From the NCBI GenBank assembly GCA_009779855.1, contig WRBC01000002.1, positions 124,001 to 188,000 of the forward strand: a DNA stretch of 64,000 bases, written 5' to 3'. Below the pieces are notes generated by a model, which worked only from the letters and a program-made list of their open reading frames with translations, had not been told where the DNA came from and made no database searches. Shown piece after piece: positions 1 to 64,000 of the stretch (the stretch's first letter is position 1; the number at the start of each line of letters is the position of its first letter). The stretch is from Coriobacteriia bacterium. Lineage in GTDB: Bacteria > Actinomycetota > Coriobacteriia > WRKU01 > WQUG01. Position numbers and translations under genes: made by a program.

Positions 1-1
1 A

Positions 2-682
2 TATCTTCTTGCGGCAGGGGAGACGGGCATTGATGCCTTTATTATTTCTGACCTAGGTGCAGCAGTCTTAGCAAGAGAGGCTGCCCCGCATGTTGCGCTG
101 CACGTTAGTACTCAAGCTAGTGTCGCGAATTCTGCTAGTGCAGAAGCATGGCATGAAATTGGAGCAAGACGCATTATCGCAGCGCGCGAGCTATCCCTGC
201 GTGAGCTAGCCGAGATGAAGAAGGATATGCCGACTGACATGGAGCTTGAAGTTTTTGTTCATGGGGCGCAGTGTATGGCTGTAAGTGGGCGTTGCATCAT
301 TAGCAATTATCTTGCACATCGTGATGCAAATAAAGGTCAGTGTGCTCACAGTTGTCGCTGGGATTATCAGTTGGTAGAGAAAAAGCGCCCCAATGAGTAT
401 CTGCCTGTGATTGAGGAGGATGGTCATACCTCAATCTTTAGCCCCTATGACCTTAATATGATTGAACACCTTGATGACCTTGTCTCTGCAGGGATTGATA
501 GTTTCAAAATTGAGGGACGAACTAAAGGCGTCAACTATATCTCTACTGTCGTCTCAGCCTATCGCGCAGTCCTGGACGGGGAAGAGGCAAAGCAGTATGT
601 TGAAGGACTCCGCGCTCAGACCCCGCGTCCCCAGGGAACGGGGTTCTATTATGGCTATCCGCAGCAAAATTATCGTAACTAA
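2..682 (+). CDS. Peptidase U32 family protein (5' truncated by window edge)
   Basis: Frame is open from base 2 (YLLAAGETGIDAFIISDLGAAVLAR...); U32-type motifs EVFVHGAQCMAVSGRCIISNYL, CAHSCRW, SFKIEGRTKGVNYISTVVSAYR and FYYGYPQQNY; stop at 680-682. Confidence 0.85.
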   Translation, partial: YLLAAGETGIDAFIISDLGAAVLAREAAPHVALHVSTQASVANSASAEAWHEIGARRIIAARELSLRELAEMKKDMPTDMELEVFVHGAQCMAVSGRCIISNYLAHRDANKGQCAHSCRWDYQLVEKKRPNEYLPVIEEDGHTSIFSPYDLNMIEHLDDLVSAGIDSFKIEGRTKGVNYISTVVSAYRAVLDGEEAKQYVEGLRAQTPRPQGTGFYYGYPQQNYRN

Positions 683-1353
683 AGAATGATTTCTTTAAGC
701 TGGGAAGTGCCTGTATTTCCGCCAGGACAGACAAAGAGTCGCTCTGTCGCTGGGCCTACGAATAGAAATGACGATTTTTGTTTAGGGTTAATGAGGCCTG
801 CTTCAAAAAGCTGCGTGTGAAAGCTCTGAGCAATGTCAAGGTTTAGTTCGCTCAGTTGCTGGTCTTCTCGGAATGTTAATTTGAGATATGCCTCTGTGGG
901 GAAGGGAGCTGTGTGGTCAAGGCTTCTATCGCTGTCTTGAATGTGCTGCACTTCAGAATAACCATTAGAGAAGCTGCTTCTGGTAGGTAAATCGTAATGA
1001 ATACTTCCTGCTATAGAGCTCTCTGCTCCGAAAACTTGAGGGAGTATTTCTGCTAGCTTAACGCCTGCTGCCCTTTCCAATTTAGCTGCAGCTATCCGGT
1101 CTTTTTGACCACCAATTCTCTCGCTGATAGTGACTGTTGGTTCTTTACTAAAATCATTCTTTCTAGCATGGGTTATCTGTTCTTTTTGTTGGTCTGAACC
1201 TAGGGTCATTTGGCTTACGGCAGACTGAGTGTAAAAGATTATGAGCGCCGAGGCTAGCAAAATAACTATCAAACATCCGAGCATCATGAATTTTTTAATG
1301 GTTGGGGAGGGTAGAAAGTCTTTCTTGTTCATGTCTTTATTTTTGCGCTTCAT
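679..1353 (-). CDS. Hypothetical membrane-anchored extracellular protein, downstream of the spaA-like gene
   Basis: ORF track 679..1386; an AAGGAG ribosome-binding site supports the start at MKRKNKDMNKK (1353). One N-terminal TM segment (FMMLGCLIVILLASALIIFY). Slightly overlaps the upstream gene. Confidence 0.6.
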   Translation of the reverse strand: MKRKNKDMNKKDFLPSPTIKKFMMLGCLIVILLASALIIFYTQSAVSQMTLGSDQQKEQITHARKNDFSKEPTVTISERIGGQKDRIAAAKLERAAGVKLAEILPQVFGAESSIAGSIHYDLPTRSSFSNGYSEVQHIQDSDRSLDHTAPFPTEAYLKLTFREDQQLSELNLDIAQSFHTQLFEAGLINPKQKSSFLFVGPATERLFVCPGGNTGTSQLKEIIL

Positions 1354-4300
1354 GTTTTTTCTCCTTATCTCTTTTCCTAACAGCAAGCTCTAGCAGTGCA
1401 AAGACCCCTGCGCACGCTGCTGCCAGTGCCAAGGCAAACCAAAATCCTCCATTATTTTGATCTCCTGTTTTTGGGGAATGCGGTATAAGCGAACCGCCTT
1501 TTTCCTGGGTATTCTCCGTACTTATTTTGCTGTTCGTATTGGGGCTAGTATTCAATGCCAAAGGGTTATCTTTGTCGTTTTTGGAGGTGTCTCTAATGCT
1601 CTCCCGGGAAGTCTCGTCTCCAGTGTTCCTGTTACCGTCCTCATGCGTAAAGGAGTCAATAAGGCGCGTCTCTACCTTATCCCTGTCATCATCTTTGAGG
1701 TTAATGTTGCGTGTGATATGTGAACTGGCAGAATTTAAGATGATATTTTCTAGACCTGTTTCAGGGTCATACTTCTCTATAGGATGCGGACAGTAGACTA
1801 GATAGGATAGAGGAGCAAGACCAGCAGCGTTGGCAGACTCTTCACTGTAGAAGCGATCATCTATCTCTGGGTTCCACTCATTATCATTTTTACTCGTGAA
1901 TCCTTTTTCTACCCGTCCGTACTCTAGCTTAATCGCTGTAACATGTTCATTGTCTTCTAGATTTAGGTCTGATACGGCCAGTCGCAGTCTCTTGCCTGCA
2001 TCAAGGTCTTCCTGCCATAACTTCCACCCCTTATTGTCAAAGCGCATTATCTTTTCAGGATTAGCAGGATTGCGCTCATCCTTGCTGGCTGCAATGCTGT
2101 CAGAATACATTGTTGTTTCGTCGCTTAGATTTGTCTGGTACCACAGGTTGTAAAGACCGTTAGAGTCTCCCCAGACGACAGGAGTCCAGAGCTCTTCTAT
2201 GCGGATTTGACCTGCGTTGACCCCCTCAAGGTAGTCGATGACCACATATTCATCTGCCCAATCATTTGAAGTAGACCTAAAGTTGACATCGTAACGGTAA
2301 AGTTCTTTACTACCCTGTGCACTGTTGTCGATTTGCGCTTCACCAGGTAATGATTTGTATCCTGCAGAAGTTATCTTGATAGTATGCTTGTCAACCTCAC
2401 ATGAGACAGCAACAGGTTCATTTTCAACCTCTACTTCACTCCAGACTATGGCTGTATGTTGATCCTTGTACTTCAACTCAATATTGAAGATTTTTGGACT
2501 AAGTAAGTACCACGGGTTTGCCTTAGCCTCTACTAGTTCATAGTCCCCTAGATAGAGGGAGATGCTTTCGGCTACGCCCTTTTCATTGGTGATAAGTACA
2601 TCAGCTACATCCCCTGCAGTCAGACGCACAGAGCCATCACTTGTGACGATGTCCTTTTTTGCTCGCAGTTCAAACACTGTTTCGGTCACAGCGCTTGCAG
2701 TAATACTGTCGACCTTCATCACGCGCACTTTACCCATTGCAGGGTAGTTGTCTATGCTCACAACCAGAGGGTCTGTCCAGTGATGATCTGTGTTTACTTG
2801 GAAGGCTATAGGTTCTTCTAGTAAAAGATATCCATCCGGTGCTTGTACTTCTTTTAGATAGTACGTTCCAAACTTGAGTGGTTCTGGTAGATTAATCTGC
2901 CCTGTTTCATCGGTGGTAAAAGTGCTAATTGTTTGTGTGTGAGGAAAGTTTATAGTGAAACTCATCAACCTCATATCTTTGTCAAAGATTTGAAATTGGG
3001 TTCCCGCTAATGGTATGACCTTTCCTGTTTCTGCATCACGCTTTACGATACTTATTGCAGCAGTAATCTCATGATTTACTAGATGATAGCGCTTCTCCAC
3101 ACCGTTTTCGTCTACGCTGAACTTCATATCGTCGATAGGCCTTAAACCTTCTGGGGTAGACGCAGGGTCTTCGTGCAAGATGTAGTCACCGTATTCAAGA
3201 AAGCCACTACTGAAGTCTTTGGTTCCCCATTGCGACCGTGGTGGGATGAGGTCGCGACTTGTCGCAAATCCCTCCCTGTCCGTGGTTAGCGTTGCCACAA
3301 TCTGACCATAGCGGGGGTTAGCCCTTCCATCTCCATTCCTTGGGGTGTCGTCAATAATGTGAAAGCGGACTTTTTCCAGTGGATGAATCAGGTCTCCATC
3401 AGGCGCAGTGTATTTGCGTAGAGCTATGTCTCCGCGGATAATCTGTTCGTTTATGCGAGGAACTACATTATGTAGTGATATCTCTATTGGACGATCAGCC
3501 CCACCGGAGTCTGCTACGTTGAAGCTGCGCCAATTGGCGAACTCTGGATCAATCAAATAACCTTCAGGTGCTTTTACTTCACGAATTTGGAAGGTTCCGA
3601 TAGGTATGCCTGGCATAGAAGCCCCCGTGGCACGATATTCAGCATGACCTGAGGCATCAGTTATAAGCTGCTGTGTTCTCCAGCCGTCAGGAGCTGAGGA
3701 GTCTGCCCAGCGAATCTCAAACTCTGCTCCAGCTAAACTGGCCCCGCCACTTGCAATGGCTTGTCCTGTTTCCTTATCAACCTTGCGAATATTAAGATCT
3801 GTTCCGTAGCGACGAGCATCGCTTGAACTTACACGTCCAATGCTGGGGCTACTTGTCCCCGTTGGGACCAGTACGACTCTATGAGTAGTTGCGTCCAGTA
3901 TGTGTCCAGCCGGAGGGATAATCTCTTTAATGAAGTAATCTCCCATCCGCAGTCCGTCAAGACCTGCTGCTCCCTGGACATTAGTGGTCATCCTGCCTAC
4001 ATAAGAGGTATGACTTGTATTTTTCGTATCAGCTGCAGAACTATTGGTCCATACGCCATAAACGGCACCAGCAAGACTGTAGGCAGAATTCCCTGCAATA
4101 CTTGCACTAGAGATAAAGTTCCCAGGAGAGGTTGATTGCTTATTTAGTTCAATACGTCCAATGGGTTCAGGTTCGTTATGTATTGCTCCTGCGAGATAAC
4201 TGGGCAGAGAATTGTTGGTTGCTTCGGAATCATCTCCGCCTGTGGGGGTTACAGATAAAACAGTGGCATTAAGTAAATATCCTGGGGGTGCACTGATTTC

Positions 4301-5149
4301 TCTAATGTAGTAACTGCCGCCAGCAGGAATACGATACCACCAGGCATTCCCGTCGGATCCTGAGGTGCTTGACTGGATAAAGCTGGGGCTACTGGTGTTT
4401 CCGCTAGCTGCTGCTGCGCGACTAGTCCATATGCCGAAGGTAGCCCCAGCAAGGGGGGCATTGCTATGAGCGTCGCGTTTTTGAACGCGTATACGTGAAG
4501 TAAGTGGGTCGCCCTGGGACAAGACCATTCTTTGCACATTGCTATTTGATGGGGGAATATAAGGCCAATAGCGATTAAGCTGAACGCTACTGCTGCTTAA
4601 GGCCCGACTTACTATCCAGGAGGACGCCCTCCAGTGGTCGGTGCTTGTGCTGTATTCGGAAAGGTTCTCACCTTGAATTCTGAAGATTGCTAGCTGAACT
4701 GCCATGCGCCATTCAATATTTGTGAGCGCTATTCCATTGATAGTTGTTCCGCCAGAAGTTGTGGTGGGGCCTAAATCTAGTGCGATAGAAAGAGCACGTC
4801 CCTCGCTACTTGTCGCTCTAGACAACTTTGTTCCGCGGATCATTTCCAGGTTGTAAGGAGCCGCCCTTCTGAAGTCGAGACAATATGCAGCCGCAGTTCC
4901 CGAATTATGCACAGGTATCCCTACGTGGCTGCTTTGTGTATTGAAAGTGCGTCGCTGTGCGGGTACGGCAGACAGTGCAAGTGATGGCACAATTGTCTGT
5001 ATAAGCAAAATACTGAGTAGTGTCATCAATACTATTGCTGATGAACGCCTAAAAGGAAGAGGTGGTAGTATTGTTCGCCCTTTCTTATGCCTTGTTCCAT
5101 ATGGCCATGAGGTCATGTGATTATGAGAAGGCGTGATTGCTTTAATCAT
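1337..5149 (-). CDS. Large LPXTG-like surface protein with predicted thioester domain, multiple SpaA/Cna-B-like repeats and an SPKTG sorting signal
   Basis: Signal-peptide-like N-terminus; AYCLDF and WRMAVQLAIF (thioester-type Cys/Gln motifs); repeated SpaA modules (LAGATFGIW..., LAGAEFEIRW..., LAGTQFQIFD...); C-terminus SPKTGDQNNGGFWFALALAAACAGVFALL then a basic tail. Confidence 0.85.
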   Translation of the reverse strand: MIKAITPSHNHMTSWPYGTRHKKGRTILPPLPFRRSSAIVLMTLLSILLIQTIVPSLALSAVPAQRRTFNTQSSHVGIPVHNSGTAAAYCLDFRRAAPYNLEMIRGTKLSRATSSEGRALSIALDLGPTTTSGGTTINGIALTNIEWRMAVQLAIFRIQGENLSEYSTSTDHWRASSWIVSRALSSSSVQLNRYWPYIPPSNSNVQRMVLSQGDPLTSRIRVQKRDAHSNAPLAGATFGIWTSRAAAASGNTSSPSFIQSSTSGSDGNAWWYRIPAGGSYYIREISAPPGYLLNATVLSVTPTGGDDSEATNNSLPSYLAGAIHNEPEPIGRIELNKQSTSPGNFISSASIAGNSAYSLAGAVYGVWTNSSAADTKNTSHTSYVGRMTTNVQGAAGLDGLRMGDYFIKEIIPPAGHILDATTHRVVLVPTGTSSPSIGRVSSSDARRYGTDLNIRKVDKETGQAIASGGASLAGAEFEIRWADSSAPDGWRTQQLITDASGHAEYRATGASMPGIPIGTFQIREVKAPEGYLIDPEFANWRSFNVADSGGADRPIEISLHNVVPRINEQIIRGDIALRKYTAPDGDLIHPLEKVRFHIIDDTPRNGDGRANPRYGQIVATLTTDREGFATSRDLIPPRSQWGTKDFSSGFLEYGDYILHEDPASTPEGLRPIDDMKFSVDENGVEKRYHLVNHEITAAISIVKRDAETGKVIPLAGTQFQIFDKDMRLMSFTINFPHTQTISTFTTDETGQINLPEPLKFGTYYLKEVQAPDGYLLLEEPIAFQVNTDHHWTDPLVVSIDNYPAMGKVRVMKVDSITASAVTETVFELRAKKDIVTSDGSVRLTAGDVADVLITNEKGVAESISLYLGDYELVEAKANPWYLLSPKIFNIELKYKDQHTAIVWSEVEVENEPVAVSCEVDKHTIKITSAGYKSLPGEAQIDNSAQGSKELYRYDVNFRSTSNDWADEYVVIDYLEGVNAGQIRIEELWTPVVWGDSNGLYNLWYQTNLSDETTMYSDSIAASKDERNPANPEKIMRFDNKGWKLWQEDLDAGKRLRLAVSDLNLEDNEHVTAIKLEYGRVEKGFTSKNDNEWNPEIDDRFYSEESANAAGLAPLSYLVYCPHPIEKYDPETGLENIILNSASSHITRNINLKDDDRDKVETRLIDSFTHEDGNRNTGDETSRESIRDTSKNDKDNPLALNTSPNTNSKISTENTQEKGGSLIPHSPKTGDQNNGGFWFALALAAACAGVFALLELAVRKRDKEKKHEAQK

Positions 5150-5219
5150 CGAATCTTCCCGTTAAACTTTTGAAGTGGATGTATCATAGCGAAATTGGAC
5201 TAAAGCCCAGCAAAGTTCT

Positions 5220-5270
5220 GGTTAAGGTAGGATTAAGTAAAGGTTAAGTGGGGATTTCATAATGATTAAC
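5220..5270. promoter_or_regulatory. Array of 11-bp-phased direct repeats (GGTTAAG / GATTAAG / GGTTAAG / GATTTCA / GATTAAC), putative response-regulator operator
   Basis: Copies start at 5220, 5231, 5242, 5253 and 5264, exactly 11 bp apart; located between divergent genes. Confidence 0.5.
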
Positions 5271-5340
5271 AGAATGCTAAAACAGCACTGCTTGGTGTGC
5301 TATCATGGGCGTGGATTTTTAACATGAAAGGTACGGAATA

Positions 5341-5973
5341 ATGAACATAATTTTACTAGGTGCTCCAGGGTCAGGAAAAGGCACACAGGCTGCAAAGCTA
5401 GTTGAGGCTTTTGGGTTAGTTCACATATCAACGGGTGATATGTTGCGTGCGGCGGTAAGCGCCAGTACACCACTGGGCGTCGAGGCAAAGAAATATATGG
5501 ACGCGGGTGACCTTGTTCCTGATGAACTTATTATTGGCCTTATCAAGGACAGGTTAAAAGAAGAAGATACTGAAAAAGGTTTTATTCTGGACGGATTTCC
5601 GCGTTCGACTTCACAGGCTATTGCTCTGGATGAGCAGCTCGCAGAACTTAAGCGCACAATTGATGTGGCGATTGCTATCGATGTGGATGCAGAGGTTATT
5701 GTGAATCGCATCAGTACGCGCCGCTTTTGTCCTGCTTGTGGTAGGAGCACTAATGCCTCTGAAGGGGAGTATTGCATTATTTGTGGATGTGCTCTTGAAG
5801 TGCGTGCAGACGATAAGGAAGATGTCGTACGTAAGCGACTGAATGTTTATGAGCAAAATACCGCCCCACTTATTGATTATTATCGTGGTAAGGGTATTTT
5901 GCGCTCTATTGACGGTGATCGCCCTGTTAGTGTGGTCTGGGAAGATGTGGAAAAGATAGCCTCGGGCGACTAG
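5341..5973 (+). CDS. adk: Adenylate kinase with Cys4 (zinc-type) lid
   Basis: MNIILLGAPGSGKGTQAAKL, DGFPRS, and CPACGR...CIICG lid. Confidence 0.97.
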   Translation: MNIILLGAPGSGKGTQAAKLVEAFGLVHISTGDMLRAAVSASTPLGVEAKKYMDAGDLVPDELIIGLIKDRLKEEDTEKGFILDGFPRSTSQAIALDEQLAELKRTIDVAIAIDVDAEVIVNRISTRRFCPACGRSTNASEGEYCIICGCALEVRADDKEDVVRKRLNVYEQNTAPLIDYYRGKGILRSIDGDRPVSVVWEDVEKIASGD

Positions 5974-6011
5974 TCTACCTGGTCAATCGGTAACCATGGC
6001 TAAGCAGTAAT

Positions 6012-6782
6012 ATGTCTCGTTTTTTACGCAGCAATATTTTAATCAAGACTCCAGCAGAGATTGAACAGATGCAGGAGGCAGGTGCCATAGCTGCACGTGC
6101 CCTGCGTCTTGCTTGTGAGGCAGTAGAGCCAGGTATTAGCACGCAAGAGGTTAATGATGTTGCGGAGGCGGCCATACGTGAAGCTTCAGCAGTGCCTACT
6201 TTTCTGGGTTATTCAGGCTTTCCGGCTTCGATTTGCGCCAGTATAAACAGCGAAGTTGTGCACGGTATTCCCAGTAAAGGGGTAAAGCTTTGCTTTGGTG
6301 ATGTGGTCGCTATTGATGTGGGGGCCACCTATAAGGGATGGATTGGTGACAACGCTGATACGGTAGCCGTGGGAGAAATCACAGACGATTCTCAGCAGCT
6401 TATCGATGTGACGCGAAAGGCTCTTTATGCGGGAATTGCGCAATGTGTTCCCGGTAATCGCTTGGGGGACATAAGTCATGCGATAGGAAAGGTTGGACGT
6501 GCAGCAGGTCTTGGCATTATTCAACAGTATGTTGGACATGGCGTAGGCAAATCCTTGCATGAAGAGCCAAGTATTCCCAATGAGGGCAAAGCAGGGAAGG
6601 GACCCATTCTAAAAGCAGGTATGGTCTTTGCTTTAGAACCTATGTTTACTCTGGGTATCGATGATGTGGTAACGCGAGATGATCACTGGACCGTAGTGAC
6701 AAAAGATGGGTCACGATCGGCACAGATTGAACATACTGTTGCTGTAACAGAAGAAGGGCCACTCATCCTTACTAAAGAATGA
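6012..6782 (+). CDS. map: Methionine aminopeptidase type I
   Basis: IKTPAEIEQMQEAGAIAARAL, VVHGIPS, DVGATYKGWIGDNADT, GHGVGKSLHEEPSIPN. Confidence 0.97.
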   Translation: MSRFLRSNILIKTPAEIEQMQEAGAIAARALRLACEAVEPGISTQEVNDVAEAAIREASAVPTFLGYSGFPASICASINSEVVHGIPSKGVKLCFGDVVAIDVGATYKGWIGDNADTVAVGEITDDSQQLIDVTRKALYAGIAQCVPGNRLGDISHAIGKVGRAAGLGIIQQYVGHGVGKSLHEEPSIPNEGKAGKGPILKAGMVFALEPMFTLGIDDVVTRDDHWTVVTKDGSRSAQIEHTVAVTEEGPLILTKE

Positions 6783-6924
6783 ATATGTATCATTTGTGGA
6801 TTGCTTGCAAAAATAATATGAACATTATGTAGATTTTATGTTATACTAACCCTGAGTAACAGGATTCCCTGTTGGCGTATTTAATGACAGAGAACCTGGT
6901 AAGTTCCATCTTAGGGGGGCTATC

Positions 6925-8901
6925 ATGAGATCGCCAAGACACACTACAGCTTATCGTTCTATATCCTTCATGTTGGCTATACTGCTTTTTCTAGCCTCGT
7001 TTGTATCTGCGCTGAACGCACCTATTGCTTATGCGTCCCCAGGTGAAGGTGTTAGCGAAATCTCTGTACCTGAAGAGGCTTCCTCACTTTCCCCTGATGA
7101 CCCTGAGGTTGACGCTACGCGTATTGTTGCCTGGCCTAAAGAAAGCACAAACCCTGAAGAGGTAGAAGAGTCAGTCATTGAGGTAGTTGAAGATATGGAA
7201 GCTTCAGAAGAGACCTCAATAGACGCAGAAATAATTGCAAATCCTGGTGCAGATGATTTTGAGTCTCTTGTTATTGTTGAAGGCGATGAGCAGGTCACTG
7301 AAGACCTAATAGATCAGATGATGGCTACAGGACTATTTGAAACTGTTGATTATGACGTACTTATTGATCCGCTGGCTGTCTACACTGCCACGCCTAATGA
7401 CACGCTTTATCCTAGTGCGGGATCATGGGGTCTTAAGCCCTTTCCTGGAGCGAATTTCTCTGCAGTATGGGCTAGGCTTGACCTAGCTAGGGGTAAATCA
7501 GATACGGCACCAATCGCTATGATAGACACGGGATTTGATCTTACCCTAGAAGATCGTGGTCCTAATATTGTTGCTGCCTACGACTTTGCCCTATTCAGAA
7601 GTAGCGTGACTCCACAATCACGTACACAACTTGCCTATCACGGAACCTCTACTGCGGGTGTTATAGGAGCTGCAACTAACAACAAAAAAGGAGTTGCGGG
7701 TGCTGCCTGGGACAATAAGGTGATTATCTATAAAGCAACTGATGCTAATGATAATCTATATCTTTCAGCAGTCACAAATTCAGTAAATGATGTTGTTGCA
7801 AAACGTAATGCACGTATAATTAATATGTCTTTAGGGGGCACAGCGTTTCCATCCTACTTCCAGATGGCTATAGATTCTGCTGTTAATTCAGGAATCTTAG
7901 TAGTTGCTGCTGCAGGAAATACAGCCCAACAAGGAAACGTAACCCTGTATCCCGCTGCCTATCCCCCTGTTTTGTCTGTAGCCTCTATTGGACCTACGGG
8001 AGCATGGTCAAGTTTTTCCACATACAATTCAGAGGTTAACATTGCTGCCCCAGGAGAACAGATTTCTGTTTTGCGCTATAGCAATACCTACAGCTATGCT
8101 TCAGGAACATCTTTCGCTGCACCGCATGTTTCAGCGGCTGCCGCATTAGTATGGAGGGCTGCCCCTAATCTTAGCGCAGCGCAGGTTAAAAACATTCTTA
8201 TTAATACTGCAAAGCCCATTGGTACAAAGGGTAATACTAAAACAGGGGCGGGTGCTTTAGACGCAGCAATGGCTTATGAGACTGCTTTGGGTTTGCCTTT
8301 CCAGCCAAAAATTACAAGGGTTGACCGCGGCCGGGGAAATGTAAAGCTAACCTGGAGCTATAACACCAATAGTCCTCATTCTGTTACTGGGTATGTTCTT
8401 TGGTACCGTGCAAGCAGTCAGAAGAATTGGTCTGTGAGGAATATAAGTACTCAAGCAAAGCAGTACAGCTATACCGTAGGAGGACTTAAGGACAATACTA
8501 AGTACTACTTTAAAGTTGCTGCACTGACTACAAAAGGAAAGGGTCCCTTTTCTACTTATGTGGAAGGCACTACTTATCCGCCTAGCGTGCTGTCCTCAAA
8601 GCAGACTATGAAAATTAGGCGCGGACAATCTGCATGGCTGTACGTGGCTCCCCACTACTGTGTAAGACGAAGCCAGAAGGTTACTTGGAAAAGCTCTAAT
8701 CCTAGAGTAGCTACCGTATCAAATCTGGGAAAAGCTGCCATGAAGAAAGGGTCAGGAGCTTGGACAGGAACTTCCTTGACAGATAAAGCAGTTGCACGAA
8801 AAGGAAGGAAACTTGTGATTAAGGGAGAAAGAAAAGGAACTTGCTATCTTACCTTTAGCTCAAGTGGAGCTACTCGCAAAGTTAAAGTAGTTGTTTATTA
8901 G
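6925..8901 (+). CDS. Secreted S8 subtilisin-like serine protease with Fn3-like and Ig-like C-terminal domains
   Basis: Signal peptide; catalytic motifs AMIDTGFD, YHGTSTAGVIGA and SGTSFAAPHVSAAAAL; acidic propeptide-like region; Fn3-like segment (PKITRVDRGRGNVKLTW...). Confidence 0.9.
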   Translation: MRSPRHTTAYRSISFMLAILLFLASFVSALNAPIAYASPGEGVSEISVPEEASSLSPDDPEVDATRIVAWPKESTNPEEVEESVIEVVEDMEASEETSIDAEIIANPGADDFESLVIVEGDEQVTEDLIDQMMATGLFETVDYDVLIDPLAVYTATPNDTLYPSAGSWGLKPFPGANFSAVWARLDLARGKSDTAPIAMIDTGFDLTLEDRGPNIVAAYDFALFRSSVTPQSRTQLAYHGTSTAGVIGAATNNKKGVAGAAWDNKVIIYKATDANDNLYLSAVTNSVNDVVAKRNARIINMSLGGTAFPSYFQMAIDSAVNSGILVVAAAGNTAQQGNVTLYPAAYPPVLSVASIGPTGAWSSFSTYNSEVNIAAPGEQISVLRYSNTYSYASGTSFAAPHVSAAAALVWRAAPNLSAAQVKNILINTAKPIGTKGNTKTGAGALDAAMAYETALGLPFQPKITRVDRGRGNVKLTWSYNTNSPHSVTGYVLWYRASSQKNWSVRNISTQAKQYSYTVGGLKDNTKYYFKVAALTTKGKGPFSTYVEGTTYPPSVLSSKQTMKIRRGQSAWLYVAPHYCVRRSQKVTWKSSNPRVATVSNLGKAAMKKGSGAWTGTSLTDKAVARKGRKLVIKGERKGTCYLTFSSSGATRKVKVVVY

Positions 8902-9042
8902 TATGAATTCGATGGGCGCATGGTCTATATCTTCCCCAAAGTTTACAACCCTTGCGTCCATCGTTTTCTATAAAGCAACCAGGCTTTATGGCATGTTCTT
9001 ATGCGTCCCTAATGTGGTCACTGTTTCGGATACAATAGTAAT

Positions 9043-9861
9043 ATGACTAAACTAATATCATGGAACGTTAATGGTTTGCGTGCAAACCTGAAGAAGGGAT
9101 TCATGGAGCACTTTGAAGCCCTAGATGCTGATGTCTTTATGCTGCAGGAAATCAAGCTGCAGGCAGGTCAAATAGAGCTTGACCTGCCTGGCTATCATCA
9201 GTCCTGGAGTTACGCTGAAAAGAAGGGCTATTCAGGCACGGCGATTTTTTCCAAAGAAAAACCCTTACAGGTACTGCGTTATGTGGGGGAGTATCCCTTT
9301 GATTCTTCATCTGGCAGTAACACTGGTGATGATTTTGACTTTAGTTTGTTGCAGGATTTAGACAGGGAAGGGCGCATTACGGCTTGCGAGTTCAGAGACT
9401 ACTGGGCCGTAAGTGTTTACACGCCCAATGCACAACCAGAGCTGGCACGTCTAGATTTTCGCATGCGCTGGGAAGATGCCTTCCGCAATTTTGTCTTACG
9501 ACTGGATGCGAGCAAGCCAGTAATTATTGGCGGTGACCTCAATTGCGCGCATGAAGAGATCGATCTTGCACGTCCAAAACCTAATATTGGTAAGCCAGGA
9601 TTTTCTTATGAAGAGCGCGGCAAGCTCACAGAGTTACTTGATGCAGGATTTGCGGATCCGCTTCGTTTGATGAATCCTGAAGCTTCAGGATTATATACCT
9701 GGTGGTCTTACCGGGCTAATGCGCGTGCAAATAATGTCGGGTGGCGCATTGACTACTTTTTAGTGTCTGAGCGCCTCTGTTCCCGTGTAGTGGATACTCC
9801 CATTTATGCTGACATCCATGGGAGCGATCATTGTCCCGTAGGAATTGTATTGCAGGACTAA
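9043..9861 (+). CDS. xth: Exodeoxyribonuclease III
   Basis: KLISWNVNGLRA, LQEIKLQ, GDLNCAHEEIDLA, WRIDYFLVS, GSDHCPV. Confidence 0.95.
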   Translation: MTKLISWNVNGLRANLKKGFMEHFEALDADVFMLQEIKLQAGQIELDLPGYHQSWSYAEKKGYSGTAIFSKEKPLQVLRYVGEYPFDSSSGSNTGDDFDFSLLQDLDREGRITACEFRDYWAVSVYTPNAQPELARLDFRMRWEDAFRNFVLRLDASKPVIIGGDLNCAHEEIDLARPKPNIGKPGFSYEERGKLTELLDAGFADPLRLMNPEASGLYTWWSYRANARANNVGWRIDYFLVSERLCSRVVDTPIYADIHGSDHCPVGIVLQD

Positions 9862-9922
9862 AGGCATTGTGATAGTCTTATCAGTTGCTGTCTGTAAGTT
9901 TATTGAGATAAAGGATTAATGC

Positions 9923-10144
9923 GTGACACAAAAAGAGGGTGCGATTGAGCTTGAAGGTACGGTACTAGAGCCGTTGCCTAATGCAATGTTTAAGGTCGAA
10001 CTCGAAAACGGTCATAAGGTACTGGCTCATATCTCTGGAAAGATGCGTATGCACTACATTCGTATCTTGCCTGGAGATAAAGTTACCGTTGAGGTAAGCC
10101 CCTATGATCTGACTCGCGGCAGAATCACCTATCGCTATAAATGA
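9923..10144 (+). CDS. infA: Translation initiation factor IF-1
   Basis: [69 protein letters not shown] start. Confidence 0.98.
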
Positions 10145-10151
10145 TCTTGAT

Positions 10152-10203
10152 GGCACCTAAGTGCCGATTTCAAAAGCTCGCGTATGTTATGCGTGCCGCT
10201 TTT
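10152..10203. promoter_or_regulatory. Two consecutive hairpins between infA and rpmJ
   Basis: GGCAC-CTAA-GTGCC (10152-10165) and AAAAGC...GCTTTT (10172-10203). Confidence 0.4.
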
Positions 10204-10321
10204 AACTTCGACACTTTTACACTCATAAAATTCGTTTAGCAATACAGACTGTTTGAAAACTATCGCCTGCGGCTGGGCGTTTAGATATATTAATTTACTT
10301 TGATAGAAAGGCGGGAGCGTC

Positions 10322-10435
10322 GTGAAAGTACGGCCTTCAGTAAAGAAAATGTGCGATAAGTGCAAGATTATCCGACGCCATGGTCGCGTATTGGTCATTT
10401 GTGACAATCCGCGCCATAAGCAGCGTCAGGGTTAG
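10322..10435 (+). CDS. rpmJ: 50S ribosomal protein L36 (Cys-containing form); absent from the supplied ORF track
   Basis: GTG start; translates to (M)[36 protein letters not shown]; canonical position between infA and rpsM. Confidence 0.97.
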
Positions 10436-10447
10436 AGGAGGACGAGA

Positions 10448-10819
10448 GTGGCTCGTATTCTAGGTGTAGACCTTCCGCGTGATAGGCGCGTTGAAACTGG
10501 TCTAACTTACATTTATGGCATTGGTCTAACAACTTCAAAGAAGATCGTCGCGGAAACAGGGATTGACCCTGATATTCGTGTGGCTGATTTGACCGATGCA
10601 CAAATTACGCAATTGCGTGAGTATATTGATCAAAACTTGCAGGTTGAGGGTGACCTGCGTCGTGAGACATCACAAAACATTAAACGTCTGATGGAGATTG
10701 GTTGTTACCGTGGTCTTCGTCACCGTAAAGGTCTGCCCGTTCGTGGACAGCGCACCAGTACTAACGCGCGTACCCGTAAGGGTCCACGTCGTCAAATTGG
10801 CGCAAAGAAGAAGGGGTAG
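10448..10819 (+). CDS. rpsM: 30S ribosomal protein S13
   Basis: [25 protein letters not shown]...[27 protein letters not shown]. Confidence 0.98.
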
Positions 10820-10825
10820 GAACTT

Positions 10826-11221
10826 ATGGCTAAGAAAAACGTACGTAGCCGCATCAAGCGCAGTGAACGTAAGAACATTGCTGTTGGTCAGGCTCATGTA
10901 AAGTCAACGTTTAATAACACCATCATTACTATTACCGACCCACAAGGCAACGTGATTTGTTGGCAATCTGCGGGTACATCAGGGTTTAAGGGATCACGTA
11001 AGTCGACTCCTTTTGCGGCTCAATTGGCTGCTGAAGCAGTTGCGAAGACCGCCCAAGAACACGGTATGCGTAAAGTGGCAGTGTTTGCGAAAGGCCCTGG
11101 TAGTGGTCGCGAGACAGCGATTCGCTCACTTCAGGCTGCCGGACTTGAGATTGCAAGCATCCAAGATGTTACGCCAATCCCACACAACGGTTGTCGTCCG
11201 CGCAAGCGTCGTCGCGTCTAA
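10826..11221 (+). CDS. rpsK: 30S ribosomal protein S11
   Basis: [27 protein letters not shown]...[18 protein letters not shown]. Confidence 0.98.
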
Positions 11222-11244
11222 CATTATTTGAGGAGTAATCTAAT

Positions 11245-11871
11245 ATGGCAAGATATACAGGACCAGTCTGCAGACTGTGTCGCCGTGAAGGAGAGAAACT
11301 TTTCCTCAAAGGTGACCGCTGCTATGGTGATAAATGTGCAATGGAGAAACGCCCTTACCCGCCGGGTCAGGCTGGGAAGAAGCGTCCTCGCGAAAGTGAA
11401 TATCGCATTCAATTGCGCGAAAAGCAAAAGACAAAGCGTATCTACGGCATGCTTGAAAAGCAGTTCCGTAGCTACTACGAAGAGGCTAATCGTCAGCAGG
11501 GCATTACAGGTGAAAACCTACTACGCCTGCTAGAGACACGTCTTGATAACGTAGTGTACCGTCTGGGCTTTGCAAGCTCTCGTAAAGAGGCTCGCCAAAC
11601 AGTACGCCACGGACACATTCAGGTAAATGGAAAGCGTGTTGACATTCCGTCATTCCGCGTAAGCGAGGGTGACCTTGTGGCAATCGCGCCGAAGGCAAAG
11701 GATTATCTGAAAATAAAGTCTGCGATTATTTCAAGTGAACGTAGCACCGTTCCTGGTTGGCTTGAGGTAGACATTGAAAAGCTGCAAGGTAGCGTTATTT
11801 CTCTGCCGACGCGAGACCAAATCGATCTGACGGTTAAAGAAAACCTCATCGTCGAGCTCTACTCTAAGTAA
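11245..11871 (+). CDS. rpsD: 30S ribosomal protein S4 (zinc-motif form)
   Basis: [35 protein letters not shown]...[10 protein letters not shown]4 domain. Confidence 0.98.
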
Positions 11872-11892
11872 GCGATTGGGAGGATAGTATCT

Positions 11893-12831
11893 ATGACCAA
11901 ATTTATGAGACCAGAAGTCACTGTTGAATCAGTAGGCGAAAATGTTTCACGCTATATTGTAGAGCCGCTTGATAGAGGGTTTGGCTATACGCTAGGTAAC
12001 TGCATGCGTCGTGTACTACTGTCGTCACTTGAGGGCGCAGCGGCTACGAGCATTCGTATTGATGGTGCTCAGCATGAGTTTACAGCTCTTGATGGCATGC
12101 GTGAAGATGTGACAGACATCATCTTGAACGTTAAGAGCCTTGTATTCCGCGACACAGGCATCGGTGAAGAAAGTGCTGAAGCAGAGCTTAGTGTAACGGG
12201 ACCTGCTGTAGTGACAGGAGCCGACCTAAAGGTTCCTAACGAATTTGAACTGGTTAACCCAGATCAAGAGATTGCGAACCTAAACGATGGTGCAAGCCTG
12301 ACCATGTATGTCAACATCGACACAGGTCGTGGTTATGTTTCAGCAGAGCGCAATAAGCGTGCAGGTGATGCTATCGGCGTTATTCCTGTTGATTCGCTTT
12401 TCTCGCCTGTACAGCGTTGTACTTACACTGTTGAAAATACTCGTGTTGGTCAGCGTACTGACTACGAGAGACTCATCATTGAAGTCGAGACCAATGGTTC
12501 GGTTGCCCCTGATGATGTTATTGCGCGTGCAGGACGTGTCATCAACGAACACACACAGCTTTTTGTAGAGCAGACTATTGCTCCTATCGAAGAAGGTTCA
12601 ATCTTTGTAGAAATTGATCGCAGTGACACAAGCGGTCTAGACACGCCAATCGAAGAGCTTGATCTTTCGGTTCGTGCCTATAACTGCTTGAAGCGCCAAG
12701 GTGTTAACACTATTGGACAGCTAACCGAGTGTACAGAAAATGACCTGATGAACGTCCGCAACTTTGGCGCAAAGTCAATTGAAGAAGTCAAGGACAAGCT
12801 CATCGACATGGGTCTTAACTTGAAAATTTAG
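11893..12831 (+). CDS. rpoA: DNA-directed RNA polymerase alpha subunit
   Basis: YIVEPLDRGFGYTLGNCMRRVLLSSLEGAA...LSVRAYNCLKRQGVNTIGQL. Confidence 0.98.
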   Translation: MTKFMRPEVTVESVGENVSRYIVEPLDRGFGYTLGNCMRRVLLSSLEGAAATSIRIDGAQHEFTALDGMREDVTDIILNVKSLVFRDTGIGEESAEAELSVTGPAVVTGADLKVPNEFELVNPDQEIANLNDGASLTMYVNIDTGRGYVSAERNKRAGDAIGVIPVDSLFSPVQRCTYTVENTRVGQRTDYERLIIEVETNGSVAPDDVIARAGRVINEHTQLFVEQTIAPIEEGSIFVEIDRSDTSGLDTPIEELDLSVRAYNCLKRQGVNTIGQLTECTENDLMNVRNFGAKSIEEVKDKLIDMGLNLKI

Positions 12832-12849
12832 ATAAGGAGTAGGTCCACT

Positions 12850-13200
12850 ATGAGACACCAGAAAAAGGGTCGTAAACTGGGCACCGATGCTTCGCACACA
12901 AAGGCGATGCGTCGTTCTCTGACTACTTCCTTGTTGCGCAATGATCGCATCAAGACCACAGAGACTCGTGCTAAGGAAATTCGCCCTGATGTAGATAAAG
13001 TTATCACTTGGGCAAAGAAAGGTGACGTACATAGTCGTCGTCTTGCAATCGCTGCTCTAGGTGACAAGGAAGTTGTTGCTAAGGTTTTCAGCGAGATTGA
13101 ACGTTTTGAAGGTCGCAGTGGCGGCTATACGCGCATCCTGAAGCTGGGACCGCGCAAGGGAGATGCGGCGCCTATGGTGATTATGGAGCTTGTAGACTAA
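12850..13200 (+). CDS. rplQ: 50S ribosomal protein L17
   Basis: [46 protein letters not shown]. Confidence 0.98.
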
Positions 13201-13310
13201 GGCACACTTCAGATGCCATATCTTTGCGTCGAGCACAAATGAAGTGAGCGAGTATCGCGTATGCGAATGCTCTAGCGAACGAAGTGCAGTGAAGCCGAAG
13301 GCAACTTTTA

Positions 13311-13353
13311 AAAAGGGATAATCCACGTAGTAACTACGTGGATTATCCCTTTT
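13311..13353. terminator. Bidirectional rho-independent terminator between convergent rplQ and the HTH gene
   Basis: Perfect inverted repeat AAAAGGGATAATCCACGTAGT-A-ACTACGTGGATTATCCCTTTT, flanked by A and T runs. Confidence 0.9.
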
Positions 13354-13354
13354 C

Positions 13355-13735
13355 TCATTCTTTGAATAGCTTCATCTGGCCACTGTCATCATAATGTACT
13401 GCAGCTTCCTGCATCTCAAATCTACCCACAAGTCCTGGAGACAGAATCTCTGTAAGTAGGTTACTGAATATTCCTGGATCAAGCACAAGGGAAACAGCTA
13501 CTAAAAATTCCAGTGAAGGTAAGTGCGTCCCGCTCTCATATCGGTATATTGTTCTTGCAGAGTGATGGACTCCACAATAATCAAAGAGCGCTCTTGAAAG
13601 TTGTTCAGGGGAGAGGCTTGCCTCGATTCTGGCTCTTCGGAGTATTTCTCCGAACCGATTAGAGATGTGGTAGTCACTAATACGCCGGCCTAGCGCATAC
13701 CTACATTGGTGGTAACTTCGATGGTTATATATCAT
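13355..13735 (-). CDS. XRE-family-like helix-turn-helix regulator
   Basis: FGEILRRARIEASLSPEQLSRALFDYCGVHHSARTIYRYESGTHLPSLEFLVAVSLVL. Confidence 0.7.
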   Translation of the reverse strand: MIYNHRSYHQCRYALGRRISDYHISNRFGEILRRARIEASLSPEQLSRALFDYCGVHHSARTIYRYESGTHLPSLEFLVAVSLVLDPGIFSNLLTEILSPGLVGRFEMQEAAVHYDDSGQMKLFKE

Positions 13736-13981
13736 TGTCCCCCTCCTTGAAGGTGCAGAAATTTACTCACTGAACCTTCCCTGCAATATATAACAAATGT
13801 TGCAGAAAATTATCCGCATTCTAGAATACTACTGCTGAAGCAAGATGCACAGAAAAATTTACTGACAATTTTGTCAATTGCCGTTAATTTACTTGCAAGG
13901 GATTGCTAGATAATTGCAGAATACAGAGTGATAAGAGTTAGCACATACAGAGACCCCCACTGTGCTGACAATATTTGAGGA

Positions 13982-14017
13982 GAAGGGGCAGTCCTCCTTT
14001 AGGAGGACTGCCCCTTC
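13982..14017. promoter_or_regulatory. Perfect 16-bp-stem hairpin immediately upstream of the cmk promoter
   Basis: GAAGGGGCAGTCCTCC-TTTA-GGAGGACTGCCCCTTC, followed by GTACTGTTATACTAAG (extended -10); no T-tract follows. Confidence 0.7.
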
Positions 14018-14060
14018 GTACTGTTATACTAAGACTTCGATTTTAAAGGGAGCAATCTTT

Positions 14061-14807
14061 ATGATTATCGCTATAGATGGGCCAGCTGGCTCGGGCAAAT
14101 CTAGCGTTGCGCGTGCAGTTGCGCTACGAATGGGCTTTCATTACCTAGACACAGGTGCTATGTATCGTGCGGTTGCAGTTGCTGCTATGAGGCGTGGTAT
14201 TGACCTTAATGATGGAGTGACATTGCGCGAGTTCAGTAAAACACGCAAAATCAGTTTTGCCTACGAAGAGGGGGAGGTTCTTCCCTCACGTGTTTATTTT
14301 GGCGATGAAGAAATGACTGACTACATTAGGTCTCCTGAAGTTGATAGGGCGGTAAGTCCTGTTGCCAGTTGTCCAGAGCTTCGTGGTGATATGTTAGCTA
14401 AGCAGCGCATGTTAGGCAGCAAGGGAAATTATGTAGTGGAGGGTCGCGATATCGGATCTGTTGTTTTTCCTAATGCGGCGCTTAAGATATTTTTAACAGC
14501 CTGCGTAGAAGAGCGAGCCAGAAGGCGTAGTCTACAAAATGAAACCCGAGGCTTGCCAAGCGACTTTGACAAAATTTTGCGGGGACTTAAGGATCGCGAT
14601 GAAAAGGATTTCAATCGCGAGATTGCCCCTTTAACAATTGCAGATGATGCGATTGAAATCGATACAACAAACATGAGTGAAGAAGAAGTTGTCCAAGCAA
14701 TTGTCGATGTGGCTACTAAAGTGCGTGATAAAGTGTGCGGTCCAGACGGTGGTGCAAATGATGATAACTGCAGGGGACTTCCAGAAATTGGTGATGAGTA
14801 CGCATGA
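14061..14807 (+). CDS. cmk: Cytidylate kinase
   Basis: MIIAIDGPAGSGKSSVARAVALRMGFHYLDTGAMYRA; start corrected from the track (13962), which would include the hairpin and promoter. Confidence 0.95.
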   Translation: MIIAIDGPAGSGKSSVARAVALRMGFHYLDTGAMYRAVAVAAMRRGIDLNDGVTLREFSKTRKISFAYEEGEVLPSRVYFGDEEMTDYIRSPEVDRAVSPVASCPELRGDMLAKQRMLGSKGNYVVEGRDIGSVVFPNAALKIFLTACVEERARRRSLQNETRGLPSDFDKILRGLKDRDEKDFNREIAPLTIADDAIEIDTTNMSEEEVVQAIVDVATKVRDKVCGPDGGANDDNCRGLPEIGDEYA

Positions 14808-15637
14808 AGGATCCTGTTTCACCAGGCAAGGATGCTCAATCTAAAGATGAGCAAGGCAGGCAATCTGCTGATAAACAGCCAAAAAGAGAGCCACGGCACG
14901 CTAGGTTGCGCAAGCATGCGCTAGTGAATAAGGGCAAGTCAGGCGAACCCAAATGGATACTGCGCAGGTTTTGCCAGCTTCTGGCCTATACCATCATGCT
15001 GCCCCTATTTCGTGTAAAGGTGACAGGGGTAGAAAATATCCCTAAGGGTCCCTGTCTTTTAAGTCCTAATCACATCAGCTATGCTGATGGACTGATTGTT
15101 TTTGCTCTTACTTTGCGCTATCGCATGCCTATGCGCGTTCTGGCAAAGCGAGAATTATGGAGCTTTGCCCCGCTGGGTTGGGTTTTGGATAGTGCTGGGG
15201 TGATGCCGATTTCTCGTGAGAAGGCAGATCTTGATACCTTAAGGATGGCCTCCAGTGCTATTAAGGCGGGGGACAGCATGGCAATATTTCCTGAGGGTAC
15301 CCGTGTACGTAATGAGGACATGAAGACAGATAAAGATCGTGGAATGGGCGAAGCTTTTGGCGGTGCAGCATGGCTAGCTATTCGTAATGACGTGCCTGTG
15401 ATACCTGTCGCAATTGCAGGAACAGAACTTATTCGTCCTGAGGGCATGAAGTTGATGCGCTTTCCGCGTGTAGTGGTTCACTTTGGGACACCCTTAGTAC
15501 CAGATGAGGTTGTTCCCAGTAGTGAATATAAGAGGAAAGACCGCATAGCAAAGCTGACAGAGCTTGTTATGGATGGGCTTGCTCAGGCCCTAGAAATAGC
15601 ACGGAAAGAAAATGCTGCTCGTGGCAGACGGAAGTAA
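14804..15637 (+). CDS. plsC: 1-acyl-sn-glycerol-3-phosphate acyltransferase
   Basis: LLSPNHISYADGL (HX4D), FPEGTR, VPVIPVAIAGTE. Confidence 0.9.
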   Translation: MKDPVSPGKDAQSKDEQGRQSADKQPKREPRHARLRKHALVNKGKSGEPKWILRRFCQLLAYTIMLPLFRVKVTGVENIPKGPCLLSPNHISYADGLIVFALTLRYRMPMRVLAKRELWSFAPLGWVLDSAGVMPISREKADLDTLRMASSAIKAGDSMAIFPEGTRVRNEDMKTDKDRGMGEAFGGAAWLAIRNDVPVIPVAIAGTELIRPEGMKLMRFPRVVVHFGTPLVPDEVVPSSEYKRKDRIAKLTELVMDGLAQALEIARKENAARGRRK

Positions 15638-15690
15638 AGCAATTAGCTGCAGAGACACGTATGCAGCAGGTAGGATATAAGGAGGACACT

Positions 15691-16578
15691 ATGGAGATCC
15701 ATGTTGCCCGTCCAGCAGGGACATGTTACGGGGTCGAGCGCGCCCTGAAGCTTGCGCGCGAGGCTGCACGTAACGCAAAAGGAGCACCCGTAGCAAGTTT
15801 AGGAGAGCTTATCCATAACCCACAGGCGGTTGATACTTTACGTCTGATTGGTGTTGATGTGGTTACTGACCTAAGTGACCTAAGCCCTTCTTGTGAAGGT
15901 ATTGAAAGTACCCTTATTATCCGTAGTCACGGTGTTGCACCAAGTGTTATCGAAGATGCAGAGGCACGCGGAGTACAGGTTGTAGACGCTACTTGTCCGC
16001 ATGTTGCACGCGTGCAGGAGGCCGCAGAGCAGTTGGCTCATGAAGGATTTACCGTGCTTATTGTTGGCGAGCCCGACCACCCTGAAGTTTTTGGAATCCA
16101 TGCGCGTGCTGGCAAGAAGTCGCACGTTGTCACGGGGGCGTCAGATTTGCCGCCATTTGAGAGCTTAAGTGGCGAGCGCGTAGGGGTTGTTATTCAGACT
16201 ACACAGACAGCAGAAGCCTTAAATGAAGTTGTTGAAGAGCTGCGTGATAAGGTTGCAGAACTTCGTGTAGTAAACACCATATGCAGTGCCACCACACGTA
16301 GGCAGCAAGCTACTGAAGCTCTGGCCCATCAGGTTGATGTCATGGTAGTTGTGGGTGGTCACAATAGCGGTAATACGCGTAGGCTTTATGAGATTAGTAA
16401 AGAAGTTTGTCCACATAGCTATCATATCGAGACAAGTGCAGAACTTGAAGATGCGTGGTTTGATGGGGCAGAAAAGGTGGGTATTACTGCAGGTGCATCA
16501 ACCCCAGAAGACCAACTGCAAAGTGTCGTTGCACGTATTGGTGAAATCGACGAAGTAAAGGTAGATGACTGTGAGTGA
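15691..16578 (+). CDS. ispH: 4-hydroxy-3-methylbut-2-enyl diphosphate reductase
   Basis: MEIHVARPAGTCYGVERALKLA, IIRSHGVAPSV, VDATCPHVARVQ, GGHNSGNTRRLYEI. Confidence 0.95.
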   Translation: MEIHVARPAGTCYGVERALKLAREAARNAKGAPVASLGELIHNPQAVDTLRLIGVDVVTDLSDLSPSCEGIESTLIIRSHGVAPSVIEDAEARGVQVVDATCPHVARVQEAAEQLAHEGFTVLIVGEPDHPEVFGIHARAGKKSHVVTGASDLPPFESLSGERVGVVIQTTQTAEALNEVVEELRDKVAELRVVNTICSATTRRQQATEALAHQVDVMVVVGGHNSGNTRRLYEISKEVCPHSYHIETSAELEDAWFDGAEKVGITAGASTPEDQLQSVVARIGEIDEVKVDDCE

Positions 16579-18007
16579 TATTGTAGCCCGCATCAAGACT
16601 GTTGAAGCTGGCTCCCCGGCTGATAGGGCAGGAATTAAGGCGGAAGAGTATGTCTATTCTGTCAACGGACAGACCGCTGTTGATTATATTGATTGGCTCT
16701 GGGAGAGTGACGGAACAGAGCTAGAGCTTGAGGTCACAGACGTGAAGGGCAAGACACGTCCTGTTACTTTGCAGCGTGACGGCCTGCAAGATAGTTGGGG
16801 TATTGAGTTCGATGACCTTGTTTACGATGGTATCATCGCCTGTGAAAATGACTGTGTATTTTGCTTTATGAAGCAGCTGCCTGCAACAGCCCGCAAGACA
16901 CTTTGTGTAAAGGATGATGATTATCGTCTGTCGTTTTTGCAGGGAAATTTTATCACGCTGACCAATCTAGAAGATGATGATAAGCAGCGTATTATTGAGC
17001 AGCGCATCAGCCCCCTTCGCCTGTCTTTCCATGCGGCAGACAAAGAAGTGCGTCAGAAGCTTATTGGAAGAAATCACGCTAAGGCTTTACGCAATTTTGA
17101 TGACCTAATTGAAGCAGGTATCGATTTTCATATTCAGGTAGTGCTTGTTCCTGGGGTAAATGATGGGGATGTTCTGGAGGACACCTTACGTTACCTTAAA
17201 GATTCTAAGCGCCTGCCCCATGTTTTGAGTGTAGGTATAGTTCCTGTTGCCTTTACCCAGTATGCGCCGACAAGACTAAAGGAGATGCTAGGCTCTGCAA
17301 GTATGGTTCCTGCCGATAGGGAAGAGTGGTCGAAGTCGGTTATAGATCAAGTGCAGAAGCATCAGTTTGCCGAATTTGAAGAGCGTGAGTTAACTTGGGT
17401 TTATTTAGCAGACGAATTCTACATTCATGCTCATGCCCCCTTTCCCTTGCCAGATTTCTATGATGGGTTTCCTCAGCTAGAAAATGGCATTGGTATGGTG
17501 CTGAACTTCATTGCTGATATTCGCGATAACTTAGAGGATCTTCAGACTGCATTGGCCTTATTGCCTCAGCATAACCAGACAGGGTCAGAAACAATCACAA
17601 TCGTCTGTGGTGAACTGCTTACACAGACCTGGTTAGGAATACTGAGCGGCATCCAGGCAGGCGGAAAATTACGCCTACTTCCCGTGAAGAATCGTTATTT
17701 TGGAGGTAATGTTAGCGTAACCGGCCTGCTAGCAGGGGCTGATATTTTGCGAGCAGTAAAGCTAGATAGTGACTACCTGCACGAGGAAGGTCACGTAGAT
17801 GCTGGTAAGCATCTCTACCTTATTCCTGACTGCATATTTAACGCTGATGGAATAACGCTTGATGACTACAGTGCCGACCAATTAGTTGAGGAGGCTGCAA
17901 GGCAGTCTGTACACATTACGCTTTATGAAACCAATGCGGCAGGGCTTGCTGCAGATATTCGTAATCATGCAAAAGAGCAGGCGAAGGAGCTGAAGTCTGA
18001 TGCCTAA
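16565..18007 (+). CDS. DUF512 family protein (PDZ-like plus radical-SAM-like)
   Basis: PDZ-like N-terminus VEAGSPADRAGIKAEEYVYSVNG; CENDCVFCFMKQLP; located between ispH and der. Confidence 0.9.
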   Translation: MTVSDIVARIKTVEAGSPADRAGIKAEEYVYSVNGQTAVDYIDWLWESDGTELELEVTDVKGKTRPVTLQRDGLQDSWGIEFDDLVYDGIIACENDCVFCFMKQLPATARKTLCVKDDDYRLSFLQGNFITLTNLEDDDKQRIIEQRISPLRLSFHAADKEVRQKLIGRNHAKALRNFDDLIEAGIDFHIQVVLVPGVNDGDVLEDTLRYLKDSKRLPHVLSVGIVPVAFTQYAPTRLKEMLGSASMVPADREEWSKSVIDQVQKHQFAEFEERELTWVYLADEFYIHAHAPFPLPDFYDGFPQLENGIGMVLNFIADIRDNLEDLQTALALLPQHNQTGSETITIVCGELLTQTWLGILSGIQAGGKLRLLPVKNRYFGGNVSVTGLLAGADILRAVKLDSDYLHEEGHVDAGKHLYLIPDCIFNADGITLDDYSADQLVEEAARQSVHITLYETNAAGLAADIRNHAKEQAKELKSDA

Positions 18008-19472
18008 AGAAGTACTTCCTGTCATTGCTGTTGTTGGGCGTCCAAACGTGGGTAAATCCAGCTTTGTCAACCGTATCAGTGGACGCGGGGATGCCATCGT
18101 TCACGGTGAGCGCGGTGTAACACGAGATCGCAGCTACCACGAAGCCGATTGGGCGGGAACTTCATTTATCTTAATCGATACGGGCGGTATCGAGATGGCG
18201 CGTGATGACGTCTTCCAGACAGGAATTCGCACGCAGGCTGAAGTTGCCATGGAGCAAGCAGATGCCATCATCCTTCTGGTTGATGGGCAAACGGGACTAA
18301 CTGCTGATGACGAGTCCCTAGCAAGGCTGCTTAAGCGCACGAAGAAACCTGTTTTCCTTGCAGTAAATAAAGTTGACGATCCAACAAGTGAACGCGAGAC
18401 TTACGAGTTCTGGAACCTAGGACTGGGGGAGCCCTATCCCTTATCTGCGACACACGGTACGGGCACAGGGGATCTTTTTGATGAGGTCATCAAGTCCTTG
18501 CCTGAACTTAAGGCAGAGGCAGAAGCAAACATAGGGGCTGCGAGTATAGATGACTCCAGCCTGTATGAGGATAGCGACTTTGATGAGGATTATCTTGACG
18601 ACTTAGACGAAGATGAGGCAAAGCGTATAAGTCGGAAGCCCGTATTTAATGAAGATGACCCTATTAAGGTAGCAGTTATTGGGAGACCAAATGCAGGAAA
18701 ATCGTCGTTAACTAATAGACTCTCTAATATGGATCGATCCATCGTTTCTGATGTTGCAGGGACAACAAGGGATGCCATCGACACTGACTTTGTCTACGAG
18801 GGACGCGAGATCACCCTGGTGGATACTGCAGGTATTAGGCGCAAGGCAGTCATTGATTCTGATGTTGAATACTACGGATTCGTACGTGCTATGCGTGCAA
18901 TCGACCGTGCAGACGTTGCATTATTGGTCATTGATGCAGAGATTGGTCTTACTGATCAGGACCAGCGCATTGCGTCTTACGCTCAAGAACGTGGTCGCGC
19001 TATAGTGGTTCTGTTAAATAAGTGGGATTTAATGAAGCAGGAATCTGCTGAACTAGCTGACGAGGCAGAGCGAGCTCGCAAAATCCTTATGGACCGCATT
19101 GAGGATCGTCTAGGGTTTATCTCGTGGGCGCCTGTATTGCGCGTCAGTGCAAAGAGCGGCCGTGGCCTTGATCGCATTCTTGATGCTGTGATTACAGTCT
19201 TTGGCAATTACCGCGCCCAGTATTCGACATCGGTTCTTAATCGCTTTCTAACAGAGCTACGCCAATTTGGACATACGGTCAGTAGGGGGCCGCAGAAATT
19301 GAGCATTAAGTATATGGCTCAAACACATTATGAGCCCCCTGGTTTTACCTTTTTCTGCAATCATCCAAATCTTGTAGACGATACCTATAAGCGCTATTTA
19401 GAGAATCGACTGCGCGAGCATTTTGAGTTGTCTGGTACCCCCGTTATTATGAAATTTAAACACAAGACCTAA
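18000..19472 (+). CDS. der: Ribosome biogenesis GTPase Der (two G domains)
   Basis: VVGRPNVGKSSFVNRI and VIGRPNAGKSSLTNRL; DTGGI/DTAGI; NKWD. Confidence 0.97.
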   Translation: MPKEVLPVIAVVGRPNVGKSSFVNRISGRGDAIVHGERGVTRDRSYHEADWAGTSFILIDTGGIEMARDDVFQTGIRTQAEVAMEQADAIILLVDGQTGLTADDESLARLLKRTKKPVFLAVNKVDDPTSERETYEFWNLGLGEPYPLSATHGTGTGDLFDEVIKSLPELKAEAEANIGAASIDDSSLYEDSDFDEDYLDDLDEDEAKRISRKPVFNEDDPIKVAVIGRPNAGKSSLTNRLSNMDRSIVSDVAGTTRDAIDTDFVYEGREITLVDTAGIRRKAVIDSDVEYYGFVRAMRAIDRADVALLVIDAEIGLTDQDQRIASYAQERGRAIVVLLNKWDLMKQESAELADEAERARKILMDRIEDRLGFISWAPVLRVSAKSGRGLDRILDAVITVFGNYRAQYSTSVLNRFLTELRQFGHTVSRGPQKLSIKYMAQTHYEPPGFTFFCNHPNLVDDTYKRYLENRLREHFELSGTPVIMKFKHKT

Positions 19473-19548
19473 GAAGACCTAAGGAGGAATGCTTTTCTAT
19501 GCTAAAGTTTCTCTGGGAGAAATTTTAGAAAGAGGAGTATATCCATTT

Positions 19549-20238
19549 ATGGATTTTATTATTGAACCATTGGTAAGTTTGCCGCTGTGGGCTATTTTTG
19601 CGAGCACTCTTTTATTTGCCTATTTGTTCGGAGCCATTCCTTTCTCTATGGCTGCGGGCAAGGTTTTCTTCGGGGTAAACTTACGCGAAGAAGGATCAGG
19701 CAATTTAGGTGCGACAAATACCTTTCGTACCCTCGGTGCGAAAGCGGGCATTGGTATCCTGCTGCTGGACATGGCAAAGGGAGCCCTTCCCGTATTTGCG
19801 GCGCGCTCTGTGGCGCATGCGGCAGGCTTTAGTTCTGATGTGACTGCATGGCTGCTTATTGGTAGTGCTCTTGCAGCTATTATTGGGCACACAGCATCAC
19901 CCTATATTGGCTTTAAAGGCGGTAAGGGGGCTGCGACCTCTGCAGGAGTAATGCTTGCGCTTGTTCCGTGGGTATTTCTTATTTCTGCGATTATTTTCTT
20001 TGTAACACTTGCCCTTACGCGCTATGTATCCGTAGCGACCATTGTGACGGCGCTGGCTTTTCCCATAAGTACTGCTTTGATATATCAAAGCTGGCCTTTA
20101 TCCCTTTTCGCGCTGGTAATTGGCATTATTGTTCCTGTATTTCACCGGGCAAACATTCAAAGATTACGTGCAGGCACAGAGCCGCGTTTTTCTTGGAAAG
20201 ATCGAGGAAAAAGGGCCGCTACCAATCAGGATAACTAG
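19549..20238 (+). CDS. plsY: Glycerol-3-phosphate acyltransferase PlsY
   Basis: AYLFGAIPFSMAAGK, EEGSGNLGATNTFRTLG, GHTASPYIGFKGGKGAATSAG; start moved to MDFIIEPL. Confidence 0.93.
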   Translation: MDFIIEPLVSLPLWAIFASTLLFAYLFGAIPFSMAAGKVFFGVNLREEGSGNLGATNTFRTLGAKAGIGILLLDMAKGALPVFAARSVAHAAGFSSDVTAWLLIGSALAAIIGHTASPYIGFKGGKGAATSAGVMLALVPWVFLISAIIFFVTLALTRYVSVATIVTALAFPISTALIYQSWPLSLFALVIGIIVPVFHRANIQRLRAGTEPRFSWKDRGKRAATNQDN

Positions 20239-20246
20239 GAGAAGAC

Positions 20247-21239
20247 ATGACTAAGATATGCGTTATTGGAGCAGGCTCATGGGGTACGGCAGTTGCTTGG
20301 TTGTTGGATGGCAAAGGTCACAGCGTAAGAGTGTGGGCCTTTGAGCCAGAGATTGCTGACGCGATCAACAACACAGGCAGAAATCCTGTCTATCTGCCAC
20401 ATGTTAAATTTAGCGACCGTATATCAGCGACTGCTGATGTGGGCTCTGCGCTCAAGGGTGCAGACGCTGTAGTTATGGTGACCCCCAGTATTGGCGTGCG
20501 TGCAACTGCAGAAAAAATGGCAGAGGCTTTGCCTGAAGATGTGCCCGTCATTATTTTGAGTAAAGGCCTTGAAGCAGGGACCCATCTGCTTATGACAGAA
20601 ATTCTTGAAGAAGTGTTGGGTAATCCTGAAAGGATAGCAGCACTTTCTGGACCAAATCATGCTGAAGAGGTAAGTAAGGCAGTGCCTTCTGCAACCGTTG
20701 TCGCGGCGCATAATGAGGAGGTTGCAGGTTATTTTCAGGAGCTTTTCTCGACGCCTTTTTTCCGTGTGTATACGAACAATGACCTTATTGGCGTAGAGCT
20801 ATGTGGTGCGGGGAAGAATGTTATCGCTATTGCTTGCGGTATGTGTGACGGTTTGGGGCTGGGCGACAATGCGAAGGCATCGCTTATGACGCGCGGGCTT
20901 GCGGAATTGGTACGCCTAGGTGAGGCTGTCGGTGCAAAAACAGACACGTTTCGTGGTCTTGCCGGCATGGGAGACCTTATTGTTACCTGTACTTCAAAGC
21001 ACTCACGCAATAGATCGCTAGGAGAAGGAATCGCCCGTGGTGATACCCTAGAAGGCTATCAGGAGCGCACTAAGATGGTTGTTGAGGGTGCAGTGGCGTG
21101 TAACAGTATTTATGAGCTGGCTCGTGACCGAGATATAGAGGTTCCTATTACGCAACTTATTTATGAAATTATCTACGAAGGATTGGATCTTGAGCGGGGG
21201 ATGGCGATGTTAATGGATAGGCCCCTTCGTAAAGAGTGA
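20247..21239 (+). CDS. gpsA: Glycerol-3-phosphate dehydrogenase [NAD(P)+]
   Basis: KICVIGAGSWGTAVAWLL, LSGPNHAEEV, GAGKNVIAIACGMCDGLGLGDNAKASLMTRGL. Confidence 0.97.
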   Translation: MTKICVIGAGSWGTAVAWLLDGKGHSVRVWAFEPEIADAINNTGRNPVYLPHVKFSDRISATADVGSALKGADAVVMVTPSIGVRATAEKMAEALPEDVPVIILSKGLEAGTHLLMTEILEEVLGNPERIAALSGPNHAEEVSKAVPSATVVAAHNEEVAGYFQELFSTPFFRVYTNNDLIGVELCGAGKNVIAIACGMCDGLGLGDNAKASLMTRGLAELVRLGEAVGAKTDTFRGLAGMGDLIVTCTSKHSRNRSLGEGIARGDTLEGYQERTKMVVEGAVACNSIYELARDRDIEVPITQLIYEIIYEGLDLERGMAMLMDRPLRKE

Positions 21240-21377
21240 GCACGAACCCTAAACACCTGATATATCCTCTAGTTTATTTAGATTGTGCTATACTAACCCG
21301 TTGCGTGTTCGTGTGTCTGGTCGGAAACCACTCACTTAAAAGCGAAGCCACGTTTTACCTACATAAGGAGATTTTAC

Positions 21378-21839
21378 ATGAGATCCGGAATTCATCCAGA
21401 TTACAAAGTTACTGAATACACTTGTTCTTGCGGTAGTGTTTTTGAAAGCCATTCAACAAAGGGTGGTTCTGTCCGTCTAGAACTTTGCAATAAGTGTCAT
21501 CCTTTCTTTACTGGTACGCAGAAGTTTGTTGACACCGGTGGACGCGTTCAGCGCTTTGCTGATAAGTTTGGTGCGGCTGCTGCAGCAACCCTTGAAAAAG
21601 AAAAGGCTGCTACTGAAGCGCGTCGTGAAGAAGCAGAAAAGGAAGCTGCTGCTAAGGCTGCTGTTCGCGAAGAAAGAGCTGCTGCTAAGGCTGCTCGCGC
21701 TGCAGAATTCGAGAAGGCTGCTCCTGCAAAAGAAGAGACTACAGAAGAAGTCACTACTGAAGAGGCGCCAGCAGAGGCTGCTCCTGCAGAGGAAGCTCCT
21801 GCTACTGAAGCTGCGGCCGAAGAGACTAGGGAAGCTTAG
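21378..21839 (+). CDS. rpmE: 50S ribosomal protein L31 with a long Ala/Glu-rich C-terminal extension
   Basis: [27 protein letters not shown]...[31 protein letters not shown], then about 85 aa of A/E/K-rich sequence. Confidence 0.95.
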
Positions 21840-21856
21840 TTCATTTCTTGTGTGTC

Positions 21857-21911
21857 ACTCTCGATTCCTGCGCATAATGTTAATGTCGCGGGGGTCGAGA
21901 GTTTTTGTTTT
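21857..21911 (+). terminator. Rho-independent terminator after rpmE
   Basis: ACTCTCGATTCCTGCG...CGCGGGGGTCGAGAGT hairpin followed by TTTTGTTTTT. Confidence 0.85.
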
Positions 21912-22009
21912 TCATTCCACTTCCACTCCTAGTTTCCGCTGCGATGCTATCTGTGAACAGCGTAGCGAGAGGCCGATAGAGGGTCACCATAATCAGGAGG
22001 AGCATCAAT

Positions 22010-22699
22010 ATGCAGATTAAATTACTTTTTCACACACCTGATCCAGAGCGTGCTATTGCCGCCGCCGCGCGTCTTTGCTACGCAAAAGTAGGTGCCGATA
22101 CGCTTATGGATACTATGGATGACGCAGAAATCAAGCGCATTCTTAAGATTATTATGGGTAGTGGCCATCTGGCTGCACTAGAGCACGTTAGTTATACTTT
22201 TGCCCTTGATGGGGTATCACGCGCCATGACTCATCAGCTTGTACGTCACCGCTTAGCCAGCTATAACCAGCAATCACAGCGCTACGTTAGCTATGATGAC
22301 GAACCCGTGTTTATTGTGCCGCCAAAGGTGCGTGAAGCTGGGGGAGAAGCGAAAGCTGCTTACGTTCAGCACTGCAAAGAAGCCTTCGAGTCCTACCGTG
22401 ATCTAATTGATAAAGGGGTGCACAAAGAGGACGCACGTTACTTGTTACCCAATGCAATGGAAACTAAAATTGTGGTAACAATGAATACGCGTGAATTGCT
22501 GCACTTCTTTAGTCTGCGCTGTTGCCGTAGAGCCCAGTGGGAGATTCGTGAAGTTGCGGACAAGATGCTTGAACTGGCATCCCCTACAGCACCTTATATT
22601 TTTGCTGATGCAGGGGCTGCTTGTCGCAGAACCTTCTGTCCAGAGGGCAGTATGGCTTGTGGAAATCCCTTCCCTCGCGTTTTTCGGGATGAACTCTAA
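22010..22699 (+). CDS. thyX: Flavin-dependent thymidylate synthase
   Basis: ThyX motif RHRLASYNQQSQRYV. Confidence 0.96.
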   Translation: MQIKLLFHTPDPERAIAAAARLCYAKVGADTLMDTMDDAEIKRILKIIMGSGHLAALEHVSYTFALDGVSRAMTHQLVRHRLASYNQQSQRYVSYDDEPVFIVPPKVREAGGEAKAAYVQHCKEAFESYRDLIDKGVHKEDARYLLPNAMETKIVVTMNTRELLHFFSLRCCRRAQWEIREVADKMLELASPTAPYIFADAGAACRRTFCPEGSMACGNPFPRVFRDEL

Positions 22700-22701
22700 T
22701 C

Positions 22702-23919
22702 ATGAATAATGAGCAAACCTCTTATGGTGACGGACTCACTGATAGTCAGGTCAGCGATCAGGCTTCCGCTGATGAGGTAGCCTCAGCATCAACCTCGACA
22801 CCTGCACCAACGTTTAATGGTGTAACAGGCTATACGCCTATGCCTATTGGAGGGCAGGCAGTAATGGAGGGTGTCATGATGCGTGGCAAAACAGTTTGGG
22901 CTGTTGCTGCGCGCGACGAGCAGGGTGAAATCCATGTTGAACAGCATCCTTTGAAGACGGCTTCATCCCGCAATGCCTGGATGCAGTGGCCTGTCATTCG
23001 TGGTGTTGTGGGACTTGTTGAAAGTCTTGCATTGGGTACGAAGTCACTTGCTGCCTCTGCACGTATTGCTGGTCTTGAAGAGGCTGAAGAAGGTAAAGAA
23101 GGCCAAGACCGCGAATCCGCTATGACTAAGGGCATGATGGCTGTCTCTATGGCCTTAGGTATTGGCATGGCAGTGGTTCTTTTTATTCTTCTACCTACCT
23201 TTCTGACACAGCTTGTTATGGGTGGTGGAGCAGAAAACCTTTTTGCCCGAAACGCCTTAGATGGCGCTATCAGCATAATCATTTTCCTTAGTTACATTTA
23301 TGCAATAAGCCGCATGCCTGACATTAAGCGCGTTTTTCAGTATCACGGTGCAGAGCATAAGGTAATCCATGCCGTCGAAGCAGGTGACCCACTTACCGTC
23401 GAGTCGGCTCAAAAGTATGACACCATGCATAATCGTTGCGGAACTGCGTTCCTTGTCATGGTTATGGTTCTTGCTATCCTTGTTTTTTCGATGGTTCCTG
23501 TAAGTGCTATTGTTGATGCGCTGGGAATAACAAACTATGTTGCCATTTTTGGCATCCGCATAGCATCACGCTTGCTGCTGCTACCCCTTGTCGTGGGACT
23601 TGCGTATGAGGTGACCGTAAAGTGGGCATCAAAGAATACGCACCTAGGCATCGTGAAGCTTATTATGTGGCCAGGACTGCAAATGCAGCGCTTGACTACG
23701 GGGGAGCCTGACGACGACATGGTTGAAGTGGCTATTGCAGCCACAAAATCAGTACTTGCAGCAGAACAGGGCATGGTTGAGCCAGAGTCAGATTCCGAAC
23801 TAGCCTCAGAGAACGGTGCAAAGGATGACTCTGGAATTGCAGGTGGGACTACAGGCGAAGAAATAGACAAGACTGTCTTGCCACCCTTGAATCCGCAACC
23901 TGCTCCTGCAGGTGTCTAG
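22702..23919 (+). CDS. DUF1385 family membrane protein
   Basis: MPIGGQAVMEGVMMRGKTVWAVAAR; YHGAEHKVIHAVEAGDPLT; multiple TM segments. Confidence 0.88.
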   Translation: MNNEQTSYGDGLTDSQVSDQASADEVASASTSTPAPTFNGVTGYTPMPIGGQAVMEGVMMRGKTVWAVAARDEQGEIHVEQHPLKTASSRNAWMQWPVIRGVVGLVESLALGTKSLAASARIAGLEEAEEGKEGQDRESAMTKGMMAVSMALGIGMAVVLFILLPTFLTQLVMGGGAENLFARNALDGAISIIIFLSYIYAISRMPDIKRVFQYHGAEHKVIHAVEAGDPLTVESAQKYDTMHNRCGTAFLVMVMVLAILVFSMVPVSAIVDALGITNYVAIFGIRIASRLLLLPLVVGLAYEVTVKWASKNTHLGIVKLIMWPGLQMQRLTTGEPDDDMVEVAIAATKSVLAAEQGMVEPESDSELASENGAKDDSGIAGGTTGEEIDKTVLPPLNPQPAPAGV

Positions 23920-23964
23920 TCTTAGTGTCACGTCTATTGCACTTATCGGGTACAATTTAGAGCG

Positions 23965-24813
23965 ATGTTACTTGCAGTCGACATAGGAAATACCCAGACG
24001 GTACTGGGCCTTTTTGAAGGAGCAGAGCTACGCCATACCTGGCGTTTAGCAAGTGATGTAGCACGCACGCGCGATGAAGTAGGTGCAATCGTTACACACC
24101 TTTTTCTCGAAGCAGAAAGACAGGGACAGAGCTCCTTTGTCGTCAATCAGATGGTGATAGCAAGTGTGGTCCCTGCACTTACACGAACATGGATTGAACT
24201 TGCCCAGAACATGAGCTGCCTAAAAGGTGTCCGCAAGCCTCTTATAGTGGATTCTGCTATTGCGCGACATTACAGTAGGAACATTGTTAATCCAGCAGAG
24301 ATTGGAGCAGATCGTATTGCAAATGCCATTGCGGCAAGAATGCTTTACGGGGCTCCAGCAATCGTAGTTGATTTTGGCACAGCGACCAATATCGATGTTA
24401 TCGATAGTCAGGGCTACTATATTGGTGGCATCATTTCCCCCGGAATACAGGCTTCGGCAAATGCATTATTTAGCAGTGCTGCGCGGCTGCCTGCGGTAGA
24501 TTTAGAATTGCCCGAGTATACTCTGGGAACCACCACAAAGGCGGCAGTTCAATCGGGACTTTTGCGCGGTGAAGCGGCAAAGGTGGACGCGCTTATTTGG
24601 GCTCTAAGACAGGAAAATCCTATCCTGGCGAGACCAGGAATTGCCGTTGTCGCCACGGGCGGACTTGCTTCGCGTATCTTGCAGGCAACTACTCAGATTA
24701 CGCATCACGACCCTGACCTTACTCTGAAGGGGCTCTACCTTATTGCGGTACTACAGATTGAGGGACAGGCTAGAGGACGGACCGAAGAACAGGTTAGAGG
24801 ACCACGTCCATGA
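23965..24813 (+). CDS. coaX: Type III pantothenate kinase
   Basis: MLLAVDIGNTQTVLGLFEG, EIGADRIANA, VVDFGTATNIDVI, GGIISPGIQ. Confidence 0.95.
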   Translation: MLLAVDIGNTQTVLGLFEGAELRHTWRLASDVARTRDEVGAIVTHLFLEAERQGQSSFVVNQMVIASVVPALTRTWIELAQNMSCLKGVRKPLIVDSAIARHYSRNIVNPAEIGADRIANAIAARMLYGAPAIVVDFGTATNIDVIDSQGYYIGGIISPGIQASANALFSSAARLPAVDLELPEYTLGTTTKAAVQSGLLRGEAAKVDALIWALRQENPILARPGIAVVATGGLASRILQATTQITHHDPDLTLKGLYLIAVLQIEGQARGRTEEQVRGPRP

Positions 24814-25427
24814 GCGAGATGATTCGCATAGGGGGAAAGGTTCTTTCGCGCGATAAATTGTATGGCGCAATCGACCAATTGCTGCTGGATCGCTCAAAGG
24901 GAGCAACGCAGGCAGAGGCTGCCCGTGTTGCAGGTGTTTCACGTAGCTTCGTTTCAAACCTTGAGTCCCTAGGTGAGGTGCGCTATGGCGCGCGTGTTGC
25001 ACTGGTTGCTTTTCCTGTTTCTAATGGAGACGAGCTACGCAAGCTTGTGGAAGAATTTTCCTTAGACTTTGCATTAATCTTTTCGCAAGATGAACGTTCC
25101 CGTGCAGAATCAGGAAATGCGGGGGACATGCTAAATCAGCTACTTGACACCTTAGTCGAGCTAAACAATTATTCTGCAGTCATTGTGCTTGCAAGTGATT
25201 GGCGCGTACAGACCATGAAGCGTTTGCTGGATTCAGATGTTATTGGGATTGAATTGGGTGCATCACCACTGCACAATGATGTTGAGGTAGATATTGATCA
25301 TCTGCGCAGTATCCTTACAGGGGTCATAGAGGGCGCGCAGGACGAACAGCAACCTTCCAGGGGTGGGCGCATGAGTGAACGTGGTCAACGCGTAAGAAAG
25401 GCGTGGGATCAATTAAAGCGCCAGTAG
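24810..25427 (+). CDS. HTH regulator-like protein, translationally coupled to coaX
   Basis: ATGA overlap with coaX; GATQAEAARVAGVSRSFVSNLESLGEVRYG helix-turn-helix. Confidence 0.7.
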   Translation: MSEMIRIGGKVLSRDKLYGAIDQLLLDRSKGATQAEAARVAGVSRSFVSNLESLGEVRYGARVALVAFPVSNGDELRKLVEEFSLDFALIFSQDERSRAESGNAGDMLNQLLDTLVELNNYSAVIVLASDWRVQTMKRLLDSDVIGIELGASPLHNDVEVDIDHLRSILTGVIEGAQDEQQPSRGGRMSERGQRVRKAWDQLKRQ

Positions 25428-26377
25428 ATATGGCAGCTACGCCAGATTTGCAACCAGTAGCACCTCAGAAATCCGTAGTGAGTATTTCCCTGGGTTCATC
25501 TGCACGCGATCATCAAGCAGAGATTCAATTAGGCAATCAGTATTTTTCAGTACACCGTGAAGGCACAGATGGTGACTCCGATGTGCTTAAACGCAGATTG
25601 GTAGAGCTAGATGCAGATCCTACGGTTGCTGCTATTGGCCTAGGAGGGACTGATCTTTTTCTTAATGCTGCAGATCGCACTTACTGGCTTCGTGAAACGA
25701 AATCACTTGCAAAAATTGTGCGCAATAAAGCACTGGTGGATGGGTCTGGTCTCAAAGGGGCTGTAGAGGCTGATACGGTTCGTCACCTGCGCGATGATCT
25801 TGGGATAGATCTCTTAGAAAAAAGGGTACTTATCACCTCAGCTGTAGATCGTTGGGGACTGGGAATGGCCTTTTGTGACGCAGGAGTAGATACAGATTTT
25901 GCAGATCTTTTCTACATATTGGGCTTGCGCAAGATTATTCGGGACAGAAAAACGCTGACCCGTGTTGTGCGTATGGCGGCACCCCTTGCAGTTCAGCTAC
26001 CTTTTGCCTGGTTGTACCCTTCAGGCTCTGACCATACTTCAGAGCCAAAGCTGCATCCGTGGACCGATAAACTCTACGAGGACTACGATATTATTGCTGG
26101 TGACTATAAGTACATTGCAAAATACATGCCACCCAATCTTAAAGATACTTGGGTCATCACTAATACAACAACGGAAGAAGACGTTGAATTCTTGCGTTCA
26201 CGCGGGGTAAGTAAGCTAATAACCACAACACCCCGTCTTGAGGGACGTACCTTTGGTACGAATGTGATGGAGGCTCTTTTAGTAGCTGCAGCGGGGGAGA
26301 GTCATCCATTAAGCCCACAGGGGTATTTGGATCTTTTGGCGAAGTATGACTTGCGCCCAAGTGTTCAAGAACTGTAG
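25403..26377 (+). CDS. Quinate 5-dehydrogenase-like conserved protein (function uncertain)
   Basis: GLGGTDLFLNAADRTYWLRETKSLAKIV..., DYDIIAGDYKYIAKYMPPNLKD; overlaps the preceding gene. Confidence 0.55.
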   Translation: MGSIKAPVDMAATPDLQPVAPQKSVVSISLGSSARDHQAEIQLGNQYFSVHREGTDGDSDVLKRRLVELDADPTVAAIGLGGTDLFLNAADRTYWLRETKSLAKIVRNKALVDGSGLKGAVEADTVRHLRDDLGIDLLEKRVLITSAVDRWGLGMAFCDAGVDTDFADLFYILGLRKIIRDRKTLTRVVRMAAPLAVQLPFAWLYPSGSDHTSEPKLHPWTDKLYEDYDIIAGDYKYIAKYMPPNLKDTWVITNTTTEEDVEFLRSRGVSKLITTTPRLEGRTFGTNVMEALLVAAAGESHPLSPQGYLDLLAKYDLRPSVQEL

Positions 26378-26458
26378 AGGGTTATTGCTGCATACTATAT
26401 ATGACTAAGTATCAGCATTTCATAATTCCTGCACTACAATATGTAAATATGCAAAAAA

Positions 26459-26507
26459 TTATGTAATAGTTGTTACATAACCCCCCCCCCCCATTTCCTG
26501 CCATAAT
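26459..26507 (+). promoter_or_regulatory. Dyad operator plus C12 tract plus -10-like CATAAT upstream of an adhesin gene
   Basis: TTATGTAA-TAGTTG-TTACATAA (26459-26480), CCCCCCCCCCCC (26481-26492), CATAAT (26502-26507). Confidence 0.6.
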
Positions 26508-26585
26508 ACATTTACGCATAAGGTGTGTGTGGCTCCTCATGTGTCGTTTGACGATGCAAAACTAAATGGAATTGAGGTAGATTCT

Positions 26586-29500
26586 ATGGCCCCACGATCA
26601 GGTACCCTGCGGAAATTTTCTTTTAGGAAATTCTCCTTGCGCAAGAAAATAATTGTTTCTCTTTTAGCTGTCCTTTTGGTGGCTCTTCCCTTGTTAGCAG
26701 TAGCCAACCCTGATGTAGTGCAGTCTGCTGCAAGTCAGATTCAGCAACTTTTTGTAGGATCACAGACTTCTTCTGAATCTGTTACTGCGCGAGACTTGCC
26801 CAGGGGCGGAGAAGGGGATATCTTATCTCAGAGACTAGCTATACCACTAAGTACTCCTGTTCCTGTGTCTTCAGAGACAGAACTGCGGACTGCCATCAAT
26901 GCGGGTGAGGATTACATTGAGCTGACTCAAAGTTTTACAGCGGCAGGTGTATTTGCTGTTGGTTCACACACTCCTACTATTGTGAGTGACGTAAATGGTC
27001 CTCACACGATTACAAGAAATTCAGGCACAACACGCCACTTCACTGTTGGGGTAGATGGATCGCTTACTTTAGGAAACATCATTCTAGAAGGTGATCATGA
27101 AAATGTTGCGGGTAATCACGGCGGGGTAGGACTTACGGGTGTAAGGGCTAGACTCACCCTTAATGATGGTGCCGTTATTACTGGCAATAGGTTTAGTATG
27201 GGTGGTGGAGTAGATGTAAATGCTAATCAGTCAACACTCATTATGAATGCAGGCTCTGTCGTAACCAATAATAGGGCAAATACTGGTGGCGGTGTACGTA
27301 TCAATTCGGGACTTAATATACCTGGAGTAAACTCAGGAACAAACCCGCCCGTTACTATAAATCCTGGTGCGACAATTAGTTATAACCAGGCTGGAACTAA
27401 CCCCTCATCAGGTTCAGCCATCGCTGGTGGCGGTATTTGGGTAAGCGAATCCTCGCTTGTCATGAATGGTGGAAGCATCCTTAACAATACCTCAATGGGT
27501 CCTGGCGGTGCTATTAGCTTTACCGGTCAAACAAGTGGACCAGGGGGACAGCATCAGCAGCATTTCACTATGAATGATGGGCTTGTTGATGGTAATGTTT
27601 CTCACGGAACCACTTTAGGTGGCGGGGCTTTCAGTATCACTACAGGGATCGGGGAAACACTTAACCGAATTATTCCACACTACAATTTCTATGGGGGCAC
27701 TGTTAGTAATAACAGAGATCATTCCACCGGCTGGAGAAGAACTGGCGGCGGAATGGATGCCAGCGGGGCAAATAGAATCACGATTGATAATATCTGGACG
27801 GGTAATCGCTCAGAGAATGGGGATGGTGGTGCCTTTAGTGTCTCGAGTACTGCTGGGGGCTATCAAACTGTTATCATTAGGGAAAATGCAGAGATAACGT
27901 ATAATTTCTCTCATGGTGTAGGTGGTGCCATCTATCTCACGCCAAATGATGAGGTACGGTTCGCTGCACAGGGTATGAGGAACCACCTCTATATGCATGG
28001 AGGAACGATTGCCTATAACACCACACGTTCTGGCATGCTTGGTGGCGGAATATACCTCGAACATATGCAGTGGAATATTCCGAATCCTGAAGCCACAAAT
28101 TTGGGCCTAACTCCAGGAATGCACTGGAGTGGTGCTGGCATGACTTTTCATGGTGGTGAAATCAGAAACAATGGCTACACTACCGATCCTGGCAGTGGAA
28201 ATGCTACCGTTCAAGTTTTTGCTGGTGGCGGTGTGTACGTAAGACACTTCGCTGAATTTGTAGCAACGGGACAAAGCGACAGTGCTATTGCAGGCAACAG
28301 GGCAACGCTTGATGGGGGAGGAATTTTTACTGAAGCCTTCCAGAATGAGCCTATTCTTGCAAGGTGTTCAAATGTACACACGCCAAACGGCCTACCTAGC
28401 GGTTCTCCTATTACAGAGCAGTGCAATCTCTTTCCCTATCACAATCTGGTTATTGATAGGGAGGTAGCTTTTGCGGGTAATATCGCAGGACGCGGCAGCT
28501 TTGCTAATCCCAACAATCCAGAAGGTACAAACATTGACTTCCCTCTTAGCGGGCCGTCTGTGTTTGCCCCTATCTTCATGCATACGCTGAATAATGCAGA
28601 CATTAATTATAGAAGGTCTGCTACAGTAGTTCTTCACAAGACACTGACCATGCCAGAAGATGTTGCAACGCCTAGCCCGCTGCCTACCTTTGACTTTACC
28701 TTTACTCCCGTACAGTTTCAGTTAAGCGGTGGCGGATTCTCAAGACCTGTTGCTGACTTCCAGACCTTGCTAGCAAGTCCGCAGACCGTTGCACTTAATT
28801 CCGCTACAACTACTACTGCATCAGGTGCGCGAACTATCACGGGGACACTTAATGTTCTTCAGTTACTCGAGTCCCTTCAGCCTTTCCCAGGCGCAGGAGT
28901 ATTTGCGTGGACAGTAAGCGAGGTAGATGGCAGTTCTGGGACTACTCCGCCATTAGAGATGACCTATGATACAGATACACATTTCCAGTTAAGGGTAGCT
29001 ACAAACGCTAGTGGTAACATTACCGCTGTAGGGGTCTTCGAGTTGGACGAAATTTCAGGTAATCTGGTCCCAGGCAATGAAGTCGCCAGTGGCGGCATGA
29101 GCTTTGTAAATAACTACACGGTAGTGATCCCGCCCCCAGAAATGGGGATTACGAAGACGCTCACCCTGCCAGAAGGAACACCTCTTCCGACGCCGATAAG
29201 CTTTGATTTCCAGTTTACGCCGGTAACGCAAAGGCTTAATAATGCTGCACCTTACATTTATTCAAGAGCAGATCAGCCAACGATTAGTCCAAACCCTATA
29301 ACTATACCCTTAAGTTCTGCAACAGCAACTACTACTGCAGGCACAACGACACTTGTGGGACACTTTGATTTAGGTGCACTGCTTAATAATTTAACCTTCC
29401 CAGGTGGGGGAATCTTTGTCTGGAACTTGCATGAAATAGCAGGATCATCCGGTACTGTTATTCCTTCAACGGTCACCTATGACCAGAACCGTTTCCAGAT

Positions 29501-30260
29501 AAGGGTGCATGTAGACAGGCATGGAACTCCTGTAAACATAGAGGTTATAGAGCTTGAGCTTGTTTCAGGGTCCTGGGTACCGAATCTTGATAACAAGCCA
29601 GATGATATCGAGTTTGTGAATGTGTACAGAGGACTGGGGGATATGGATGTCTCTAAGACTATTCCCAGTACTGACAGGAACTTGCTAGCTAACCTTAATA
29701 CGTTCTTTGATTTTAGTATTACACTTACGGCACATAATGCGCTGAGTACTGGGGACGGAACGACTCCGGTACCGCTGCCAGCTGCGGTAACTGCGACTAT
29801 CATAGGACGTGATGGGAGCCCTGTTGCTGCACCAAGAAACCCCGTAACTATTGCTATTTCTTCAGGCGTGGGAACTCAGGATTTCCAGCTGATGCACGGG
29901 GAAAGGTTAGTTCTGGATGGGACGCATGGAAGCACCAGATTGCCTTATGGAACTACCTGGCAAGTAACAGAATATGCCCATCCGCAGTTTGCTCCAACGG
30001 TGGAAATAACTGTAGGGGGAACCACTTTGACTCCAGCGCTTACCGAAGATCCGAATACTAACCTTTCTACAGGAAACCGAATCCTCACAGGTGGAGGAGG
30101 CAATTCGGCTGACTTTGAGAATAACCATCAGTTTGCCCCTCCGACAGGACTTATAGTGCAGAGTGCACCGATTGCTTTGGCACTGCTTGCCGCCCTAGCC
30201 CTGCTTGTGCTAATTGCTCTTCGCAGAAGGCGGACTATAGAGAAGATGCCACTTGTCTAG
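26586..30260 (+). CDS. Large surface adhesin: right-handed beta-helix-like head, streptococcal-pilin-type isopeptide-like modules, C-terminal APPTG plus TM anchor
   Basis: Start moved to MAPRSGTLRKFSFRK (GAGGTAG ribosome-binding site). GGG/NNT-rich repeats; repeated KTLTLPE...FDFQFTPV...YDQNRFQIRV modules; HQFAPPTGLIVQSAPIALALLAALALLVLIALRRRR. Confidence 0.85.
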   Translation: MAPRSGTLRKFSFRKFSLRKKIIVSLLAVLLVALPLLAVANPDVVQSAASQIQQLFVGSQTSSESVTARDLPRGGEGDILSQRLAIPLSTPVPVSSETELRTAINAGEDYIELTQSFTAAGVFAVGSHTPTIVSDVNGPHTITRNSGTTRHFTVGVDGSLTLGNIILEGDHENVAGNHGGVGLTGVRARLTLNDGAVITGNRFSMGGGVDVNANQSTLIMNAGSVVTNNRANTGGGVRINSGLNIPGVNSGTNPPVTINPGATISYNQAGTNPSSGSAIAGGGIWVSESSLVMNGGSILNNTSMGPGGAISFTGQTSGPGGQHQQHFTMNDGLVDGNVSHGTTLGGGAFSITTGIGETLNRIIPHYNFYGGTVSNNRDHSTGWRRTGGGMDASGANRITIDNIWTGNRSENGDGGAFSVSSTAGGYQTVIIRENAEITYNFSHGVGGAIYLTPNDEVRFAAQGMRNHLYMHGGTIAYNTTRSGMLGGGIYLEHMQWNIPNPEATNLGLTPGMHWSGAGMTFHGGEIRNNGYTTDPGSGNATVQVFAGGGVYVRHFAEFVATGQSDSAIAGNRATLDGGGIFTEAFQNEPILARCSNVHTPNGLPSGSPITEQCNLFPYHNLVIDREVAFAGNIAGRGSFANPNNPEGTNIDFPLSGPSVFAPIFMHTLNNADINYRRSATVVLHKTLTMPEDVATPSPLPTFDFTFTPVQFQLSGGGFSRPVADFQTLLASPQTVALNSATTTTASGARTITGTLNVLQLLESLQPFPGAGVFAWTVSEVDGSSGTTPPLEMTYDTDTHFQLRVATNASGNITAVGVFELDEISGNLVPGNEVASGGMSFVNNYTVVIPPPEMGITKTLTLPEGTPLPTPISFDFQFTPVTQRLNNAAPYIYSRADQPTISPNPITIPLSSATATTTAGTTTLVGHFDLGALLNNLTFPGGGIFVWNLHEIAGSSGTVIPSTVTYDQNRFQIRVHVDRHGTPVNIEVIELELVSGSWVPNLDNKPDDIEFVNVYRGLGDMDVSKTIPSTDRNLLANLNTFFDFSITLTAHNALSTGDGTTPVPLPAAVTATIIGRDGSPVAAPRNPVTIAISSGVGTQDFQLMHGERLVLDGTHGSTRLPYGTTWQVTEYAHPQFAPTVEITVGGTTLTPALTEDPNTNLSTGNRILTGGGGNSADFENNHQFAPPTGLIVQSAPIALALLAALALLVLIALRRRRTIEKMPLV

Positions 30261-30342
30261 CTAAGGACTTGAGAACACTAGCTTAAGCATGCTCAAATAA
30301 AGGTAGTTCATACTTGTCGGTTGCTATCTTTTTGAGAAATAA

Positions 30343-30384
30343 GAAGAAGGTCACACTTTTCATCGCTTTAGTGTGACCTTCTTC
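30343..30384. terminator. Bidirectional terminator between the adhesin gene and lysR
   Basis: GAAGAAGGTCACACT...AGTGTGACCTTCTTC perfect 15-bp stem. Confidence 0.88.
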
Positions 30385-30423
30385 GCTTTATTAATCTTAT
30401 GAGAATGGTACTGTGGCGGTTTG

Positions 30424-31311
30424 TCAACCAATGTGATCTAAGAAGAGCTTTACTAGGTGAGAGTGCTTAACTCGTGTATTGAGTACAGTATAAATCTTTC
30501 GGTGGGGGATTCTTTCTTCACAGCGCAACCTGACGATTTGTCCTTGCGCTAGAGCGTCACGAGCGGCCAGTTCAGAAACAATTGAGACCCCAAGGCCGCT
30601 GGCAACTGAGTTGATGACGCTTTGAGTGTTGCCCATATTGACGCAGGACTGTATTTTCTTAAGATCAACGTTATTGTCAGTAAAAAATTTCTCATATTGG
30701 ATTCGCGTGCCTGAGCCTACTTCCCTAGAGATAAAATTCCCTTCGTAGAGTAGGTTTTCCAACGTGTAGACTCTTGTGCTGAATAATGTGTTTGTAGCTG
30801 CAGATCCAATGAAGATAAGTTCTTCATCCGTGAAGACATTGAAGCTACATGTAGGGTTTTCGATGATGCTTCCGCTGAAGCCTATGTCTACCTTGTTTTC
30901 TGCGACTGCCTGTGTGGCCGCTGCACTATCTTTTTGATCTATAGTGAGGGTGACCTTAGGGTAGAGCGCATGAAATTCTGCTAGGATTTTTGGCAGAAGG
31001 TAGGATGCGGGAACACTTGATGCTGTGATACGTATTTCACCACTATGGTCCTCGCTAAGGTCCTTCATGGCATCGACGGACTCGCTTCGTAAGGCGATAA
31101 GTTCTTTTGCACGTGCAAGGAAGCGCTGGCCTGCAAGGGTAGTGGATACGGTTTTTGTAGATCGGTTAAGAAGCGTTATGTCCAGTTCGCGTTCTAGGGT
31201 GCTAATGTAGGTGCTGACGCTGGGCTGTGAGACGTGGAGCTCTTTGGCTGCTTTTGAGAAACTACCCAGCTCGACTACCTTTATATAGGCTTCTAGCTGT
31301 CTAAACTCCAT
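30424..31311 (-). CDS. LysR-family transcriptional regulator
   Basis: MEFRQLEAYIKVVELGSFSKAAKELHVSQPSVSTYISTLERELDITLLNRS. Confidence 0.95.
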   Translation of the reverse strand: MEFRQLEAYIKVVELGSFSKAAKELHVSQPSVSTYISTLERELDITLLNRSTKTVSTTLAGQRFLARAKELIALRSESVDAMKDLSEDHSGEIRITASSVPASYLLPKILAEFHALYPKVTLTIDQKDSAAATQAVAENKVDIGFSGSIIENPTCSFNVFTDEELIFIGSAATNTLFSTRVYTLENLLYEGNFISREVGSGTRIQYEKFFTDNNVDLKKIQSCVNMGNTQSVINSVASGLGVSIVSELAARDALAQGQIVRLRCEERIPHRKIYTVLNTRVKHSHLVKLFLDHIG

Positions 31312-32485
31312 GAGAAGTACCTAGTAATTCTTTAAGGCTGTTTAGTAGATAGTCGACTTCCTTTAAGGTGTTTGTGTGTCCAAAGGAGAAGCGCACCGTG
31401 CCTTGCGGGAACGTGCCCAGTGTTTTGTGTGCCGCTGGAGCGCAGTGAAGGCCGCAGCGTGTCATGATGCCGTAGTGTTTATCAAGAGTTGCTGCAATAG
31501 CAGCGTTATCGTGGCGAGGGAAGTCAACAGATACTACAGGAACCTTTTTTGTCTGTGTTAAGGCTGTTTCTGAAGTGCTGTTTTCTGCAGCAATAAGGTT
31601 TATACCTTCAATGTCTTTTGCGCTACTAATGAAGTGACGGTAAAGCTTTATTTCATGCTGATAGATGGTATCGATGCCCTGTTCAAGTAGGTGATTTATG
31701 GCGGCTTTCAGCCCCAGTATTCCAGCAATGTTCATAGTCCCTGATTCAAATTTATCAGGTAAGAAATCCGGCTGGTCAAAGCCCTGGGAAAGACTGCCTG
31801 TACCACCCCATAGGGTGGGTTGAATCTGTTTTGCAAAGTCACTTTTAACAATAAATCCGCCTATGCCCATTGGACCTAGAAGTGCTTTATGTCCTGGAAA
31901 GGCCAGGGCATCAATACTGGAGATATCAATGGGCAGCACCCCTGCAGTTTGTGCTGCATCAACTATCAGACGAAGATTGTGCTGTTTGCAGATGTTTGCG
32001 ACTTCCTGAATGGGTAGTACGGTGCCGCAGACATTTGAGGCATGGGTCATCACAACGGCTTTTGTGGTGCTGCGAATCAAGGGAAGGATGTCCTCTGAAT
32101 TGAGCGACCCGTCACTGCTGCATTCTGCGACATCATAAGTCACTTTGCGCTGTTGACTGAGCGCATGTAGAGGGCGCATGACGGCATTATGTTCCATGGA
32201 TGTCGTGATGACATGGTCGCCCTTTGCCAGGAAGCCACTAAGGATAGCATTCATCGCATAGGTGAGGCTGGGGGTAAAGATTACTGCGCGTGGATCTGCT
32301 GCGTTAAAGAACTTAGCAAGCAATTCGCGTGCTTGTAAGATTTCCATGGCGATGTCAAAGCTGGCAGCATATCCACCGCGTCCAATATTGTAGGCGCCTT
32401 TATTAAGGTAGCTAGTTATCGCCTCTGTGACACCAGGAGCTTTGGGGATGGAGGTAGAACTATGGTCGAAATAGGCGTGTTTCAT
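31301..32485 (-). CDS. Class V aminotransferase / cysteine desulfurase-like protein
   Basis: MKHAYFDHSSTSIPKAPGV; MEHNAVMRPLH; VVMTHASNVCGT; VDAAQTAGVLPIDI; FPGHKALLGPMGIGG; RCGLHCAP. Start moved from the track; overlaps lysR. Confidence 0.85.
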   Translation of the reverse strand: MKHAYFDHSSTSIPKAPGVTEAITSYLNKGAYNIGRGGYAASFDIAMEILQARELLAKFFNAADPRAVIFTPSLTYAMNAILSGFLAKGDHVITTSMEHNAVMRPLHALSQQRKVTYDVAECSSDGSLNSEDILPLIRSTTKAVVMTHASNVCGTVLPIQEVANICKQHNLRLIVDAAQTAGVLPIDISSIDALAFPGHKALLGPMGIGGFIVKSDFAKQIQPTLWGGTGSLSQGFDQPDFLPDKFESGTMNIAGILGLKAAINHLLEQGIDTIYQHEIKLYRHFISSAKDIEGINLIAAENSTSETALTQTKKVPVVSVDFPRHDNAAIAATLDKHYGIMTRCGLHCAPAAHKTLGTFPQGTVRFSFGHTNTLKEVDYLLNSLKELLGTSHGV

Positions 32486-32550
32486 CTGGTGTGCTCCTAA
32501 GTGGATTGTAAAGAGGCCGAGCATGTAGTAACCAAACACATATTAGAGTT

Positions 32551-32582
32551 ATTTATAGATTGCATCAATTTCATCAATAAAT
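32551..32582. promoter_or_regulatory. Candidate LysR operator in the divergent intergenic region
   Basis: ATTTAT...ATAAAT dyad containing a direct repeat of CATCAAT at 32563 and 32572. Confidence 0.35.
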
Positions 32583-32654
32583 ACTATCATAGCGACGGAT
32601 AATCGGTGCTAGACTTTTCAGTCAAGCAATGCAAAAGAGACAACAGGAGAGACC

Positions 32655-33803
32655 ATGCCGGTGGCAGATGATAAAAAACAGATAAAAGAAGAAGATATAG
32701 CGAAAAAGGAAAGCACCTTGAAAGAGGAGGGCACTTCGAAGGCAAAGACGTTTCACTTGCTGCTATTGCCTATTGTGGGTGTAGTAGTTGTGGCGGTGGC
32801 TTTGCTACTTCAGCACTTGGGTAACCCAGCAAACATGGGCTTTTGTATTGCCTGTTTCCTGCGCGACACTGCAGGTGCTGTGGGCTTACACTCCGCTGCA
32901 GTAGTTCAGTACGTAAGACCAGAAATCATCGGTATCATTTTGGGTGTATTTATCTTTGCGCTTGTACGGGGGGAATTTAAACCAAAGGGCGGCTCTGCTC
33001 CTGTGACGCGTTTTGTCCTTGGTTTTGCCATGATGATGGGTGCACTGATATTTTTGGGCTGTCCGTTGCGCATGCTGCTGCGTATTGCGGCAGGCGATCT
33101 TAATGCAATTGTAGGACTTTTTGGATTAGTAGCGGGTATTTTTATAGGAGCACTTTTCCTAAAGAGGGGCTTTTCGCTGAAGCGCAATTACGATCAGGGT
33201 AAAGCGGAGGGATCACTGCTACCTGTTATTGCACTTATTTTGCTGGGTATTGTTTTATTTGCGCCGGTAATCTTGCTGGTTTCAGCCGAAGGTCCTGGAA
33301 GCATGCATGCCCCGCTGCTTATTGCGCTTGCCGCAGGTCTTATTGTGGGTGCGCTGGGCTTTATAACCAGACTTTGCTTTACGGGTGGCATCAGAGACGC
33401 AATCTTAATGAAGAAATTTCCACCTATGTTGTGGGCCTTTATTGCCATTCTGGTTGTTGGCTTGATTGGAAACCTGGTACTGGGAACTTTTAACCTAGGT
33501 TTTGCTGATCAACCAATTACGCATACCGACGGATTGTGGAATTTCCTAGGTATGACCTTAGTTGGTCTTAGCGCGACCCTGCTTGCAGGATGCCCTTTCA
33601 GGCAGTTAGTTCTTGCGGGAAGCGGCAACTCTGACAGTGTGATGGCTGTAGCGGGTATGGTTGTGGGTGCTGCCTTTATGCATAACTTCAATATGGCATC
33701 AAGCCCTGCAGGAATTGGTGAGAATGCCATCTATGGTTTCGTGATTGTTGCTGCTATAGTAGTAGGGATTGCCGTTTACAATACCTTTTTCAGAAGTAAG
33801 TAG
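32655..33803 (+). CDS. YedE-like membrane protein (putative selenium/sulfur-compound transporter)
   Basis: GFCIACFLRDTAGAVGLH, LGCPLRMLLRIAAGD, LCFTGGIRDAILMK, AGCPFRQLVLAGSGNSD. Confidence 0.85.
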   Translation: MPVADDKKQIKEEDIAKKESTLKEEGTSKAKTFHLLLLPIVGVVVVAVALLLQHLGNPANMGFCIACFLRDTAGAVGLHSAAVVQYVRPEIIGIILGVFIFALVRGEFKPKGGSAPVTRFVLGFAMMMGALIFLGCPLRMLLRIAAGDLNAIVGLFGLVAGIFIGALFLKRGFSLKRNYDQGKAEGSLLPVIALILLGIVLFAPVILLVSAEGPGSMHAPLLIALAAGLIVGALGFITRLCFTGGIRDAILMKKFPPMLWAFIAILVVGLIGNLVLGTFNLGFADQPITHTDGLWNFLGMTLVGLSATLLAGCPFRQLVLAGSGNSDSVMAVAGMVVGAAFMHNFNMASSPAGIGENAIYGFVIVAAIVVGIAVYNTFFRSK

Positions 33804-33872
33804 CGTTGGTGAGCGCGGACACGATTAGTGCGAAACCAATGGGTGAAAAGGGAAGCCTTTAAAGAAAGAAGC

Positions 33873-34121
33873 ATGAACAACTACATAGCAACTTTTTATA
33901 GTCACTTTGGAGCTCTTTCACTTTGCAAAGAGCTCCAACAACGCGAAGGTGCTGCTAACACCGCAGAGCTCATACCCGTTCCACGTGAACTGAGTACTTC
34001 GTGTGGGGTGTGTGTTAGTTTTCAGGGTGACGATTGGGTTTGCGCAAAGGATGTTGCGATTGATCTTGAGGGCATCTATCGAGTTGCAGGTGGCAGATAT
34101 GAGGAACTGTTTACTGCTTAG
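33873..34121 (+). CDS. DUF3343-like putative Se/S carrier protein
   Basis: MNNYIATFYSHFGALSLCKELQQREGAANTAELIPVPRELSTSCGVCVSF; size and position next to the YedE-like gene. Confidence 0.75.
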   Translation: MNNYIATFYSHFGALSLCKELQQREGAANTAELIPVPRELSTSCGVCVSFQGDDWVCAKDVAIDLEGIYRVAGGRYEELFTA

Positions 34122-34219
34122 TCTTATGGGTAGGTTGTTTCGTTTCGTTAAGGTAGAGTAATAGGGAAGAATTTGCCTTTCCCGGGCTAGTTCAGGGCAC
34201 GCCTGACTGCTTAGATTGT

Positions 34220-34675
34220 TCACGTGCAGTTGGCACGCTCTTCTTCGCCAGTTTCGTCAGGCCTTTCTTCAAGGAGTCTTTCTAGCTGTGTCGCGATAAA
34301 GGCTACGTATCCCTTGCAGACTTGTTTGCTAACACTGGATTCAGCGTCAGGCTTCAATTCAAGGCAGGTAGTATACCCGTATTGTTCTTCGAAAGAATCT
34401 ATGAGTGCCTTAGTGTATTTGGGTAGCTCTTCATTGCGTGGTTCGCCTGGAACACGTCCAAAATGATTTCCTAATACGAGCGCTCCAGCAGCCGCTGCCC
34501 CACAAAGGTTCTTTGCACCGGTCCCTCCGCAAAAAGCAAAGGATAGTTTATTGCCCAGATTTTTATCTTCTGTGCTGATATTGTCACGCTCAGCAAAGGC
34601 AAGCCAGACGGATTCTGCGCAGCAGAACCCTTCTTCTGTGTAGAGCTGTGTTGCTCTGTTGGCAATTGTGGACAT
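34220..34675 (-). CDS. C_GCAxxG_C_C family redox/metal-binding-like protein
   Basis: GFCCAESVWLAFAE...FCGGTGAKNLCGAAAAGALVLGNHFGR. Confidence 0.85.
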   Translation of the reverse strand: MSTIANRATQLYTEEGFCCAESVWLAFAERDNISTEDKNLGNKLSFAFCGGTGAKNLCGAAAAGALVLGNHFGRVPGEPRNEELPKYTKALIDSFEEQYGYTTCLELKPDAESSVSKQVCKGYVAFIATQLERLLEERPDETGEEERANCT

Positions 34676-34779
34676 AGTTCATGCCTCCTTTTACTTCGTC
34701 AATCTGTATTTTATCTTAGCAATTGATACAGCGGGGATGTCCCGTACTATTTTTTGTGTGGGGTTAGGCAAGAAAGAAA

Positions 34780-34808
34780 AAAGACCTGCTAGCTATTAGC
34801 AGGTCTTT
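34780..34808 (-). terminator. Terminator downstream of tRNA-Leu
   Basis: AAAGACCTGCTA-GCTAT-TAGCAGGTCTTT. Confidence 0.8.
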
Positions 34809-34819
34809 CTTTTGTAATA

Positions 34820-34905
34820 TGGTGCGGGTGGAGGGAGTTGAACCCCCACGAGCGTTGCTCACTAGAACCTAAATCTAGCGCGTCTGCCAATTCCGCCACA
34901 CCCGC
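34820..34905 (-). tRNA. tRNA-Leu(UAG), CCA encoded
   Basis: Reverse strand GCGGGTGTGGCGGAATTGGCAGACGCGCTAGATTTAGGTTCTAGTGAGCAACGCTCGTGGGGGTTCAACTCCCTCCACCCGCACCA; anticodon loop TTTAGGT; class II variable arm. Confidence 0.96.
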
Positions 34906-35019
34906 AGCGACGTACAAGTATAACAAATCTAAGAAAAGCTGCAAGCACCTATTTCATTTTGCTGTTGGTAAGCGGCATTTTCTTCGCCAGAATTTCTTAG
35001 GCTTGCCTGCAAATACCCA

Positions 35020-37023
35020 TTAGATCTTTGTTCTAAGTATGCGCATGGCGTTAAGGACTGCAATAAGGGTTACACCTACATCGGCAAAGACTGCCTCCCA
35101 TATGCCTGCCACGCCAAGGGCCGCCATAAGCATGAAGGCTGCCTTAACCCCCAGCACAAAGACAATGTTCTGCACGACGATTCTGCGTGTAGCCCGTGCA
35201 ATCTTTATACCACTTGCAAGCTTTGAGGGTTCATCGGTCATCAGGACAACATCTGCAGCTTCAATGGCCGCGTCTGATCCTAGTCCGCCCATAGCAATGC
35301 CAACATCTGCACGTGCGAGCACTGGTGCGTCGTTAATGCCATCCCCTACAAAGCCGAGGCTTTTTCCTGCACGCTTGCCTGCGTCAAGCTGCTCAATAAT
35401 ACTTACCTTATCTTGTGGCAGTAGTTCTGCATGCACCTCGTCTGTTTTGCCTAGGGCAAGTTTCTTGCCAACATCACGTGCGACAACGGCATTGTCCCCC
35501 GTAAGCATGGCAATCTTGCGAACCCCTAGTTGCTTGAGTTCCTTAAGGGCATGCTTGCTGTCAGCCTTTACTTCGTCAGCTATAACTATGCAGCCTAGAT
35601 AGGCACCGTTAACTGCCGCATAGAGCTTTGTGCCGACTTCGGGACACTCTGTGAATGGGATAGACTCCGCCACCATAAATTTACTGTTACCTGCCAGGAT
35701 GTGGTCGTCGCCCACAGTGGCACTGATGCCATGACCAGCAACCTCTCTGAAATCTTGAGGCGATTCCAGCTTGCAACCAGGATGCATCTCATCATGTGCC
35801 TGCGATATGGAATGAGCGATTGGGTGGTTTGACAGCAACTCTGCCTTCGTCGCGTAGTCAATGAGGTCGTCGATACTGTGACCCTCTGCAGGATGCATAC
35901 TGCAGACCTTAAAGATACCTTCGGTCAGGGTTCCTGTTTTATCAAGGGCAACGATGTCTAACTTAGTCAGCGCGTCTAGGTAATTACTTCCCTTGACTAG
36001 GACCCCGTTGCGCGATGCTGTCCCGATACCACTGAAATAACTGAGAGGAATCGACACAACTAGGGCACAGGGACAGGAGATGACTAGGAACACTAATGCA
36101 CGGTAGAGCCATTCTTCCCAAGATCCTGCAAAAAAGAGGGGAGGAATTACTGCAAGCAGGGACGCAAGCGTAACAACAAGGGGTGTGTAGTAGCGTGCAA
36201 ACGTTGTAATAAAGTTTTCAGTTGCAGCCTTTTTGCTGCGAGCATTTTCGACTAATTCGATGATTCTTGCAACCGTGGAGTCTTTATAGGCAGCGGTAAC
36301 TTTAATGGTTAGGGCGCTATCCAGATTAAGAGTTCCTGACAGGACCTCTTCTCCTGTTGTGACGTTGCGGGGTACGGATTCCCCTGTCAGTGCACGAGTG
36401 TCCAGCAGTGATCTACCTGCAGTGACGGTTCCATCTAGGGGAATCTTTTCACCGGGCTTTACTATGATGATGTCACCTACGTTAATCATGCTTGGGTCGA
36501 CTTGTGTGCGCTTATCACCTTCGACTAGAGTCGCAAAATCAGGGCGAATGTCCATGAGTTCTGCAATGGATCGCTTTGACTTATTTATGGCACGATTCTG
36601 GAAGTACATGCCGACAAGGTAGAACAACATAACAGCCGCGCCTTCAGCATACTTACCAATAGCAAAAGCACCTATAGTGGCGATACTCATCAAGAAATTT
36701 TCATCAAAGATTTTTCCGCGAAATAAGTTATGGACTGCTTTGTAGAGTACACGCCAGCCTAAAATGAGATAACTTACAAGGAAAGCGGCAAAGGAAAGTG
36801 TTGGATCTGGCAGAATAAATCCCGCCACAAAGGGGAGCACGCCCAGTCCTAATTGGATAAGTTGGTTGCGTTGCGCATTATCGTTGTTAGCAGTGGCGTT
36901 AGTGGCAGCGCTAGTGGACGAACTGTCACTGTCGTCTGCGTCTTCTGCCTGCTCGCAGCTGCCACTTTCGCAGCATGCGCAGCCAGTACCTACTATTTGG
37001 CTGTTAGTGCTATTACTGTTCAT
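35020..37023 (-). CDS. Heavy-metal translocating P-type ATPase (Cd/Zn/Co type), Cys-rich N-terminus
   Basis: SCPCALVVSIP, DKTGTLTEG, GDGINDAPVLARADVGIAMG; N-terminal GCACCESGSCEQ instead of an HMA domain. Confidence 0.95.
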   Translation of the reverse strand: MNSNSTNSQIVGTGCACCESGSCEQAEDADDSDSSSTSAATNATANNDNAQRNQLIQLGLGVLPFVAGFILPDPTLSFAAFLVSYLILGWRVLYKAVHNLFRGKIFDENFLMSIATIGAFAIGKYAEGAAVMLFYLVGMYFQNRAINKSKRSIAELMDIRPDFATLVEGDKRTQVDPSMINVGDIIIVKPGEKIPLDGTVTAGRSLLDTRALTGESVPRNVTTGEEVLSGTLNLDSALTIKVTAAYKDSTVARIIELVENARSKKAATENFITTFARYYTPLVVTLASLLAVIPPLFFAGSWEEWLYRALVFLVISCPCALVVSIPLSYFSGIGTASRNGVLVKGSNYLDALTKLDIVALDKTGTLTEGIFKVCSMHPAEGHSIDDLIDYATKAELLSNHPIAHSISQAHDEMHPGCKLESPQDFREVAGHGISATVGDDHILAGNSKFMVAESIPFTECPEVGTKLYAAVNGAYLGCIVIADEVKADSKHALKELKQLGVRKIAMLTGDNAVVARDVGKKLALGKTDEVHAELLPQDKVSIIEQLDAGKRAGKSLGFVGDGINDAPVLARADVGIAMGGLGSDAAIEAADVVLMTDEPSKLASGIKIARATRRIVVQNIVFVLGVKAAFMLMAALGVAGIWEAVFADVGVTLIAVLNAMRILRTKI

Positions 37024-37035
37024 AGATGTTTCCCT

Positions 37036-37386
37036 TTACCCTTCCTGGATATGTTCGAGGCTGACGGTGAAAATATCTTCAATATGATGATCAAGTAGCG
37101 AGTAGTAAATAATCTGTCCTTCGCGACGTGACTTGACGACATTACTTAGTCTAAGTAGCTTTAACTGATGGGAGGTAGCGGACTTAGTCATGCCCAGAAG
37201 TGCACTTAGATCACAGACGCACATTTCATGACGCTGTAGAGCCCAGATGATTCGGACGCGTGTTTCACTGGCGAGCATTTTGTGTAGGTTTGCCATATCT
37301 GCAAACTCTTCGGCTGTGGGCATATGTTGCTGGGCATCTTTGACAACATCTGCGTTAATAATCTTTTTGCTATTGCTGTGAGCCAT
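37036..37386 (-). CDS. ArsR/SmtB-family metal-responsive repressor
   Basis: LASETRVRIIWALQRHEMCVCDLSALLGMTKSATSHQLKLLRLSNVVKSRREGQIIYYSL. Confidence 0.93.
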   Translation of the reverse strand: MAHSNSKKIINADVVKDAQQHMPTAEEFADMANLHKMLASETRVRIIWALQRHEMCVCDLSALLGMTKSATSHQLKLLRLSNVVKSRREGQIIYYSLLDHHIEDIFTVSLEHIQEG

Positions 37387-37450
37387 GGCGATAGTGCTCC
37401 TTTCTAGGGTGCTTCCTTTTTGAAGAGGAAGGCTACCTTTTCGTTAGTGA

Positions 37451-37474
37451 ATAGTTGAGCATATGTTCAACTAT
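37451..37474. promoter_or_regulatory. ArsR/SmtB-type operator
   Basis: ATAGTTGAGCATATGTTCAACTAT, 24-bp near-perfect dyad with one mismatched pair, upstream of the arsR-like gene. Confidence 0.75.
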
Positions 37475-37564
37475 ATGACAGAAGGAAATATCTGTCAAGA
37501 AATAATCGGGAAGCACTCTAGAATGTAATGGTGTATGCTTTTGCAACCATGAAAGGGTATTTCT

Positions 37565-38005
37565 GTGACTACAAAAGCTAAGAAAATCATAGTAGACGTG
37601 TGTATGCTAACCTTTATTATTTTGTCGTTTATTCGGTGGGATGGTAGCCCTGCTTTCCATATTGTTGTTGGTACGATTTGTACTTTATTTTTCATTTTGC
37701 ACATTTTCTTACATAGAAAATGGCTAGCTGCACAGACGAAAAAGTTTGTTGCTGGAAAGATAAGTGCAAAGGTGTTACGTCTGTATATTGTCGATGTACT
37801 ACTCCTAGTCATTTGGACGATTTCAATCGTGACAGGAGTTTTAGCAACTGCACCCTATGTGATTGAGGTTGAAGGCTTAGCTTGGATGGGTAGAGTTCAT
37901 GGAATAACTGCACGGTTAGCACTTGTGCTTGTGGTCGTGCATCTGTTGCAGCATATAAAACAGGTACGTTCGTACTTTGGATGGCCTAGGAAGAATAAGG
38001 GCTAG
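37565..38005 (+). CDS. DUF4405-like small membrane protein with paired His residues
   Basis: Multiple TM helices with HIVVGTICTLFFILHIFLHRKW and HGITARLALVLVVVHLLQHIKQ. Confidence 0.65.
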   Translation: MTTKAKKIIVDVCMLTFIILSFIRWDGSPAFHIVVGTICTLFFILHIFLHRKWLAAQTKKFVAGKISAKVLRLYIVDVLLLVIWTISIVTGVLATAPYVIEVEGLAWMGRVHGITARLALVLVVVHLLQHIKQVRSYFGWPRKNKG

Positions 38006-38172
38006 TTCTTAGTTGATTTGCTCATTAAACCACCTCTTTTGTTACAATCAATAGGTTATGAAATCACTTGATATTGGTTGATGTGCACGAGGTTTTACTG
38101 CAGTATCTGCCAATCAAAAGTATATCCATCAGGCAAGCTATTTAGAGGCGGCCAGCGAGAGAGGAATTATCT

Positions 38173-39534
38173 GTGAGTTTTACCAGTAGCGTAGAGCGTG
38201 CGGCGGACAAGGCAAAAGTGACCGTAGCTGTCGAGGCAAAAAAGGTCGATGAGGCTATCAAAAAAGAATTCAGGACAGTTGCAAAGCAATTTCGTTTCCC
38301 TGGCTTTAGGCCGGGCAAGGCCCCTCGCAGTGTTATCGAGGGCCAGGTCGGACGTGAGTACATTCTGGCTCAGGCACTGGAAGCTGTCGTAAACGAGACC
38401 TATCCGCTGGCGGTAGATAAGGAAGAGCTGCGCACAGTGGGCAAGGTTGACTTTGCTGATCCTGCAGACCTGGTGGAAGGCGAAGATTATAGCTACATGG
38501 TGGAGGTTGTCCTGCGTCCAGAGCTAACCCTGAAGTCAACGGATGTCAGTATCGACATGACTCCCAAAGAGGCGACTGAAGCAGAAATCGATGCTCAGAT
38601 TGAGGGCACACTAGACCGCTTTGCTACCTATCCTACAGGTGAGGATAAAGCTGCAAAAGTGGGCGAAGATAGCTTCCTTACATTTAGCTTCGAATCTACG
38701 ATTGATGGTGAAGAGTATGATGGTTCAAAGGTGGAGCGTCACCTATACCAGCTAGGACAGGGCATGATGCCAGAAGACTTTGACAAAGGTCTTATGGGTG
38801 CAAAGGCTGGTGATAATCTAAAGATTGAGTTTACCGTTGAGGACACGGGTCAGAACTCTGAATTTGCGGGCAAGACTATGGCTTTTGATTTAACAGTTGA
38901 TGAGCTGAATGAGAAGGTCATCCCAGAAGTTGATGATGAGTTCGCAAAAAACACAGGCTTTGACACTGTCGAAGATATGCGCAGTGAAATCAAGAGCTAT
39001 ATTGAATCGCAGAAAGCTCAAAGCTGGGATCGTGAACGTGACAATAAGCTACTAGAAGTACTGGTAGTACAGCTGGAGGGCGAGCCAAATCAAGAGCTAG
39101 TCGAGGCTCGTGCCGATGACATGGTGGAAGAGTTTAGTCGAATGTTGGAGCAGTCGAACATGACGCTTGATGGCTACCTAGAGCAGGCTAACATTGACCC
39201 AGAGCAGTACCAAGCTGACATGGAAGAACAGGCAGCTATTTCTGTGTCCAATGACCTGGCACTGGAGGCTTTGGCACGTCTAAAGGATCTTATCCCTAGC
39301 GACGAAACGCTGGACGAAGAATTTGAGAAGGCTGCAAAGGCCGACAAAGAGTCTAAGGTAAACGCAAAACAAATGCGTGAAAGTTGGGTAAAGCGCGGAA
39401 TGCTAACGTCTCTGCGTGATGACCTGGCACGTGGCAAAGCTATGCAATGGCTGCGCGACAACGCAGTTATCAACATTGATGCAGATGCAAAGCCTGCTGG
39501 CGCAGCTAAGGCAGACAAAGCGGACAAGGCTTAA
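38173..39534 (+). CDS. tig: Trigger factor
   Basis: FRFPGFRPGKAPRSVIEGQVGREYILAQALE; FKBP-like region; precedes clpP-clpX. Confidence 0.95.
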   Translation: MSFTSSVERAADKAKVTVAVEAKKVDEAIKKEFRTVAKQFRFPGFRPGKAPRSVIEGQVGREYILAQALEAVVNETYPLAVDKEELRTVGKVDFADPADLVEGEDYSYMVEVVLRPELTLKSTDVSIDMTPKEATEAEIDAQIEGTLDRFATYPTGEDKAAKVGEDSFLTFSFESTIDGEEYDGSKVERHLYQLGQGMMPEDFDKGLMGAKAGDNLKIEFTVEDTGQNSEFAGKTMAFDLTVDELNEKVIPEVDDEFAKNTGFDTVEDMRSEIKSYIESQKAQSWDRERDNKLLEVLVVQLEGEPNQELVEARADDMVEEFSRMLEQSNMTLDGYLEQANIDPEQYQADMEEQAAISVSNDLALEALARLKDLIPSDETLDEEFEKAAKADKESKVNAKQMRESWVKRGMLTSLRDDLARGKAMQWLRDNAVINIDADAKPAGAAKADKADKA

Positions 39535-39567
39535 GCGGCTATCAGCATCAAGCACAATAACGGCAAA

Positions 39568-39593
39568 TAAGTAACTAACCTAAGTAACTAACC
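39568..39593 (+). repeat. Perfect 13-bp tandem duplication upstream of clpP
   Basis: TAAGTAACTAACC repeated at 39568-39580 and 39581-39593. Confidence 0.9.
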
Positions 39594-39610
39594 TGAGAGG
39601 ATTATGATTT

Positions 39611-40252
39611 ATGAGTGACAATCCTGCAATGGACTTTCAATCAAACCTTGTTCCTTACGTAATTGAACAAACCAGTCGCGGTGAGCGCAGTTTTGACATT
39701 TACTCACGTCTACTTAATGAACGCGTTGTGTTTCTAACGGGCGCTGTGAACGAAGTAAGCGCGAGCCTTGTTATTGCACAGATGCTTCACTTAGAGAGTA
39801 TTGATCCGACTAAGGACATCAATTTCTACATTAACTCTCCTGGTGGATCAGTTGTGGATGGCCTGGCTATCTATGACACTATGCAGTTTATTAAGTCAGA
39901 CGTGTCGACTATTTGTGTTGGGCAGTGTGCTTCTATGGGTGCCGTTCTGCTGGCAGCAGGGGAGCCTGGTAAGCGTTATGCCTTGCCACATTCACGTGTG
40001 TTGATTCATCAGCCACATGGCGGCGCACAGGGACAGGCATCAGACATCGAGATTGCGGCACAAGAAATCTTGCGTATGCGCAAAGAGCTAAACGGAATCC
40101 TTTCGCGTCACACAGGACAAACCATTAAGCGCATTGAGAAAGATACTGACCGCGATAACATCATGACGGCGAAAGTGGCTGTCGAGTACGGACTAGTTGA
40201 CGCAGTTATTGAGAATCAGGCAAGTATCGCGAAGAGAAATAAAGGCAAATAA
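39611..40252 (+). CDS. clpP: ATP-dependent Clp protease proteolytic subunit
   Basis: RIVFL-type region [59 protein letters not shown]. Confidence 0.98.
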
Positions 40253-40254
40253 GC

Positions 40255-41661
40255 GTGAGCAATAAGAATCGTTATGGCAAGGTAGTGGACGGCAGCAAGG
40301 GAGCTGATATCAACAGCGCCCATGACCAGGACAAGGGTAGTACCGACGAAAAAGAACCCAACTGTTCTTTCTGTGGCCGTCCTGCCTCCTTGGTCAGCAA
40401 TATGCTTAAAAGTCCTGAAGGTTCCTATATCTGCGACGAATGTGTAGATATGGCTAATGACGTTATCCTGGGGCTGCAAAAAGCAAGCTTAGATCCCACT
40501 ATGCCGCAGAAGTTTGGTGCGGGTGATTATGGCTTTACCTTTGAATCTGATGAGGAATTTGAGGCTCACATCCCCGGTAGTGAATTTTCAACTGAAACCT
40601 TGCCGACCCCACGCCAATTACATGATGCTTTAGATGACTATGTTGTGGGACAAGATCGAGCAAAAAAGATCCTTTCTGTAGCAGTGCATAATCACTACAA
40701 ACGCGTCATGGTCGAGGCCCAAGAAAAAGAGCAGGGACTTGAGCCTGACGAGGTCGAACTAGCCAAAAGCAATATCATGCTACTAGGACCTACGGGTACC
40801 GGTAAGACCTTGCTTGCAGAGACGCTGGCGCGTGTACTAGACGTGCCCTTTGCTATAGCTGACGCGACGGTACTGACAGAGGCAGGTTATGTTGGAGAAG
40901 ACGTAGAAAACATCCTGCTGAAGCTAGTCACTGACGCAGATGACGATATAGAGCGTGCCGAAATAGGCATTATCTACATTGACGAAATCGACAAGGTGGC
41001 TCGTAAGGCAGAGAACCTGTCCATTACTCGTGATGTATCAGGGGAGGGCGTCCAGCAAGCACTGCTAAAAATACTGGAAGGCACGATTGCTAGCGTACCC
41101 CCAAAGGGTGGACGCAAGCATCCTGACCAGCCATTGCTAAAGATCAACACGAAGAATATTCTCTTTATTGTAGGGGGAGCCTTTGTGGGACTAGAGAAAA
41201 TCATTGCTGATCGTATAGGTAGCAGTGGGGTTGGGTTTGCAGCAGAGGCGAAACCGCAAAACAGTGAATCGGTTAGTGATTTATTCGAGCTGGCCCAACC
41301 AGAAGATCTAAGCAAGTTTGGTATTATTCCTGAATTTGTGGGTCGCGTGCCTGTCATGACATCAACGCGTGATCTAGAACTAGATGACTTGATGCATATT
41401 CTGACAGAGCCGAAGAATGCTTTAACTAAGCAGTACAAACGACTCTTCGCCCTAGAAGGAGTAGAGCTGACCTTTGACAAAGCGGCACTTAAGGAAATCG
41501 CAAAGCTTTGCAAGGACCGAGGAACGGGTGCAAGGGGTCTGCGTTCAGTCTGCGAGTCAGTGCTGCTAGATGCAATGTATCACCTGCCAGAGAAGAAAGA
41601 CGTCAAGAGACTAAAGGTAACCGCAGCGGTTGTGCGCGACGAAAAACCGCTTCTGAAGTAA
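40255..41661 (+). CDS. clpX: ATP-dependent Clp protease ATP-binding subunit ClpX
   Basis: CSFCGRP...CDECV zinc domain; [44 protein letters not shown]-like motif. Confidence 0.98.
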
Positions 41662-41662
41662 A

Positions 41663-43240
41663 TTAGTGTGTTTCGGTACGGGCTTCTACCCAGCGGGCGA
41701 TTTGTGAATTGATGCAGCCTTCTGTAGCCGGAATGACCTTTTGATAGCGCTCACAGGCACCTTCCAGGCTGGATAGACGGTTGGGCACATGGGCTGCTTC
41801 AGGAGCCAGCCTACGAATAGCACGCAGCAACTCAAAACCAGTCATTTCATTGTAAGGTGTAGTCAGCTCTTCGTCATGAGGAATGCCCAGCAGTCCGCGT
41901 AATACATTGGGGCCAAACTTTGCCCAGTGGGCCGTCGACACTATCATCATGGGGTTGGCTTTGTCTTTATTGGTATTGCCTTCGCCGCGGTGCTTTTCTG
42001 CAGCATGTAGGGCGATAGCTGTATGCGGTTCTATCAGATAGTGGTAGCGTTTCCAGCAGTCCTGAATAACGCTGAGGGAAGTTGCATTATCTACGTAGTC
42101 TGCAGCAAAGTCTTGCTGTATCAGTGATAGAGTTCCTGCATCAACTTCAAACACGCCTTCTTCACGCAGTTGTTTCATCCATTTACGTGTACGCTCTGGA
42201 CCAGCCAAGAAGTACAATAAGCGTTCTAGATTGCTGGACACTAAGATATCCATGGCAGGGCTTGCTGTCATATAGAAGTCCCTGCCGCGAATGTCGTAGA
42301 CTCCTGTATTAATGAAGTCTGCAAGCACGTTGTTTTCATTGCTCGCACAGATGAGGCGGCCAATGGGTGCCCCCATTTGTTTGGCCAGCCAGCCAGCCAT
42401 AATATTACCAAAATTTCCTGTAGGTACGGCAATGTCTAGTAGTTGTCCGTCCGCCAACTTTCCTGCGGCGCGCAAGTCAATAATCGCGCTGAAATAGTAA
42501 ATGATTTGCGGCATCAAGCGACCCCAGTTAATAGAATTTGCGCTTGATAGCTGCAAGTCAGTGTGGTCTTTTAGCCACTTCTGCAGGTCTTCGTTAAAGA
42601 AGGCCTCTTTAACAGCGCGCTGGCAGTCATCAAAATTGCCCTTTACACCGTAAACACCTACGTTCATACCCAGGCTACTGGTCATCTGTGTGCGCTGGAC
42701 ATCAGATACTCCACCATCGGGATAGAAAACAATCAGGTTGGTGTGACTGCGATGGGCAAAGCCTGCTAGTGCAGCACTTCCTGTGTCACCACTTGTTGCA
42801 ACTAAGATAAGTAGATCACGTGATAGGCTACCGTTTGCCAAGCCACGTTTTAGCGAAAACGAAAAAAAGCGCGGCATGCATTGTAGTGCCATGTCCTTGA
42901 AGGCAGAGGTGGGACCATGCCACAGTTCCAGCATGTGCGTGTCTTCATCTAGGCTTACTACGGGTGCGATACGGTGATCATCGAATTGATTGCCATAGGC
43001 CTTCTGCATCATACGTAACGTATCCGCTGCCTTGATGTCGATGCCAAAGGCATCATATATGAACGCGCCACGCTGCGCATAGTTTGCGCTGTGCAGAGTG
43101 TCCATTTGATCCATGCTAAAAGTCGGTAAATTTTCGGGCAGATAGAGTCCGCCCCCGTCAGCGATTCCGCGAAGCAAAACCTCGCTAAATGTAGGACGCG
43201 AGCTGTCAAGCCCGCGTGTATCAATAAATTTAAGAGTCAT
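41663..43240 (-). CDS. thrC: Threonine synthase
   Basis: MTLKFIDTRGLDSSRPTFSEVLLRGIADGGGLYLPE; HGPTSAFKDMALQ; VATSGDTGSAAL. Confidence 0.95.
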   Translation of the reverse strand: MTLKFIDTRGLDSSRPTFSEVLLRGIADGGGLYLPENLPTFSMDQMDTLHSANYAQRGAFIYDAFGIDIKAADTLRMMQKAYGNQFDDHRIAPVVSLDEDTHMLELWHGPTSAFKDMALQCMPRFFSFSLKRGLANGSLSRDLLILVATSGDTGSAALAGFAHRSHTNLIVFYPDGGVSDVQRTQMTSSLGMNVGVYGVKGNFDDCQRAVKEAFFNEDLQKWLKDHTDLQLSSANSINWGRLMPQIIYYFSAIIDLRAAGKLADGQLLDIAVPTGNFGNIMAGWLAKQMGAPIGRLICASNENNVLADFINTGVYDIRGRDFYMTASPAMDILVSSNLERLLYFLAGPERTRKWMKQLREEGVFEVDAGTLSLIQQDFAADYVDNATSLSVIQDCWKRYHYLIEPHTAIALHAAEKHRGEGNTNKDKANPMMIVSTAHWAKFGPNVLRGLLGIPHDEELTTPYNEMTGFELLRAIRRLAPEAAHVPNRLSSLEGACERYQKVIPATEGCINSQIARWVEARTETH

Positions 43241-43498
43241 AATGGGTTATTGTACCGCTATTCTCTGTGTTCAGGCAGAAGAAATGGAAATGTTACCTAT
43301 GAAATTTGCGGCGGAAGACAGGACCAATTTCATGTGATGCCTGAAATGTGGAGCAGCAAAGTGACTTAATCGGAATAGCTGAGAGCCGCTTACAGAAGAC
43401 ATAAATAAAAATAGGAATCGTTATTATTTTTCTGATACTATATTAGTCAAATATTACTTTCAAACTTTCAGTAGGATATTGGACGGAAGGGAAGAACA

Positions 43499-43969
43499 AT
43501 GAATTACCTGAAGAATTTCAAGACTGTAAAGGCTGCTGCTGGAACCGCTGAAGCTTCTGCTGAGATGACAAGAACTGCGAAAGATGCTGCTGCAGGTCGT
43601 GCAAAGGAAAACCGCGTAAAGGGTGAAACTTCGATTATTCAAAAACTGGGTGCACTTTTTTTGTTTACAACAGCGGCATGGAGTCTCTATGTCAACATCG
43701 ATAGTTTTGGCACCTTTCTTGTGATGTTCAATGAGATGTTTATAACGCACACTAAGGTCTTGTCAGGTGATTACCTAACAGCTTCTTTCATTCTGGGATT
43801 TGGTGCAGTTCCTCTTTTTGTACTGGGAGTACTCTTGCGTCTAGGCGCCCCTGGTGGAAGTGCACTTAAGTGGGGAGTCATTGGGCTACTTACTTCAGTT
43901 TTGACGGCCATCTTTTGGCTGGTAGTGATTATACTCATGTCAATTGGGGTGGCACTAAGCCCATTCTAA
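43499..43969 (+). CDS. Hypothetical small membrane protein
   Basis: Polar Ala/Lys-rich N-terminus followed by about three TM segments; GGACGGAAGGGAAG upstream. Confidence 0.6.
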   Translation: MNYLKNFKTVKAAAGTAEASAEMTRTAKDAAAGRAKENRVKGETSIIQKLGALFLFTTAAWSLYVNIDSFGTFLVMFNEMFITHTKVLSGDYLTASFILGFGAVPLFVLGVLLRLGAPGGSALKWGVIGLLTSVLTAIFWLVVIILMSIGVALSPF

Positions 43970-44111
43970 TCCTTTTGTGTTTTTGCTGGGCACTTTCTTT
44001 GTCTTTCTCACGTATAAATAGGGCATTCCTCCGCATAGTGGGGCGGTGGTATGCTCTGTTTATACAAAATGCTCATAAGATATCTCAATTTAGTGTATTA
44101 TATAAGGCACT

Positions 44112-47009
44112 ATGCCTAAAACATTAAAGAGTAGAGTTGTCCTTGTATTAGCGACACTTCTCCTCGCAGTTGGAGTGATCGCCACTGCTGCATGGGCGTT
44201 AGACCCCTCTCTTGATGGTCTCACTATTGAAACAGGTGGTCCTGCCAGCGAGTTTACTTCAGGATCCCTTGTTACTCCTTCCTTAACTACTTTGTCAGAA
44301 GGCGAAGTTCTTGTAGGTAAATCCGTTGTCTACAATACGGACCCTATACTGGGTACTCCTGACGGGACGGTTACTGTCACTTTATCTGCTTGGGCTAGCA
44401 CCTTTACTGATGCTGACGGAGTAGTTCAAAATCCATTAGTTCCTATGGCTGATGGGGCTTACCTTACTATCACTGATGATATTAATGAGTTTGCCGTTGT
44501 GGGCAGTCTGCCTGCAGGACTAAGCATCAGTGGTGCCACGATAACCTGGGATATTACTGACCAGTCAACTCTTTTGGGTGTAGGTCCACTGGAAGTGCAG
44601 TACACCTTAACAGTTGCTAATCCCGCTAATCAGCCCTACATGATGAACTACTGGTATTCGACGGGCGCGGCTGAAGTATTGTTTGAGCCCCATCACGAAA
44701 ATCCCTATTATTACACTATGGTCGAAACAGTGTATGACCAGTTTGATATGTCCATGAATTGGAATAATGGCACGGGACTTAACAACGGGGCCATTATTGA
44801 TAATGAACTAGGTCTAACGATTGTGTTTCCCTCTAATATTTCTGCTGCAGGATTGAATGCCTATAATGCGGACGGCACCATGAACACGGCTGGACAGTGG
44901 AATTGGTGGCCGCAGAACGCAAATACGCAAAATCAAGCAGCAACCGTTGTGACCCCTGCAGGTACACAGCACTATACCTGGCACTTGCATTGGACGCGCG
45001 GTGCTATCGTAAAGAGCTACATCTTTACGATAAAAGACTTCCTGGGTCCTGGATTAGACGTTCAGTATGAGGCGATCCTAGATGGTGCTGGGGGTAGTGG
45101 TTCTATTGCTGGCGGTAAGACCGTCGTAAGTGATACGTATTTCCAGCGAACCTTTAACAGTGACCAAGATGATCCCTTCTTCTGGACGGGAGACACCATC
45201 AGTAAAGAGCTTGATGCAATAGGCGAGGTCATGCTGGTTGATCAAAGCGTTCCGCCAACATTTCAACTTGCGATAGAGAAGGCCTTTGGTACAGGAAGCA
45301 CGCATCTTGACTGGGACATTGATGATAGCAGCGAGTTTGTTTTCTCTATGCAAGACGACACCACGGGACTATATTTAGCATTCATCGATATGGGCGGTGG
45401 GGAGCTAGCCTTTAATGGCTACACTGCCCGCCAGGTATTGATACCTTTTAGCGTGGACGCGCCTGTTATTCTAACGGATATTCCGACCGAAGATACGGAA
45501 GGCAATCAGAAAACATACGCAATAACCGAGTACCCTAATTGGACTACCATATCTGTCCATCCACCACAGGTTGACGTAGAGTACAGCGTGGATGGTAGCG
45601 CGACTGCGAGTAACCCAGCTACCATCGAGCCGCAGGGTAGTGATGAGAGCACAGTGACCGTAACGAATACGTTCACCAATATGCCTGTGGCAGCAATGCG
45701 TCTAATGAAGCTGTTCGATGGTTTTCCCGCAGATTGGGGCATTACTTCCTCAACTGAATTCCAGGTAAAGATTTGGGATGTGGACAATGAAGTGTACTTG
45801 CTTTTTGTAGAACCCGATGCGGCCTCGCTTGCGCCCGGATCTAGCTGGGACAGTAGCTATTGGTCCCCGGGAACCTTATTTTGTGTAGGCAATGATGGGG
45901 GAGCCAGCGGTGCTTGGGACATTAGCGATTCTTACTGGGAACAGCGTCACCTTGCGGGGACAGCAGATATTTTTGACACTATCTCGATCTATCGTTTGCA
46001 ACAGGTAGGCCTCACCAATATTTGGCCAAGCCAGTATGAAATACACGAATTGGACTTTGAGGGGAATCTGCTTGCTACATCCCCTGCCAGTTCATGGTGG
46101 CAAGCCTATTACAATTTCGTTAGTTTGGACCGTGCAGGCGGCCCTGGTGATCCAGGCACTATTGCCCCTGGTGGTAACTATGTTGTCTTGGTGACAAACG
46201 TTTTCCAGCACGGTGAGGGAAACCTGTCATTGTTTAAAGAACTAGAGGGATATCCAGAAGACTGGGATGTGAGTGATGAGACATCCTTTACTGTTAGAGT
46301 TTGGGATGCGGCTGTGAGCCCTTCGGTTCGCTTGCTGTTCGATCCTGTCAGGCAAAGTGACGGCACTTTTAGGCATGTGGGATTCATTGATGCTGGCGGA
46401 CAAAGGATTCTTGATGACCTCTCATGGACAGGCGATTTAGCAACAGCGATTTATGACCTAACCTTCAGTGTTAATTCACCCCTTGTGGTTTCGAATCTTT
46501 ATACGGGGACTAATCATCAATATTTGGTCGAAGAGTTAGTAGGGGACGGCTACACCACCCGGTTCTTCAATGGGGGGCAAGAAATAATAGCAACCGATCC
46601 ATCAAGTGGTGCGATCATTAGTCCTGATGATGCGGCAAACATCAGGGTGGTCAATACCTTTGAGAGGGCACCTGTGGATCCACCTGTTCCGCCATTACCC
46701 CCAAGACCTGAACCAGGTCCTGATGACCCCGATCCTCCGCATCCTGGACCTGGGCCAGATAGACCTCCTGTTAATGGGGGAGACAACAGAGACGATGGCG
46801 GATCAGGCAACAATGGAAGCTTTGTGGATGGCGGATCAGATGACGAAGCCTCAGATGAGGGGACCGCTGCAAGCAGGGGTCCTGCAACGGGTGATGCCGG
46901 CAGCATAGAGTTCTGGCGCGCCCTTGTGGTGGGTGCCCTTCTTGTAGTGGTCGCCGTTATCGTTGTCTACGTCAAAGATCGCAAAAAGAGTCCTTCTTGT
47001 GGATTGTAA
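44112..47009 (+). CDS. Surface protein with three imperfect DUF5979-like repeats, Pro-rich stalk and GPATG sorting-like signal
   Basis: Signal peptide; repeats KAFGTGSTHLDWDIDDSSEFVF, KLFDGFPADWGITSSTEFQVKIWDVDNEVYLLF, KELEGYPEDWDVSDETSFTVRVWDAAVSPSVRLLF; SRGPATGDAGSIEFWRALVVGALLVVVAVIVVYVKDRKK. Confidence 0.82.
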   Translation: MPKTLKSRVVLVLATLLLAVGVIATAAWALDPSLDGLTIETGGPASEFTSGSLVTPSLTTLSEGEVLVGKSVVYNTDPILGTPDGTVTVTLSAWASTFTDADGVVQNPLVPMADGAYLTITDDINEFAVVGSLPAGLSISGATITWDITDQSTLLGVGPLEVQYTLTVANPANQPYMMNYWYSTGAAEVLFEPHHENPYYYTMVETVYDQFDMSMNWNNGTGLNNGAIIDNELGLTIVFPSNISAAGLNAYNADGTMNTAGQWNWWPQNANTQNQAATVVTPAGTQHYTWHLHWTRGAIVKSYIFTIKDFLGPGLDVQYEAILDGAGGSGSIAGGKTVVSDTYFQRTFNSDQDDPFFWTGDTISKELDAIGEVMLVDQSVPPTFQLAIEKAFGTGSTHLDWDIDDSSEFVFSMQDDTTGLYLAFIDMGGGELAFNGYTARQVLIPFSVDAPVILTDIPTEDTEGNQKTYAITEYPNWTTISVHPPQVDVEYSVDGSATASNPATIEPQGSDESTVTVTNTFTNMPVAAMRLMKLFDGFPADWGITSSTEFQVKIWDVDNEVYLLFVEPDAASLAPGSSWDSSYWSPGTLFCVGNDGGASGAWDISDSYWEQRHLAGTADIFDTISIYRLQQVGLTNIWPSQYEIHELDFEGNLLATSPASSWWQAYYNFVSLDRAGGPGDPGTIAPGGNYVVLVTNVFQHGEGNLSLFKELEGYPEDWDVSDETSFTVRVWDAAVSPSVRLLFDPVRQSDGTFRHVGFIDAGGQRILDDLSWTGDLATAIYDLTFSVNSPLVVSNLYTGTNHQYLVEELVGDGYTTRFFNGGQEIIATDPSSGAIISPDDAANIRVVNTFERAPVDPPVPPLPPRPEPGPDDPDPPHPGPGPDRPPVNGGDNRDDGGSGNNGSFVDGGSDDEASDEGTAASRGPATGDAGSIEFWRALVVGALLVVVAVIVVYVKDRKKSPSCGL

Positions 47010-47111
47010 ATGAGAATGCCCAGGGGCGTAAATGAACTTCTGTTAACTGCTATTATTCATATATCAAATCCTGTATACTAACTAAAGTTCATGTGAGAGT
47101 GAAATTAGATT

Positions 47112-49463
47112 GTGAGGTATCTAATGGCAGGATTGTCTAGGACACATGCTGCGGCAGTGTCAAAATTAAGTATTGTCTTTGTGCTTTCTTTAGCACTTTT
47201 AGCGGGAGGCGTCTTACCAGCCTTCCAGCAAATCCCCTTCTTACAAACCCATCAAGCACAAGCTTCCCCTACCATTACCACGACAGGACGAGAGATCATG
47301 GCGTGGGGTACCAATACTATGGGGCAATTGGGGCTTGGGGTTACGGGCGGAAATCGCCTTACCCCTGAACAGGTTGGAAACAGAACTGACTGGGTTCAGC
47401 TGGCTGTTTCTTCAAGTCATACCGTCGCACTTTCAGAGGACGGGGAACTTTGGTCGTGGGGTTCTAATCAGAACGGACAGTTGGGTCTAGGTGACCTTAC
47501 AAGTCGCAACGAGCCTACCCGTATAGGAACGGACAATAACTGGGTTCGTGTCTCAGCATACGGAGCTCATAATCTGGCACTTCGCGATGATGGAAGCCTC
47601 TGGGCGTGGGGGGCAAATGGCGCTGGTCAAATTGGAAATAACACAACCTCGGCTCCTTTGGACGGGGTAAGAAGTCCTGTTCGCGTAGGAACAGCTAACA
47701 ACTGGACAGATGTTGCTGCTGGAAATACTTTTTCTTTTGCTGTCAACGACCAAGGTCAGCTTTGGGGCTGGGGGTCTAATACTGCTGGTAGACTGGGAGG
47801 AAATCTTCCCTTGACACAATATTTAACACCGCAGCGTATAGGTACGGGGACCCACTGGGAATCTGTTTCTGCGGGTAATGTACATACCGTTATGATAACG
47901 GACGCGGGTCATCTTTATGCCTGGGGAAGTAATCCCTCAGGGCAGCTAGGCAATGGTGACTTTGGTACGGGAGCAGACAGGGCAGTACCTACCCGTATAG
48001 GAACTGCTGATGATTGGGTACAGGCTTCTGCCGGTAATGCCCAGACCTTTGCTATCAATGAAGCTGGTCAACTGTGGGGTACAGGTGGAAACACTAACGG
48101 CGAACTGGGTCTTGGGGTAACTGATGTCAGAAGGACTACCCTTCAGAGGGTTCCTGGGGATCATGTATGGCGTTACGTAGCACACGGAAGAACACAGACA
48201 GCAGCAATTACTGAGAGCAATCAGCTTTGGATGTGGGGAGGTAACCTGCACGGTCAGCTGGGGCAGGGTGACGTGGGCAATGCCACTAATAGGAATGTCC
48301 CTACCCGTGTAGGACTTGCGGCCAGTTGGATACATGTAGCCACAGGATCAAGCTTTACCATAGGTGTAGGACCCTATAATGTCAGCATGGATGTTCCTTT
48401 GACAAAAACCCTGCGCATACCAGAGAGTGTTACTACCCCCAATGTGAGTTTCAATTTTGAGGTCGATCCTGTGGGATGGATGCCCCTCAACGGATCCACA
48501 CTGCTTCCTCCGACACAGCCCTTCTTCCCGACCGTAGGTAACCAGACAATTAACTTTACTTCGGCAGATACGGGTACGGTTGCTGGTGGAGTACGTACGG
48601 TTACAAGGAGTGTCTCAGACATTTTGGCGGGCACGGACTTCACGCAGACAGGCGTTTATGTGTGGGAGGTAAGCGAAGAGTCGAGTAGCTCGGGGATGAG
48701 TGACCCTTATTCGATGACCTATTCATCTGCGCGTTATGAAGTAAGGGTCTATGTTCAGCCCGGCATCTTGCGCCCGCATATTTCCGCCATTACCGTGACC
48801 GTCTTAAGTGTCGATGGTCCAGGTCAGACGGTAGATCATAAGACAGAGGAAATGCTGTTCACTAATACGCTTCTACGTATTGTAGGGGAGCCTGGCCTCA
48901 CAGGACACAATGCATTTGAGCTGCAGAAGAGAGTAGACGGAGACTTCGCTGATTTGGACACGCAGTTCACCTTTGCACTTAATTTGCTTAATCCGGCATT
49001 GGGATCTGTGGCATCCCCTCTTACCGCCTATGTTGTGTCTGTTGAAGATCCAACCGTTTCTTTACGTACCGTGACCATTACCAATAGGGCTGCAAGCTTT
49101 AGCTTAGCCCATGGTGAGCGTTTGGTTATTCCGCGCTTGTATGCAGGAACAGGTTTTAATGCCATAGAACTTGCAGATGCAAGGTTTGCCCCTTCTGCGA
49201 CTGTAGTCTTAGGGGGAGTTGCCCAGACTCCGCCATATAGCGAGGATCCTGGAGACCTCCTTGCTACAGGAGACTACATTATTGCGAATACAGGTAGGAA
49301 TGCTATCGAGTTTGTGAATACACACCAGTTTAGTCCGCCAACGGGACTTAACATGAGCGTTGGTGCGATAGGGGTTCTTTTTGTTATGGCAGGGGCTGCT
49401 CTTGCCACGCTGCTTGCAACAAGGCGCAGAAAATCTATTGAACGATTATCTGTTAGTGAGTAG
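47112..49463 (+). CDS. Surface protein with RCC1-repeat head and the same C-terminal isopeptide-like/anchor cassette as the 26.6-30.3 kb adhesin
   Basis: Repeats LWSWGSNQNGQLGLGD, LWAWGANGAGQIGNN, LWGWGSNTAGRLGG, LYAWGSNPSGQLGNGD, LWGTGGNTNGELGLG, LWMWGGNLHGQLGQGD; HQFSPPTGLNMSVGAIGVLFVMAGAALATLLATRRRK. Confidence 0.88.
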   Translation: MRYLMAGLSRTHAAAVSKLSIVFVLSLALLAGGVLPAFQQIPFLQTHQAQASPTITTTGREIMAWGTNTMGQLGLGVTGGNRLTPEQVGNRTDWVQLAVSSSHTVALSEDGELWSWGSNQNGQLGLGDLTSRNEPTRIGTDNNWVRVSAYGAHNLALRDDGSLWAWGANGAGQIGNNTTSAPLDGVRSPVRVGTANNWTDVAAGNTFSFAVNDQGQLWGWGSNTAGRLGGNLPLTQYLTPQRIGTGTHWESVSAGNVHTVMITDAGHLYAWGSNPSGQLGNGDFGTGADRAVPTRIGTADDWVQASAGNAQTFAINEAGQLWGTGGNTNGELGLGVTDVRRTTLQRVPGDHVWRYVAHGRTQTAAITESNQLWMWGGNLHGQLGQGDVGNATNRNVPTRVGLAASWIHVATGSSFTIGVGPYNVSMDVPLTKTLRIPESVTTPNVSFNFEVDPVGWMPLNGSTLLPPTQPFFPTVGNQTINFTSADTGTVAGGVRTVTRSVSDILAGTDFTQTGVYVWEVSEESSSSGMSDPYSMTYSSARYEVRVYVQPGILRPHISAITVTVLSVDGPGQTVDHKTEEMLFTNTLLRIVGEPGLTGHNAFELQKRVDGDFADLDTQFTFALNLLNPALGSVASPLTAYVVSVEDPTVSLRTVTITNRAASFSLAHGERLVIPRLYAGTGFNAIELADARFAPSATVVLGGVAQTPPYSEDPGDLLATGDYIIANTGRNAIEFVNTHQFSPPTGLNMSVGAIGVLFVMAGAALATLLATRRRKSIERLSVSE

Positions 49464-49506
49464 CTACCCACAAACGAATACTGCTAGTCGTAAAGAGCAA
49501 CGAATT

Positions 49507-49534
49507 AAAGCCTGCACTACGCAGGCTTTTTCTT
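49507..49534 (+). terminator. Rho-independent terminator after the RCC1-repeat gene
   Basis: AAAGCCTGC-ACTAC-GCAGGCTTTTTCTTTTT. Confidence 0.88.
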
Positions 49535-49629
49535 TTTGTGGGGCTCTTTTCTTATTTCTTAGAATTTTTCTAAAAAAGTAGTTGTGCATTTATTGTGAAG
49601 GTGTTATTATTTTAATGTGTATCCATATT

Positions 49630-49721
49630 ATGAACACAAACAGTTCATGAGCCTTGCATTAAGGCGGACATGGAGAAGGATCTAGGCTGGAGGTTACTGC
49701 TAGACATTCAGTAGCGCCTAG
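49630..49721 (+). promoter_or_regulatory. Leader/operator region of the multiheme cytochrome gene
   Basis: ATGAAC-ACAAACA-GTTCAT dyad (49630-49648) and nested hairpin CTAGGC...TACTG...CAGTA...GCCTAG (49682-49721). Confidence 0.35.
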
Positions 49722-49744
49722 TTCTCACAGAAGGAGGAGATGAC

Positions 49745-51364
49745 ATGAAGCACATAAACACAACTCTCACTAATCTAGACTTAAGTCAGAAAAAGACAGG
49801 ACTGTTGCTACTTCGTATGTGTTTGCTTGTCGCCTTCTTCATTGTGATGGTGGGCATAGCGTTGCCAGCGGGTGCAGTATACCGTGGGTTTACTCCGCTC
49901 AGTCCTGACGATACGCTTCCTGGCTATCTTAGCTGGGATATGGCTGTACAAGTCATGCAGGGAAACGACGTTGACGCAACCCTGCAAAATACTGCGCATG
50001 GTGGCTATGTGACGACTACTACTAAGTGTATCGTTTGCCACTCTCCTCACCGTGCATTGGGTATTCCCAGTGGTATTCCTGGTCCGCAAAACCAATACTT
50101 CCTAACCAGTGGTGGAGCGTCCTGTACGAATTGTCACGCTATTTGGGGCGCACAGGCTTCATCACTTCTTGTAGAGTGGGGCGTAACAGGCGGTCCTCAT
50201 AATTCTCGTGATGCCTGTCTTGCCTGTCACCAGGGTGGTATCCATGGTGGTAGTAACTCGCAGTTCCACGTTATGAACGTGTTCATGTTGGGTGATACCG
50301 CAGATGCCCAGCTAGCAAGCGAGGCAGGGAGACTAGCACTAGGTCCTAACTCTGCGCTATGGGTTCCTCCAAGCCTTACTGGTGGTATTAATGAAAACCC
50401 TGCAGCTGGCAATGCCCCTACTATAGGTAATACCTGGTGGTATGACGGCGGTGCCTCTGTTAATGGTGGTACAAGAGTCGGTGGTCCCACACAGATTGGT
50501 GGCCTACCTGGCGAACGCCCCGGTGCTGCTGCGCTGGTAAATGCTGCACAGTACTCTGCTGCTAGATCTGTTGGCACCAGCTATGTGTGTTCACAGAGTG
50601 GTTGTCATGTAAACACCGTTATGGCGAACTTGCAGTGGGGTGTGGGCTTTAACCGCGATGTTGATGGTAGCGGAACAGAAGTAATGGTAACAGCGCACAC
50701 TTTGCCTGCTATCATGCGTACCAATGGTGCCTACAACGGCAACAATCAGGCACAGGCCTGTGGTCCTTGTCACGTGGGTACCCCAGCAGGATTCCCTACT
50801 GATGGCTTTGCTGTATCACGTGTAGCCTATGGCTGTGACCAATGCCACGACATGATAGGTGTTGCAACCAACAGTACTGCATGGCCACATGGTAACCGCG
50901 GTATTCGAGTCTACGAGTGGGAAGAAGTCGAAGCACCTAGCGGAGGACGAGCCATCCATCGCTACGAGACCGACATGACTGCAGGCAATCTATGGATGTA
51001 CAGTGGTAGCATCGCACGTGTGGCTACTGGCCCCTTTGATCCTGCAAACCCAACCGCAAACCGTCCTGCAGCAAATGCGGCTTACGGTCAGTCCGACACC
51101 TTTGCAGATGTTAACTGGAAGGTACTACGCGGGGTAACTAATGGTCGTGGTAACACTGTTGCTACTGCACACAGCGGGGCGAACATAACCCCAGGCTTCG
51201 GTGGTCTTAACGACGGTGGATGTTTGAAGTGTCACGTTCCTATTGACGGTACCTCCCTTGATGCTATGGGAGCCTCAGCGGGGGATGCGACTCGTCACAA
51301 CTTCAACTTTGCTTTGACAGGTCCAACCCGAACAGGATCACAGCGTTTGTTCCTCTTCAGGTAG
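49745..51364 (+). CDS. Secreted multiheme c-type cytochrome (seven heme motifs)
   Basis: CIVCH, CTNCH, CLACH, CSQSGCH (CX3CH), CGPCH, CDQCH, CLKCH; N-terminal hydrophobic signal. Confidence 0.88.
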   Translation: MKHINTTLTNLDLSQKKTGLLLLRMCLLVAFFIVMVGIALPAGAVYRGFTPLSPDDTLPGYLSWDMAVQVMQGNDVDATLQNTAHGGYVTTTTKCIVCHSPHRALGIPSGIPGPQNQYFLTSGGASCTNCHAIWGAQASSLLVEWGVTGGPHNSRDACLACHQGGIHGGSNSQFHVMNVFMLGDTADAQLASEAGRLALGPNSALWVPPSLTGGINENPAAGNAPTIGNTWWYDGGASVNGGTRVGGPTQIGGLPGERPGAAALVNAAQYSAARSVGTSYVCSQSGCHVNTVMANLQWGVGFNRDVDGSGTEVMVTAHTLPAIMRTNGAYNGNNQAQACGPCHVGTPAGFPTDGFAVSRVAYGCDQCHDMIGVATNSTAWPHGNRGIRVYEWEEVEAPSGGRAIHRYETDMTAGNLWMYSGSIARVATGPFDPANPTANRPAANAAYGQSDTFADVNWKVLRGVTNGRGNTVATAHSGANITPGFGGLNDGGCLKCHVPIDGTSLDAMGASAGDATRHNFNFALTGPTRTGSQRLFLFR

Positions 51365-51373
51365 CGATTTATA

Positions 51374-51437
51374 GGTCCTGCTGTTGATAGAAAGGTACTC
51401 AAGATACTGAGCATGCACTTTTCTTAGCAGCAGGACC
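51374..51437. other. 64-nt imperfect inverted repeat immediately downstream of the cytochrome stop codon
   Basis: GGTCCTGCTG...CAGCAGGACC perfect 10-bp outer arms; internal complementarity AGAAAGGT/ACTTTTCT and CTCA/TGAG. Confidence 0.55.
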
Positions 51438-51484
51438 GTCCAACTAAAGAGTTCTCTTCTGCAGCTCTCCTTCTGCAGTTCGGA

Positions 51485-51518
51485 AAATAACCGCCCTAAC
51501 CCTCCAGGGCGGTTATTT
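51485..51518. terminator. Rho-independent terminator downstream of the cytochrome gene
   Basis: AAATAACCGCCC...GGGCGGTTATTT 12-bp stem. Confidence 0.85.
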
Positions 51519-51559
51519 GAGTGTTTATGGTCTTGCGCGAATTCTTAGGGTATAGTAAT

Positions 51560-51583
51560 TTACATGTGTCAAGACACGTGTAA
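51560..51583. promoter_or_regulatory. Candidate NiaR operator
   Basis: TTACATGTGT-CAAG-ACACGTGTAA, 9/10 arm match, upstream of the channel/hydrolase/NiaR-like genes. Confidence 0.65.
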
Positions 51584-51652
51584 TATTTTGGATGAGTGTG
51601 ACTGTATGAGTGAAGGACACTTTAAAAAGAGTGCAGGAGAGGATTTTATTAT

Positions 51653-52159
51653 ATGCTAGGTGTTAATTTGGTGTTTGCGGGTTTTGCTTTGGCCTTAAAT
51701 GGCTTGTCCTATCTGATGTCTGTAGATGACAGGGTAAAGGGTGTCATTAACCTTTTGGTGGGGCTAATCATTGCGGTTAATGCAGTTTTTCAGACAGCAC
51801 TTGCTAGCGACCACATTTCCTTTGGGTTTGCAGCGGCAATGTGGATGTTTGCGCTGAACTATTTCATCATTGCAGCCCACATCTTTTTCAAAAGCGAAAA
51901 CTGGAAGGCTTTTGGCTTATTCAGTTTATTTGCATCAACCGTATCCTTTGTATTTGCTGGAGACGTCCTTTTCGGTGGAGGTCCTGCAGTGATGGTATAT
52001 CTTTGGCTAATGTGGGCGGTGCTCTGGCTGCAAAGCTTTGGGGCGTTACTGCTGGGTAGTAAGCCCATTAATAAGCTAAGCCCTTACGTTCTTATCACAA
52101 ATGGTATTGCGAGCACTTTTGTACCAGGACTATTGATACTGCTGGGCGTAATTCTGTAG
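51653..52159 (+). CDS. AmiS/UreI-family small-amide channel-like membrane protein
   Basis: MLGVNLVFAGFALALNGLSYLMSVDDRVKGVINLLVGLI...ALNYFIIAAHIFF...MVYLWLMWAVLWLQSF; about 6-7 TM, 168 aa. Confidence 0.75.
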   Translation: MLGVNLVFAGFALALNGLSYLMSVDDRVKGVINLLVGLIIAVNAVFQTALASDHISFGFAAAMWMFALNYFIIAAHIFFKSENWKAFGLFSLFASTVSFVFAGDVLFGGGPAVMVYLWLMWAVLWLQSFGALLLGSKPINKLSPYVLITNGIASTFVPGLLILLGVIL

Positions 52160-52212
52160 CTACTGAGCTGTTGGTTATACTTGCTGCGCGCAAGATTAAT
52201 GAGAGGGATCGC

Positions 52213-52776
52213 ATGTATAAAGTACTGATTGTTGTGGATATGCAGAAGGACTTCATTGATGGGTCACTAGGAACCGATGAAGCTGTAGCTATCGTTAATA
52301 AGGTCGCAAAACGTATAGCTGACTCTAAGGGTGAACTTGTTCTGTTCACGAAGGATACACATGGGGCGGACTATCTGGATACCCCAGAAGGGAAGAAACT
52401 TCCCGTCGTTCACTGCGTTGAAGGAACAGAGGGTTGGCAAATTAATGACCGTGTCATGGACGCCTGGCGCGGTAATGTAGATACGATTGTGCTAGATGAG
52501 CTTCAGGAGAATACTTTCACAAAGCCTGTTTTTGGTAGCGTGGACCTAGTTTTATTTCTTGAGCAGCATGCTAATGAGATTAGCGAGATAGAAATCCTGG
52601 GACTGTGCACAGATATCTGCGTTGTGTCTAATGCTCTTATGATCAAGAACACCCTGCCAGATATTGAAATAAAGGTAAATGCTGCTTGCTGTGCGGGGGT
52701 TACCCCTCAAAGCCATCAGGAAGCCTTGAACACTATGCAGATGTGCCAAGTAACGATTATTAATGATGTGACCTAA
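52213..52776 (+). CDS. Isochorismatase/nicotinamidase-like cysteine hydrolase
   Basis: KVLIVVDMQKDFIDGSL, LFTKDTH, VFGSVDL, LGLCTDICVVSNALMIKN; start moved from the track. Confidence 0.85.
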   Translation: MYKVLIVVDMQKDFIDGSLGTDEAVAIVNKVAKRIADSKGELVLFTKDTHGADYLDTPEGKKLPVVHCVEGTEGWQINDRVMDAWRGNVDTIVLDELQENTFTKPVFGSVDLVLFLEQHANEISEIEILGLCTDICVVSNALMIKNTLPDIEIKVNAACCAGVTPQSHQEALNTMQMCQVTIINDVT

Positions 52777-53297
52777 TGGATGCAGCGTTTCGCAGAGAAC
52801 AGGTTCTCGAGGCCATTGCAAGCAGTGAGGCACCCCTAAGCGCGTCAACACTTGCTGCGGACTTGAAGGTGAGTCGCCAGATTATTGTTGGGGATGTTGC
52901 CTTACTGCGCGCCCAGGGGCAGGACATTATTGCTACAGCACGGGGCTATACGATTCCTAGCTTTGCAGAAACAGGGCAGTACCTAGGCAGACTTGCGTGT
53001 CACCATGATTCGAACGATTTAGCGAAGGAACTATACACCATGGTGGATCTGGGGGCTACAGTGGTTAACGTCATTGTAGAACATGAACTTTATGGCGAAA
53101 TCACAGGTCAGCTTAACCTGAAAAGTCGCGATGATGTAGACCAGTTTGTTGCTAGGTATAGATCCTCAAACATGAGACTTTTGTCAGAGCTCTCCCAGGG
53201 AATACATTTGCACACAGTTGCGTGCCAAGACAAGACTCACTTTGACCAGGTACATCAGGGACTACAGGCAAAGGGGTACTTGTACCCTCTAGAGTAA
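52776..53297 (+). CDS. NiaR-like niacin-responsive transcriptional repressor (HTH_11 plus 3H domain)
   Basis: RREQVLEAIASSEAPLSASTLAADLKVSRQIIVGDVALLRAQGQDIIATARGY; His motifs ACHHD, VEHELYGEI, GIHLHTV; overlaps the upstream stop codon. Confidence 0.85.
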   Translation: MDAAFRREQVLEAIASSEAPLSASTLAADLKVSRQIIVGDVALLRAQGQDIIATARGYTIPSFAETGQYLGRLACHHDSNDLAKELYTMVDLGATVVNVIVEHELYGEITGQLNLKSRDDVDQFVARYRSSNMRLLSELSQGIHLHTVACQDKTHFDQVHQGLQAKGYLYPLE

Positions 53298-53353
53298 TCT
53301 ATAATAGGAAGCTGCAAAAAGGATCGCTGATATTAGATCACGGGAGACAACAC

Positions 53354-54988
53354 ATGACAGCAAAGCGTTCAAGCTATTACTTGACGACCCCTATTTATTA
53401 CGTAAACGATGTTCCTCATTTGGGGACTGCCTATACCACCCTTGCCGCTGATGTAATGGCACGTTACCGTCGTATGTTGGGGCACGATGTGTACTTCCTA
53501 ACTGGCCTGGATGAGCATGGTCAAAAGGTTGAGCAAGCGGCCACTGCAGCTGGTATGACTCCGCAAGAATGGGTCGATGATTTAGCGCCAAAGTTTGCCG
53601 ATGCCTGGAAGATGCTTAACATTAACTATGACGTGTTTATGCGCACGACTGACGGTGCGCATAAAAAATCTGTACAGGCATTTGCTGCACGCCTGTATGA
53701 AAACGGTGATATCTATTCCGGCAACTATGAAGGATGGTACTGTCTGCCCGACGAAACCTACTGGGCGGAGTCTGATATCGAAATGCCAGAAGACTCAGGT
53801 GAAGGCGGCGATGTAGCACAGAACGAAGGCGCCGTACCCAATTGTCCTGACTGTAATCGACCCCTGCAGTTTGTGCGCGAGAAGAACTGGTTTTTCCGCC
53901 TATCAAAATACACTGATTTCCTAATTGATCATTATGAGAATAATCCGCAGGCAATGGGACCTGATACGCGCCGTAATGAAATACTCTCTTTTCTGCGTAG
54001 TGGGCTGCATGATCTGTCTATTAGTCGTGCCAACGTTGAGTGGGGAATCCCGCTGCCATGGACTGAGGACAGCGATGACCCTCAGACCATGTACGTATGG
54101 TTCGATGCCCTTATTAACTATATAACTGCCATTGGCTTTGGTGCGGGCACAGAGGCAGATGATGAAGAGTTTGCTTATCGCTGGCCTGCACAGGTTCATT
54201 ATGTGGGCAAGGACATCATTCGCTTTCACTGTATTATCTGGCCTGCAATGCTGCATGCGGCAGGTCTTGCACTGCCAAAGACGGTGTATGCCCATGGTTT
54301 CTTGCTGACAAAGGGTGAGAAGATGAGCAAGTCACGCGGCAATGCTATGACACCAGCAGAGCTAGTGGACCGCTTTGGCGTGGATGGTTATCGCTACTAC
54401 TTTATGCGTGATGTGAGCTTTGGCGTTGATGGTTCGATTAGTGATGAGGCTATGGTGCAACGCTTTAACGGAGACCTTGCCAATGACTGGGGTAATCTGT
54501 GCAGTCGCCTGTTCTCCATGGTTGGCAAGTACTGTGAAGGAGTAGCCCCAGCATACGTAGGTGATATTCATGCAGAAGATGCCGAGGGTGCTGCACTGCG
54601 CGATGTCGCTGCTGAGTTATTTGCTCGCGTTGAAGATGCCATGAATCGCTTTGACTACAGTGGTGCGCTAAACGCGATATGGGACTTGGTGCGCGCTGCG
54701 AATCGTTACCTAGAAGACAGTGCCCCCTGGGGACTTGCGAAGGATCCTGAAAAGGCAGACCAATTAGCGAACGTACTGTACTCAACACTTGAGGCTTGTC
54801 GCGTTGTGGCACTGTATACGGCAGCGACCATGCCTGAGACCTCTGATGAGGTTATGTCTCGCTTAGGTTTGGGGCCAGCAACAGCCGTTATTGATTTGGA
54901 GGCAGCGGCTAAGTGGGGTCAGCTTCCGGCGGGTAATACTATTCGTAAAGGGGATCCTCTTTTTCAGCGCTTAGAGAGCACCACGTAA
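53354..54988 (+). CDS. metG: Methionyl-tRNA synthetase
   Basis: YLTTPIYYVNDVPHLGTAYTTLAADV, LTGLDEHGQK, AHGFLLTKGEKMSKSRGN. Confidence 0.97.
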   Translation: MTAKRSSYYLTTPIYYVNDVPHLGTAYTTLAADVMARYRRMLGHDVYFLTGLDEHGQKVEQAATAAGMTPQEWVDDLAPKFADAWKMLNINYDVFMRTTDGAHKKSVQAFAARLYENGDIYSGNYEGWYCLPDETYWAESDIEMPEDSGEGGDVAQNEGAVPNCPDCNRPLQFVREKNWFFRLSKYTDFLIDHYENNPQAMGPDTRRNEILSFLRSGLHDLSISRANVEWGIPLPWTEDSDDPQTMYVWFDALINYITAIGFGAGTEADDEEFAYRWPAQVHYVGKDIIRFHCIIWPAMLHAAGLALPKTVYAHGFLLTKGEKMSKSRGNAMTPAELVDRFGVDGYRYYFMRDVSFGVDGSISDEAMVQRFNGDLANDWGNLCSRLFSMVGKYCEGVAPAYVGDIHAEDAEGAALRDVAAELFARVEDAMNRFDYSGALNAIWDLVRAANRYLEDSAPWGLAKDPEKADQLANVLYSTLEACRVVALYTAATMPETSDEVMSRLGLGPATAVIDLEAAAKWGQLPAGNTIRKGDPLFQRLESTT

Positions 54989-55110
54989 TGTATTTCTGCG
55001 TCGCAGAACATGATGGCTTGCTTGCGTATCTCACAGTACGCGCGCTGCGCCAACATAACCTGCTTCTTAACCTACATCACGTGGATGCACTCTCAAGAAA
55101 GAGCTTCTAA
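54988..55110 (+). CDS. Candidate 40-aa small protein, coupled between metG and tatD; absent from the supplied ORF track
   Basis: TAATG overlap with the metG stop; MYFCVAEHDGLLAYLTVRALRQHNLLLNLHHVDALSRKSF*; its TAA directly abuts the tatD ATG. Confidence 0.45.
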   Translation: MYFCVAEHDGLLAYLTVRALRQHNLLLNLHHVDALSRKSF

Positions 55111-56070
55111 ATGAATAACTTTGAGTTCATAGCGTACAAGGGCAAGAAGAAACTGCCTGTGCAGGTACCTATTCCTGATTTGCAGGGCGCGCCGTTGGTG
55201 GAAACTCATGCGCACTTAGATATGCTGGAAGACCCAGCGCTTGCCTTAGCGCGCGCGGCACATGTAGGAATTACTACGGTACTGACGTTAACTGACTTAA
55301 GCGCACAGGCAGAGCTTACCTATGAAATGCTTGATGTATGGTGTGAAGGTGCTCAGATGTTGCTGGATGCCCGCTGTGCTGATAGTGGCGCTGAGGCTAG
55401 TAGGCTTGAAGTGGATGGGGCTCACGAGGCTAGTGGACAGGGGATAGCAAATCCTGTTTTGCCAGACACTTACATCATGGTAGGTGTTCATCCGCATAAC
55501 TCTCGTCACTACGATTCCCGTATTGAAAAGCAGCTCTATAAGCTAGCCGCTGACCCGCGCACTGTCGCGATAGGTGAGGCAGGGCTTGACTACTACTATG
55601 ATCATTCACCTAGAGATGTGCAGCAAAAGGTGTTTGCACGTAAGCTTGAGGTTGCGCGTGATTTGGGTCTGCCCGTGATCATTCATCTGCGCGATGCCCA
55701 TGAAGACGGCCTGCGTATCCTGCGTGAAGTTGGTGTACCAGAGGCAGGTGCAGTTCTGCACTGCTATAACCGTGAGTTTTCTGTTGCAGAGCCTTTCCTT
55801 GAGATTGGATGCACCCTAGGCTTTGGTGGTCCAGTCACCTTCAAGAATGCCCATGAAGTTAAAGAGGCTGCTACCGCAGTACCAGCGGGTTCTTTTGTCG
55901 TGGAAACAGATTGTCCCTTTATGGCACCACAGCCCTTTCGGGGGCAAAAGTGTGAGCCTGCCCATACCCTTTGGGTGGCGGAAGAGATTGCGCGCTTACG
56001 TGCAGTTAGCCTGCCCGATTTAGCCCGTGAGACTAGCGACACCGCAAAAAGAATCTTCAATTTGCCCTAA
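55111..56070 (+). CDS. TatD-family metal-dependent hydrolase
   Basis: LVETHAHLDML, VGVHPHNS, AIGEAGLDYYYDHSPRDVQQKVFARKLEVARDLGLPVIIHLRDA, VVETDCPFMAPQPFRGQ. Confidence 0.93.
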   Translation: MNNFEFIAYKGKKKLPVQVPIPDLQGAPLVETHAHLDMLEDPALALARAAHVGITTVLTLTDLSAQAELTYEMLDVWCEGAQMLLDARCADSGAEASRLEVDGAHEASGQGIANPVLPDTYIMVGVHPHNSRHYDSRIEKQLYKLAADPRTVAIGEAGLDYYYDHSPRDVQQKVFARKLEVARDLGLPVIIHLRDAHEDGLRILREVGVPEAGAVLHCYNREFSVAEPFLEIGCTLGFGGPVTFKNAHEVKEAATAVPAGSFVVETDCPFMAPQPFRGQKCEPAHTLWVAEEIARLRAVSLPDLARETSDTAKRIFNLP

Positions 56071-56107
56071 GGCGAGGCCAGCATAGTAAAGAGATACAAT
56101 GTTTACC

Positions 56108-56737
56108 ATGAAAAAGGTTGTCATCATACAGGGATCCCCTCGCAGAAAGGGCAATTCAAGCCTTCTTGCTGCGGCGCTTCAAAAGGGGATAGAGACGTCG
56201 GTACCTAATGGGGTTCACGTAGATATATTCTCTCCTGTCACACACACGATTGCACCTTGTATAGCCTGTGAACGTTGCTGTAAAACAGGGGAGTGCATCC
56301 AGTCTGATGACCTAAGTATGCTTATTGAGGCACTTGACGCGGCTGATGCTTTGATATGGATAAGCCCCCTTTACTTTGGCGGAGTAACATCCCAGCTAAA
56401 AGCTATCATTGATAGGTTTCAGATGCTTTGGGCACGCAATATGCTTGCAGGTGAGGCGCGTGGTATTCGAAGTGATCGTTCTCGTCCGGCACTTGCATTC
56501 TATATAAGTGCGCAAGACAATCCTTTTTCGAATGAAGTCAAAAAGGCTGCAGCGCTGCTGCCCTTGAAGTATGCTTCAAATACTGCTGGCTTTATTTTAG
56601 AAAACGATGAGTCAAGCCATTTAGCTATCGTTGGACCTGACGGCCCCGGGGAGGTTTCTGCGGTAGCTTACGAGACAGCTAGGGAAGATGCTATCTCTAA
56701 GGTTGTTATGGCTATTGGCAAGAATCAGGAAGCCTAA
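56108..56737 (+). CDS. NAD(P)H-dependent FMN reductase-like flavoprotein
   Basis: KVVIIQGSPRRKGNSSLLAAAL; CIACERCCKTGECIQSDD; ALIWISPLYFGGVTSQLKAIIDR. Confidence 0.85.
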   Translation: MKKVVIIQGSPRRKGNSSLLAAALQKGIETSVPNGVHVDIFSPVTHTIAPCIACERCCKTGECIQSDDLSMLIEALDAADALIWISPLYFGGVTSQLKAIIDRFQMLWARNMLAGEARGIRSDRSRPALAFYISAQDNPFSNEVKKAAALLPLKYASNTAGFILENDESSHLAIVGPDGPGEVSAVAYETAREDAISKVVMAIGKNQEA

Positions 56738-57916
56738 ATGGATTCACAGGACTCATCGCTTCGTCCGTCGCAGTCACTGCATTCGCCTTTGGCTACCCCT
56801 AAGGCAACTATTGAAACCTTGCAGGCCTTTGGGCTCTATACGAAGAAAAGACTAGGGCAGCATTTTCTAATTGACGATAATGTTATCGCCCGCATATTGA
56901 ATGCGGCGGACTTGAATGCAGATGATCAGGTGTTAGAGATTGGTCCAGGCATCGGAGTGCTTACTGTGGCCCTGCTTAGCCGGGTAGAAAAGGTACTTGC
57001 ACTGGAATATGATGCACAGCTGATTGAAGTGCTGGAATACGCGACGCAGGAGTATGCACTACAGTCGGATGGTGACGTTTCGCAGGCTGATGGCAGGAAG
57101 CTGCAGGCTGGTGGTGTGTCGCAAGCAGATAGGGGCATATCACAGGCGGGTAATAAGTTGACTATCCTGCACGAAGACGCGCTTAACATTCCGCAGTTAG
57201 ATCTACCTCTACATCCCACGAAACTTGTGGCTAATTTGCCTTACCAGGTTGCGGCCACTAATGTGCTGGACTGCTTTGAATATATACCCTCTATCCAGCA
57301 AGCCACTGTGATGGTGCAAAAGGAAGTTGCGCAGCGCATGGCGGCGAAGCCAGGAACAAAGGCTTATGGGGCTTATAGCGCGAAATTGCAGTTACTGGCA
57401 AACCCTGTGGGTAGCTTCGATGTGTCTAGGAATAGTTTTCTGCCGCCCCCGCGCGTAGACTCAAGCGTGATAACTTTGGTGCGCCATGATGCGGATGACG
57501 TAGAGAGTACGGAAAGTGTAGGTGGCATAGGTGACACAAAGAGAGCAGAAAGTGCAGGAGGTAGCCTTATCTCAGGTACCGAACACTACCGTGAACTTGC
57601 ACGATTAATCGACGCAAGCTTTGCACAACGTCGCAAGACAATCTTGAACAATCTGAAGGCGGCTATGGCAGCAGGCCTACTGGTCTTTCCGGGTGGAGAC
57701 GATGATGAAGATAGGTGCACGGGCGAAGGTGTATGCACGGGCACAGATAGGGACAAGAACGAAGAGTCTCACGAGCATAGGCCTAAGTACGAACCCGATT
57801 TAGCAGAGGTGCTTCTTCGTGCCGATATCCAACCTGCAGCCAGAGCCGAGACCTTAAGTCCTGCTGACTTTGTGCGACTGCATCGTGTCTTTCGTTTGAC
57901 ACAGCCAGAGCAGTAA
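56738..57916 (+). CDS. rsmA: 16S rRNA (adenine1518/1519-N6)-dimethyltransferase with low-complexity insertions
   Basis: KKRLGQHFLIDDNVIARIL, VLEIGPGIGVLT, LVANLPYQVA, FLPPPRVDSSVI; insertions around 57063-57155 and 57700-57790. Confidence 0.93.
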   Translation: MDSQDSSLRPSQSLHSPLATPKATIETLQAFGLYTKKRLGQHFLIDDNVIARILNAADLNADDQVLEIGPGIGVLTVALLSRVEKVLALEYDAQLIEVLEYATQEYALQSDGDVSQADGRKLQAGGVSQADRGISQAGNKLTILHEDALNIPQLDLPLHPTKLVANLPYQVAATNVLDCFEYIPSIQQATVMVQKEVAQRMAAKPGTKAYGAYSAKLQLLANPVGSFDVSRNSFLPPPRVDSSVITLVRHDADDVESTESVGGIGDTKRAESAGGSLISGTEHYRELARLIDASFAQRRKTILNNLKAAMAAGLLVFPGGDDDEDRCTGEGVCTGTDRDKNEESHEHRPKYEPDLAEVLLRADIQPAARAETLSPADFVRLHRVFRLTQPEQ

Positions 57917-57925
57917 GGTAGCTAG

Positions 57926-58792
57926 ATGTATCACTACGGTGATTATAAGACGATTCTGTCGCCAAAAGGCGGCATGAATCTGTACCGCGGCTGTACACAT
58001 GGCTGCATTTACTGTGACACACGTAGCGAGTGCTACCAGATGAAGAATGACCTCGAAGATATTGAAGTTAAGCGCAATGCTGTGCAAATATTAGAGGTGC
58101 AACTTACGCGTAAGCGCAAAAAGCACATGATTAGTTCAGGGTCCATGTGTGATTCTTATATTCCCTTAGAAGAAGAACTGCAAGTGACTCGCAGATGCCT
58201 TGAAGTTATCGCACGTCATGGCTTCGGGTTGTCGATTCTAACAAAATCAACCTTGATACTGCGTGACTTGGACCTGCTTACCCAGATTAATGAGCAGTCG
58301 AAGTGTGTTGTGCAGACAACGTTTACAACCTTCGATGAAGACCTCTGTCGCCGGCTAGAGCCACAGGTTGCGACTACGCGTGAGCGCTTTGAGATGCTTT
58401 GTGCTATGCGGGATGCAGGTATTCCGACGGTGGTGTGGCTAGGGCCTATCTTGCCCTACATTAATGACAGCGAGGAAAATCTGCGTGGGCTTCTTGATTA
58501 CTGTGTGCAGGCTGAGGTCAAGGGTATCCTGTGTTTTGGTTTTGGGATGACTCTGCGCAAGGGCAGCCGGGAATATTACTACGAACAGCTGGATAAGTTG
58601 TTCCCGGGAATGAAGGATCGTTATATCGCAGATTTTGGCGAGGACTATTCTATCTTGAGTCCTCATAATGCACGCCTATGGTCGATTTTTGAGGCGACCT
58701 GTCGGAAGCACGGCATTATCTACCGGACAGATGATGTCTGGAGTTACCTAGGTGAATTTCCTGAGAGGGAAGACCAACTGCAATTGTTCTAG
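57926..58792 (+). CDS. SPL-family-like radical SAM protein
   Basis: GMNLYRGCTHGCIYCDTRSECY (CX3CX2C), HMISSGSMCDSYIPLEEELQVTRRCLEVIARHGFGLSILTKS. Confidence 0.85.
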   Translation: MYHYGDYKTILSPKGGMNLYRGCTHGCIYCDTRSECYQMKNDLEDIEVKRNAVQILEVQLTRKRKKHMISSGSMCDSYIPLEEELQVTRRCLEVIARHGFGLSILTKSTLILRDLDLLTQINEQSKCVVQTTFTTFDEDLCRRLEPQVATTRERFEMLCAMRDAGIPTVVWLGPILPYINDSEENLRGLLDYCVQAEVKGILCFGFGMTLRKGSREYYYEQLDKLFPGMKDRYIADFGEDYSILSPHNARLWSIFEATCRKHGIIYRTDDVWSYLGEFPEREDQLQLF

Positions 58793-59053
58793 CGTCAGTT
58801 GATTTAAAGGCGGATTTCCTCCTTCGCCGAAAGAGGCATCCTCAATAAGAGGGCACCTTCAATCCCAAAGCACGACATTAATCAAAAAACCTATCTTTAC
58901 ACTAAGCTTTATGCGAATAGTCAAATAAATGTAGAAACTGTGTTTGTAAAAAATGTTCAAAGAGTGTATAATATGTGAAGTAATATATGGAAAATTAGAG
59001 GAGGAATACTTAATTGCTGTGACGAACATTTGAAGAAGGAAGGGACTGCCACC

Positions 59054-60853
59054 ATGAAGACGCCAATTATGAACCCATCTATGAAGCTAAGCCAGCCTAC
59101 ATCTAGAAAATATCCCTCAACCCTTGCCGTAACCATTTTTATCGCACTTGTTTCAGTTTTTACGTTTATGGCGGGAATTCCAGCCCTTGCACATCCGCCA
59201 CCAGACTTCATTATGCACCATCTATCAAACCCCGCATTTACCTCATATCAAGTTAACCAGGATGGTTCTGCTCAAGTCTTTTTCAAGACAGATAATAAGG
59301 ATCATGTTGACTGGACCGCTTCCAATCTGACTGAAAAAGAGGTAAAAACAGGCATCTTTGTTCCTGTGGGCTACGAAACTAAAGGTTCAGACTACGATAC
59401 TCATGTTGTGCACCTACGTTCGCTGCTTCCTGCAGATATTGGTGACAATTACAGCCACAACACAAAAGACAATTACTTTTTAACGGGACACACGTGGCAA
59501 AGTACTTTTGAAAGTGGAGCATCCTATGAGGCTTCCAGCATACCCTGGGGACTTGTGAGTAGTGGAAGCACTCCCGCGGAAATTCCTGCGGAATTCTTAC
59601 AGCATAAAGCATTTGTCGGTTCAGACACAGACGGTGATAACGTTACCGTAGCCTATTTCGAGACTGATGATGAATCCATCGTAGATTTTAGTAATGCATA
59701 TATTTCAAGTTCATTTGTACCTACGGGCAACACCTACTTTGATGGATACACCACTACGGGAGACTATAGAACTAATCAGCATAACGTATCCTTTGCTAGT
59801 CAATTACCCGCAGATGTTGGGAGCAATTACACTAAGCAGCTTGCTTTGGACTCTGTGACGGGTCTACCCGTTACCGTGATTGGCGAGTACTTGATGAGCG
59901 GCTACAACAACGGAACCTCATATAGTTATGGTGGCTATAACTGGGGTTTGGTGTACGTTGAAACGCGGCAAAGCTCTTTGCCCGGAGACATTGATCCCTT
60001 TAATAACGGAAGTGGGACAGCAAGTTATGTTGCGGGATGGGCTGTGCCCGCAGGATTTGGAAATATTTCTACATCAATCTTGAACGGGATGTCTACGGGA
60101 TCTTCAATTACAGTCAGCGGATCTATTGCGAACTATAACGCATGGGTCAGTAACTCCGCGCACCGCATTCCAACTACGGGCAATACGGGCATTGTCTATA
60201 TGACAGTGACAAGAACTGGACCAAACAGCTTTACTTGGAACAAGTATATTGTGGGAACAGTGCCCGTATTCCATTTAGAGATCTTCTCTTATTCTGAAAA
60301 GTTTTCTGAAGAAATGGCGGAGTATTGGTCATGGAGAGAGTACCTACAACCAGAGCCTAGGTTTACCCTAGAGAATTTCTCTTACAGCGAGGTTTCTGTA
60401 GAGACTACTACTGCCGAATGGTCTTGGTCGGTTGTTGCGACCCCTGCAGCAGAAGGTCCTGGTCAGCAGCCTGAACCCTTTAATCCTGGTGATTCAAAGC
60501 CCGGAGATGAGAAGGAAGAGGTTGAAGAAGGACCCGGTTCTGGCGGTGGTAGCGGGGGTAATCCTGGGGGCGGACAGCAGGATGACAAGGAAGAACCCGA
60601 AGAGATTGCAGCGCCCTCTGTGCCCGGCACAACTCCTGGGGCAGGAAGTTCTATGAGGACTGTTGTGAACGTGGGTAATGAAGCGACCGTTCCTTCTGCT
60701 AGGCAAGAAGAGGAACCTGTAGCGGGACCCCAAACAGGGGACGAAGCCAATGCTTTCATGTATGCATTGTTGATGCTTGCTAGTTTGGTTGTCCTATTTG
60801 GTACAGCGTATGCTAAGAGAAAGTATTTGCTGCCTGAGCGGAAGAATCTTTAG
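59054..60853 (+). CDS. Uncharacterised surface protein with internal repeats and GPQTG sorting-like signal
   Basis: Signal peptide; paired LPAD(I/V)G(D/S)NY modules; E/P/G-rich stalk; VAGPQTGDEANAFMYALLMLASLVVLFGTAYAKRK. Confidence 0.78.
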   Translation: MKTPIMNPSMKLSQPTSRKYPSTLAVTIFIALVSVFTFMAGIPALAHPPPDFIMHHLSNPAFTSYQVNQDGSAQVFFKTDNKDHVDWTASNLTEKEVKTGIFVPVGYETKGSDYDTHVVHLRSLLPADIGDNYSHNTKDNYFLTGHTWQSTFESGASYEASSIPWGLVSSGSTPAEIPAEFLQHKAFVGSDTDGDNVTVAYFETDDESIVDFSNAYISSSFVPTGNTYFDGYTTTGDYRTNQHNVSFASQLPADVGSNYTKQLALDSVTGLPVTVIGEYLMSGYNNGTSYSYGGYNWGLVYVETRQSSLPGDIDPFNNGSGTASYVAGWAVPAGFGNISTSILNGMSTGSSITVSGSIANYNAWVSNSAHRIPTTGNTGIVYMTVTRTGPNSFTWNKYIVGTVPVFHLEIFSYSEKFSEEMAEYWSWREYLQPEPRFTLENFSYSEVSVETTTAEWSWSVVATPAAEGPGQQPEPFNPGDSKPGDEKEEVEEGPGSGGGSGGNPGGGQQDDKEEPEEIAAPSVPGTTPGAGSSMRTVVNVGNEATVPSARQEEEPVAGPQTGDEANAFMYALLMLASLVVLFGTAYAKRKYLLPERKNL

Positions 60854-60891
60854 AGATCTTTGAATCTGCAGGCGCAGCTGGATGCTTGAAG

Positions 60892-60916
60892 TTATATTAT
60901 CATAGTGATAATATAA
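60892..60916. promoter_or_regulatory. Perfect 25-bp dyad overlapping a -10-like TATAAT
   Basis: TTATATTATCA-TAG-TGATAATATAA; TATAAT at 60912-60917. Confidence 0.7.
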
Positions 60917-61028
60917 TGGATTTGATAATAAACTTGTTTAAATAGCAGGTGAAGGATTAAGCGTAAGTGTAGACGTGGATCACAGGCACACATGCAAGCG
61001 TGACACAGACATAGATGGAGTTTACTGC

Positions 61029-62030
61029 ATGATTCAAGAAAAGATAGTTATAGGTGAGGGGACTGAATACCCGCTAGAAGGCTTACTAACGCTTCCCAGT
61101 CTGGGAGGCGTTAGTAAGCCCGCGGTAGTTCTGGTACAGGGGTCTGGTGCCAGTGACATGGACGAAAGAATCAAGGGCATTAGACCCTTTCGGGATATTG
61201 CGGAAGGATTGGCACAGCGCGGTATCGCAGCGATTCGTTACAACAAGCGAAGCTATTCCTATGGCAGAAAAATGATGAAAAAACTAAAGTCTAGCTTTAC
61301 TGTGCGGGAAGAGACTGTTGAAGATGCGGTGCTGGCTGCGAACTTGTTACGAGATGACCCGCGTATTGATTCGACAAACATCTATATTGCCGGGCATAGT
61401 CTGGGTGGGATGCTTGCGCCCCGCATCGACACCGAAGGCGTTGTGAGCACTGCCACTATTAGGGATGGCTACTGGGATGGTAGCACAGGCAACTTTGCAG
61501 GACTTATCATCATGGCGGGGTCTCCGCGTAAGCTTGAAGACATTATGAAGCAGCAGCAGGAAGATTATTTGAAGACCGCAAAGGGTCTTACTGGCTGGAT
61601 AATGAAAAAGCGAATAGAGAAGTTTGCTGCAAAGCTTTCAGACATTCCTAATCTGACAGACGAAGAAGCGAAAGAGGTATCGTTTGCGGGCAATACCTCG
61701 CTCTACTACTTGAAGGAAATGGGGGACTGGCCTACTCTGGACTACCTCCGTGAATCTATAAAGCCCATTTTTGTCATACAGGGCGAGAAGGATCTTCAGG
61801 TGTTGGTCGAAGAAGACTTTAATGAGTACAGACAGCTACTGGCTAATAATCCCAACGCTAGCTTTAAGCTGTATGAGGGTCTTAACCATGCCTTTATGCC
61901 TAGTCTTACCGATGATATTGGTAAGGTGATGAAGGAATTTAAAGTTGAGCGTCCTGTAGAGGACTATGTGATTGACGACATCGCGGACTGGGTATTGAAG
62001 CAGGCTGAAATTAAGATGCCTAAAATTTAA
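61029..62030 (+). CDS. Alpha/beta hydrolase
   Basis: VVLVQGSGASDMDERI, IYIAGHSLGGMLAPRI, GLNHAFMPS; start moved to MIQEKIVIGEG. Confidence 0.88.
   Translation: MIQEKIVIGEGTEYPLEGLLTLPSLGGVSKPAVVLVQGSGASDMDERIKGIRPFRDIAEGLAQRGIAAIRYNKRSYSYGRKMMKKLKSSFTVREETVEDAVLAANLLRDDPRIDSTNIYIAGHSLGGMLAPRIDTEGVVSTATIRDGYWDGSTGNFAGLIIMAGSPRKLEDIMKQQQEDYLKTAKGLTGWIMKKRIEKFAAKLSDIPNLTDEEAKEVSFAGNTSLYYLKEMGDWPTLDYLRESIKPIFVIQGEKDLQVLVEEDFNEYRQLLANNPNASFKLYEGLNHAFMPSLTDDIGKVMKEFKVERPVEDYVIDDIADWVLKQAEIKMPKI
61082..61118. repeat. 37-bp near-perfect palindrome inside the hydrolase coding sequence
   Basis: CTTACTAACGCTTCCCAGTCTGGGAGGCGTTAGTAAG; one mismatched (wobble-capable) pair plus the central base. Confidence 0.9.
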
Positions 62031-62069
62031 AACAATCTAAGACTTAAACCAGCGACTGATGGATCATAT

Positions 62070-62627
62070 ATGACCGATGAACTTTTGAAATACTTAACGA
62101 ATCCTCTGGCGAACATCCTTATATTGGAGGTTCATGAGCAGGTTCAGGCGACAGCAAAGACTCTGGCGCAGAAGCATCCAAACATTCCCCAGGCAACACT
62201 TTATCGTTACCTGAAAAAGATGACGTCTGATGGAGTGTTGAAGGTCGTTGAAGAGCGTCCGATTAGAAATGTTACAGAGAAGGTCTATGCCCTGGCTATT
62301 GACCTTGATGACGGAGTAGAGCAGATGCTTGCAGATAACTGCGGCGAGACTTATTTCAGCCTGTTCCAGCAGTTTTCGATTGGACTACTGGGGGAATTTA
62401 AGGCTTATGCTGACCAGGGGGAGGTTGACCTTGTTGGGGACGGCTCTGGCTTTAGAGTTACCCCTTTTTATGCGACTTATGACGAGCTGAAAGAGCTCTC
62501 TGCGAAGATACATGAAGTGATTCAGCCCTACAAGGATGCTGAGCCTACCCCTAAACGTAAGGCACGTTCGGTAGCGGTTGTCTTTACGCCCCCGCGGCCA
62601 GATGGGGATATGGGTGGCACTGAGTAG
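62070..62627 (+). CDS. Winged-helix HTH regulator-like protein
   Basis: LTNPLANILILEVHEQVQATAKTLAQKHPNIPQATLYRYLKKMTSDGVLKVVEERPIRNVTEKVYAL. Confidence 0.75.
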   Translation: MTDELLKYLTNPLANILILEVHEQVQATAKTLAQKHPNIPQATLYRYLKKMTSDGVLKVVEERPIRNVTEKVYALAIDLDDGVEQMLADNCGETYFSLFQQFSIGLLGEFKAYADQGEVDLVGDGSGFRVTPFYATYDELKELSAKIHEVIQPYKDAEPTPKRKARSVAVVFTPPRPDGDMGGTE

Positions 62628-62702
62628 GGCACTTTGGGTTGGCGCGAGACTAGGATGTCGGTGGCAGGCTGATGTGTTGACTCAGGTTGACGTGTTGGCT
62701 GG

Positions 62703-64000
62703 CTACTCCCACCAGGCGTTCTGGTTGATCCGCTCAATTGCTTGCGCGCGGTCCATGAAGTCCGTGTTAATTTGGCCTGTTGGGTCGGGCTCTACGTCAT
62801 GAAAGCGATTGAGGGGGATGAAACAAAGCTCATGTCTTGCAACGTGACGATTGAACTCTGCTCGGCTCATGGGTGTGCGCTCAACCCAGTGACGTAGGTT
62901 GTTGGCAGCACCCTCTGCGCGGTCACGAACATCGATGATGCGGGCTACTTCAGTTAGCGCCTCTGCAGAATAGTAAGGCATAGGGTCTTCGATTTCTGTG
63001 CCTATAGCTAGCACGATTGGGTCAGACTCTAGCACTATTTCTTCGTCGGGGAAGCCTAACATTTCAGGCGCTTCTGATATATAGAAAAGACCAGTGGTTT
63101 CTATGAAGGTATAACCTGTTCCCTTGTAGCCATCGCCTTCAACACGCAGACCTAGAGCGACATGTTGTTCTGGTGCAAAAAGAAGGAAGGAAATAGGAAA
63201 GTTCTCGCGGTGGAGCAACGCGGCCAACAGCATGGCAGTTTCATCGCAGTCTCCTGTTCCATCGACCAGCGTCTGGATAGGCGTGCGCGGACATCCAACA
63301 GGTCTCTCGTCCATATCTAGCGATCCGTGGATTTCACAATAGGGGATGGATTGGACGTATTTGACTAAGAGCTCTATGTATTCGTCATTGCTTAGGTCGT
63401 AGGTGTCGCGAATTGCACGTAGTTGGACAAGTACGCTTTCGATAGCATGGTCCATTTGAGGATCGAAGGTAAGTAAATCGTAGTACTTTTCTTCGTGGAG
63501 TCTTTCCATTTCATCCATGCCATTACTTGGGTAATCCCAACCGATATCCTCCCAGAGTTCATCCCAGAGTCTTTCCCATAAATCCACGCGGTCGGCTGTT
63601 TTTGCCCCGTAATAGATACGACGATTTGCTTCTGGTTGGACGGAGTGCTCCCGCCCCATGAAGGTAAAGGTGATAGTAGCCGGGGTGATTTCCTCAGCTT
63701 CAGGCACAGGCATAAGCCAGGGTTTCTGAATGTCATGTGTAGAGTTGAAGACTTGGGCGGCGGCTTCCTGGCGTGCGATAAGTGCTTCTAGGCGAGCTTG
63801 TTCCGCGAGCTCTTCAAGGTGATTATGGACAAGGAATCCTGCGTAGGTTCCGCCAGCTAGGGCGATGGTAACGACAAGGACGATTAAGGATATGAGGAGC
63901 CCGCGCATCTTTTTGGACTTGGGTTGCTGTGGAGGTTGGGGTTGTGAGGTTTGGGGCTGGGGCTGTTGCCGTTGTGGTGGTAGCTGCTGTGATTGTTCCT
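62703..64000 (-). CDS. Membrane-anchored transglutaminase-like protein with Pro/Gln-rich N-terminal cytosolic tail (5' end beyond window)
   Basis: VDGTGDCDETAMLLAALLHRENFPISFLLFAPEQHVALGL; TM RGLLISLIVLVVTIALAGGTYAGFLV; frame stays open to 64000 encoding ...EQSQQLPPQRQQPQPQTSQPQPPQQPKSKK. Confidence 0.75.
   Translation of the reverse strand, partial: EQSQQLPPQRQQPQPQTSQPQPPQQPKSKKMRGLLISLIVLVVTIALAGGTYAGFLVHNHLEELAEQARLEALIARQEAAAQVFNSTHDIQKPWLMPVPEAEEITPATITFTFMGREHSVQPEANRRIYYGAKTADRVDLWERLWDELWEDIGWDYPSNGMDEMERLHEEKYYDLLTFDPQMDHAIESVLVQLRAIRDTYDLSNDEYIELLVKYVQSIPYCEIHGSLDMDERPVGCPRTPIQTLVDGTGDCDETAMLLAALLHRENFPISFLLFAPEQHVALGLRVEGDGYKGTGYTFIETTGLFYISEAPEMLGFPDEEIVLESDPIVLAIGTEIEDPMPYYSAEALTEVARIIDVRDRAEGAANNLRHWVERTPMSRAEFNRHVARHELCFIPLNRFHDVEPDPTGQINTDFMDRAQAIERINQNAWWE

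Follow-up and report, generated by a model that had tools for sequence, protein, structure and literature searches.

Among the closest described counterparts of the locus presented here are the fim2, fim3 and fimX promoters of Bordetella, in which a poly-C tract lies between the activator region and the -10 box of several paralogous surface genes per genome and the change of a single C alters transcription (PMC1891110). In the opc adhesin promoter of Neisseria meningitidis, the poly-C tract comprises about 12 residues, and the cited part of PMC3447861 reports high expression at C12 and lower expression at C11. A homopolymer between -35 and -10 alters the spacing of these elements in Neisseria porA and fetA (PMC2791445). 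Within the Actinomycetota, G/C tracts located inside surface-protein genes or ahead of them, including C-runs in promoters, are described for Cutibacterium (Propionibacterium) acnes and Gardnerella in the cited sections of PMC4746626 and PMC11287997. A literature search found no paper joining homopolymer phase variation and Coriobacteriia.

A promoter region resembling these systems was analyzed in a 64 kb stretch of DNA (the window) from the genome of a Coriobacteriia bacterium (G000; 1.54 Mb, 15 contigs, 93% complete, one genome of the species). It is probably a poly-C promoter contingency locus that belongs to a five-member set in this genome. The features of the locus are:

26378..30423, + strand: promoter-plus-gene block without a counterpart between the flanking orthologues of G002, the closest relative (gene-order comparison, L158)
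26459..26480, + strand: dyad TTATGTAA-TAGTTG-TTACATAA, presumed regulator site (sequence; conservation in five promoters)
26462-26477, + strand: shared core TGTAATAGTTGTTACA inside the dyad (alignment of five promoters)
26481..26492, + strand: C12 homopolymer, presumed slippage tract (sequence, run counts, genome-wide tract search)
26493..26501, + strand: nine-base spacer ATTTCCTGC from the tract to the -10-like box (sequence)
26499..26507, + strand: extended -10-like element TGC-CATAAT, containing the second-best -10-like hexamer of the intergenic region
26574..26579, + strand: Shine-Dalgarno-like GAGGTA (sequence)
26586..30260, + strand: gene of a large surface protein, 1224 aa (Pfam matches; sorting motif read from the sequence)
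30343..30384, no strand: probable terminator used by both the adhesin gene and the convergent LysR gene, a 15-bp hairpin located between them (sequence)

The dyad (26459-26480), the C12 tract (26481-26492) and CATAAT (26502-26507) had been pointed out in an earlier, sequence-only reading of the window, and their letters and coordinates are exact. The tract had been called the only long homopolymer noticed. This is borne out by a run count over the 64 kb, in which C12 is the sole homopolymer of at least 8; the next longest are one A7 and one T7, and C/G runs in the rest of the window do not exceed 6 (runs of 7-11 are absent). Under an order-3 Markov model, 0.001 C-runs and 0.004 G-runs of at least 12 are expected per window. 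The tract thus lies far above chance, in the manner of a poly-C promoter contingency locus of the fim/opc type. An origin by chance or as an assembly artefact is very improbable. The assembled length of a homopolymer may be off by one or more and many tracts of relatives are located at contig ends, but this tract, hardly expected by chance, occurs in five homologous promoters on five contigs and is contig-internal in all of them.

Translation of the downstream gene likely starts at ATG 26586, which lies behind GAGGTA, 93 nt from the tract end and one base past the end (26585) of the segment covered by the sequence-only reading. An alternative start from the ORF listing is GTG 26523 (1245 aa). 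The product, previously described as a surface protein of roughly 1.2k residues, comprises 1224 aa and is exported. It carries a signal peptide, an FctA (Spy0128-like isopeptide) domain (E 1e-9) and weak matches to DUF7601 and a streptococcal pilin linkage entry. An APPTG sortase-like motif, a membrane span and a basic tail can be read at its C-terminus. Judged by these elements, it is a sortase-type surface protein. The earlier statement that the gene's frame meets a stop upstream and contains no ATG is true at C12 and extends to all tract lengths from C6 to C18: in each case the frame runs into a stop located 3-37 nt ahead of the tract without passing an ATG, and a single upstream TTG is left open at C7, C10, C13 and C16 only. 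Translational switching at the window locus is ruled out for ATG starts at tract lengths of 6-18. Since no in-frame upstream ATG exists at C6-C18, control would be transcriptional or exerted through the leader.

The genomic surroundings of the gene differ from those in the closest relative. In G002, ~92 nt separate the orthologue of the upstream gene (77% aa identity) from the LysR orthologue downstream of it (81% aa identity), so that the promoter-plus-adhesin block is absent there. Further downstream in the window (30424-34675), a selenium-metabolism-type LysR gene, a cysteine-desulfurase-like gene, a YedE-like transporter gene and further small genes form a probable selenium cluster.

The promoter DNA was searched against G000, which yielded two further copies. 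A search for runs of nine C gave ten tracts, the surroundings of which reveal five homologous promoters:

Contig C2 (the window): intact copy, exactly twelve C
C3:182624 (L037): intact copy, exactly twelve C
C10:5235 (L040): intact copy, exactly twelve C
C12:6325 (L041): intact copy, exactly twelve C
C9:55884 (L042): decayed copy, tract CCTCCCCCC (C2TC6)

Common to the five loci is a module of a TTGTTACA half-site, the tract and a -10-like box 8-10 nt further on. All five promoters precede very large exported proteins, two of which (L037 and L041) combine RCC1 repeats, FctA and DUF7601. A profile built from the five promoters (R1) recovers exactly these five in G000 (1e-13 to 1e-16), and in nine other family genomes its values are no better than 0.03, with no convincing match. 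Neither a pattern nor a profile search detected the promoter motif in relatives. Among the family genomes examined, the module is therefore confined to G000; several relatives are incomplete, so its absence there is not certain. In a collection of species-representative genomes, TTGTTACA-N4-C8 gave 21 scattered matches in unrelated phyla, which were taken as chance. The genes ahead of the promoters are, by their sequences, unrelated (nuoN-like, purH-like, hydrogenase-like and helicase-like). The location behind unrelated operons suggests that promoter and gene start have spread together through duplication.

The mean pairwise identity of the five promoters is 80% in the dyad and 92% in the tract, compared to 54-55% in the upstream and 45-51% in the downstream flank. 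The core shared by the paralogous promoters is TG(T/A)AA-N6-TTACA with an invariant tract-side TTGTTACA, and AAT-N2-TTGTTACA is unchanged in five of five aligned promoters. Three perfect TGTAA-N6-TTACA sites are found in the whole genome, each within one of the five promoters. The description of the dyad as perfect holds for the window copy but not for the set, as the remaining promoters share just the core. Taken alone, the dyad is not significant, as perfect 8-bp dyads with loops of 3-8 number 26 in the window (loop 6 in three cases); the weight of this dyad therefore comes from the related promoters. As a marker of a genome-wide regulon the dyad was rejected, with sites of at most one mismatch occurring at chance level (59 versus 70 in the control). 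Class II activation by a CRP/FNR-type protein, suggested by the 5-6-5 dyad and by a distance of 29 nt at the decayed locus, was likewise discarded. No PF13545 match over the cut-off was obtained in the 93% complete genome; two weak partial matches were seen, one within a GntR-type gene. The likeliest binder of a 5-6-5 site is thus missing. A distance of 29 nt from the dyad centre to -10 is found solely at the decayed contig C9 locus, the four intact loci having 32, 33, 32 and 33 nt.

The distance from the tract to the -10-like hexamer varies little as well, with 9 nt in the window (CATAAT), 10 nt on contig C3 (TATAGT), 8 nt on contig C10 (TAGCCT, weak), 10 nt on contig C12 (CATAAT) and 9 nt on contig C9 (TATATT). 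At the five loci, this downstream hexamer ranks second to fourth among the hexamers of the respective intergenic region. No -35-like hexamer is present 16-18 nt before the -10-like box of the window at C12, because the tract occupies that place. A second -10-like hexamer is located upstream of the dyad at four of the five loci (TACAAT, TAAAAT, CATAAT and TAAAAT), at a conserved place of -58/-59/-60/-56 relative to the tract end. It is compatible with a tract that resides in the 5' leader, through a start upstream of the dyad or through read-through from the upstream gene, and whose length affects the folding of the leader, the stability of the RNA or termination by Rho. The upstream gene (no Pfam match, end at 26377) points in the same direction, an intrinsic terminator was not detected ahead of the tract, and P. 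acnes is reported to have leader tracts in front of surface genes (PMC4746626). This alternative is nevertheless unlikely: conservation is strongest for the dyad, the tract and the -10-like box, which are kept at a near-constant distance. A hairpin or terminator role of the dyad in RNA was rejected, as the dyad is AT-rich and its arms are not kept among the paralogues. In two of them, TGAAA faces TTACA and no compensating changes preserve the stem, a pattern more in keeping with a protein-binding site than with a hairpin in RNA.

The transcriptional, fim-like poly-C promoter proposed in the sequence-only reading is thus the best reading of the locus; it is well supported by the five paralogous promoters and by the family-wide tract landscape, while control through the leader is also compatible with the data. 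In the proposed mechanism, a putative regulator would bind TGTAA-N6-TTACA just upstream of the tract, and RNA polymerase would use the extended -10-like box that follows the tract at 8-10 nt, with the tract in place of a -35 box. Bound at the dyad, the regulator would contact RNA polymerase at -10. Slipped-strand mispairing would alter the tract by one or two C and thereby shift both the distance and the helical phase between regulator and -10, such that transcription of the surface-protein gene may change at each locus independently. The evidence points to changes in C-run length that randomly switch the five surface-protein genes up or down.

The lengths of the tracts bear on whether they vary at all. 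G000 contains eight C/G runs of at least 11, seven of them outside long ORFs. Length 12 is shared by all four intact promoter tracts and length 11 by the four remaining tracts of at least 11, which hints that 12 is favoured here. Exact C12 at four of four intact loci is equally consistent with variation and with one fixed functional length, and the tract might accordingly be read as a fixed spacer in a regulon of five genes that undergoes no phase variation. Such a role is improbable, however, given that a plain spacer could be this long without consisting of a single repeated base, that the tract of the contig C9 locus is shorter and interrupted, that long homopolymers are known slippage hotspots, and that the genome lacks MutS.

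Several further elements were observed. A Fur-like box (AATAATGAAAATCATTATT in L042) is located ~100 nt upstream of the tract in L042, L041 and partly L037, and is not evident in the window promoter. In L036 (5200-5210), a C11 run ~50 nt upstream of an alpha/beta-hydrolase-like gene is a possible promoter tract without a dyad. Two G11 tracts lie 40 nt apart in L034 (5132-5142 and 5183-5193; G000:C1:50131-50192). One is situated close to the 3' end of a LytTR-type regulator gene, the other immediately ahead of the following gene (141 aa). If each tract were G10, both ORFs would be joined into a 315-aa fusion, and tract length may thus decide between separate and fused products. Two large exported proteins follow this pair. 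In L035 (5082-5092) and L116 (1636-1646), an ATG-leader-G11 arrangement precedes the start (MKERL...) of a large exported protein by only 360-440 nt.

The mismatch repair protein MutS was searched for in the family. All ten family genomes lack a MutS_I match; among 14 control genomes, 11 gave one. The class Coriobacteriia has been reported to lack MutS-MutL as well as NucS (PMC5290159), and the gene content of G000 points to a probable place near this class. Loss of mutS raises opc tract variation in meningococci according to the cited part of PMC3447861. Runs of at least 9 are present in all seven other family genomes searched; C/G runs of this length number 0, 1 and 0 in three genomes of two neighbouring families. 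In relatives, the surface-protein genes at L112, L156 and L157 carry poly-G frame switches of the form ATGACCGTC...-G(n)-...signal peptide, and a similar switch is found in a membrane protein (L129, G005). In L112, L111 (G002), L156, L157 (G008) and L129, the tract is placed between an N-terminal leader, often starting ATGACCG..., and the signal peptide or membrane segment. The full-length product is encoded in one frame only, and some of these loci are assembled open and some closed. A comparison of contigs C117 (G11) and C120 (G12) of G002 was discarded as proof of slippage, since the two differ by what looks like an A-to-G substitution at the edge of the tract.

Other tracts were noted in passing. 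In relatives, poly-C/G tracts of 10-14 occur inside ORFs that resemble DNA methyltransferase or restriction-modification genes (L108, L120, L125 and L128) and are possible phasevarions, judged from sequence. Three paralogous surface genes of G006 (L137, L138 and L139) share gcaaaaatgta-G11/12-ctc, with tracts of 11, 12 and 11 located ~300-400 nt upstream of the start codons. In a Bifidobacteriaceae MAG record (L060, match 7907-7926), a C-run of ~13 is flanked on both sides by TTGATTGTTACAA-like copies; its layout is similar, but it is probably unrelated.

A broader view, tentative and with somewhat less than even chances of being correct, is that of a phase-variable regulon in which one regulator serves five promoters through the shared dyad and each tract independently sets obedience to it per cell. 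Sister genera would use translational poly-G switches for similar proteins, in the absence of MutS and, if this lineage belongs to the class Coriobacteriia, of NucS. If the poly-C promoter reading is true, promoter-type poly-C phase variation, best known in Bordetella and Neisseria, extends to a multi-locus set of surface proteins in a little-studied, probably actinobacterial family without MutS. Five naturally occurring versions of the promoter, including the decayed one, would allow regulator site, tract and -10 to be told apart. Heterogeneity of tract length in metagenomes of these bacteria is suggested to carry biological signal and should not be corrected away.

Compared to the described systems, the locus resembles Bordetella fim, and this extends to decay: the tracts of BPP fim3 (C6TC3) and fim2 (C9TC8) are interrupted by a T (PMC1891110), as is C2TC6 at the contig C9 locus. 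In contrast to fim, the site here is a 5-6-5 dyad that touches the tract, the products are sortase-type surface proteins rather than chaperone-usher pilins, and the phyla are distant. The opc promoter shares the tract length of about 12; it is a single locus, with no flanking dyad described in the cited part of PMC3447861, and gene and phylum are unrelated. The altered spacing in porA and fetA is similar to the model proposed here, but those promoters have a -35 element, whereas none is seen here at C12. The tracts of C. acnes and Gardnerella are found within the same phylum, and the cited sections of PMC4746626 and PMC11287997 describe no promoter module common to five paralogues, which is the arrangement present in G000.
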